Virus record (IMG/VR): IMGVR_UViG_3300032820_000125
Location: 1 to 23,502 of that record
DNA: 23,502 bases
DNA from: a virus
Reading direction: 5' to 3' (one strand)
Shown here: positions 1-23,502 of the stretch, piece after piece
Numbering within the stretch: the stretch's first letter is position 1
How the letters are laid out: each line of letters begins with the position of its first letter
Made by a program: the position numbers and the translations under genes
Notes under the pieces: model-generated
Told to the model about the DNA's origin: nothing
Seen by the model: the letters and a program-made list of their open reading frames with translations, nothing else
Database searches by the model: none

Positions 1-241
1 GTATGTTCGAGTAGAGGATGTTGAAGCGATTAGTGCCGGAATAACGGCCCGGGTTCTTTGCGTCAACTTTTTCGTCACGATAACGGGCTTCCGTATCCTT
101 CGCCCGCTTCCGCCAATCAGCCTCTTGTTTGTCGGCTAAATCAAGCTCAGTCACCCAGCGATTGACGATGCCCGGCAATCCCTTGCCTGCATCGGCTGGC
201 GTTTCCATCGTCGCATTGCTGCTATAATCATTGTCAGGCAT
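1..241 (-). CDS. Phage portal protein, N-terminal fragment (runs off the left edge)
   Basis: The minus strand reads an open frame from an ATG at 241 to the window edge, giving the first 80 residues of a larger protein. It has a disordered start, then an acidic-basic helix around WVTELDLADKQEADWRKRAK, and a segment ending RFNILYSN. This pattern (helix with WRKRA, then YRDE, then RFNILxSN) is, from memory, typical of the N-terminus of podovirus-type portal (head-tail connector) proteins, the dodecameric ring through which DNA is packaged and ejected. Its place just downstream of terminase and a 61-aa gene fits. The start overlaps the stop of that gene by eight bases, suggesting translational coupling. 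The rest of the gene is not in the window, so the family call rests on a short stretch plus context. Confidence 0.8.
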   Translation of the reverse strand, partial: MPDNDYSSNATMETPADAGKGLPGIVNRWVTELDLADKQEADWRKRAKDTEARYRDEKVDAKNPGRYSGTNRFNILYSNI

Positions 242-419
242 AACCCTTTGGCTCCGATGTCAGAGCGGCAACCATACCACTCCTGTTTTTCTTTTTCCGT
301 TTATCTGCTTTGTGAAAATCCCGGGCGACAGACTGCGATATACCCGCTTTTTTCGCAAAACCGGGGCTATTGGCAGCAGCAGCCATGAATTTACGTTGTC
401 GTTTGCTGGTGCTGGGCAC
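234..419 (-). CDS. Small conserved phage protein (61 aa) between terminase and portal
   Basis: A short basic protein starting at a GTG (419), preceded by a purine-rich GAGG/AGG stretch in the end of the upstream gene. It opens with MPSTSKRQRKFMAAAANSPG and continues with FAKKAGISQSVARDFHKADK. This is the SK-x-Q-x-x-FM-x-AA type of small phage protein often found beside terminase or portal genes (compare the DUF3008-like pattern). Its role is unknown; the high lysine/arginine content suggests nucleic-acid or capsid contact, but that is inference. It lies three bases after the ADP-ribosyltransferase-like gene and overlaps the portal start. Confidence 0.75.
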   Translation of the reverse strand: MPSTSKRQRKFMAAAANSPGFAKKAGISQSVARDFHKADKRKKKNRSGMVAALTSEPKGYA

Positions 420-422
420 TAC

Positions 423-1748
423 CTAATCCTCTAGCAACTTACCGATAAACTCATCTACTGATGGCTGCGCTATTGCCTCGTCATTGCGTTTCAAGACTTT
501 GGCGCGTCTGGCTAAGTCATCGAATAGCACCATGTTGCGGGTGCCTTCTTCGGCTGCTCGACTTCCTTGATCAAAGTATTTGATGCCGGGGATGCCATAC
601 TTATTAAGTAATTCTTCCCCAGCCGCTTCGGTTCCCCTTAAAATTGCCCAGTTGTTAAGGAAATTAGTTGTAGTTGCTTCATTGCCGATCATTGCTTTTT
701 TTGCCAATTCAATTGCTTTTTGTTGATTATTTCCGTAATCAAACGGATCAAATCCCATGTTTATTGCATCATCTACCGTCATTTCTTCAACTAAATTTTT
801 TAATTTTTTTTGCACATCTGAATTTTGTTGGTTTAACGGCTTATCCCAATCCAGCATCTTGGCTATGTCTTCATCGGGGACATCTATTTCGTAGAAATGG
901 CCTGAAAGCCCCTTTACTGATTCAACTAATTCTGGTGAAGGATCAAAGTTTTTCAGGTATGGGCCGTAAGCCTCTGAAATAGCTTGCGAGGGGTAATCGA
1001 ATCCTAGCCAATCATCAGCTTCTAGGGCTTTAAGGACTCTTTCCTGCTCTGGAGAAAAATGCCCCTCAGCAACTAAATCCATAAGCTCGTCAAATTCTGC
1101 ATCTTCTGGAATTTCTTCCAAAAATTTCCGTTTCATTTCAGCGTAAGGAACTGATTTTTGATACCCCTTTCCAACGTCTGGATTCTGTGCCACATAAGCT
1201 CCATGCCCATAGGTCTGAGCGCCTTGCCCTGTGCCTATCTTGGTGGGATCAAGTGCGTCAAATTTATGCGGGGAGCCGTGGTAGGCCACCATTGCCTCAT
1301 CGAGTAGTCCCTGACGCTGGAGCGCTGGGGCAAGCAGGACAGACGCCATATCCTCGGTTGATGTTGGGACGTAGTTTTTGCTTTTGAGCGCACGGCCAAG
1401 CAGCCCCGCACCTGTTGCCATGCCGCCAACAATCGCTGCCCCCGGCAGAAAATCCATTGCATCGGTTGCGAGTCCTACTTTTGCTAAGTCTTTGTCGGTG
1501 ATGTCATATCCGAGCGGTGAGAATAACGGCGTTTCTTCTGGTAGCTGCAACGTGGCTATATCTTCCTGCGTGTAACCTGACACTGGGCCACCTCCGGGCA
1601 CCATCGATAAAATCATTCGGGCAGCAGGGTGTGATTCTGCGAGCGGGTGATTAATGCCAAGCGTGTTTCTCGATTGCGTTGGTGCGCCCATTCTTTCCGG
1701 TTGCGAAGGAAATTTTTTCATCAGGGCGTTGAGCATGTTATTGGGCAT
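423..1748 (-). CDS. ADP-ribosyltransferase-like (ART-PolyVal type) protein in the packaging module
   Basis: 441 aa. Residues 1-150 are a low-recognition region with a glycine-rich hydrophobic stretch near 98-117 (DFLPGAAIVGGMATGAGLLG), which may touch or cross a membrane. Residues about 153-190 carry YHGSPHKFD, then a GTGQGAQTYGHGAYVA block, and near the C-terminus GIPGIKYFDQGSR followed by GTRNMVLFDD. These three blocks are, from memory, the hallmark of the ART-PolyVal ADP-ribosyltransferase-like domain found in polyvalent proteins of phages and mobile elements; H157 and Y185 would be the NAD-contacting positions. The domain has a long acidic insert (about 205-370). The ATG start overlaps the terminase stop (TAATG). 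It could be a virion-carried host-modifying enzyme or a degenerate structural protein; activity is not shown by sequence. Confidence 0.72.
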   Translation of the reverse strand: MPNNMLNALMKKFPSQPERMGAPTQSRNTLGINHPLAESHPAARMILSMVPGGGPVSGYTQEDIATLQLPEETPLFSPLGYDITDKDLAKVGLATDAMDFLPGAAIVGGMATGAGLLGRALKSKNYVPTSTEDMASVLLAPALQRQGLLDEAMVAYHGSPHKFDALDPTKIGTGQGAQTYGHGAYVAQNPDVGKGYQKSVPYAEMKRKFLEEIPEDAEFDELMDLVAEGHFSPEQERVLKALEADDWLGFDYPSQAISEAYGPYLKNFDPSPELVESVKGLSGHFYEIDVPDEDIAKMLDWDKPLNQQNSDVQKKLKNLVEEMTVDDAINMGFDPFDYGNNQQKAIELAKKAMIGNEATTTNFLNNWAILRGTEAAGEELLNKYGIPGIKYFDQGSRAAEEGTRNMVLFDDLARRAKVLKRNDEAIAQPSVDEFIGKLLED

Positions 1749-3124
1749 TAGTGATATGCCTCTTCCTTACGGCGTCGAGTGCTGGCCTTGACGAGATCGT
1801 TCATCGTTAGCGTCGATTTCCCATCGATTGTGATGATCGGATTCATCTTTTCAACCTTTGGCTTCGGTGGCTCGCGCCAAGTCCAAGCAAGGTAACGCAG
1901 CGCATCGGCAAAGTGATTCGTCCAGTCATGCACCGGCCTGTCCCGAAAACATTTGCTTGGGTCATCCCATTCGCGCCGAAACTGGCTGATGGCGTTGATA
2001 AATTCCTCTTGGTCGCGGTCAATCCAAAGCCTCGGAAATAGGTGCCGAGCGGCAAGTATGCCTTGTTGTTCGGTGTTTGTATTCTTGAGAATGGTGACAT
2101 GCTTCATTTTGTGATCGGTAACTAATTGCTCGTACACCGAACGCCCCGCTGCCGCCAACGTTCTGGCTTGCGCGTCATGCGGCAATACATGGCGCGAGTA
2201 ATTGTAATCTTTTGACGCAATCACCTCAGCGTAATGCGCCAGCGGCTGGCCGTTTGCGGAGTATGTATCGATGATCCGCACCTCGTTCGCTACGATTTGC
2301 ACAAAGAGTATGACTGTGTCGTCCGAAAATCCGATGTCCCAAACAGTTTGCACCGGCAGGTCTGGGTCGTGCCTGACCTCGCATATTCGGCCGCCAGCCC
2401 GCGCTGCTGCCAGCTCGCCACCGTAATAGCTACCGAGTATCGCCGCCTCGAAGCTGCATAAATACTCCTGCTCAAACTGGCTCGCGCCGAAGTCGCTGCC
2501 ATAAAGCGCAACGTATTCATCACGGATGCCGTCGAGTTGCTCGTCGTTAAACGCGCCAGTCGCTTTCGCATCCGATATTTCCGCGAACCAATCGTCTGAT
2601 TTCATCGCGTGATTAAACATGTCATAAGCATGATTTTTGCCCCGAGGGGTCGTAATAAACAGCGCCCAGCCATCGTTCTCCCGCATCATTGGCGAGAGGT
2701 AGCCCCAGGCGCTTGGGTTCGCCAGCGCCCATTCGCTGAAAACAATCCCTGCAACACCGGCACCGACGAGCGTATCGTACGCATCGCTGCCAATCACTTG
2801 CCAAGTCGCACCGTTAGTGAACCTGATGAACATCTCCTGCTCATTCGTGACCTCACGCAGCTCAATAGGAAACGCTTCGTCAATTCGGCGTTGGCCGCTA
2901 TGCGGATTGACCGCTGTCCAGATAGCTTTACGCGCTTGTGTGAATTGCGGCAGGCAGTGCCAGTACGTTGCGGGTCGGTCTGTGAGCGCTTGAAACGTCC
3001 ACGCCAACGCTATCTCGTCCTTGCCCCACCTCCGATGCGCTATTTCAATCGCTCGCTTCCCACCGCCGCACATATACTGATGCAGCGGCGCTTGGTAGTT
3101 CCGAATCCGGCGCTCAACGAGCAT
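1748..3124 (-). CDS. Terminase large subunit (DNA packaging ATPase-nuclease)
   Basis: 458 aa when started at the ATG at 3124, which overlaps the small-terminase stop (TAATG); a longer frame to 3196 would overlap the small subunit by over 70 bases and is less likely. It powers DNA translocation into the prohead and cuts concatemers. Visible motifs: a variant Walker A HRRWGKDE (residues 30-37), Walker B with catalytic Glu GIVFSEWA (126-133), coupling motif TTPRGKN (158-164), and the RNase H-like nuclease aspartates in VWDIGFSDD (D263) and RIIDTYS (D286), with another in the C-terminal HDWTNHFADALRY stretch. Length is typical for podovirus terminases with the RRWGKD-type Walker A. Its partner is the small subunit immediately upstream. 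Confidence 0.95.
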   Translation of the reverse strand: MLVERRIRNYQAPLHQYMCGGGKRAIEIAHRRWGKDEIALAWTFQALTDRPATYWHCLPQFTQARKAIWTAVNPHSGQRRIDEAFPIELREVTNEQEMFIRFTNGATWQVIGSDAYDTLVGAGVAGIVFSEWALANPSAWGYLSPMMRENDGWALFITTPRGKNHAYDMFNHAMKSDDWFAEISDAKATGAFNDEQLDGIRDEYVALYGSDFGASQFEQEYLCSFEAAILGSYYGGELAAARAGGRICEVRHDPDLPVQTVWDIGFSDDTVILFVQIVANEVRIIDTYSANGQPLAHYAEVIASKDYNYSRHVLPHDAQARTLAAAGRSVYEQLVTDHKMKHVTILKNTNTEQQGILAARHLFPRLWIDRDQEEFINAISQFRREWDDPSKCFRDRPVHDWTNHFADALRYLAWTWREPPKPKVEKMNPIITIDGKSTLTMNDLVKASTRRRKEEAYH

Positions 3125-3468
3125 TATTTCTCGTAGACATTCTTGATTGTCCAGACCGCATCGCCGGTGTGCTCGACCTCCTGCCGCTCGCTCCACTTCA
3201 TGCGGGTTTTAGTCCACCAAATAATAGCCGTCGTATCGCCGCCCATCGCCTTGTTAAACAGCGTCCCAGCTACCTTTGCGTTAGCTTTAGTCGCAGCCGT
3301 GTCCAGCTCCCGCCGAAAGTGTTTGCGTAAAGTCTTGTCATCGATGCCATCACGAATGACCAAGCATTGGCTTTCCTGCGGGATGCCGCAAGCGGTCATC
3401 TGCTCGACGAGCTTCCGCTCGTCATCGGTCGGTTTGAACGCCGGTTGGCCTGCTTTTTTACGCGGCAT
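3124..3468 (-). CDS. Terminase small subunit
   Basis: 114 aa, ATG start at 3468 with an AGGG stretch upstream. The N-terminal half (KPTDDERKLVEQMTACGIPQ ... IDDKTLRKHFRREL) reads as a helix-turn-helix of the terminase small subunit type, with the conserved ending of a middle helix and then GDTTAIIWWTKTRMKW, a strong signature of this family (xxxAAIFWLKxRxxW). It recognises packaging sites and stimulates the large subunit. It overlaps a 44-codon upstream frame by 11 bases and is coupled to the large subunit by TAATG. The GTAC repeat array lies about 150 bases upstream. Confidence 0.92.
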   Translation of the reverse strand: MPRKKAGQPAFKPTDDERKLVEQMTACGIPQESQCLVIRDGIDDKTLRKHFRRELDTAATKANAKVAGTLFNKAMGGDTTAIIWWTKTRMKWSERQEVEHTGDAVWTIKNVYEK

Positions 3469-3592
3469 CTTGTTTCATCCCTTTTCTAGTGGGGAAGAAT
3501 CCCCCGCTACCCTCCAGTTGTGCTTGCTTTCCCGTGAAATCCTGCCATCGCTGCACGATAACATCGCAATATTTTGGGTCAAGTTCCATCAT
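3458..3592 (-). CDS. 44-codon frame resembling the C-terminal tail of an adenine DNA methyltransferase (probable remnant)
   Basis: The minus strand has an open frame from ATG at 3592 (with GGGGGAA upstream as a possible ribosome-binding site) to a TAA at 3458, overlapping the small-terminase start. The product begins MMELDPKYCDVIVQRWQDF and continues TGKQAQLEG. This matches the familiar C-terminal end of phage N6-adenine/N4-cytosine methyltransferases (ELDPxYxDVxVxRWxxFTGK), where the acidic residue belongs to the SAM-binding region; the catalytic DPPY and FxGxG motifs are absent. It is either a decayed methyltransferase whose main part was lost when the neighbouring repeat region was rearranged, or a small surviving peptide. 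No catalytic function is expected from this fragment alone. Confidence 0.55.
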   Translation of the reverse strand: MMELDPKYCDVIVQRWQDFTGKQAQLEGSGGFFPTRKGMKQDAA

Positions 3593-3614
3593 GTATAAAA
3601 TTCCCCCGCACGCA

Positions 3615-3736
3615 GGGGTACAAGGGTACACTCCCTATAGGGAGTGTGTACCTTTTTGTACCCTATTCTGCGTTTTTTGCCCCCATTGGGTACAATGTAC
3701 ATAAGGGTACAAATGTACCCTGTGTACCTTGTGTAC
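3615..3736. repeat. GTAC iteron-like array (GGGTACA / TGTACCC)
   Basis: Ten GTAC cores lie within about 120 bases: at 3618, 3626, 3648, 3658, 3690, 3697, 3707, 3715, 3724 and 3733, most embedded in GGGTACA or its complement TGTACCC, or in TGTGTACC. Several are arranged as dyads, including GGGTACA-AA-TGTACCC at 3705-3720 and ATGTACAT at 3695-3702. The block is non-coding on both strands apart from shadow frames and sits exactly between the primase-helicase gene and the terminase genes. An array of short repeated dyads next to a replication gene suggests iterons of a replication origin or a cluster of operator sites; which one is inference. Confidence 0.7.
3630..3645. promoter_or_regulatory. 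16-bp perfect palindrome inside the GTAC array
   Basis: ACTCCCTATAGGGAGT is a perfect palindrome, and it is extended on both sides by GGTACA and TGTACC with a two-base offset, forming an imperfect inverted repeat spanning 3625-3652. The dimension and symmetry suggest binding of a dimeric protein or a cruciform-forming origin element. Its right half resembles the initiation core of T7 promoters, but the upstream recognition part is missing. Confidence 0.55.
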
Positions 3737-3739
3737 CTA

Positions 3740-5755
3740 TCAATTATTGCGCCGCAGCATTAACGCAGACGCCCATATATTATCCTCGATGACCCATCCT
3801 GAATTTATGGCAGCGCCAAGGTCATCTAGCTTTCTATATCCAGTGATCATTTCACCGGTTTGCAGCATCGCAATCAGACCGCGATCATACGAAGGTTTGG
3901 TATAATTTTTTGCTGTTCCGGGCGATATGCCCTCACCCTCCAGAAAATTAATCAAATCTCCCCTAATGAGATAAGGCTTATCATCTTCAATGAGCGCGCC
4001 AGACGCCCACCATGCTCGCTCGAACATTTTCTGATGCTTCGCCAATGGGCTGGCCTTTTGAGCTTTCACCGGCTCCTGACCCTCGATCAGCACCGCACTG
4101 GTCGATGGGTCACCATCCTCATCAAGCCACCCCTTGATCGGAACCGACTGCAATTCCGCAAATACCGGTGCAGCCTCCTCCGCATCCTTGCTTTTGCGCT
4201 GCACAATTTCGATAGTCGTGCCTGGGACTACCGATATCTCGATATCTAATGCCCCGCGCCATGCGGATGAGCCGCGCCCCCGATGCTGTGCCTCGCTCGA
4301 AACGCCCGTGTGATGCACGAGTATTACGCTACAACTGAACTCCTGAATCAGTGCAGAGCAGGCATCCAGCATGGTTTTGGCATCCGTCGCAGAATTTTCG
4401 TCGCCTTCGAGGAAGCGGTGCAGCGTATCAATCACGATAATCTCGGGGGCATTGGGCAATGCTCTGATCGCATCCGACGTTTTCTGGTATCCCGCTGGCG
4501 TATTCAGATCCAGGCCATGCCTTGAGAGCCACATATCCAGCTCGCTAACATTTTTATGCTGCTTCCACGCTGCGACGCGTCCTCGCAGACCGTAATGACC
4601 CTCTCCGGCCAGATAAACGACCGTGCCATGCCATACCTTATTCCCGAACCATTCAGCCACGACACCCTTACTCGCTACCGACATCACCATGTCCAATACC
4701 ATAAACGTTTTACCGCTACCGGACGGGCCATGAACCATAGCGAGCGCTTCCGATTGCAGCCAGTTTTTGATCTGCCATTTCACTGGGGCAGGTTGTTTCG
4801 AAAAAGCATCCGCCTGAACCAGCCAATCATCGACGGGCGGAAACAATAATGCGGATAAATCGCCACCCGATTTATGATAATCATTAGCATCACCTTCGAT
4901 GGGTGGCATAACAATCCGCCCGCCATGCTTCGCGCTCGCCTCGTCTGCCTTGTTGCGCCCAACACCGGATACATCGTTGTCAGCCACGATCACAATGTCC
5001 TGCGTCTGCCCGTAAGTCTCGCGCAATTGCCCGACAACAATCGGCAGATTGTTAGCCGAATACGCAACCACACAGGGTCGGCCTGATACTTCATGCACCG
5101 TCGCAGCAGTCGCATAACCTTCGGCTACAAAGATCGGCCCCTCGGTGATTTCCCCAAGTGTCCAGGAACACGCTTTCGTCGTGCCAGCCGCGTGATATCG
5201 CTTACCGACTTCGGAGATGTATTGCAGTGATTTCAGTTCGCCACCCGAATTATAAAGCGGCACGATCAAGCGACCATCACCCGTTAGCCTTGCGCCGTTC
5301 GGCGAAATGCTTTTTCGTTTCAGGTACGGATGGTCAGGGCTAGCGGCAATTGCCTCGCTCCATATTTTTTCCACTGTATTCGCTGCAATTTCTGCCTTCT
5401 TTTCTCGCGCTCGTTCGCGTGCTTCTGTCGCCTCGGCTTGCCGTCTTGTGATCGCCATATTTTCCGGGGCAGTAAGCTCGCGCCCGATGTCGGCCTTGAA
5501 AACGCAGTCGATTTGATCACGCCAGCACCCGAACCGCCCAGCTACAGGCTCATCAGGAAATATAATGTACCACCCTGAATCGTCACGCTTGCGTCCTTTG
5601 GTCGAAAAGCGATGCAACTGCCCGTCGATTTTTATAACTTCCGGCGGCTCGATACCCGCCGACGCCATCGCATCTGCCAATTGAATTTCCGGCGGATCGA
5701 CTTGTTTCGTTTCAGGAATAAATGGCCCGCCGAAAATGTCTGTAATTTTCGTCAT
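3740..5755 (-). CDS. TOPRIM primase / RepA-like AAA helicase fusion
   Basis: 671 aa replication protein. The N-terminus (about 20-90) resembles the N-terminal region of TraC-type plasmid/phage primases. A TOPRIM domain follows: catalytic Glu in GPIFVAEGYATA (E212) and the DxD-type motif in VIVADNDVSGVG (D259, D261). The C-terminal half is a RecA-fold RepA/AAA_25-type helicase: Walker A HGPSGSGKT (342-350), Walker B in EIIVIDTLHRFLEGDENSA, a sensor-like SVILVHHTG, and RGSSAWRGALD, all typical of hexameric RepA-like helicases. It would prime and unwind at the phage fork. It starts with ATG overlapping the stop of the HTH gene (ATGA), so the two are co-expressed. The GTAC array follows its stop codon immediately, which makes that array a candidate origin. 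Confidence 0.9.
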   Translation of the reverse strand: MTKITDIFGGPFIPETKQVDPPEIQLADAMASAGIEPPEVIKIDGQLHRFSTKGRKRDDSGWYIIFPDEPVAGRFGCWRDQIDCVFKADIGRELTAPENMAITRRQAEATEARERAREKKAEIAANTVEKIWSEAIAASPDHPYLKRKSISPNGARLTGDGRLIVPLYNSGGELKSLQYISEVGKRYHAAGTTKACSWTLGEITEGPIFVAEGYATAATVHEVSGRPCVVAYSANNLPIVVGQLRETYGQTQDIVIVADNDVSGVGRNKADEASAKHGGRIVMPPIEGDANDYHKSGGDLSALLFPPVDDWLVQADAFSKQPAPVKWQIKNWLQSEALAMVHGPSGSGKTFMVLDMVMSVASKGVVAEWFGNKVWHGTVVYLAGEGHYGLRGRVAAWKQHKNVSELDMWLSRHGLDLNTPAGYQKTSDAIRALPNAPEIIVIDTLHRFLEGDENSATDAKTMLDACSALIQEFSCSVILVHHTGVSSEAQHRGRGSSAWRGALDIEISVVPGTTIEIVQRKSKDAEEAAPVFAELQSVPIKGWLDEDGDPSTSAVLIEGQEPVKAQKASPLAKHQKMFERAWWASGALIEDDKPYLIRGDLINFLEGEGISPGTAKNYTKPSYDRGLIAMLQTGEMITGYRKLDDLGAAINSGWVIEDNIWASALMLRRNN

Positions 5756-5943
5756 GCTGCATCCACCTCATCGACCTGAGCCTGAGTCAAGTAATTGCTA
5801 AGCAATTCGACGGTTTCATACGTCGGTTTGCCCTGATCACGCATAAACCTATAAAGGGTCGCAGGATGAACCCCTGACTTAATCGCAACCCGCTTCAAGT
5901 TAGCATCGCCAAGCCTTTGTTTTATTTGCGAAATTGTTAACAT
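5752..5943 (-). CDS. Small Cro/repressor-like helix-turn-helix protein
   Basis: 63 aa, ATG at 5943 with GGGAG six bases upstream. Residues 15-40 (LKRVAIKSGVHPATLYRFMR) form a clear helix-turn-helix of the Cro/C1 type, followed by KPTYETVELLSNYL, the usual scaffold helix. Length fits a minimal DNA-binding regulator. It heads the leftward unit with the primase-helicase and stands divergent to the rightward early block, the classic position of an autoregulating switch protein. The intergenic dyad TGTACATGATATACA is the best candidate for its operator. Which promoter it represses is not visible from sequence. Confidence 0.85.
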   Translation of the reverse strand: MLTISQIKQRLGDANLKRVAIKSGVHPATLYRFMRDQGKPTYETVELLSNYLTQAQVDEVDAA

Positions 5944-6018
5944 AGTGCGCTCCCATGCAACTTATGTGTCAAACAGGTGTACATGATATACAAATTTAAT
6001 TACTATGTAACTTCAGCA
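5944..6018. promoter_or_regulatory. Divergent control region with operator-like dyad and candidate rightward promoter
   Basis: The gap between the HTH gene and the first rightward gene. It contains TGTACATGATATACA (5978-5992), an imperfect 15-bp dyad with TGTA/TACA ends, and TTACTATGTAA (6000-6010), an 11-bp dyad. TGTACA at 5978-5983 and TACTAT at 6001-6006, 17 bases apart, form a weak sigma70-like promoter for the rightward block, so the dyad would overlap its -35 element. The TGTAC core is shared with the 3615-3736 array. The promoter call is inference. Confidence 0.5.
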
Positions 6019-6064
6019 ACGCAACCGGATAAACCGACCGCGTTGAAAGGGGAAACGAAATGAA
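6019..6064 (+). repeat. Duplicated leader/ribosome-binding segment, copy 1
   Basis: Begins ACGCAACCGGAT and ends GGGGAAACGAAATGAA, including the start codon of the 102-aa gene. A second copy at 6434-6480 is nearly identical over its whole length with only a few substitutions and one-base gaps. A shorter third version (CGTTGAAAGGGAGAA) lies at 6874-6888 before the next gene. Confidence 0.8.
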
Positions 6065-6368
6065 CATCGAAATAGCAAACAGCATCGCCGGTATAGAAGC
6101 AATCGAAATCAAGGGTGGATACTACAGAATCGAGGCCGTATTCGAGTCTGGTGAACGAGAGGTGCTAAAGAAAAAATCTACATCTTTGCCGAAAATGGTC
6201 CAGCTTTATTCAGTTGAAATGAACGGAAACCGTCGTGGGGCCGGGCTGCCTTCCTACTTCACGTTTGCTAAGTCTGTCAAGGCTTGGGATAAGGAATACC
6301 ACATCCGAGGCTTCACAGTAACTATGGCAAAAATCCCTGAAGCTCAGTGCGTGACGATCCTACTTTAA
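6060..6368 (+). CDS. Uncharacterised early phage protein (102 aa)
   Basis: First gene of the rightward block, ATG at 6060 preceded by AAAGGGGAAACGAA, a good ribosome-binding site. The product is a mixed alpha/beta small soluble protein with no signal peptide or membrane segment; it contains GGYYRIEAVFESGEREVLKK and, near the end, GFTVTMAKIPEAQ. I do not recognise the family. Position right behind the operator region suggests an early host-takeover or regulatory role, but that is only context. The codons for MAKIPEA near its end are identical over 20 bases to the start of the nuclease gene at 8853. Confidence 0.75.
   Translation: MNIEIANSIAGIEAIEIKGGYYRIEAVFESGEREVLKKKSTSLPKMVQLYSVEMNGNRRGAGLPSYFTFAKSVKAWDKEYHIRGFTVTMAKIPEAQCVTILL
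6324..6343 (+). repeat. 20-base exact repeat, copy 1 (in frame, MAKIPEA)
   Basis: ATGGCAAAAATCCCTGAAGC occurs here near the end of the 102-aa gene and again at 8853-8872 as the first codons of the Cas4-like nuclease gene, in frame in both places. Confidence 0.85.
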
Positions 6369-6396
6369 GGACCACACAGAAAACATTCACCCCACC

Positions 6397-6433
6397 AACC
6401 CGCTTAATTGCGGGTTTCTGGGTAAAAGAAACC
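6397..6433 (+). terminator. Two overlapping, mutually exclusive hairpins (terminator/attenuator-like)
   Basis: Hairpin A pairs AACCCGC (6397-6403) with GCGGGTT (6410-6416) around a TTAATT loop and is followed by TTTCT, a modest rho-independent-like signal after the 102-aa gene. Hairpin B pairs GGTTTCT (6413-6419) with AGAAACC (6427-6433). They share GGTT, so only one can form. This resembles a terminator and an alternative fold placed just before the second duplicated leader. Confidence 0.55.
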
Positions 6434-6480
6434 ACGCAACCGGAATAACTCCGACCGCGTTGAAGGAGAAACGAAATGAA
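6434..6480 (+). repeat. Duplicated leader/ribosome-binding segment, copy 2
   Basis: Starts ACGCAACCGGAA and ends GGAGAAACGAAATGAA. It mirrors copy 1 at 6019-6064, with the start codon of the 131-aa gene in the equivalent place. Confidence 0.8.
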
Positions 6481-6871
6481 TCGAACCGAAGAAATTAACT
6501 ATTTTAACGACCCGCGAACGCGGGCGGCTCGCGAACGAGGCCAGATTTTTACCGTGTTCCTCGACGACGACGAAACGGTGTTGCCCACGCGCTTCGTGGT
6601 GTGCCCGACGTGCCGGGGCACCGGGACACACATTAACCCGTCCATAGACGCCGGTGGTTACGATCCTGACAGCTACCACGAGGATGATGAAGACCCCTAC
6701 CTGACCGGCGTGTATGACGTGACCTGCTACGGTTGCGATGGACACAATGTGGTAGCTCGCGTTGACGAGTCGCGGTGTACGGCGGAGCAGCTTGCCGCTT
6801 ACCGGCTGGATCAGGACGCGGAAGCGGAGCTTGAAGCCGCTTGCCGTGCGGAGATCTGCGCGGGTTGCTGA
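6476..6871 (+). CDS. DnaJ-like cysteine-rich zinc-binding phage protein (131 aa)
   Basis: ATG at 6476 preceded by GAAGGAGAAACGAA. The protein has FTVFLDDDETVLPTRF, then CPTCRGTG (first CxxC), INPSIDAGGYDPDSYHEDDE, and VTCYGCDGHN (second CxxC), with a further single Cys after ARVDESRC. The paired CxxCxG-type knuckles around NPSID are, from memory, a recurring phage family with a DnaJ-type cysteine-rich zinc ribbon. Zinc binding is a strong expectation; partner or activity is unknown. A last Cys pair (CRAEICAGC) closes the protein and could bind a second metal. It lies in the early block, with the same leader as the gene before it. Confidence 0.8.
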   Translation: MNRTEEINYFNDPRTRAARERGQIFTVFLDDDETVLPTRFVVCPTCRGTGTHINPSIDAGGYDPDSYHEDDEDPYLTGVYDVTCYGCDGHNVVARVDESRCTAEQLAAYRLDQDAEAELEAACRAEICAGC

Positions 6872-6893
6872 CACGTTGAAAGGGAGAAGGAAG

Positions 6894-7118
6894 ATGACCG
6901 ACGATAAAAGAAATTGGATTGACAAGAAAACCTGGCAACTGACGTACACGATGTTCTCGGGGCCGGACATCCTTATGGACACATTTTTCACCGAAGACGA
7001 AGCAAGGCAGGCCGCCTCCTTTCTTGACATGGAGGGTCGCGACATAGTTTTGTTGATCGACCTGGTGAGCCGTGATGTTCACACGTTGAAGCATCCTCAG
7101 CAGGAGCGACAACAATGA
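6894..7118 (+). CDS. Uncharacterised small phage protein (74 aa)
   Basis: ATG at 6894 with GAAAGGGAGAAGG just upstream, which decides this start over an upstream in-frame ATG that would overlap the 131-aa gene by more than 100 bases. The product begins MTDDKRNWIDKKTWQLTYTM and has FTEDEARQAASFLDMEGRDI; a compact acidic soluble fold with no recognised family. It overlaps the next start by ATGA, so the following membrane peptide is translationally coupled. Confidence 0.75.
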   Translation: MTDDKRNWIDKKTWQLTYTMFSGPDILMDTFFTEDEARQAASFLDMEGRDIVLLIDLVSRDVHTLKHPQQERQQ

Positions 7119-7240
7119 AAGACTTTAAGCATCTCGCAAACCCAGAGTCGAGGTCGAGGCAATCATCATTTGACCGATTTTTAATCATCGAATGCCTGAT
7201 GATCGCCGGACTGATGGTATTTGCGTTTTTTCAAATCTGA
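7115..7240 (+). CDS. 41-aa single-span membrane peptide
   Basis: ATG at 7115 overlaps the previous stop (ATGA). The product has a polar N-terminal half (KDFKHLANPESRSRQSSFD) and then one hydrophobic segment, FLIIECLMIAGLMVFAFF, ending two residues before the stop. This is a one-span, N-in or N-out membrane peptide. Such peptides in phage early blocks can be superinfection-exclusion or host-membrane effectors, but nothing in the sequence decides this. The next gene begins 10 bases later, with GAGGAAAAC as ribosome-binding site overlapping this stop. Confidence 0.65.
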   Translation: MKDFKHLANPESRSRQSSFDRFLIIECLMIAGLMVFAFFQI

Positions 7241-7250
7241 GGAAAACAAA

Positions 7251-7925
7251 ATGGCAATAAATTTACAAAGCACAAACACCGTATCGGCTCTTAATTTAAA
7301 ATTATTGGTCTACGGCCAAGCGGGAGCAGGCAAGACAAGCCTGATCCCCACACTTCCAAAACCAATAATCTTATCCGCAGAGGGCGGCCTGCTTTCAATC
7401 GCCGGACATGACATTCCATTCATCGAAGTCACCTCGATGGACGCGCTGCGCGAGGCATACAGCTGGTTACTTGATAGCGAGGAAGCGAAACAATTCGACA
7501 CCGTAGCCCTCGACAGCATTTCGGAAATTGCCGAGGTTTGTTTGTCTCGGGAAAAAAGTATTGCTAAAGATCCAAGGCAGGCGTATGGCGAAATGCAGAC
7601 AACGATGGCTGAATTGATCCGGTCATTCCGAGATTTGAATAAGCACGTGATGATGACCGCCAAATTGGAAAAGGCGCAGGATGAGATGGGCCGAATGCTC
7701 TATTCGCCATCTATGCCCGGAAACAAAACCGGCCAAGCGTTGCCTTATTTCTTCGACCTACTACTTGCTATGCGCGTGGAAAAAGACGAAGAAGGCGTGT
7801 CTCAACGGGCATTGATGTGCGACAGCGATGGGCTTTGGCAGGCAAAAGATAGAAGCGGCAAGCTGGATGCTTGGGAAGCACCAGATCTTGGAATCATTCT
7901 TGAAAAATTGGGAGGAGGAAAATAA
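7251..7925 (+). CDS. Sak4-like RecA-fold ATPase (single-strand annealing/recombination protein)
   Basis: 224 aa from the ATG at 7251, chosen because GAGGAAAAC lies just upstream; an earlier in-frame codon would overlap the membrane peptide. Walker A YGQAGAGKTS (21-30), an ILSAEGG strand, and Walker B FDTVALDSIS (82-91) give the minimal RecA/AAA_24 core, followed by the MTAKLEK and SMPGNKTGQALPYFFD segments typical of phage nucleotide-binding proteins related to Sak4. Sak4-type proteins promote annealing of complementary strands in phage recombination, together with an ssDNA-binding protein. The downstream DUF669-like gene is the likely partner. It is coupled to the next gene by TAATG. Confidence 0.85.
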   Translation: MAINLQSTNTVSALNLKLLVYGQAGAGKTSLIPTLPKPIILSAEGGLLSIAGHDIPFIEVTSMDALREAYSWLLDSEEAKQFDTVALDSISEIAEVCLSREKSIAKDPRQAYGEMQTTMAELIRSFRDLNKHVMMTAKLEKAQDEMGRMLYSPSMPGNKTGQALPYFFDLLLAMRVEKDEEGVSQRALMCDSDGLWQAKDRSGKLDAWEAPDLGIILEKLGGGK

Positions 7926-8311
7926 TGGACTTGGAAACCTATGCTAGGCAATGGCTCGAAGCAAAACAAGCTGAGCGCATATCGATCGAGCGCCGCCGTG
8001 ATGCCGAAGATAAATTACTATCTTTAATCGGCATCTCAGAAAATCTCGACGGAACGGAAACGGTCAAAACCGATACCGGCTACAAGCTGAAAATTGTTGG
8101 TCGGATGAACCGAAAAGTCGATGGCGACCGTGTACAGGAAATTGCCGCTGAAGAAGGGCTTACCGAGCATCTGCCCAGCCTGTTCCGTTGGAAACCTGAA
8201 ATCAATATGGCTGCATGGAAAAACGCCGACGAATCAATCACAACACCGCTTTTGGGCGGCATCACAACCACGCCCGGGCGTGCATCATTCACAATCACGA
8301 AGGAGGGTTAA
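7925..8311 (+). CDS. Uncharacterised recombination-cassette protein (128 aa)
   Basis: Starts at ATG 7925 overlapping the Sak4-like stop (TAATG). The N-terminus is a helical, charged segment (LEAKQAERISIERRRDAEDK) likely to form a coiled coil, followed by a beta-rich domain with GYKLKIVGRMNRKVDGDRV and a C-terminal WKPEINMAAWKNADES. Proteins of this look often sit between Sak4-like ATPases and DUF669 proteins in phages, but I cannot name the family. A role assisting strand annealing or nuclease loading is inference from position. Confidence 0.75.
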   Translation: MDLETYARQWLEAKQAERISIERRRDAEDKLLSLIGISENLDGTETVKTDTGYKLKIVGRMNRKVDGDRVQEIAAEEGLTEHLPSLFRWKPEINMAAWKNADESITTPLLGGITTTPGRASFTITKEG

Positions 8312-8313
8312 AC

Positions 8314-8808
8314 ATGGCATTTTTAGAACAACCTATTGAGCTGAAAGATATTCCTGCTGATGAAGATCGAGAATTTTCTCCGATCCCAGCGGGTTGGTAC
8401 ACCGCCGCAATCGCAGGCGCTGACATCAGGCAAACGAAAGCCGGAACCGGAAACTACATCGCCGTTCGCTTCGACGTGACCGGCCCCGAATATCAGGGGC
8501 GGGTCGTATGGACGAACCTCAACACCCGTAACCCGAACCCCAAAGCCGAGGAAATCGGGAGGCAGCAGCTTGGCAATATCATGCGAGCGGTTGGCTTGAC
8601 GAAACTTGAGGATACAGACCAGCTACTCGGCGGGAATCTGGCAATCAAGGTATCGGTACGCGACGACCCGACCTACGGCCCAAGCAACGAGGTCAAAGGC
8701 TATCGCGCAATCGAAGCCTCTGCGCCACCCGTAGCACCACCGGCTACCAAAACCGCCGCCAACGCTGCGTCAGCGCCGCCGTGGGCGTCGAAAAACAACG
8801 GGGCCTAG
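8314..8808 (+). CDS. DUF669-like putative ssDNA-binding protein
   Basis: 164 aa from ATG 8314, with a near-perfect AAGGAGGG ribosome-binding site eight bases upstream. The core (YTAAIAGADIRQTKAGTGNY, then IAVRFDVTGPEYQGRVVW, then NPNPKAEEIGRQQLGNIM) matches the DUF669 pattern, a beta-barrel-like domain. The C-terminus is a Pro/Ala/Thr-rich disordered tail (about residues 130-155) ending PPWASKNNGA, an organisation like that of SSB proteins, although the acidic DDDIPF tip is missing. It probably coats ssDNA for the Sak4-like annealase and the nuclease; this is inference from family company. A strong hairpin follows. Confidence 0.82.
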   Translation: MAFLEQPIELKDIPADEDREFSPIPAGWYTAAIAGADIRQTKAGTGNYIAVRFDVTGPEYQGRVVWTNLNTRNPNPKAEEIGRQQLGNIMRAVGLTKLEDTDQLLGGNLAIKVSVRDDPTYGPSNEVKGYRAIEASAPPVAPPATKTAANAASAPPWASKNNGA

Positions 8809-8818
8809 CAACCGGAGG

Positions 8819-8846
8819 GCCGGTGGGCTAACAACCCACCGGCTTT
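8819..8846 (+). terminator. GC-rich hairpin between DUF669-like and nuclease genes
   Basis: GCCGGTGGG (8819-8827) pairs perfectly with CCCACCGGC (8835-8843) around a CTAACAA loop, followed by only three T residues. This 9-bp stem may be a leaky terminator or an RNA-stability/attenuation element within the operon. It sits nine bases before the nuclease start codon, so it may also hide that gene's ribosome-binding site; no clear Shine-Dalgarno sequence is seen there. Confidence 0.6.
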
Positions 8847-8852
8847 AATCAC

Positions 8853-8872
8853 ATGGCAAAAATCCCTGAAGC
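8853..8872 (+). repeat. 20-base exact repeat, copy 2
   Basis: First codons of the nuclease gene, identical to 6324-6343 near the end of the 102-aa gene; both are read as MAKIPEA. Confidence 0.85.
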
Positions 8873-9896
8873 AATGAACACTATTGCCGCTGCGATTGAC
8901 GATTACCATGCAGCCCAACCGGACGAACCACGCCTGCACCTTGGCGCATCGTCGCTCGGCCATCCCTGCGAACGCTGGCTCTGGCTCTCGTTTCGCTGGG
9001 CCGTGCGCGAGAAATTCCCCGGTCGCATCCGGCGGTTATTCCGGCGCGGCCAAAACGAAGAATCTACAGTCGTCGCAGATTTGAAGGCGATTGGTATGGA
9101 CGTTCGGAACACTGGCGACGATCAAAAGGTTATTGATTTCGGCAAACATGTCGGCGGATCGATGGACGGCATCATTGAATCCGGTGTGATTGGCGCATCA
9201 AAAACCCGCCACGTTTTAGAAATCAAGACGCACAATAAAAAATCATTTGATGATGTTGACAAGAGAGGCGTCAGAGATTCCAAGCCGATCCACTGGGTAC
9301 AAATGCAGTTGTATATGCTTGGAGCTAAAATCGAACGGGCGCTCTACGTCGCAGTATGCAAAGACGATGATCGTATCTACACCGAGCGCGTGAAACTCGA
9401 CAAAGACGCCGCTCAAAATTTACTGGCAAAAGGCCAGCGGCTCGCAACCACCGAGCGCATACCGCCGCCGTTATCAACCGATCCAAGTTGGTATCAGTGC
9501 AAGTTCTGCCCCGCGCATAGCTTTTGTCACAAAGAACGACTCACGAAAGAAGTCAATTGCCGAACATGCGCTCACGCGACACCAGAAAATGACGGCACCT
9601 GGTCATGTGCCCGATGGGCGAATGAAAAAATTCCCGGCGACTTTCAAAAAACCGGATGCGAAAGTCATGTGCTGCATCCTGACTTGGTACCGTGGGAAAT
9701 CAAGGACAGCACCAACCCGCACGAAGCTATTTATGTGATAGACGGCAAAGACATCCGCAACGGCGAAGGCGATGCGTTTGTTTTTGCGAGCAAGGAATTG
9801 ATTGCGGGCGGTGATATGTGCGCCGACGAGAATGTTCAATTGCTGCGGGAAACCTTCGGTGCAACGATAGAGGAAAGCCATGATCACGCTGCGTGA
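8853..9896 (+). CDS. Cas4/AddB-like PD-(D/E)XK Fe-S nuclease
   Basis: 347 aa. PD-(D/E)XK exonuclease core: a conserved GHPCERWLW at 36-44, Asp in GGSMDGI (D105), the Glu-x-Lys in HVLEIKTHN (E123, K125), and the Gln motif WVQMQLYM (about Q150-Q152). Four cysteines, C39 plus C216-x2-C219-x5-C225, have exactly the spacing of the 4Fe-4S cluster of Cas4/AddB nucleases. A second set of cysteines (C236, C239, C252, C269) may bind zinc. It would resect DNA ends and generate single strands for the annealase. The start codon lies behind a hairpin and shares its first 20 bases with 6324-6343. Its end overlaps the helicase start by 17 bases. No Cas1/Cas2 is near, so this is a recombination nuclease, not CRISPR. 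Confidence 0.87.
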   Translation: MAKIPEAMNTIAAAIDDYHAAQPDEPRLHLGASSLGHPCERWLWLSFRWAVREKFPGRIRRLFRRGQNEESTVVADLKAIGMDVRNTGDDQKVIDFGKHVGGSMDGIIESGVIGASKTRHVLEIKTHNKKSFDDVDKRGVRDSKPIHWVQMQLYMLGAKIERALYVAVCKDDDRIYTERVKLDKDAAQNLLAKGQRLATTERIPPPLSTDPSWYQCKFCPAHSFCHKERLTKEVNCRTCAHATPENDGTWSCARWANEKIPGDFQKTGCESHVLHPDLVPWEIKDSTNPHEAIYVIDGKDIRNGEGDAFVFASKELIAGGDMCADENVQLLRETFGATIEESHDHAA

Positions 9897-11481
9897 TTAT
9901 CAACGCCGAACGATTGATCAGCTTTATCGCTGGTTTGCAGAAGTACATGAAGGCCATCCGTGCATCGAGCTTCCAACCGGCTCAGGGAAAAGTCATATCG
10001 TGGCAGAGCTTTGCAAAGAAGCGATCCAGAAATGGCCCGAAACCCGTATTTTAATGCTCACTCACGTCAAGGAATTGATCGAGCAAAACGCTAACAAGAT
10101 GCGGCAACATTGGCCGGAAGCACCGCTTGGCATTTACTCGGCAGGAATGAATCAGCGCGACATCGGGGAGCCAATCACATTCGCAGGGATTCAATCAGTA
10201 CGGAACAAGGCTGACCAAATCGGTCATGTCGATTTAGTATTGATCGACGAATGCCATTTAGTCAGCCACAAGCAGGAGGGCGGCTATCGAAAGCTGCTCG
10301 ATAATCTGACTCGCATCAATCCAGCGTTGCGCGTAATCGGGCTAACCGCCACGCCGTACAGGATGGGACATGGCTATATCACTGATCCACCCGCGTTATT
10401 TTCAGCGATCATTTCGCCGGTGAGCATCGAGGAATTGATACACAAAAAGCATCTTGCACCGCTGCGCTCAAAACTCACTGACCACGCTTTATCGGTTGAA
10501 GGCGTACACAAGCGCGGCGGCGAATACATTGAAAGCGAATTGCAAGCCGCTGTGGATACCGAGCATAACAACGTTGCAACGGTTGATGAGGTTATTAAGC
10601 TCGCTGGCGACCGCCGCTCATGGCTGTTTTTCTGCGCCGGTGTGCAGCACGCGCACAACGTCGCTGATGCTCTAATCGAGCGAGGCATTACCGCTGCAAC
10701 GATCGTTGGCACAACACCAAAGGCCGAGCGCGAGCGCATTGTTGCTGATTTTAAGGCAGGAAAAATTAAAGCCATCACCAATGCAAATGTACTGACCACA
10801 GGCTTTGATCATCCCGACCTTGATTTGATTGCAATGCTCCGCCCCACGCTATCCACCGGCCTGTACGTGCAAATGGCGGGTCGTGGGATGCGTCCAAAAT
10901 CGCATACCGATCATTGCCTTGTCCTCGACTTTGCCGGAGTCGTGCAAACGCATGGCCCGATCACAGCGGTCAATCCGAAAAAGGCTACCGGTAAAAACGC
11001 GGGTCAGGCACCCACGAAAACCTGTAAAAGCTGCGACGAACTCAATCACATATCCGCCAAAGAATGCGTTGCTTGTGGCGAGCCATTTCCACCGCCACCA
11101 CCGTTGAAAAACAGGCTTCATGATGATGACATCATGGGGCTGGATACTACGGAGATGACCGTTACCGATTGGCAATGGCGCAGGCATATTAGCCGTGCGA
11201 GCGGGAAAGAGATGTTAATGGTGACGTACTATGGAGCTTTATCTGACAAGCCCGTTAATGAGTATTTGACGGTTATGCACGATGGGTATGCAGGGCAAAA
11301 AGCGAGGATATCATTGATCAGGATTGCAAGCAGTGCGGGGGTTCCCGGTGTCACACTAGAAAACACGCTTGATGATGTCGCTTTTGATCTGAACGAATCA
11401 AGGCCGCCAGCTTTAATCAGCTACAGGCGCGATGGTAAATTTAATCGGATTTTAAGGAGGGAATGGGATGATCAGGAATGA
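9880..11481 (+). CDS. SF2 DEAH-type DNA helicase with C-terminal zinc finger
   Basis: 533 aa, ATG at 9880 with AGAGGAAAG upstream inside the nuclease gene. Helicase motifs: Q-like TLRDYQRRTI, motif I ELPTGSGKS (30-38), Ia MLTHVKEL, motif II LIDECH (121-126), motif III GLTATPYRMG (about 154-163), motif V TTGFDHPDLD, and motif VI YVQMAGRGMR. A four-cysteine zinc finger, CKSCDELNHISAKECVACG, follows the second RecA domain. This is the ResIII/UvsW-like helicase class that phages use to unwind or branch-migrate recombination intermediates. With the Fe-S nuclease in front, it may form an AddAB-like end-processing pair. The last part (about 430-533) is not recognised. Confidence 0.9.
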   Translation: MITLRDYQRRTIDQLYRWFAEVHEGHPCIELPTGSGKSHIVAELCKEAIQKWPETRILMLTHVKELIEQNANKMRQHWPEAPLGIYSAGMNQRDIGEPITFAGIQSVRNKADQIGHVDLVLIDECHLVSHKQEGGYRKLLDNLTRINPALRVIGLTATPYRMGHGYITDPPALFSAIISPVSIEELIHKKHLAPLRSKLTDHALSVEGVHKRGGEYIESELQAAVDTEHNNVATVDEVIKLAGDRRSWLFFCAGVQHAHNVADALIERGITAATIVGTTPKAERERIVADFKAGKIKAITNANVLTTGFDHPDLDLIAMLRPTLSTGLYVQMAGRGMRPKSHTDHCLVLDFAGVVQTHGPITAVNPKKATGKNAGQAPTKTCKSCDELNHISAKECVACGEPFPPPPPLKNRLHDDDIMGLDTTEMTVTDWQWRRHISRASGKEMLMVTYYGALSDKPVNEYLTVMHDGYAGQKARISLIRIASSAGVPGVTLENTLDDVAFDLNESRPPALISYRRDGKFNRILRREWDDQE

Positions 11482-11602
11482 CGATAACATCGTAGTAATT
11501 TTGCCAAGGGGCGGTTGTATTATTTTTTCTCACAAGCTCACTATGGGTCAAATCAAGCGGTTTCTGGGGCATGGCTGGTGCTTAAAATTGGTGCCGGAAT
11601 GA
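11468..11602 (+). CDS. 44-aa microprotein
   Basis: ATG at 11468, preceded by AAGGAGGG at 11453-11460, one of the best ribosome-binding sites in the window, and overlapping the end of the helicase gene. The product begins MIRNDDNIVVILPRGGCIIF and continues as KLTMGQIKRFLGHGWCLKLV. It has an alternating beta pattern and a short helix, consistent with a small folded domain. The stop overlaps the following start (ATGA). The strong ribosome site plus coupling argues that it is real; the family is not recognised. Confidence 0.65.
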   Translation: MIRNDDNIVVILPRGGCIIFSHKLTMGQIKRFLGHGWCLKLVPE

Positions 11603-12234
11603 TGAAGCTGGAAGTCAGATGTGCGAGTTTGCGTGATTTGATCTTTGTCGATCATCTTCAAAAACGCAATGCAGAAGAATTAGCTTTTTATCCTAAGCAG
11701 GTGTTTGAGAGGGAAATAGAAAACGAGAGGATATTATTAGCGTTAGTGAACAACGAACCAGCAGGCTATCTTTATCACGGCGCGCAGCGCACTTCCGGGT
11801 TCACGAAGATACACCAAGCCTGTATTGAGTACGATTTGCGGGGAAACTGGTATGGAGCAGCTTTGTGTAAGCTGTTGGAAGAAAGCGGGATATTATTGGG
11901 AATAGCTGGAATTCAGTTGCGCTGCGGTTCGGATATAGCAGCGAATAGATTTTGGAAGTTGATGGGCTTCAAGTGCGTGGATGTACAGCCAGGAGGAGTT
12001 AGGAGGATGCGTGACATAAACGTGTGGATGAAAGAATTAGCCTCCTCCTTATTTCCATACGATTTCGTTGATCCAAGTGATAAAAAGAAAGACGCCAGCT
12101 TTTGGCGTCGGCGCGGCAGCAGGCTCTCGCAAAGCATTATGCTCAGAGGGCAGTCGCTTTTGGACTACCGGCGCAAAGTGCTAGAAGAAAGCGGCGTTGA
12201 AGATACGTTGACATCAGGCGATGATGAAAATTAA
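11599..12234 (+). CDS. GNAT-like N-acetyltransferase domain protein
   Basis: 211 aa from ATG 11599, overlapping the microprotein stop. Residues 1-150 follow the GNAT order: LRDLIFVDHLQKRNAEELAF (alpha1-alpha2), ILLALVNNEPAGYLYHG (beta2-beta4), IEYDLRGNWYGAALCKLLEE (motif A, the acetyl-CoA pyrophosphate loop in a weak R-G-N-W-Y-G-A form), and LRCGSDIAANRFWKLMGFK (motif B, the typical N-x-A-x-x-F-Y-x-x-x-G-F region). A charged tail (RRRGSRLSQSIMLRGQSLLDYRR region) follows. It could acetylate a host protein, a phage protein or an amino group on modified DNA; the substrate is unknown. The gene carries a minus-strand terminator at 12081-12109. Confidence 0.78.
   Translation: MMKLEVRCASLRDLIFVDHLQKRNAEELAFYPKQVFEREIENERILLALVNNEPAGYLYHGAQRTSGFTKIHQACIEYDLRGNWYGAALCKLLEESGILLGIAGIQLRCGSDIAANRFWKLMGFKCVDVQPGGVRRMRDINVWMKELASSLFPYDFVDPSDKKKDASFWRRRGSRLSQSIMLRGQSLLDYRRKVLEESGVEDTLTSGDDEN
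12081..12109 (-). terminator. Leftward rho-independent terminator embedded in the GNAT gene
   Basis: Read on the minus strand: GACGCCA, loop AAAGC, TGGCGTC, then TTTCTTTTTA. This is a 7-bp perfect GC-rich stem followed by a U-rich tract, a textbook intrinsic terminator. It faces leftward transcription coming from the lysis genes, whose last gene ends at 12937. It lies inside the coding sequence of the rightward gene, where its plus-strand complement has no U-tract and should not terminate. Confidence 0.72.
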
Positions 12235-12589
12235 CCTCCCGCTTGCGCCGTCGCAGAATCAGTTGCTCAGAATGCACTGGGCCAAGCGCAAGAAAAAACA
12301 AAAAGATTTTGAATGGCTGATTGTTCAGGCAGTCACCAATCGGCATTCCGCGATGAATGGTGTGCATATCACAATCACTCGGAAATCGTGCGGGGTAGAG
12401 CCAGATCCTGACAATCTAACCGCCTCCGCAAAACTAATTCTCGATGCGCTCCAGCGGGTAAACGTCATCAAAGATGACAGTCCTAAAAGTATTTCGCTGG
12501 AAGTGGCATGGGAAAGAGCACCAAGGAAAACAGATCAAGGCACTTTGGTCGAAATTGAAAAGTGGAATTTGGAGAAATTAAATGAGTGA
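12221..12589 (+). CDS. RusA-like Holliday junction resolvase
   Basis: 122 aa. The C-terminal half has the RusA signature EPDPDNLTASAKLILDAL (residues 60-77) and VIKDDSPKS (82-90). The aspartates of PDPDN (D62, D64) and IKDD (D85/D86) match the catalytic acidic residues of RusA, and K71 the conserved lysine. RusA is a dimeric resolvase that cuts four-way junctions before packaging. The N-terminus (LPLAPSQNQLLRMHWAKRKK) is also typical (PxxxNxxWR-like). It overlaps the GNAT end by 14 bases and the next small gene by eight bases. High confidence in family. Confidence 0.9.
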   Translation: MMKINLPLAPSQNQLLRMHWAKRKKKQKDFEWLIVQAVTNRHSAMNGVHITITRKSCGVEPDPDNLTASAKLILDALQRVNVIKDDSPKSISLEVAWERAPRKTDQGTLVEIEKWNLEKLNE

Positions 12590-12812
12590 GTTAAGCATTT
12601 TTATTGTAAGCATGTTTGTCAGTATGCTGGTGTCTGAATTTGTTTTCTCAGAACAGCAGTATGATCCACACAACAATGAGTGGGTCACAGTATCACCCGA
12701 TACCGAATACGAAAACAGATATAATCCGCACACAGACGAATGGAGTCTGGAAGCAGCGGAAAGTGAAATCGAATACAACCCGCACACCGACGAGTGGGAA
12801 TATGAACGCTGA
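12582..12812 (+). CDS. Membrane-anchored or secreted peptide with three Y-(D/N)-P-H-x-x-E-W repeats
   Basis: 76 aa. An N-terminal hydrophobic segment (LSIFIVSMFVSMLVSEFVF, residues 4-22) should be a signal anchor. The rest is acidic and contains three octapeptides: YDPHNNEW (27-34), YNPHTDEW (47-54) and YNPHTDEW (65-72), spaced 20 and 18 residues apart. The codons differ at several synonymous positions between copies, so the peptide rather than the DNA is conserved. Histidine/aspartate/glutamate content suggests metal or surface binding; this is inference. It overlaps the RusA-like gene, and its stop overlaps the next start (TGATG). No family is assigned. Confidence 0.72.
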   Translation: MSELSIFIVSMFVSMLVSEFVFSEQQYDPHNNEWVTVSPDTEYENRYNPHTDEWSLEAAESEIEYNPHTDEWEYER

Positions 12813-12940
12813 TGGCTAAAATTATATTTGAAATAGATACCAACGATCCAATTGACCGCCAGTTGATTGATTTGATTGAACGGCTGATTCAGCTTCTTGA
12901 AAGTTCGTCGCAATTTCAGGAACCTGATCAGAGCATTTAA
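12812..12940 (+). CDS. 42-aa helical microprotein closing the rightward block
   Basis: ATG at 12812 overlaps the previous stop. The product, MAKIIFEIDTNDPIDRQLID followed by LIERLIQLLESSSQF, is predicted to be a short strand and one long amphipathic helix with leucine/isoleucine heptads, consistent with a dimerising or protein-binding peptide. Its TAA at 12938-12940 overlaps the stop of the convergent o-spanin gene, leaving no intergenic space. Real status rests on coupling, compact codon use and position; family unknown. Confidence 0.6.
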   Translation: MAKIIFEIDTNDPIDRQLIDLIERLIQLLESSSQFQEPDQSI

Positions 12941-13356
12941 TCTGTTGTTTCAGATATTTCGCTTTCGTCTTCTTTTTCTTCTTCTTCTGGGCCTGTGATT
13001 TTTTCGTAATACGAAACGATGTTCAAAATTTGCCTCAAATAGCGCTTAATATCGGACATGTTGGTGCTGAGATGTTCATAATTTTTAACGGTCAAACTAT
13101 AGTAAACGTTCGTCGGGGCTTCCCCTGCTTTCAAATCTTTGACATATTCTTCCATCACATCCGGCGTCAAAACACGCCATGACACGGGTAGCATTGTTAA
13201 TGGACTCGGTAAAATAGGCTGAAAAATTGGAGCCGGTTTTTCAACCGTCACAATAGAAACCGGCTTCACCTCTGGCACCAGCGCCTTGCCGTCAAGCAAC
13301 GCGCAACCGCTTAAATTAATCAGTGCTGCTACGATCAGGATTAGTGATTTCTGCAA
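12937..13356 (-). CDS. o-spanin (Rz1-like) outer-membrane lipoprotein
   Basis: 139 aa starting at TTG 13356; GGGAGCGG six bases upstream decides this start. Signal peptide MQKSLILIVAALINLSGC with a lipobox (LSGC, Cys18), so the mature protein is a lipid-anchored outer-membrane protein. The mature part has PAPIFQPILPSPLTMLPVSW, then VLTPDVMEEY, then NYEHLSTNMSDIKRYLRQIL and an acidic tail. This pattern (proline-rich linker, P-x-x-W-x-V-x-TP, N-x-x-x-I-x-x-Y) is, from memory, shared by outer-membrane spanins of marine phages. With the inner-membrane partner it fuses the two membranes at lysis. Its start is nested in the end of the i-spanin gene by 41 bases, the usual spanin architecture. Confidence 0.75.
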   Translation of the reverse strand: MQKSLILIVAALINLSGCALLDGKALVPEVKPVSIVTVEKPAPIFQPILPSPLTMLPVSWRVLTPDVMEEYVKDLKAGEAPTNVYYSLTVKNYEHLSTNMSDIKRYLRQILNIVSYYEKITGPEEEEKEDESEISETTD

Positions 13357-13723
13357 AATCCGCTCCCACCCGTTTAGTTGCTTTGTTGATGATAGCCTCG
13401 ATGAGTCCGGGCTTTCTTAGGCTGAGATGGTTCAAGTCGTGCTTGGCGAACTTCATTTTCAAATTACTCACTTCTTCGTTCGCTTCTCTGTTTTGCTCTT
13501 CCAACCCACGCATCTGTTCCTGCTGTTCTTTTTGGCGCTCCAGTGAGGCTAATATTTTGCGATTTTGATCTTCGATTGTATTTTCAAGCACTTGCTGATT
13601 GTTTACTGCAACCTGCAATTGAGTTGCAAACGCTACTTTTTCAGCTTCCGATTTATCGTAATACAATTTGAAAGCGCCTGAAACACCGCTCAAAGCCACA
13701 AAAAGTACAGCAACAGCCCACAT
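13316..13723 (-). CDS. i-spanin (Rz-like) inner-membrane coiled-coil protein
   Basis: 135 aa. One N-terminal membrane span (MWAVAVLFVALSGVSGAFKL) and a long periplasmic coiled coil (about residues 25-95: EKVAFATQLQVAVNNQQVLE, then NRKILASLERQKEQQEQMRG), then a globular end with KHDLNHLSLRKPGLIEAIIN and KATKRVGADF. The KPGLIExxINxATxR motif is, from memory, characteristic of Rz-like spanins in marine phages. It spans the periplasm and pairs with the o-spanin encoded in the overlapping frame. ATG at 13723 follows the holin-like stop by two bases. Confidence 0.78.
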   Translation of the reverse strand: MWAVAVLFVALSGVSGAFKLYYDKSEAEKVAFATQLQVAVNNQQVLENTIEDQNRKILASLERQKEQQEQMRGLEEQNREANEEVSNLKMKFAKHDLNHLSLRKPGLIEAIINKATKRVGADFAEITNPDRSSTD

Positions 13724-13725
13724 TT

Positions 13726-14043
13726 TTATTCGCCTTTAAACGCTTTCGAGCTATTTGAGGTTCCTGCGTACAGCCCAAACCATGCTGCACCAGCCCCAAC
13801 AATAATTGAAATCAAGCCGCTCTGCTCCAGCGAAGGCGCTTCAAGCGTCATAAACCACATCACCGAATAATAAAGCAGAAAAATGTAAACTGATAAAAAC
13901 GCTCGCGGGAAGATACGCCATGAGTCGACCGCCCGGGCTAAATATATCCATTTTTGATACGGATTTACGCTACTGTTAGATGTGGACGTATCAACAGACA
14001 GATCCAGCTCAAGTTCGATCTTCTTCTTGATTGGTTCGACCAT
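13726..14043 (-). CDS. Holin candidate, two membrane spans (105 aa)
   Basis: ATG 14043 preceded by AAGGAAC. Cytoplasmic acidic/basic N-terminus, then DSWRIFPRAFLSVYIFLLYY (span 1) and ISIIVGAGAAWFGLYAGTS (span 2), with a charged C-terminal KAFKGE. The DSWRxFPR...WFM...AAWFGLY pattern is, from memory, that of a holin/TM family in phages. Its position next to the spanin genes supports a lysis role: forming the pore or the membrane lesion that releases or activates the endolysin. Whether it, or the 53-aa protein at 17351, is the true holin is not decided by sequence. Confidence 0.72.
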   Translation of the reverse strand: MVEPIKKKIELELDLSVDTSTSNSSVNPYQKWIYLARAVDSWRIFPRAFLSVYIFLLYYSVMWFMTLEAPSLEQSGLISIIVGAGAAWFGLYAGTSNSSKAFKGE

Positions 14044-14052
14044 TTTAGTTCC

Positions 14053-14553
14053 TTACTTCTTAGACAGCGGGTTCAGCAACGCATCGCGAATCTGCTTATC
14101 GACGTCGGCTTCGAGTGTGTCGATTGCCGCATCCAGCTTCGTCATCTTCGCATCCATTCTGTTCTCAAAACTCGACAGCAACGTCCGAACGGTGTCGACC
14201 GATTCACGATTTCGGCTGTCCTGCTTGTCCAGACTCTTAAAGACGTCGGCCACGTCTGATCGGATGTCGAGCTTCAACTCGTTCAGAGACGCGCGAACAT
14301 CGACTAGCGATTCCTTGGTTTGTTCGACCAGCGATTCGATGGCCGAGTTCTGTTCCTCGAACACCGCCAGCGTCTGCTCAATTCCAGATAAGTCCGGGGC
14401 GGTGTAGGAACTTATTTTAGTTTCCATCGCAGTCCACCGCGCATAAGCTTCAAAGCCACCCCAAATCGCACCGCCAATAGCGCCGAGCAGCGGCACTAAC
14501 AGCAATAGTTTGCTGCCGGAAAGCTTTATGCCGCTGTACTCTACTTCTGCCAC
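14053..14553 (-). CDS. Membrane-anchored coiled-coil protein (166 aa)
   Basis: Starts at GTG 14553, inside the end of the upstream gene by 13 bases (coupling). One membrane span near residues 15-35 (KLLLLVPLLGAIGGAIWGGF), then a long helical region rich in heptads from about residue 50 to 160 (EQTLAVFEEQNSAIESLVEQ ... RTLLSSFENRMDAKMTKLDA). The topology would place the coil in the periplasm, similar in design to a spanin or an antiholin-like lysis regulator. I do not recognise a precise family. No ATG lies near the start, and the ribosome-binding site is weak. Confidence 0.72.
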   Translation of the reverse strand: MAEVEYSGIKLSGSKLLLLVPLLGAIGGAIWGGFEAYARWTAMETKISSYTAPDLSGIEQTLAVFEEQNSAIESLVEQTKESLVDVRASLNELKLDIRSDVADVFKSLDKQDSRNRESVDTVRTLLSSFENRMDAKMTKLDAAIDTLEADVDKQIRDALLNPLSKK

Positions 14554-16304
14554 TGTAGTTTTACCAGTTCATTCATGTCCTGATTTGCTTGGGCTGAAAA
14601 CCACATCGATGCCGGATGGTCGTGGTTCTCGCCGCCATCCATTTCAACTGGAGCATACCATTCCTGTAAATCCTGTAATTCGGTCGATTTGTAGGTGGGT
14701 GCAGACATCCGCATCACACTCAAAGCGGCACCTTGCATTGCAGCATCATAATTACGGCTTAAATGACCCATCACCCTTGTCGCTATTTTCTTGGCGATTC
14801 TCTTGGTTTTCTGTTTACGAGAAGATTTTTCAGGCTTTTCTTTTGATGTTTCAGTTTTAGCCTCGGCCTTTTTATCGGAAGACTCAGATCGTGAAGCTAC
14901 ACGAGTAGGCTCTGGTCGTTCTTCCTCTGCCCCGGCTGCTTCAGGTTCTGATTCTTCTTCTTCTGCCTCAGCCACCTCCGTTTCTGATTCTTCCTCTGCT
15001 TCAGCTACTTCCATCTCAGGCTCGGATTCAGCCTCCACCTCCGTAGATTCCGGCTCAGATTCAGCAACCTCCACCTCTGTTTCTGCTTCAGATTCCGTCA
15101 TTTCAACGACTTCCGGTTCAGATTCAGCTACCTCAACTTCGACTACTTCTGGCTCAGATTCCGTCATTTCAATTTCGACCGGCTCCGGCTCAGACACTTC
15201 AGGTACGTTCACCTCGGCCACTTCCATTTCTGGCATATCAATTTCAGGTAATTCGTCTAATATTTCGGAAAAGCTCATTTCAGTTGTTTCAGACCCGGCA
15301 AAATCATCAGGCATTCCCATGTCATCTGACATTCCCATATCTTCAAACCCTGCCAGATCGTCAAACGAGTCAAGGCTCGTCATGTCGTCAAACCCACCAC
15401 CTGTGTCGATTTCCTGAATCGTTTCAGTTTCGTAATCCACTTCAAACGAGTCTATGATTTCACCCGATTCCGTTTCCACAATCGCTATTTCGATATTGAC
15501 GTTGGATGTGTCGGGAGAACCCACAATTTCAGCCAGCGCCGGGTTTGAAAATAAATCCTCTGCGCCGATAAAATCTTCTTCAGGTTCTTCAAAAGCTATT
15601 TCAGGCTCAGGTTCCGTTATAACTTCCTCAAGAATTTCCTCAATGACATCATCCATGTCATCCTGAACGATGGTCACAATCTGTTCAGTGATGTAACTAA
15701 TGGCGTTGTAGCCCGTCGTGAGCCACGGATCGGTGAACTGTGGGCCATATAGCCCTGTCGGATAACCCGCATCCTGACCATACAATTCCAACAACATGGA
15801 CAACTCAACCCATGAGTTAGAAACGACGGTCTGCTCGAACTCATATTCTCGAAGTCCACTGTAGTCCAGCACAAATTCATGCTCGTATTTTTCAAGCACT
15901 TCTTCGTTCTCGGTCAGCGTCAACGTCAAATTAAAATTATCCTGACAATCCACACCAACGCCAGTTTGGTCACATGTTGGCAAAACCGCATTACTGGAAT
16001 GCGAGGTCGTCGAAACGCCGTATGCGAGATCGAACCCACGATTTATTTCTTCAGTGGTCATGGTTTCTGTCAAATCGACAGTTGTGCTATATGTTCCTCC
16101 GGCAGCACCCGTACACGCTTCGCCAGGACTACAATACCCCGTGTTTCCAGTCATCGTCGCATCGCCGCTGGTCGTAAACTCAACAAGTCCCGGCAATAAA
16201 TTGTCTGAAATAGTCGGCGTTAGAACTTGAGTCGTGACTTCTTCGATCACTTCTTCAGCCCGAGCAATGAAGCTAATTAGCAGAAGTAAAATGCTAATCC
16301 TCAT
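14541..16304 (-). CDS. Secreted protein with long acidic SEPE-type repeat and basic C-terminal helix
   Basis: 587 aa from ATG 16304; a TTG at 16316 is also in frame but has no better ribosome site. Signal peptide MRISILLLLISFIARA with cleavage after ARA. The mature N-terminal domain (to about 215) has four cysteines (CSPGEAC; CDQTGVGVDC) likely in disulfides. From about 220 to 470 it is almost purely acidic low complexity, with repeated ESEPEVVEVEVAESEPE-like units and MDDDG-type Asp stretches. It then switches to a strongly basic segment (SSRKQKTKRIAKKIATRVMG) and a short globular end. Similar secreted acidic proteins occur, from memory, in lysis regions of marine phages. Function is unknown; envelope disruption or metal binding are guesses. 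Confidence 0.7.
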   Translation of the reverse strand: MRISILLLLISFIARAEEVIEEVTTQVLTPTISDNLLPGLVEFTTSGDATMTGNTGYCSPGEACTGAAGGTYSTTVDLTETMTTEEINRGFDLAYGVSTTSHSSNAVLPTCDQTGVGVDCQDNFNLTLTLTENEEVLEKYEHEFVLDYSGLREYEFEQTVVSNSWVELSMLLELYGQDAGYPTGLYGPQFTDPWLTTGYNAISYITEQIVTIVQDDMDDVIEEILEEVITEPEPEIAFEEPEEDFIGAEDLFSNPALAEIVGSPDTSNVNIEIAIVETESGEIIDSFEVDYETETIQEIDTGGGFDDMTSLDSFDDLAGFEDMGMSDDMGMPDDFAGSETTEMSFSEILDELPEIDMPEMEVAEVNVPEVSEPEPVEIEMTESEPEVVEVEVAESEPEVVEMTESEAETEVEVAESEPESTEVEAESEPEMEVAEAEEESETEVAEAEEEESEPEAAGAEEERPEPTRVASRSESSDKKAEAKTETSKEKPEKSSRKQKTKRIAKKIATRVMGHLSRNYDAAMQGAALSVMRMSAPTYKSTELQDLQEWYAPVEMDGGENHDHPASMWFSAQANQDMNELVKLQWQK

Positions 16305-16815
16305 CGGGATCTTCAAACTTTACGTTGCCGTGGTCGTCCCTTGACCATTCTTTTTTGTCGATTCCAGCGCGTTTTTTATACTCCCGCTCGTCAGGACGGC
16401 GCTCCGCGTTTGTTTGCCACAGCGCAAGCGCTTCTTCGCCAATCTTTCCTTCGTAAGGGCAGGGCGTTCCCGCCATCTCCATAGCCTCGAACACACGCTT
16501 ATCCTGACAAAGAAGGCTGACGCCAGCGACTTTCATCCCCATAAAATAGAGACTGCGAGCGAGTTTTATGCGCTCACAATTTTTGTCTCTGACCGTCGTG
16601 CCAGCGGCGAATCCGAAAATCTGTGTCTGGACTGCTGCGGAAGCGGGGTAACTGCAAACGTCCTGATTATTCAGGACTATATTTGGGGCGCTTGCCGTGG
16701 GCGGCGTTTTATCGACCGTGGTCGTACCTGTCACTGTAGAAGTGATGGTATTCGTACTTTGACCAAACGCAAATGACGAAGCCACGACTAACAGAATCGC
16801 AATGAGCGCACGCAT
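16294..16815 (-). CDS. Secreted cysteine-containing protein of the lysis region (173 aa)
   Basis: ATG 16815, one base after the endolysin stop. Signal peptide MRALIAILLVVASSFAFGQ, then a Thr-rich linker (STNTITSTVTGTTTVDKTPP), then a domain with NNQDVCSYPASAAVQTQIFG, DKNCERIKLARSLYFMGMKV, GVSLLCQDKRVFEAMEMAGT and CPYEGKIGEEALALW. The PTASAPNI...NQDxC...FG...RDxNCExxKLAR and LCQDxRVFEAMEMAGTPCPY blocks are a recurring family in marine phages from memory, with four conserved cysteines. It is probably a periplasmic or virion-associated protein; a precise role is not known. It is coupled to the acidic secreted protein by an 11-base overlap. Confidence 0.72.
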   Translation of the reverse strand: MRALIAILLVVASSFAFGQSTNTITSTVTGTTTVDKTPPTASAPNIVLNNQDVCSYPASAAVQTQIFGFAAGTTVRDKNCERIKLARSLYFMGMKVAGVSLLCQDKRVFEAMEMAGTPCPYEGKIGEEALALWQTNAERRPDEREYKKRAGIDKKEWSRDDHGNVKFEDPDED

Positions 16816-16816
16816 T

Positions 16817-17287
16817 TTACAAGTCGATAAGATTTTGCGCGATACGACGGCTCCAACCCTTCCCGAAATTATCAAACGTTCTTAGATCGCAAGCCGCCTT
16901 TAATCGCAATCCGTTAAAAATGGCTACAATTTTGTAAGCATTTAATTTCTGCGCGGCGTTAATAGTTTGCGGTCCAATTATGCCGTCATCAGGGCATTTG
17001 AGCGCCCGCTGTAACCACTTTGTTGCTTGTTTGACGCCAGCATTAACCGCTGCATCAAACAAACTCAATCCAATAGGGCTTGGCAATTCATCGCCTCTTA
17101 CCCGATCCCAATAATCTTCCTTATAAATTGATTTAGCGCCGTCAAGCGTTAATTTCTTGATGTCTACATCAGGGTATGACCGCTTGGAGACGCCGTATTT
17201 TGTTTCGCCTCCAGGATCAGCGGGATTATCGACGTATCCCCCCTCATGGCCGATAACAATCATAAATGCGTGATCAAAATTACTCAT
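16817..17287 (-). CDS. Endolysin, GH108-type N-acetylmuramidase
   Basis: 156 aa from ATG 17287; in-frame TTG codons at 17320 and 17347 would extend it, but the family normally starts at this Met. Catalytic motif GHEGGYVDNPADPGGETKYG with the general acid Glu15, followed by KEDYWDRVRGDELPSPIGLS and FDAAVNAGVKQATKWLQRAL; the second part carries the PG_binding_3-like DGIIGPQTINA. No signal peptide, so it needs a holin. It hydrolyses the glycan backbone of peptidoglycan. Upstream is a non-coding gap that contains the parS match; the ribosome-binding site is weak, so initiation may depend on coupling to the holin-like gene, which ends at 17351. Confidence 0.92.
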   Translation of the reverse strand: MSNFDHAFMIVIGHEGGYVDNPADPGGETKYGVSKRSYPDVDIKKLTLDGAKSIYKEDYWDRVRGDELPSPIGLSLFDAAVNAGVKQATKWLQRALKCPDDGIIGPQTINAAQKLNAYKIVAIFNGLRLKAACDLRTFDNFGKGWSRRIAQNLIDL

Positions 17288-17320
17288 ATCAATAGCGAAT
17301 ACGGAAGGATGTAAATTCAA

Positions 17321-17336
17321 TGTTCCACGTGAAACA
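17321..17336. other. parS: parS-like centromere site (exact match to the chromosomal ParB-binding consensus)
   Basis: TGTTCCACGTGAAACA matches TGTTNCACGTGAAACA, the widely conserved ParB/Spo0J binding site of bacterial chromosomes, at every fixed position; the other strand reads TGTTTCACGTGGAACA, the other common natural form. It is in the short gap between the holin-like gene and the endolysin start, outside coding sequence if the ATG at 17287 is used. It also encodes the little frame MFHVEH known from other parS sites. No parA or parB gene is in the window. Confidence 0.85.
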
Positions 17337-17350
17337 TGCTTTCTCAATTA

Positions 17351-17512
17351 CTATATCTTGCCTTTCTCTTTCAAAACAAAACCAGCAGCACCGCCGAAAA
17401 TTCCGAGCATGACTAACCAGGATTGGCCTGAAATGATGCCCAATCCCATTACAATTGCACCTGCTGCGGCATAACTCGACGGTTCTTTAAATCGATCAAT
17501 AATCCAGTTCAT
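17351..17512 (-). CDS. 53-aa two-span membrane protein, holin-like
   Basis: ATG 17512 with GAGG about eleven bases upstream. The product begins MNWIIDRFKEPSSYAAAGAI and continues VMGLGIISGQSWLVMLGIF and GGAAGFVLKEKGKI. Two short hydrophobic spans separated by a small polar turn (SGQS) and a positively charged tail: the topology of small class II holins. The (M)NW(I)xxRLKEPSTWAG-like start is, from memory, typical of small phage holins beside endolysins. It lies just before the endolysin gene, separated by the parS-containing gap. A second holin candidate is at 13726, so one may act as holin and the other as antiholin or pinholin. Confidence 0.72.
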   Translation of the reverse strand: MNWIIDRFKEPSSYAAAGAIVMGLGIISGQSWLVMLGIFGGAAGFVLKEKGKI

Positions 17513-17571
17513 AATTAAACCTCGAACCGTTTTGTCTAAAATAATGTAAAGCCCCGTTGCATGGATTGGCT
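17513..17571. other. Short non-coding spacer
   Basis: About 60 bases between the 67-aa gene and the holin-like gene, one of few gaps in the leftward block. It holds the GAGG ribosome-binding site of the holin-like gene and a T-rich stretch, but no clear terminator or promoter that I can support. Confidence 0.4.
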
Positions 17572-17775
17572 TCAGGCATCGGCCTCGTCTATCGTGATTT
17601 CTCCGTCATCGAGAAGCTCTTGAATCCATTCGTAATGAGCGTTTCCGGTATCTATCGGAACCCCATATTTCACGCTGTCATAGACCACCTCGATGATGCA
17701 CGGGTCTGAGGTGCCGAGCGTATTGACATACTTCAGGGACGTTGCGTTTTTAATTTTGACTTTGTTTAAACCCAT
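17572..17775 (-). CDS. Small protein following the tail fibre (67 aa)
   Basis: ATG 17775 overlaps the tail fibre stop (TAATG), so it is translationally coupled; the longer in-frame extension is rejected. The product has LNKVKIKNATSLKYVNTLGT, then IIEVVYDSVKYGVPIDTGNA, then HYEWIQELLDDGEITIDEAD. The C-terminal NxHYxxIQxxxxxGxxIxEAD motif is, from memory, a recurring ending of phage proteins encoded beside tail fibres. It may be a tail fibre assembly factor or a minor tail component; that is inference from position. Confidence 0.72.
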   Translation of the reverse strand: MGLNKVKIKNATSLKYVNTLGTSDPCIIEVVYDSVKYGVPIDTGNAHYEWIQELLDDGEITIDEADA

Positions 17776-19739
17776 TATGATAGCTCCGCATCTGCTGTTG
17801 CGCCGTCGTACCAAATTGCGTATGACCCGCCGGAATTGTAAACGCCCGCTGAGTCAACATTGGTTTGCTGCTGCGTACCGGCCACGCCCGTACACGTAGG
17901 AGCGGCTCGCATCTGAACCTGAAACTGCCAGTTACTATAATTTACACCACCCGTATTCGATGACCCGTACAGGATAGCGTTTGAGCTTTCGCGATCTGCG
18001 AAATAACGACGACAACGCAATAGATTCTCGTTCGGTTTTTCATACTGAAATGCACTTGCCGTACTACCAATTTCCAACTGGACTCCCGTCATATGAAAAT
18101 TATTCGAGGTGTTATCTAGCGCATCAACTTGTCCAACATAGGAATTGGCAGCCGTATAGTCGGCCCATGAAGTAGCAAGCGTTCCTGATGTGTAATTCGT
18201 TCCTGCCACCAGCACAAACTGAACGTAAAGACTTGTCGCATTATTATTGTCAAATGGATCGCCAGTACTCGTATCTCCAGCGAAGGTAAGCGTTTTGTAC
18301 TCCCACGTATTGGTTGAACTTACCGTGTAGGCTTGCGAAATATGCCGATTATTATCGTTATCGTGCAGGGATACTATATACGTCCCTGTTTTTGTCGTGT
18401 TCACCCAGAAGGAAAGGGTGACTGCCTTGGCTTGCGCGTCACCTTTGTTAAAAGCCTGTAAATCTTGCCCTTCAAAAATTTGCGCTATGTAAATCACATC
18501 CGCCGCATCCACTGTCCCGGATGCGGTTGTGCAGTCCAGTTTCAACGAAGCGTAAAACCCATCGGGGCTTTCGGTTGCTTTCGTCATAGTAACTACTGCG
18601 TTTGGAGCACCCGATTCTCCATATTGCCATCTGTCCTGAACGTGATATCCGGTATCGGCATTGCCAATACCAGCTACTGAAGTTGCGCGCTGACAAATTT
18701 GCATATCGCCGTTGTAAATAAAATTCCTAGACCCGCCAATCTGACCTGTATTTAGTCCCGTGACACCCGAAATGCCGCCAGTGACGGCCAAATCCCCCGC
18801 CATTGTCACGTTGGTAGTTCCGGTCGGAATGCCCAGCACTGTCGCGTCAGCATCATTAACAAGAGTTACATCGTTGGTCGAGCCTTGCCCAGTTAATATC
18901 GCACCAAGCACACTTGTATAACCTAAAGCAGCATTATCGCCTGCTGATGTGTCGCCATCAGGCTCGAAAGTTGCAGCAGTAGCGACGGCGGTAACATCGA
19001 CTGAGGCAAGCACTGAGCTTCCTGCCACGTTCAAGCCCGCAGCACCAACGAGCTTTAAGTCATCATCGCTTTCATCCCACAGCATGTAAGCACCGGAGGT
19101 GGCTCCAAAGAATTTAACGTCATAACCAGTATCGTTAACCCCCGTGATTATTGTTCCATTGAATTGTGAATTACCGTCTACAGTCAGGCTCGACACGATG
19201 AGCGGATCGGTGCCGCTAATTTGCACCTGCATGACTTGAACAGTGCTGGTAGTGTTCAGGATGCCCATGAACATCTTGCTGGCGGCGTGCTGTCCCGCTG
19301 TCAGCGCTGCACCATTGTCTTGCAGGGCAATTGCGCTCAGGCCGGATATGGCTACGGTTGTCGCGCCTGTATTGGTGCTGCCGCTTGCCATCCACACAAA
19401 GCGCTGTCCCGCCGCGTAAGCCGTTATCGCAGGCGAGGGCGACAAGGTTATAGCGTCAGCTCCTCCGCCCGCTGTACCGCACCATATGAACGCCTCAGCC
19501 TGTGCCTGGCCTAGTGACAGGCTGTCTGTGGCAGCGGTGCCGACTTTCATGGCTGTAAACTTGTGCGTAGCAAGCGGAATATCGCCCGTAACGACGCTTT
19601 GGCCGTCTACGGCAATGGATTGCGTCAACGCTGTGGCGATGTCGGAATTGTTAGCATCGACCTCGTTCGAGGAAATAACCGTCCCGCTCACGAAATTCGG
19701 GTATGGGTTTGAGTATGTGCCTGAGCCGTTTCTAGCCAT
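17775..19739 (-). CDS. Tail fibre / receptor-binding protein
   Basis: 654 aa, starts MARNGSGTYSNPYPNFVSGT and continues VISSNEVDANNSDIATALTQ, the standard N-terminus of phage tail fibres that attach to the baseplate or tail hub. Then a beta-rich repetitive shaft (about 50-335; VDGNSQFNGTIITGVND, LAVTGGISGVTGLNTG), low in charged residues and high in Thr/Gly/Ala, as expected for trimeric beta structure. From about 338 a carbohydrate-binding-like domain begins with RNFIYNGDMQICQRATS and includes DRWQYGESGAPN and LSFWVNTTKTGTY; the NFIxNGDMxIxQR motif recurs in marine phage tail fibres from memory. The end (LRCRRYFADRESSN region) may be the host-specific tip. It would bind the surface receptor of the host. 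Confidence 0.87.
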   Translation of the reverse strand: MARNGSGTYSNPYPNFVSGTVISSNEVDANNSDIATALTQSIAVDGQSVVTGDIPLATHKFTAMKVGTAATDSLSLGQAQAEAFIWCGTAGGGADAITLSPSPAITAYAAGQRFVWMASGSTNTGATTVAISGLSAIALQDNGAALTAGQHAASKMFMGILNTTSTVQVMQVQISGTDPLIVSSLTVDGNSQFNGTIITGVNDTGYDVKFFGATSGAYMLWDESDDDLKLVGAAGLNVAGSSVLASVDVTAVATAATFEPDGDTSAGDNAALGYTSVLGAILTGQGSTNDVTLVNDADATVLGIPTGTTNVTMAGDLAVTGGISGVTGLNTGQIGGSRNFIYNGDMQICQRATSVAGIGNADTGYHVQDRWQYGESGAPNAVVTMTKATESPDGFYASLKLDCTTASGTVDAADVIYIAQIFEGQDLQAFNKGDAQAKAVTLSFWVNTTKTGTYIVSLHDNDNNRHISQAYTVSSTNTWEYKTLTFAGDTSTGDPFDNNNATSLYVQFVLVAGTNYTSGTLATSWADYTAANSYVGQVDALDNTSNNFHMTGVQLEIGSTASAFQYEKPNENLLRCRRYFADRESSNAILYGSSNTGGVNYSNWQFQVQMRAAPTCTGVAGTQQQTNVDSAGVYNSGGSYAIWYDGATADAELS

Positions 19740-19742
19740 TGT

Positions 19743-21761
19743 TTAATTTCCTAGTGCGCGGTCGATGGATATGTCTGGGTTTGCTGCGTAAAAGCTAGAC
19801 GCTGGCGTAAAGAGCGCGTGCGCCATTCCGCCAGACCGGCTCCCTAATGTTTGGCCTTGAGTTAACAACGCAATTGCCATTTCTTGATCTTTTGGATTTT
19901 GTGAGAACAATAAACGCTGTAATCGTTTCGCAACGGCTTCGGGACGAGCCGCCACCTTGTCAAAAAGACCCCCTGCTAATCTTGCGCCTGACAGGGGATG
20001 GCCCGCCGCTGCACCTACGATATCTCCCAATATTTCTTGACTTGCACCGAAGGTCTTAGCTTGCTCTTTCATCGGGGTAGTGCGTGAACCAAAACGTATG
20101 TCACTAGTTTTCGCCATTTTGATTTCGGCTTTAAGTCTTGCTTCGAGAGCTTCTAAAGCTCCGTGCTGCCCTCCAAGAGCCTCTCGAAGCCTTCTGCGGG
20201 CCAAATGATTTCCGAATATCTTTTTAACAGCGTCGGCTTGGTCTGGCGTTCCTAGAACTTTATTTACAATATGATCGGCAAAACCAACCTTGAAACTTTC
20301 TCGTTCGTGTTTGCCCAGCTTTCTAAGCTGATTAACGCTAACAGAGGTAACATTTTTAGCGAAATTTGAACCCAAGGTGGCGGCTTCTTCTGCCGCTATA
20401 GACCCAGCATATTCAGACCTTACCTTGGCATATTTGCCGTCAGTTAACTCATCCACATAATCCCTAAAATCATTACGCTTTTGCTTTAGTCTGCTCGCTA
20501 GCTTAAATTTTCCAGCGTTGTTAGCTCGCGTAACTAGATCATCCAGCCCCTGCTTCAAGAAATCTAAATGCTCAAGAGTCGGATTAAGATATTTTTTTAT
20601 AGGCGCATCGCCCGTTTTTGAAACCGTTGTTGTAACTAACGGGGTCAGTATAATGTCATCAACCTCAGCAATCTCCTTAGCGCCCCCCCACGCTCTTTGC
20701 ACATGTTTATTATTGAAAAAAGTTTTCAACGTGGGTGTCAGAGAAACCGGCATCTCGTATAATTCGCCGTAATTCTGTTTAGCGGCAATTCTTCGCGCTT
20801 TTTCTGTTTCCTCTAAAAAGTCTGGCAGCGACCTAGCGGAAATACTACCGAGAACGGTGTCTTCGATTCTTAACCCTTGATTAGCCATGCGCTCGGCCAG
20901 CATTCCTTCCGCCTCTCTCCCGCCAAATTTACTCACGGTATATCGGGCAAGGTCTTGTACATTTTCTTGACCTACATCAGCAACAACAGCTTCCGGCCCA
21001 ATTTCGTCTAACTCAGACCTTAATGCGGCGGCGGGAGACTGAGTAGGGCCAACCTCTTTCGGCCCAAGCTGATGGCCGCGAGCAGGCAAACGGTCAGCAG
21101 CACCGACATTTCTCATTAAATTTTCGGTCTGCCTTTGTGACCCGCCGGGGACGAGCCTGCTCGCAGTTTTACCGGCCAAATACGCGCCAGCCCCCGCTAC
21201 AGGAAACCCAGCGCCTAGAGCAGTGCCTGCTGCACCGCCTACAAGCGCCCCGGTTCCTCTGCGTGATAATCCTTCAACATCAAATCCGCCCTCGGCGGTC
21301 AGCGCTCCTGTGGTTCCCCCTACGACTCCACCTACTTTTGCGCCCTGAGCTATTTTCTGGCCCAAACTAAGTTGTCTGGCTCCTTGCGCCGCTAACGCTC
21401 TGCCTCCGCCGACGAAACCAGTAGCCAATCCGCCACCAACCTGAAGTCCGAGCGCGGCACGGGGGTTGGCTTCTTCAAACGCTTTATTCTGAGCGCGAAC
21501 GTGATCAATGCCTTCATTTATGGCATCGGAAAACGACTTTCCTGAAGTAGCCCCTTGGTAAATCCCTCGCAAAAAACCTTCTGCTTCGTCAGCACCCCCT
21601 AAAGATAGCCCTTGAGCCAGTTGCCTTATGCTATCCCCGACAAGATTATCCCCCTCTAATCTATAGGGATTGCTCTCAGTAGTGCCTTCGGTATTAGCTT
21701 GCGCTGCCGCGTTCTGAAGCATTTTAGCTCTTAGCTGCTCTTTTAGATTTCCATTAGCCAT
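19743..21761 (-). CDS. Putative internal virion (DNA ejection) protein, 672 aa
   Basis: ATG 21761 overlaps the stop of the upstream gene (TAATG). The N-terminal third is dominated by glycine/alanine-rich hydrophobic stretches (LGLQVGGGLATGFVGGGRAL, VGGVVGGTTGALTA, LVGGAAGTALGAGFPVAGAG), which look membrane-inserting. The middle and C-terminus are helical (LEALEARLKAEIKMAKTSDI, AKRLQRLLFSQNPKDQEMAI). This build, with no enzyme motifs seen, fits proteins packaged in the head and ejected to form the trans-envelope channel in short-tailed phages. Placement between two other large virion-type genes and the tail fibre supports this. A family match was not possible. Confidence 0.62.
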   Translation of the reverse strand: MANGNLKEQLRAKMLQNAAAQANTEGTTESNPYRLEGDNLVGDSIRQLAQGLSLGGADEAEGFLRGIYQGATSGKSFSDAINEGIDHVRAQNKAFEEANPRAALGLQVGGGLATGFVGGGRALAAQGARQLSLGQKIAQGAKVGGVVGGTTGALTAEGGFDVEGLSRRGTGALVGGAAGTALGAGFPVAGAGAYLAGKTASRLVPGGSQRQTENLMRNVGAADRLPARGHQLGPKEVGPTQSPAAALRSELDEIGPEAVVADVGQENVQDLARYTVSKFGGREAEGMLAERMANQGLRIEDTVLGSISARSLPDFLEETEKARRIAAKQNYGELYEMPVSLTPTLKTFFNNKHVQRAWGGAKEIAEVDDIILTPLVTTTVSKTGDAPIKKYLNPTLEHLDFLKQGLDDLVTRANNAGKFKLASRLKQKRNDFRDYVDELTDGKYAKVRSEYAGSIAAEEAATLGSNFAKNVTSVSVNQLRKLGKHERESFKVGFADHIVNKVLGTPDQADAVKKIFGNHLARRRLREALGGQHGALEALEARLKAEIKMAKTSDIRFGSRTTPMKEQAKTFGASQEILGDIVGAAAGHPLSGARLAGGLFDKVAARPEAVAKRLQRLLFSQNPKDQEMAIALLTQGQTLGSRSGGMAHALFTPASSFYAANPDISIDRALGN

Positions 21762-23308
21762 TAGTATTTAAGCCCTTCTTCGTCATACCATGCTTTTTTC
21801 TCTTGCCATGTTAAATCGCTCCACCCAGCGTTTTCTTCCGGAGTAAGATTTTTTGGAGCAAAGATAAAACCAAATCCGCCCCATTCTTCTTTCGATTTGA
21901 GAAACGCATCATCTAAGTCAATGCGTTTCGCGCCGTCCAGTCTATACGCATCTCTGACTGCTTGATGCGCGGCGGTTAGTCTCTCCGCAGCAGCTTCTGC
22001 GAGATCCAGAATCTGTTTATTACCGAGTTGGGTAATTCCTGCGCCAGGACTAGCCTTCTCGAAAGCTGCCATTTCTCTTTCAGAGATAGCGCCCTTTGTT
22101 TTTGAAATAATGTCGAGAATAAATTTCATGCCTACAGAACGCATCGCTTCAACGTTTGCTATTTCCCCCGGGTCAAAAGACATCCCAAATTTATTTGCCA
22201 AACTTTTGAAATCAGCCATGAAACTTGTGAGCGGCCCGGTTTCCGTGCTTTGAGCCAACCCCCGCATCTGATCTATATTTGCCAGCATGGTATCAGCCTC
22301 ATCGAGGCCCGTTGTTGCTTCTGTATATCTCTCGTCTGTTAAAGTTTGCGCTTTCTGTTTTCGCGGTGCATCTGGGTCGAATCTCGCTTCTTGGCTTTGT
22401 GCTTCGCCAAGAAGAGGGCTATCTGGGTCAAGTACATTTTTGAAGCTCCATCCTGTATCGCTGTCAGGATCGGCTACTGCTTTTACACTTACTGTCGGCT
22501 TAACTGGGGCGTGTGGTGGCGCTGTTTCTTTCACTTCTAATGCTCGTGTATGCTTTAATTTAGCCAACTCTGCTGCTCGTCCACGCTCTGTTTCTTCATC
22601 TCTTAATCTTTGTGTCCGTGCTAGATCGGAAATTTGGTATTGCATAAAAGCCGGATGTTCTTTTAGCCTCGGATCTAATGCGGCCATTCTTGCTCTTACG
22701 GCCTCTGGAGAACGAACGGTTTCCATGTAAGCTCTTTCTTGTGCTGCCCGTTCCTCTGGCGAACCTGCCCAAGCCTCTAATTCTTCCTCTGGTGTCGCAA
22801 TCAACGCAGCCTGCATTTTCGCATTAGTAGCTGGATCTGATCCAAACAACGCCTCAATCTCCGGTGAAGGAGGTTGAGCTATTAACTCTTCCGGTTTGAG
22901 GATGTCAGGGCTATAAAGATCGTCAGATTGAGAAGGAGGAAGGATGTCAGGGCTATAAATATCGTCAGGGCTAAGCCCTAACGCACTTTCGGGTTGAGCC
23001 TGAGCCTGAGCATCTTTCAAGTCAGCGCGTTGAGTCTCCAGATATTGAGATGGGGTAAAAGATTCCTCTGCCTTGCTTGGATCGTATTCATACTTATCAC
23101 CAACAAGTGCAGATAAAATAGCTGCCCTAGATTTTTTATCTTTCCGTTTTTCAAGCGCGTCCAGCCATTGCGGTACTACTCTGCGCCCAAATTCCCATGC
23201 GCCGGGGGCAAGTGGGCCACCTCGTGTTGGCGATCCCAATTGACCGACCTTCCGGGTTTCTCCCAGCAATGCTTGTCCTATGGGGGAATAAAAATTGATG
23301 CTTGGCAT
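21761..23308 (-). CDS. Putative virion-associated protein, 515 aa
   Basis: ATG 23308 with GGAGA upstream. The N-terminus (NFYSPIGQALLGETRKVGQL) is followed by a proline/acid-rich, low-complexity part with a repeated LYSPDILxP unit (about residues 115-135), then charged helical regions (RLRDEETERGRAAELAKLKH) and a more compact C-terminus (AVRDAYRLDGAKRIDLDDAF, ENAGWSDLTWQEKKAWYDEE). No catalytic motif is seen. The gene order and size fit an internal virion or tail-associated protein. It is coupled to the next gene by TAATG. Confidence 0.6.
   Translation of the reverse strand: MPSINFYSPIGQALLGETRKVGQLGSPTRGGPLAPGAWEFGRRVVPQWLDALEKRKDKKSRAAILSALVGDKYEYDPSKAEESFTPSQYLETQRADLKDAQAQAQPESALGLSPDDIYSPDILPPSQSDDLYSPDILKPEELIAQPPSPEIEALFGSDPATNAKMQAALIATPEEELEAWAGSPEERAAQERAYMETVRSPEAVRARMAALDPRLKEHPAFMQYQISDLARTQRLRDEETERGRAAELAKLKHTRALEVKETAPPHAPVKPTVSVKAVADPDSDTGWSFKNVLDPDSPLLGEAQSQEARFDPDAPRKQKAQTLTDERYTEATTGLDEADTMLANIDQMRGLAQSTETGPLTSFMADFKSLANKFGMSFDPGEIANVEAMRSVGMKFILDIISKTKGAISEREMAAFEKASPGAGITQLGNKQILDLAEAAAERLTAAHQAVRDAYRLDGAKRIDLDDAFLKSKEEWGGFGFIFAPKNLTPEENAGWSDLTWQEKKAWYDEEGLKY
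22900..22968 (-). repeat. In-frame 27-base direct repeat encoding LYSPDIL-type unit
   Basis: GGATGTCAGGGCTATAAAGA at 22900 and GGATGTCAGGGCTATAAATA at 22942 begin two 27-base copies that differ at one base, 42 bases (14 codons) apart. They encode (I/L)YSPDILPP and LYSPDILKP in the 515-aa protein. A recent tandem duplication is likely because even synonymous positions are still the same. Confidence 0.8.
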
Positions 23309-23326
23309 TATCTTACTGTCTCCGAG

Positions 23327-23502
23327 TTATCTGCCCCCGCCCCAAGCGCCAATAGCAGCACCGCCTAATGCTCCCGCCATATCTCCGGCTGCGCCCCAAA
23401 GCGCGGCATTACGCGCAAGCTCTGAGTTGTATGCGTTTATTTGATTGCCGTAAGTGCTGCTGACTAGGCCGGTATAATCTGTTCCTGCAATGGCCGTTTG
23501 TG
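23327..23502 (-). CDS. C-terminal part of a virion structural protein (runs off the right edge)
   Basis: The minus strand is open from the window edge to a TAA at 23327. The 58 visible residues include TAIAGTDYTGLVSSTYGNQI, NAYNSELARNAALWGAAGDM and a glycine/alanine tail AGALGGAAIGAWGGGR. Glycine-rich hydrophobic tails of this sort are common at the ends of small internal virion proteins. It lies upstream of two large virion-type genes and about 20 bases before the next start. The family cannot be decided from the fragment. Confidence 0.6.
   Translation of the reverse strand, partial: QTAIAGTDYTGLVSSTYGNQINAYNSELARNAALWGAAGDMAGALGGAAIGAWGGGR

Follow-up and report, generated by a model that had tools for sequence, protein, structure and literature searches.

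A non-coding array of GTAC repeats lying directly 3' of the primase-helicase gene of a phage is, as judged from sequence comparison, very probably the replication origin of that phage. The element combines iterons with a hairpin, and its repeated word, GGTACA, would be read by the winged helix of the primase-helicase. We found it in the virus record IMGVR_UViG_3300032820_000125 (positions 1 to 23,502; this whole 23.5-kb stretch of 23,502 nt is hereafter called the window). A first-pass annotation of the window had listed an origin with iterons for the primase-helicase among several options, and the comparison with relatives supports this one: the word follows the C-terminal domain of the protein, the repeat spacing is conserved, and DnaA boxes flank the element in several lineages.

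The window contains ten GTAC cores in about 120 bases of the array (at 3618, 3626, 3648, 3658, 3690, 3697, 3707, 3715, 3724 and 3733), as the annotation had noted. Simulations with a first-order Markov model (20,000 sequences of 130 nt) gave at most four, and a scan of the whole window found 5 to 10 GTAC per 120 nt exclusively in segments overlapping the array. The array is thus far above chance, as claimed, and the estimate of about 0.5 copies expected by chance was slightly generous: the window's own rate gives 0.2-0.3 per ~120 nt. The cores had been described as mostly GGGTACA/TGTACCC; between 3618 and 3736, six of the ten carry this 7-mer and nine carry GGTACA/TGTACC. Their arrangement in dyads is indeed present, together with a perfect 20-bp palindrome, ACACTCCCTATAGGGAGTGT (3628-3647), that had gone unmentioned, and the array is non-coding and follows the primase-helicase stop on the minus strand, as proposed. 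The cores form two sets (table 1), with a step of 32 bp from one to the other; the spacer is about half A+T, and no clearly AT-rich melting region is apparent in it. Iterons are several short repeats at regular, approximately helical spacing, and here ten copies lie 7-10 bp apart within sets.

Table 1. Features of the origin-like element and of neighbouring genes in the window (positions are those of the window; strand as annotated).
Feature	Position	Strand	Description or basis
Whole origin-like element, non-coding	3600..3739	-	Directly 3' of the primase-helicase stop codon (3740-3742); position, layout and core spacing kept in relatives
Iteron set A, beside the primase stop; its six GTAC cores are 7-10 bp apart	3690..3736	.	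Spacings 9,9,8,10,7
Spacer separating iteron sets A and B	3664..3689	-	Primase-strand sequence includes GGGGGCAAAAAACGCAGAA
Iteron set B, with the palindrome between its four GTAC cores	3618..3661	.	Spacings 10,22,8
Palindrome ACACTCCC-TATA-GGGAGTGT, hairpin with TATA loop	3628..3647	.	Perfect, 20 bp
Outer stem of the hairpin, CGCAG (3611-3615, + reading) against CTGCG (3668-3672)	3611..3672	-	Direct sequence reading
Primase-helicase, 671 aa: Toprim primase, RepA-type hexameric helicase, C-terminal winged helix	3740..5755	-	Pfam Toprim_3 and AAA_25; PHROG DNA primase
C-terminal winged-helix domain, approximately residues 570-671	3743..4048	-	AlphaFold2 model, mean pLDDT 92.9
Putative base-reading segment, residues 611-624, key N617 and Y623	3884..3925	-	Word association; distant-relative prediction
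63-aa HTH protein, encoded first in the replication operon	5752..5943	-	phrog_18104, transcriptional regulator
DNA methyltransferase, C-terminal remnant	3458-3592	-	phrog_498, E 3e-10

Searches with the primase-helicase returned more than 250 loci; 151 had a unique C-terminus and enough downstream sequence, and 142 of them were analysed further. Isolated relatives are Salicola phage CGphi29, Idiomarinaceae phage 1N2-2 and Alteromonas phages XX1924 and PB15. Almost all relatives (142 loci) present a similar layout directly 3' of the primase stop, i.e. two sets of short repeats with units about one helical turn apart, often accompanied by a hairpin. The repeated word varies by lineage (GGTACA, GGTAAC, GGGAAC, GGGTCA, CGGACC, CGGTACG, TGGACA, GGGGACA, GGTTCA, GGCCCC, AGGGGGC, AGGTGA, GGGCGT, GGGAAAA and more), and clustering of the words gave 35 classes among the 142 elements. 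Within the 220 nt of an element, the most frequent 6-mer occurs a median of 7 times, compared with an average of 2.7 for other windows of these loci, and 121 of 137 elements contain it at least five times. In three sequenced phage records, the 300 nt densest for the word are those of the element. Four loci (L083, L168, L172 and L173) show no clear repeated word 3' of the primase; their origin may have moved or decayed, or the assembly may be faulty. Three more distant primases with a different C-terminus, all on MAG contigs (L206, L213 and L215), are followed by eight copies of CGGTAC, six of GGTGCC and seven of CGGGAC, from which the arrangement may extend beyond this primase-helicase family.

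Conservation of the repeat spacing in relatives, which the annotation had named as a check on its proposal, was found within the GTAC class. The distances between cores are 9,9,8,10,7 / 32 / 10 / 22 / 8 in the window and 9,9,8,9,8 / 33 / 9 / 20 / 9 in locus L009. Set B has spacings of 9,22,8 in L018 and 9,22,7 in L032, and the whole pattern there is nearly that of the window and L009. Hairpins whose loop is of the type C-[TWWA or similar]-G and whose stem has at least 6 bp occur in 69 of the 142 elements, against 0.1% of shuffles and 0.1% of other windows, and the outer stem also appears in the predicted folds of the window, L009, L012 and others. Between the iteron sets, 70 of the 142 elements carry a spacer motif of the type GGGGCAAA / GGCAGAA, against 4.6% of other windows; it could be a priming or melting site.

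Such strong hairpins, folding in the elements far more often than in shuffles, are also what a structured RNA or a transcription terminator in the 3' UTR of the replication operon would give, the repeats then being helix arms, and plasmid pRN1 has a terminator hairpin at this place as well (PMC4234260). We consider this highly improbable for the array. No Rfam family matched at the gathering score, and mismatches in the stems comprise 22 G-U and 16 A-C, i.e. no clear excess of G-U; on these grounds the structured-RNA reading was rejected. Moreover, repeats that lie outside the stems contain the unit as well, the unit co-varies with residues of the protein, and binding to duplex DNA is favoured because the repeats are spaced by about one helical turn. 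A secondary role of the element as a terminator is possible.

The model of the C-terminal domain predicts, with high confidence, a winged-helix-like fold, with residue 617 in a helix (612-618) and residues 623-624 in the loop after it. Winged-helix transcription factors are among the best matches of a fold search with this domain, at weak scores (E 0.016 or worse), and a sequence search found no relative of it in the PDB. The domain contains no stretch conserved enough for viral contigs to be searched with it alone. The similarity of the words of two loci is associated with the identity of their C-terminal domains when the rest of the protein is controlled for (partial r 0.20, 0 of 500 permutations). 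This association peaks at residues 601-630 in a 20-residue sliding window, and in close pairs (body identity >85%) the partial correlation between word and C-terminal domain is 0.73-0.79. When 401 positions were scored for their association with the word in 360 pairs with bodies more than 85% identical, residues 623, 617, 620 and 618 came first to fourth, and the top 25 positions are all inside the C-terminal domain. When the word is predicted in distant relatives, i.e. from neighbours with body identity below 75%, residues 610-630 are the best predictor and segment 611-624 the best one of 14 aa.

The adjacency of domain and element could create part of this association through linkage. Yet residues 631-671, which are closer to the element, associate less with the word than the 617-624 region, and linkage alone is not the explanation because the association drops between residue 624 and the stop. 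Parsimony requires at least 60 word changes on the tree of the protein body and 45 on that of the C-terminal domain, with 115 expected for shuffled labels. In these comparisons, the word tracks the C-terminal winged helix of the primase-helicase, most strongly its residues 617-623; it does not track the HTH protein. A BFVD model from an uncultured Caudovirales phage (A0A6J5RWR5), of a viral protein called Prim_Pol, shares this C-terminal domain (Foldseek E 1e-8, 38% identity), which suggests that a putative iteron-reading domain is exchanged between primase types. A plasmid carrying the full primase-helicase was not found among thousands of partial matches in plasmid collections, none of which covers 80% of the query.

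The 63-aa HTH protein had been put forward as a possible reader of the iterons, with an operator cluster as a further option. As an operator, the array would bind this repressor, or an autoregulating primase-helicase, and govern transcription rather than replication, which would fit clustered dyads near a regulator gene and an HTH protein at the head of the operon. Both roles of the HTH protein are disfavoured by the lack of association: over all pairs, its identity has partial correlations of -0.00 and -0.02 with the word, and the recomputation with HTH proteins picked by profile had the same all-pairs outcome. The HTH-operator reading was rejected on this basis. The array is, in addition, at the 3' end of the operon and not at a promoter, and an operator leaves the conserved hairpin and the DnaA boxes unexplained, so that an operator cluster of either kind is very unlikely. 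Autoregulation by the primase-helicase is possible as a side function of the array.

The annotation had also suggested a packaging site read by an adjacent small terminase, i.e. a pac or cos site where TerS binds the repeats and directs cutting by TerL. In the window, the small terminase gene (3124-3468) is indeed only ~150 bp beyond the array. It is not the array's immediate neighbour because the methyltransferase remnant stands between the two. In other phages, the element is still found at the primase stop, but TerS is distant (~1.9 kb in CGphi29, ~6 kb in Alteromonas phage PB15); over 28 loci with TerS, the median distance between the two is 1.6 kb. Among close pairs, the word shows some partial association with TerS identity (0.46 in 45 pairs), but over all pairs the association is -0.10 once the body and the C-terminal domain are controlled for, whereas the C-terminal domain keeps 0.46. 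The residues best associated with the word belong to the primase-helicase, and DnaA boxes are unexpected at a pac site. Given this synteny and the weaker association, we regard a packaging function as having little chance of being correct, and rejected it: the element follows the primase, not TerS, and the association with TerS vanishes under controls.

At the place of the methyltransferase remnant, the near relatives L009 and L011 have the apparent start of a full methyltransferase gene. Because they appear to keep it, the phage of the window seems to have deleted most of this gene, up to the edge of the element. Divergent genes of the window encode, among others, a Sak4-like annealing protein, an SSB-like protein and a PD-(D/E)XK nuclease. 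The window also encodes a terminase, and the relatives CGphi29, PB15 and 1N2-2 are complete tailed phages, not satellite islands.

Some pairs of loci come close to natural mutants of the proposed iteron reader. L087 and L096 have bodies 97% identical, and their domains differ solely at Q617V, S623A and P624T; GGTAAC in the former is replaced by GGGAAC or CGGAAC at matching places in the latter, with one GGTAAC retained. Their DNA identity is mostly 89-98% on either side of the element and 68-70% within it. Between L081 and L084, Y623S is found among other differences, and CGGACC becomes CGGTAC. In L116 and L156, which share a body 99% identical and the same downstream gene, domain and element have been exchanged together, as a single block, between conserved flanks, and the word changes from GGTAAC to GGCCCC. 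We see about an even chance that the winged helix and the origin constitute an exchangeable, fast-diversifying specificity cassette with a short code from amino acids to bases. As part of this same joint reading, residue 617 would be the X of a segment A-K/R-X-Y, with N or L corresponding to GGTACA, Q to GGTAAC and V to GGGAAC. The diversification of this candidate code would plausibly stem from interference between phages with the same word in one cell, as in plasmid incompatibility groups; this is offered as a suggestion only. Since near point-mutant pairs (Q617V) and clean cassette swaps exist naturally, the specificity of initiator and iterons is directly testable.

These observations lead us to propose the following mechanism for the origin. 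GGTACA would be the iteron for the C-terminal winged helix of the primase-helicase encoded immediately upstream. Copies of this protein would load on the two iteron sets, whose units are about one helical turn apart, and which lie on the two sides of the spacer and around the hairpin. Next, the duplex would be opened by the RepA-type helicase part, with extrusion of the hairpin or its use as a start on single-stranded DNA. Priming would fall to the Toprim part, and the host DnaA may assist in some lineages. We infer all these steps at the element, i.e. physical binding, melting, priming and the start of replication, from the comparison of loci.

Strict DnaA boxes (TTATCCACM) have a density of 1.01 per kb near the element, taken as the stretch from -60 to +400 nt relative to the primase stop, and of 0.026 per kb elsewhere. 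They are found there in 32 of the 142 loci, belonging to several lineages, and the enrichment around the element is ~40-fold in some lineages. The loci L087, L073, L079 and their relatives have perfect boxes, TTATCCACAG, before and after the element, 0-230 nt past the stop. These boxes are a hint that the use of host DnaA may be limited to lineages of the L087, L073 and L079 type. The window's own element contains no strict DnaA box. Another check named in the annotation was the GC skew. The cumulative minimum is near the element in three sequenced phages (~1 to 2.5 kb away), but not at it, and coincides with a change in the direction of transcription. It is weak evidence because it is confounded by gene direction.

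The protein and the element resemble several known systems. The alpha protein of satellite phage P4 also has a Toprim-type primase, a helicase and a C-terminal winged helix on a single chain, but the helicase here matches AAA_25 and RSF1010 RepA (1g8y, E 2e-7). The helicase of P4 alpha belongs to another superfamily than RSF1010 RepA, and the P4 origin uses two sites, while the element described here is a single compact one. In P4 alpha, the winged helix of this fused protein binds origin repeats (summarised in PMC4234260). The origin of RSF1010, with RepA, RepB' and RepC, shares with the present system a RepA-type helicase, iterons and ssi hairpins (PMC4234260). RSF1010 uses three separate proteins, whereas helicase, primase and putative iteron reader are here on one chain.

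The origin of PICIs, the phage-inducible islands of staphylococci and Gram-negative bacteria, directly follows the replication gene on its 3' side and has two iteron sets around an AT-rich region (PMC6092414), and in SaPI Rep and the SCCmec helicase Cch2 the origin is recognised via the C-terminal domain (PMC7581432). The pri-rep-ori arrangement of PICIs and SaPIs is similar to ours in having an origin immediately 3' of the rep gene (here a probable one, within a few bases of the stop), two iteron sets, recognition (here putative) by a C-terminal domain and sometimes a fused primase (PMC6092414, PMC7581432). Our system differs in occurring in tailed phages rather than satellites and in its helicase, which is RepA-type (RSF1010-like AAA_25) and joined to a Toprim primase. 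It also has a hairpin within one iteron set, and no clear AT-rich centre. The Sulfolobus plasmid pRN1 has a stem-loop of ~100 nt 3' of its primase-helicase, variable in sequence and conserved in shape; combined with the replication operon, this stem-loop is both necessary and sufficient for origin function (PMC4234260). The order small regulator, primase-helicase with C-terminal winged helix and stem-loop (orf56 / orf904 / stem-loop) is the same, as is the conservation of shape rather than sequence for the stem-loop 3' of the primase-helicase. The enzymes are different, prim/pol primase and SF3 helicase in pRN1 and Toprim_3 and AAA_25 here, and pRN1 is reported to lack an iteron structure (PMC4234260), whereas iterons are dense in our element. 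In geminiviruses, the iteron word changes together with a short segment of Rep while the layout, with its stem-loop, is conserved (PMC10653810). This is a functional analogy only, since the geminivirus Rep is an unrelated rolling-circle protein with an N-terminal reader. The element would bring together features of PICIs, pRN1 and geminiviruses, here in a family of tailed phages that have the Toprim primase and the RepA-type helicase on one chain. In our best reading, it is of a kind already known (PICI rep-ori, P4 alpha, pRN1), and the novelty lies in the Toprim/RepA-helicase tailed-phage family and in its candidate natural recognition code. We found no earlier description of the element in the literature searched, which leaves most subscription journals outside its scope and the absence unproven. 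The available parts of papers on CGphi29 or mentioning PB15 describe no origin.

The origins of most environmental phages are unknown, and here a probable one can be located from sequence, in a family that spans hundreds of viral contigs as well as isolates infecting Salicola, Idiomarinaceae and Alteromonas. If the reading of a cassette with an amino-acid-to-base code is true, the type of origin would be predictable from the protein alone. That origin words turn over so fast suggests that incompatibility or interference between replicons exerts selection on phages, an issue usually raised for plasmids and satellites.

Follow-up and report, generated by a model that had tools for sequence, protein, structure and literature searches.

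Organisation of the lysis region

The DNA analysed here (the window) comprises 23,502 bases, the same bases as the virus record from which it was taken. On the minus strand, a tail fibre gene (17775..19739; phrog_4492, 3.2e-49) located upstream of the lysis genes is followed by a 67-aa ORF, an ORF for a 53-aa small membrane protein with two helices (17351..17512), a spacer of roughly 64 nt (17288..17350) and a gene for an endolysin of the GH108 muramidase type (16817..17287; PF05838, 1e-26; phrog_315 endolysin, 2.6e-54). The spacer contains a sequence of the parS type, the binding site of the chromosome segregation protein ParB. The endolysin gene is followed by two unassigned ORFs, then by an ORF of 166 aa, the gene for a lysis-region membrane protein of 105 aa (13726..14043) and genes for two Rz-like spanins, the inner membrane component at 13316..13723 (phrog_739, 1.9e-9) and its overlapping partner at 12937..13356 (phrog_812, 4.6e-11), all on the minus strand. 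From this order of tail fibre, membrane ORF, endolysin and spanins it follows that the parS-type site is located within the lysis cassette.

An earlier reading of the sequence alone (the sequence-only reading) had placed the site between a holin-like gene and the endolysin gene. The gap and the endolysin were found as described, but the name 'holin' is a guess, because the 53-aa ORF matched nothing in Pfam or PHROG and is holin-like by position and hydrophobicity only. An alternative TTG start of the endolysin gene at 17347 would include the site in frame, read as HVSRGT; the ATG at 17287 aligns with the start of a homologous endolysin and is the likely start.

Two further ORFs of the window drew attention. 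A 591-aa ORF in the lysis region (14541-16316) contains long acidic repeats rich in Glu, Ser and Val and had no Pfam or PHROG match. In a 441-aa ORF (423-1748) the sequence AYHGSPHKFD resembles, by eye, ADP-ribosyltransferase-like phage proteins; this ORF had no Pfam match.

The parS-type site

The site is a single copy of TGTTCCACGTGAAACA at 17321-17336, read on the plus strand and annotated without strand, with no mismatch to TGTTNCACGTGAAACA and one mismatch on the opposite strand. It equals the consensus of chromosomal ParABS parS sites, TGTTTCACGTGAAACA (Livny et al. 2007, cited in PMC10197239), at every fixed position, which bears out the exact match reported by the sequence-only reading. 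The site also fits the 16-bp pattern TGTTNCACGTGNAACA of chromosome-type parS, is nearly palindromic and has the preferred flanks A and T, extending it to the 18-mer ATGTTCCACGTGAAACAT at 17320-17337. The same pair of flanks was present in 45 of the 134 viral sites that were retrieved with the bare 16-mer. Markov models of order 0-3 gave an expectation of 1.5e-5 to 2.3e-5 matches in the window to the four parS variants TGTT[CT]CACGTG[AG]AACA, in agreement with the earlier estimate of well below once per ten thousand windows.

A scan of the rest of the record, which is incomplete, revealed neither a second site with up to three mismatches nor a protein with a ParB_N domain, so that the reported absence of a parB gene was upheld at this level. 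The window site thus differs from chromosomal parS in that it is located on a phage, is single and has no parB nearby.

Other regulatory elements were considered for the same position. No promoter-like or terminator-like element was found at the site itself. An RNA hairpin or attenuator was rejected, since the predicted fold was weaker than that of shuffled sequences (z = +2.0) and no terminator-like stem covered the site; the spacer as a whole showed no terminator-like hairpin or unusual RNA fold either. CtrA boxes, as another link to the cell cycle, were rejected as well, as the window contains a single CtrA-box-like match (11441), no more than expected by chance.

The 16-mer could also be the operator of a phage protein unrelated to ParB, for instance of the 63-aa HTH regulator encoded at 5752-5943. 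Such a small HTH protein is indeed present in the record. However, operators normally recur and here there is one site only, and the sequence is that of the chromosomal parS of many bacterial phyla and is common to unrelated phages. We regard an operator function as extremely improbable.

Identity of the phage and its probable host

Among named phages, the large terminase (1748..3196, minus strand) gave its top matches with Bradyrhizobium, Rhizobium and Acetobacter phages, at 50-53% identity. Its nearest relatives in bacterial genomes were found in Thalassospira, Acetobacter (two species), Inquilinus and Rhodomicrobium, all of which are alphaproteobacteria. The host is therefore probably an alphaproteobacterium, an assignment drawn solely from terminases that are about 50% identical. 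Four of these five bacterial genomes contained TGTTTCACGTGRAACA sites, and in each of the four a chromosomal ParB gene was present within a few kb of one of them. The Inquilinus chromosome carries, near parB, the same parS variant as the window.

Related phage genomes measure approximately 36 kb, as compared to 23.5 kb for the record, and roughly a third of this phage genome is therefore missing. A tyrosine integrase (PF00589) was found neither in the incomplete record nor in the relatives G007, G012 and G016. Two relatives, G012 (8766-8963) and G013 (7296-7493), encode a 224-aa ORF with a ParB_N fold near the small terminase gene; this ORF is absent from the window, and G012 and G013 contain no parS.

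Distribution of the site among relatives

Relatives were collected with the terminase and with the conserved N-terminus of the tail fibre as queries. The nearest relative with lysis genes, G007, has a terminase that is 92% identical, a small membrane protein that is 77% identical and an endolysin that is 60% identical to those of the window. It has kept the order of tail, membrane protein and endolysin, with two extra small ORFs in between, and none of its 32.6 kb matches parS. The distance between the small membrane gene and the endolysin gene is about 460 nt in G007 and in a second relative (L379), versus 64 in the window. One of the 50 terminase-selected relatives contained a 14-mer match, GTTTCACGTGAAAC flanked by C and G (G049), and one of the 34 tail-selected relatives contained an exact 16-mer at a different place, with an integrase gene 0.6 kb away (G101). 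Both sets pooled (1.86 Mb) thus yielded one further exact TGTTNCACGTGNAACA, against 0.007 expected. Among 80 loci with homologues of the 53-aa gene, no site was found at up to one mismatch. The site is sporadic in this lineage, and the window record is the only one of its lineage that has it.

These results bear first of all on the proposal that the site serves the timing of lysis, in which ParB bound between the small membrane gene and the endolysin gene would spread and repress the endolysin until late in infection. The position of the site, exactly in the spacer upstream of the endolysin gene, speaks for this, as does the finding that a peptidoglycan hydrolase gene also bears a site in phi29 and in Bacillus phage BSP11. 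However, the site is not kept at the junction in G007 or in other relatives, and its sporadic occurrence counts against a fixed role in lysis timing. In other phages parS is found in connector, portal, baseplate and HTH genes and in terminal repeats, and the window site itself is without a promoter-like or terminator-like element and without a stable RNA fold. A lysis-timing role, which the sequence-only reading had found attractive, is therefore not borne out; we consider it highly unlikely, and the least favoured of the explanations that involve ParB. The same reading had named absence of the site from close relatives with otherwise conserved gene order as evidence against its proposal. This was found in part: G007, with the same order of tail, holin and endolysin, is without parS. 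Conservation of the site is not demonstrable here, because neither G007 nor the 80 small-membrane-gene loci contain it.

The same data can be read as passive capture or coincidence: the 16-mer would then be without function, either a product of chance or a piece of host DNA brought in at the time the small membrane and endolysin genes became neighbours. In favour of this, the site is unique to this record within its lineage, and the longer distance between the two genes in G007 and L379 indicates that the junction in the window may be recent. Against it stands the chance expectation of 2e-5 per window. Moreover, the population-wide excess over control 16-mers described below implies that, among phage parS sites, non-random ones far outnumber random ones. 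Passive capture is thus unlikely.

Excess of parS in phage DNA

In IMG/VR, TGTTCCACGTGAAACA was present in at least 120 contigs and the 18-mer in at least 120, versus one contig for the reversed 16-mer and four for an arm-swapped control that keeps CACGTG; host DNA may be present in these contigs, as it may in some draft 'Listeria phage LM' records. Among 50,697 records of named phages, padded 16-mer queries of three parS variants matched 147, 286 and 58 records, counts that are inflated by near-duplicate genomes, and two control queries matched 0 and 0. Individual BLAST matches in this set are weak (E = 8) and the argument lies in the contrast with the controls. Taken as such, the counts put the enrichment of exact parS 16-mers over control 16-mers in phage DNA at roughly 30- to 100-fold or more. 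By similarity of their flanks the parS loci fell into 148 independent clusters; the excess therefore does not stem from one expanded family. Because this background of parS in phages is far above chance, the window 16-mer is, judged by its sequence, very probably a genuine ParB site of the chromosome type. The sequence-only reading had called it the most unusual signal, which is true of the window but not of phages at large, where parS recurs.

With a simple longest-ORF gene model, 32 of 141 viral sites were intergenic, in contigs that are about 95% coding. Sites inside long ORFs occurred in all three frames, mostly in one (37, 12 and 2). The constraint is therefore on the DNA and not on one peptide. 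Across other phages the sites were located in connector, portal, baseplate, HTH, terminal-repeat and hypothetical regions.

The most prominent hosts of the parS-matching named phages were Bacillus, Listeria, Pseudomonas, Arthrobacter, Microbacterium, Gordonia and Lactobacillus, with Stenotrophomonas, Vibrio cholerae and others in addition; most of these phages infect hosts that possess ParB. Escherichia was outside all three top-ten host lists and accounts for at most 3, 6 and 2 records, while T4-like Escherichia phages alone contribute 661 records to the named set. To our knowledge E. coli has no ParABS system. An exception to the host pattern is formed by Klebsiella jumbo phages (RaK2, K64-1 and others), which contain an exact TGTTCCACGTGGAACA, in some of them in a baseplate gene. 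Klebsiella is not known to possess ParABS either, and this handful of matches may be one inherited coincidence.

In the open-access full-text literature, which leaves most subscription papers outside its scope, we found no survey of parS in phage genomes. A 2025 survey (PMC12704722) appears to deal with phage ParB-fold proteins and not with orphan parS sites.

Individual cases of parS in other phages

Between the Gordonia phage Orchid and the Gordonia phages Damp and Hello the flanks are barely alignable, with the 16-mer invariant at a comparable place. The invariant parS lies within a longer palindrome (L367, L368 and L369, approximately 1490-1525) with arms TAGGCGCA..TGCGCCTA versus TAGGGCAG..CTGCCCTA that differ between the phages yet remain complementary, which suggests that the flanks are under some constraint as well. 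With the neighbouring genes as queries, a homology search yielded 25 records at a query coverage of 76% or more and another 30 that are more distant; the number of Gordonia records with parS is also 25, a similarity in number only.

A family of podovirus-like contigs is represented by viral contig L106 and a cluster of 44 related viral-contig sites, in which parS is recurrent at differing positions. Its portal protein is related to those of Pelagibacter phages HTVC027P and HTVC023P, Roseobacter CRP-901 and Caulobacter phages. L106 also encodes a 73% identical homologue of the 105-aa membrane protein of the window and has its exact parS at a different place. Abalone shriveling syndrome-associated virus and a Xenohaliotis phage (L370 and L371), both associated with a Rickettsiales-type symbiont, contain one and three copies of ATGTTCCACGTGGAACAT, respectively.

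Several contigs contain clustered sites. One 116-kb viral contig (L146, L302 and L323) has no fewer than 16 exact parS, with 12 concentrated in a 5-kb stretch; some are located at or just upstream of start codons (MFHVEH/MFHVKH), and no ParB_N domain is encoded. Other contigs contain seven (L290), eight (L360) and five (L321) copies.

The sites could act as a decoy: many phage genome copies, each with a parS, would titrate host ParB away from the chromosome, and the resulting block of segregation, division or SMC loading in the host would favour the phage. Sites do occur in virulent phages that reach many genome copies, and some contigs have 7 to 16 or more of them; a ParB of the phage itself is absent from the window record and from 49 of the 50 parS-bearing viral contigs tested for ParB_N. 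The window phage, however, has a single site per genome, and tolerance of ParB loss in many species counts against the decoy. In P. aeruginosa, too, ParB loss is described as not lethal (PMC5521831). For the window we consider a decoy unlikely, though less so than the other alternatives discussed.

In named phages of the phiPsa374 group and in Vibrio phage phi 3, the site is part of a terminal repeat (direct or left); such a parS is thus present twice, and might be among the first or the last DNA to enter the cell. Sites in the terminal repeats of some phages would fit a role in condensation, in which ParB at parS loads host SMC/condensin, which compacts or organises the phage DNA for replication or packaging. 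That ParB-parS loads SMC in bacteria (PMC10197239, PMC9564211) adds to this. However, condensation predicts conservation within lineages, which was not seen in the lineage of the window, and as the benefit of the site studied here it is very unlikely.

Comparison with known systems

The closest parallel is phi29, which contains four exact copies of the window 16-mer and whose chromosome is reported to be trapped in spores by Spo0J, the ParB of B. subtilis (Meijer et al. 2005, as summarised in PMC9437464). Both are tailed phages that share the identical 16-mer, and the window record, like phi29, combines a phage parS with the absence of a ParB of its own. They differ in that phi29 has four sites, one of them inside the peptidoglycan hydrolase gene, whereas the window has one, in a spacer; this is one site in 23.5 kb, with about a third of the genome missing. 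The host of phi29 sporulates and a role of Spo0J has been reported, whereas the terminase relatives of the window phage are found in non-sporulating alphaproteobacteria, its presumed hosts. Spore entrapment would thus not apply.

Partition systems of phage-plasmids, such as P1 ParABS, supply ParA and ParB from genes of their own and act on parS sequences unrelated to the one described here. They share with the window a centromere site on a phage genome, and differ in their own ParA and ParB, as no ParB_N protein is encoded in the incomplete window record. Alphaproteobacterial phages have also been described to use sites of host cell-cycle regulators, namely CtrA boxes in lytic deferment (PMC9437464). 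The likeness lies in a phage-borne DNA site for a host cell-cycle protein and in the probable alphaproteobacterial host; the protein is another one, and CtrA-box-like matches in the window are at chance level.

Interpretation

Host ParB as the likely binder, as put forward in the sequence-only reading, agrees with the presence of parB-linked copies of the same parS in the predicted hosts, and phi29 provides a precedent. We moderately favour, as the best reading overall, a loading site for host ParB from which the phage benefits by placement or retention of its DNA. Such a loading site accounts for the exact consensus, the A..T extension and the absence of a phage parB, and also for the recurrence of parS in unrelated phages of ParB-bearing hosts at shifting genomic positions.

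According to this reading, host ParB, a CTP-dependent DNA clamp, would load at the phage parS and slide onto the adjoining phage DNA, by which the phage genome would become linked to the ParA, SMC or polar machinery of the host. During slow or stalled infection, in carrier or starved cells, the phage DNA could then be placed and retained with the nucleoid and be inherited rather than lost: the principle of phi29 and Spo0J, minus the spore. As the probable hosts do not sporulate and have parB-linked parS, the benefit is probably tethering or partition, which is favoured because it follows the phi29 principle and is compatible with any genomic position. That segregation or positioning is the actual benefit of the site is held more tentatively, at slightly less than even odds, than the identity of the 16-mer as a ParB site.

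Beyond this phage, gain of host-type parS could be a widespread, convergent and largely unrecognised phage strategy, also outside sporulating hosts, with the window as one alphaproteobacterial instance; we consider the case for this evenly balanced. Single or clustered parS sites would then be gained and lost by phages, virulent as well as temperate, whose hosts are alphaproteobacteria, pseudomonads, actinobacteria and Listeria. Through these sites host ParB, with ParA, SMC or polar anchors, would position, compact or retain the phage DNA.

If host ParB does load on such phages, a motif simple enough to be spotted by eye would predict which phages plug into the segregation machinery of their host. 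Direct tests would become possible of carrier-state inheritance, of where phage DNA is placed in the cell and of whether the phage interferes with segregation in the host, and the case of spore entrapment in phi29 would be extended to non-sporulating hosts. The recurrence of parS in phages suggests that the chromosome-handling machinery of the host has been borrowed repeatedly.
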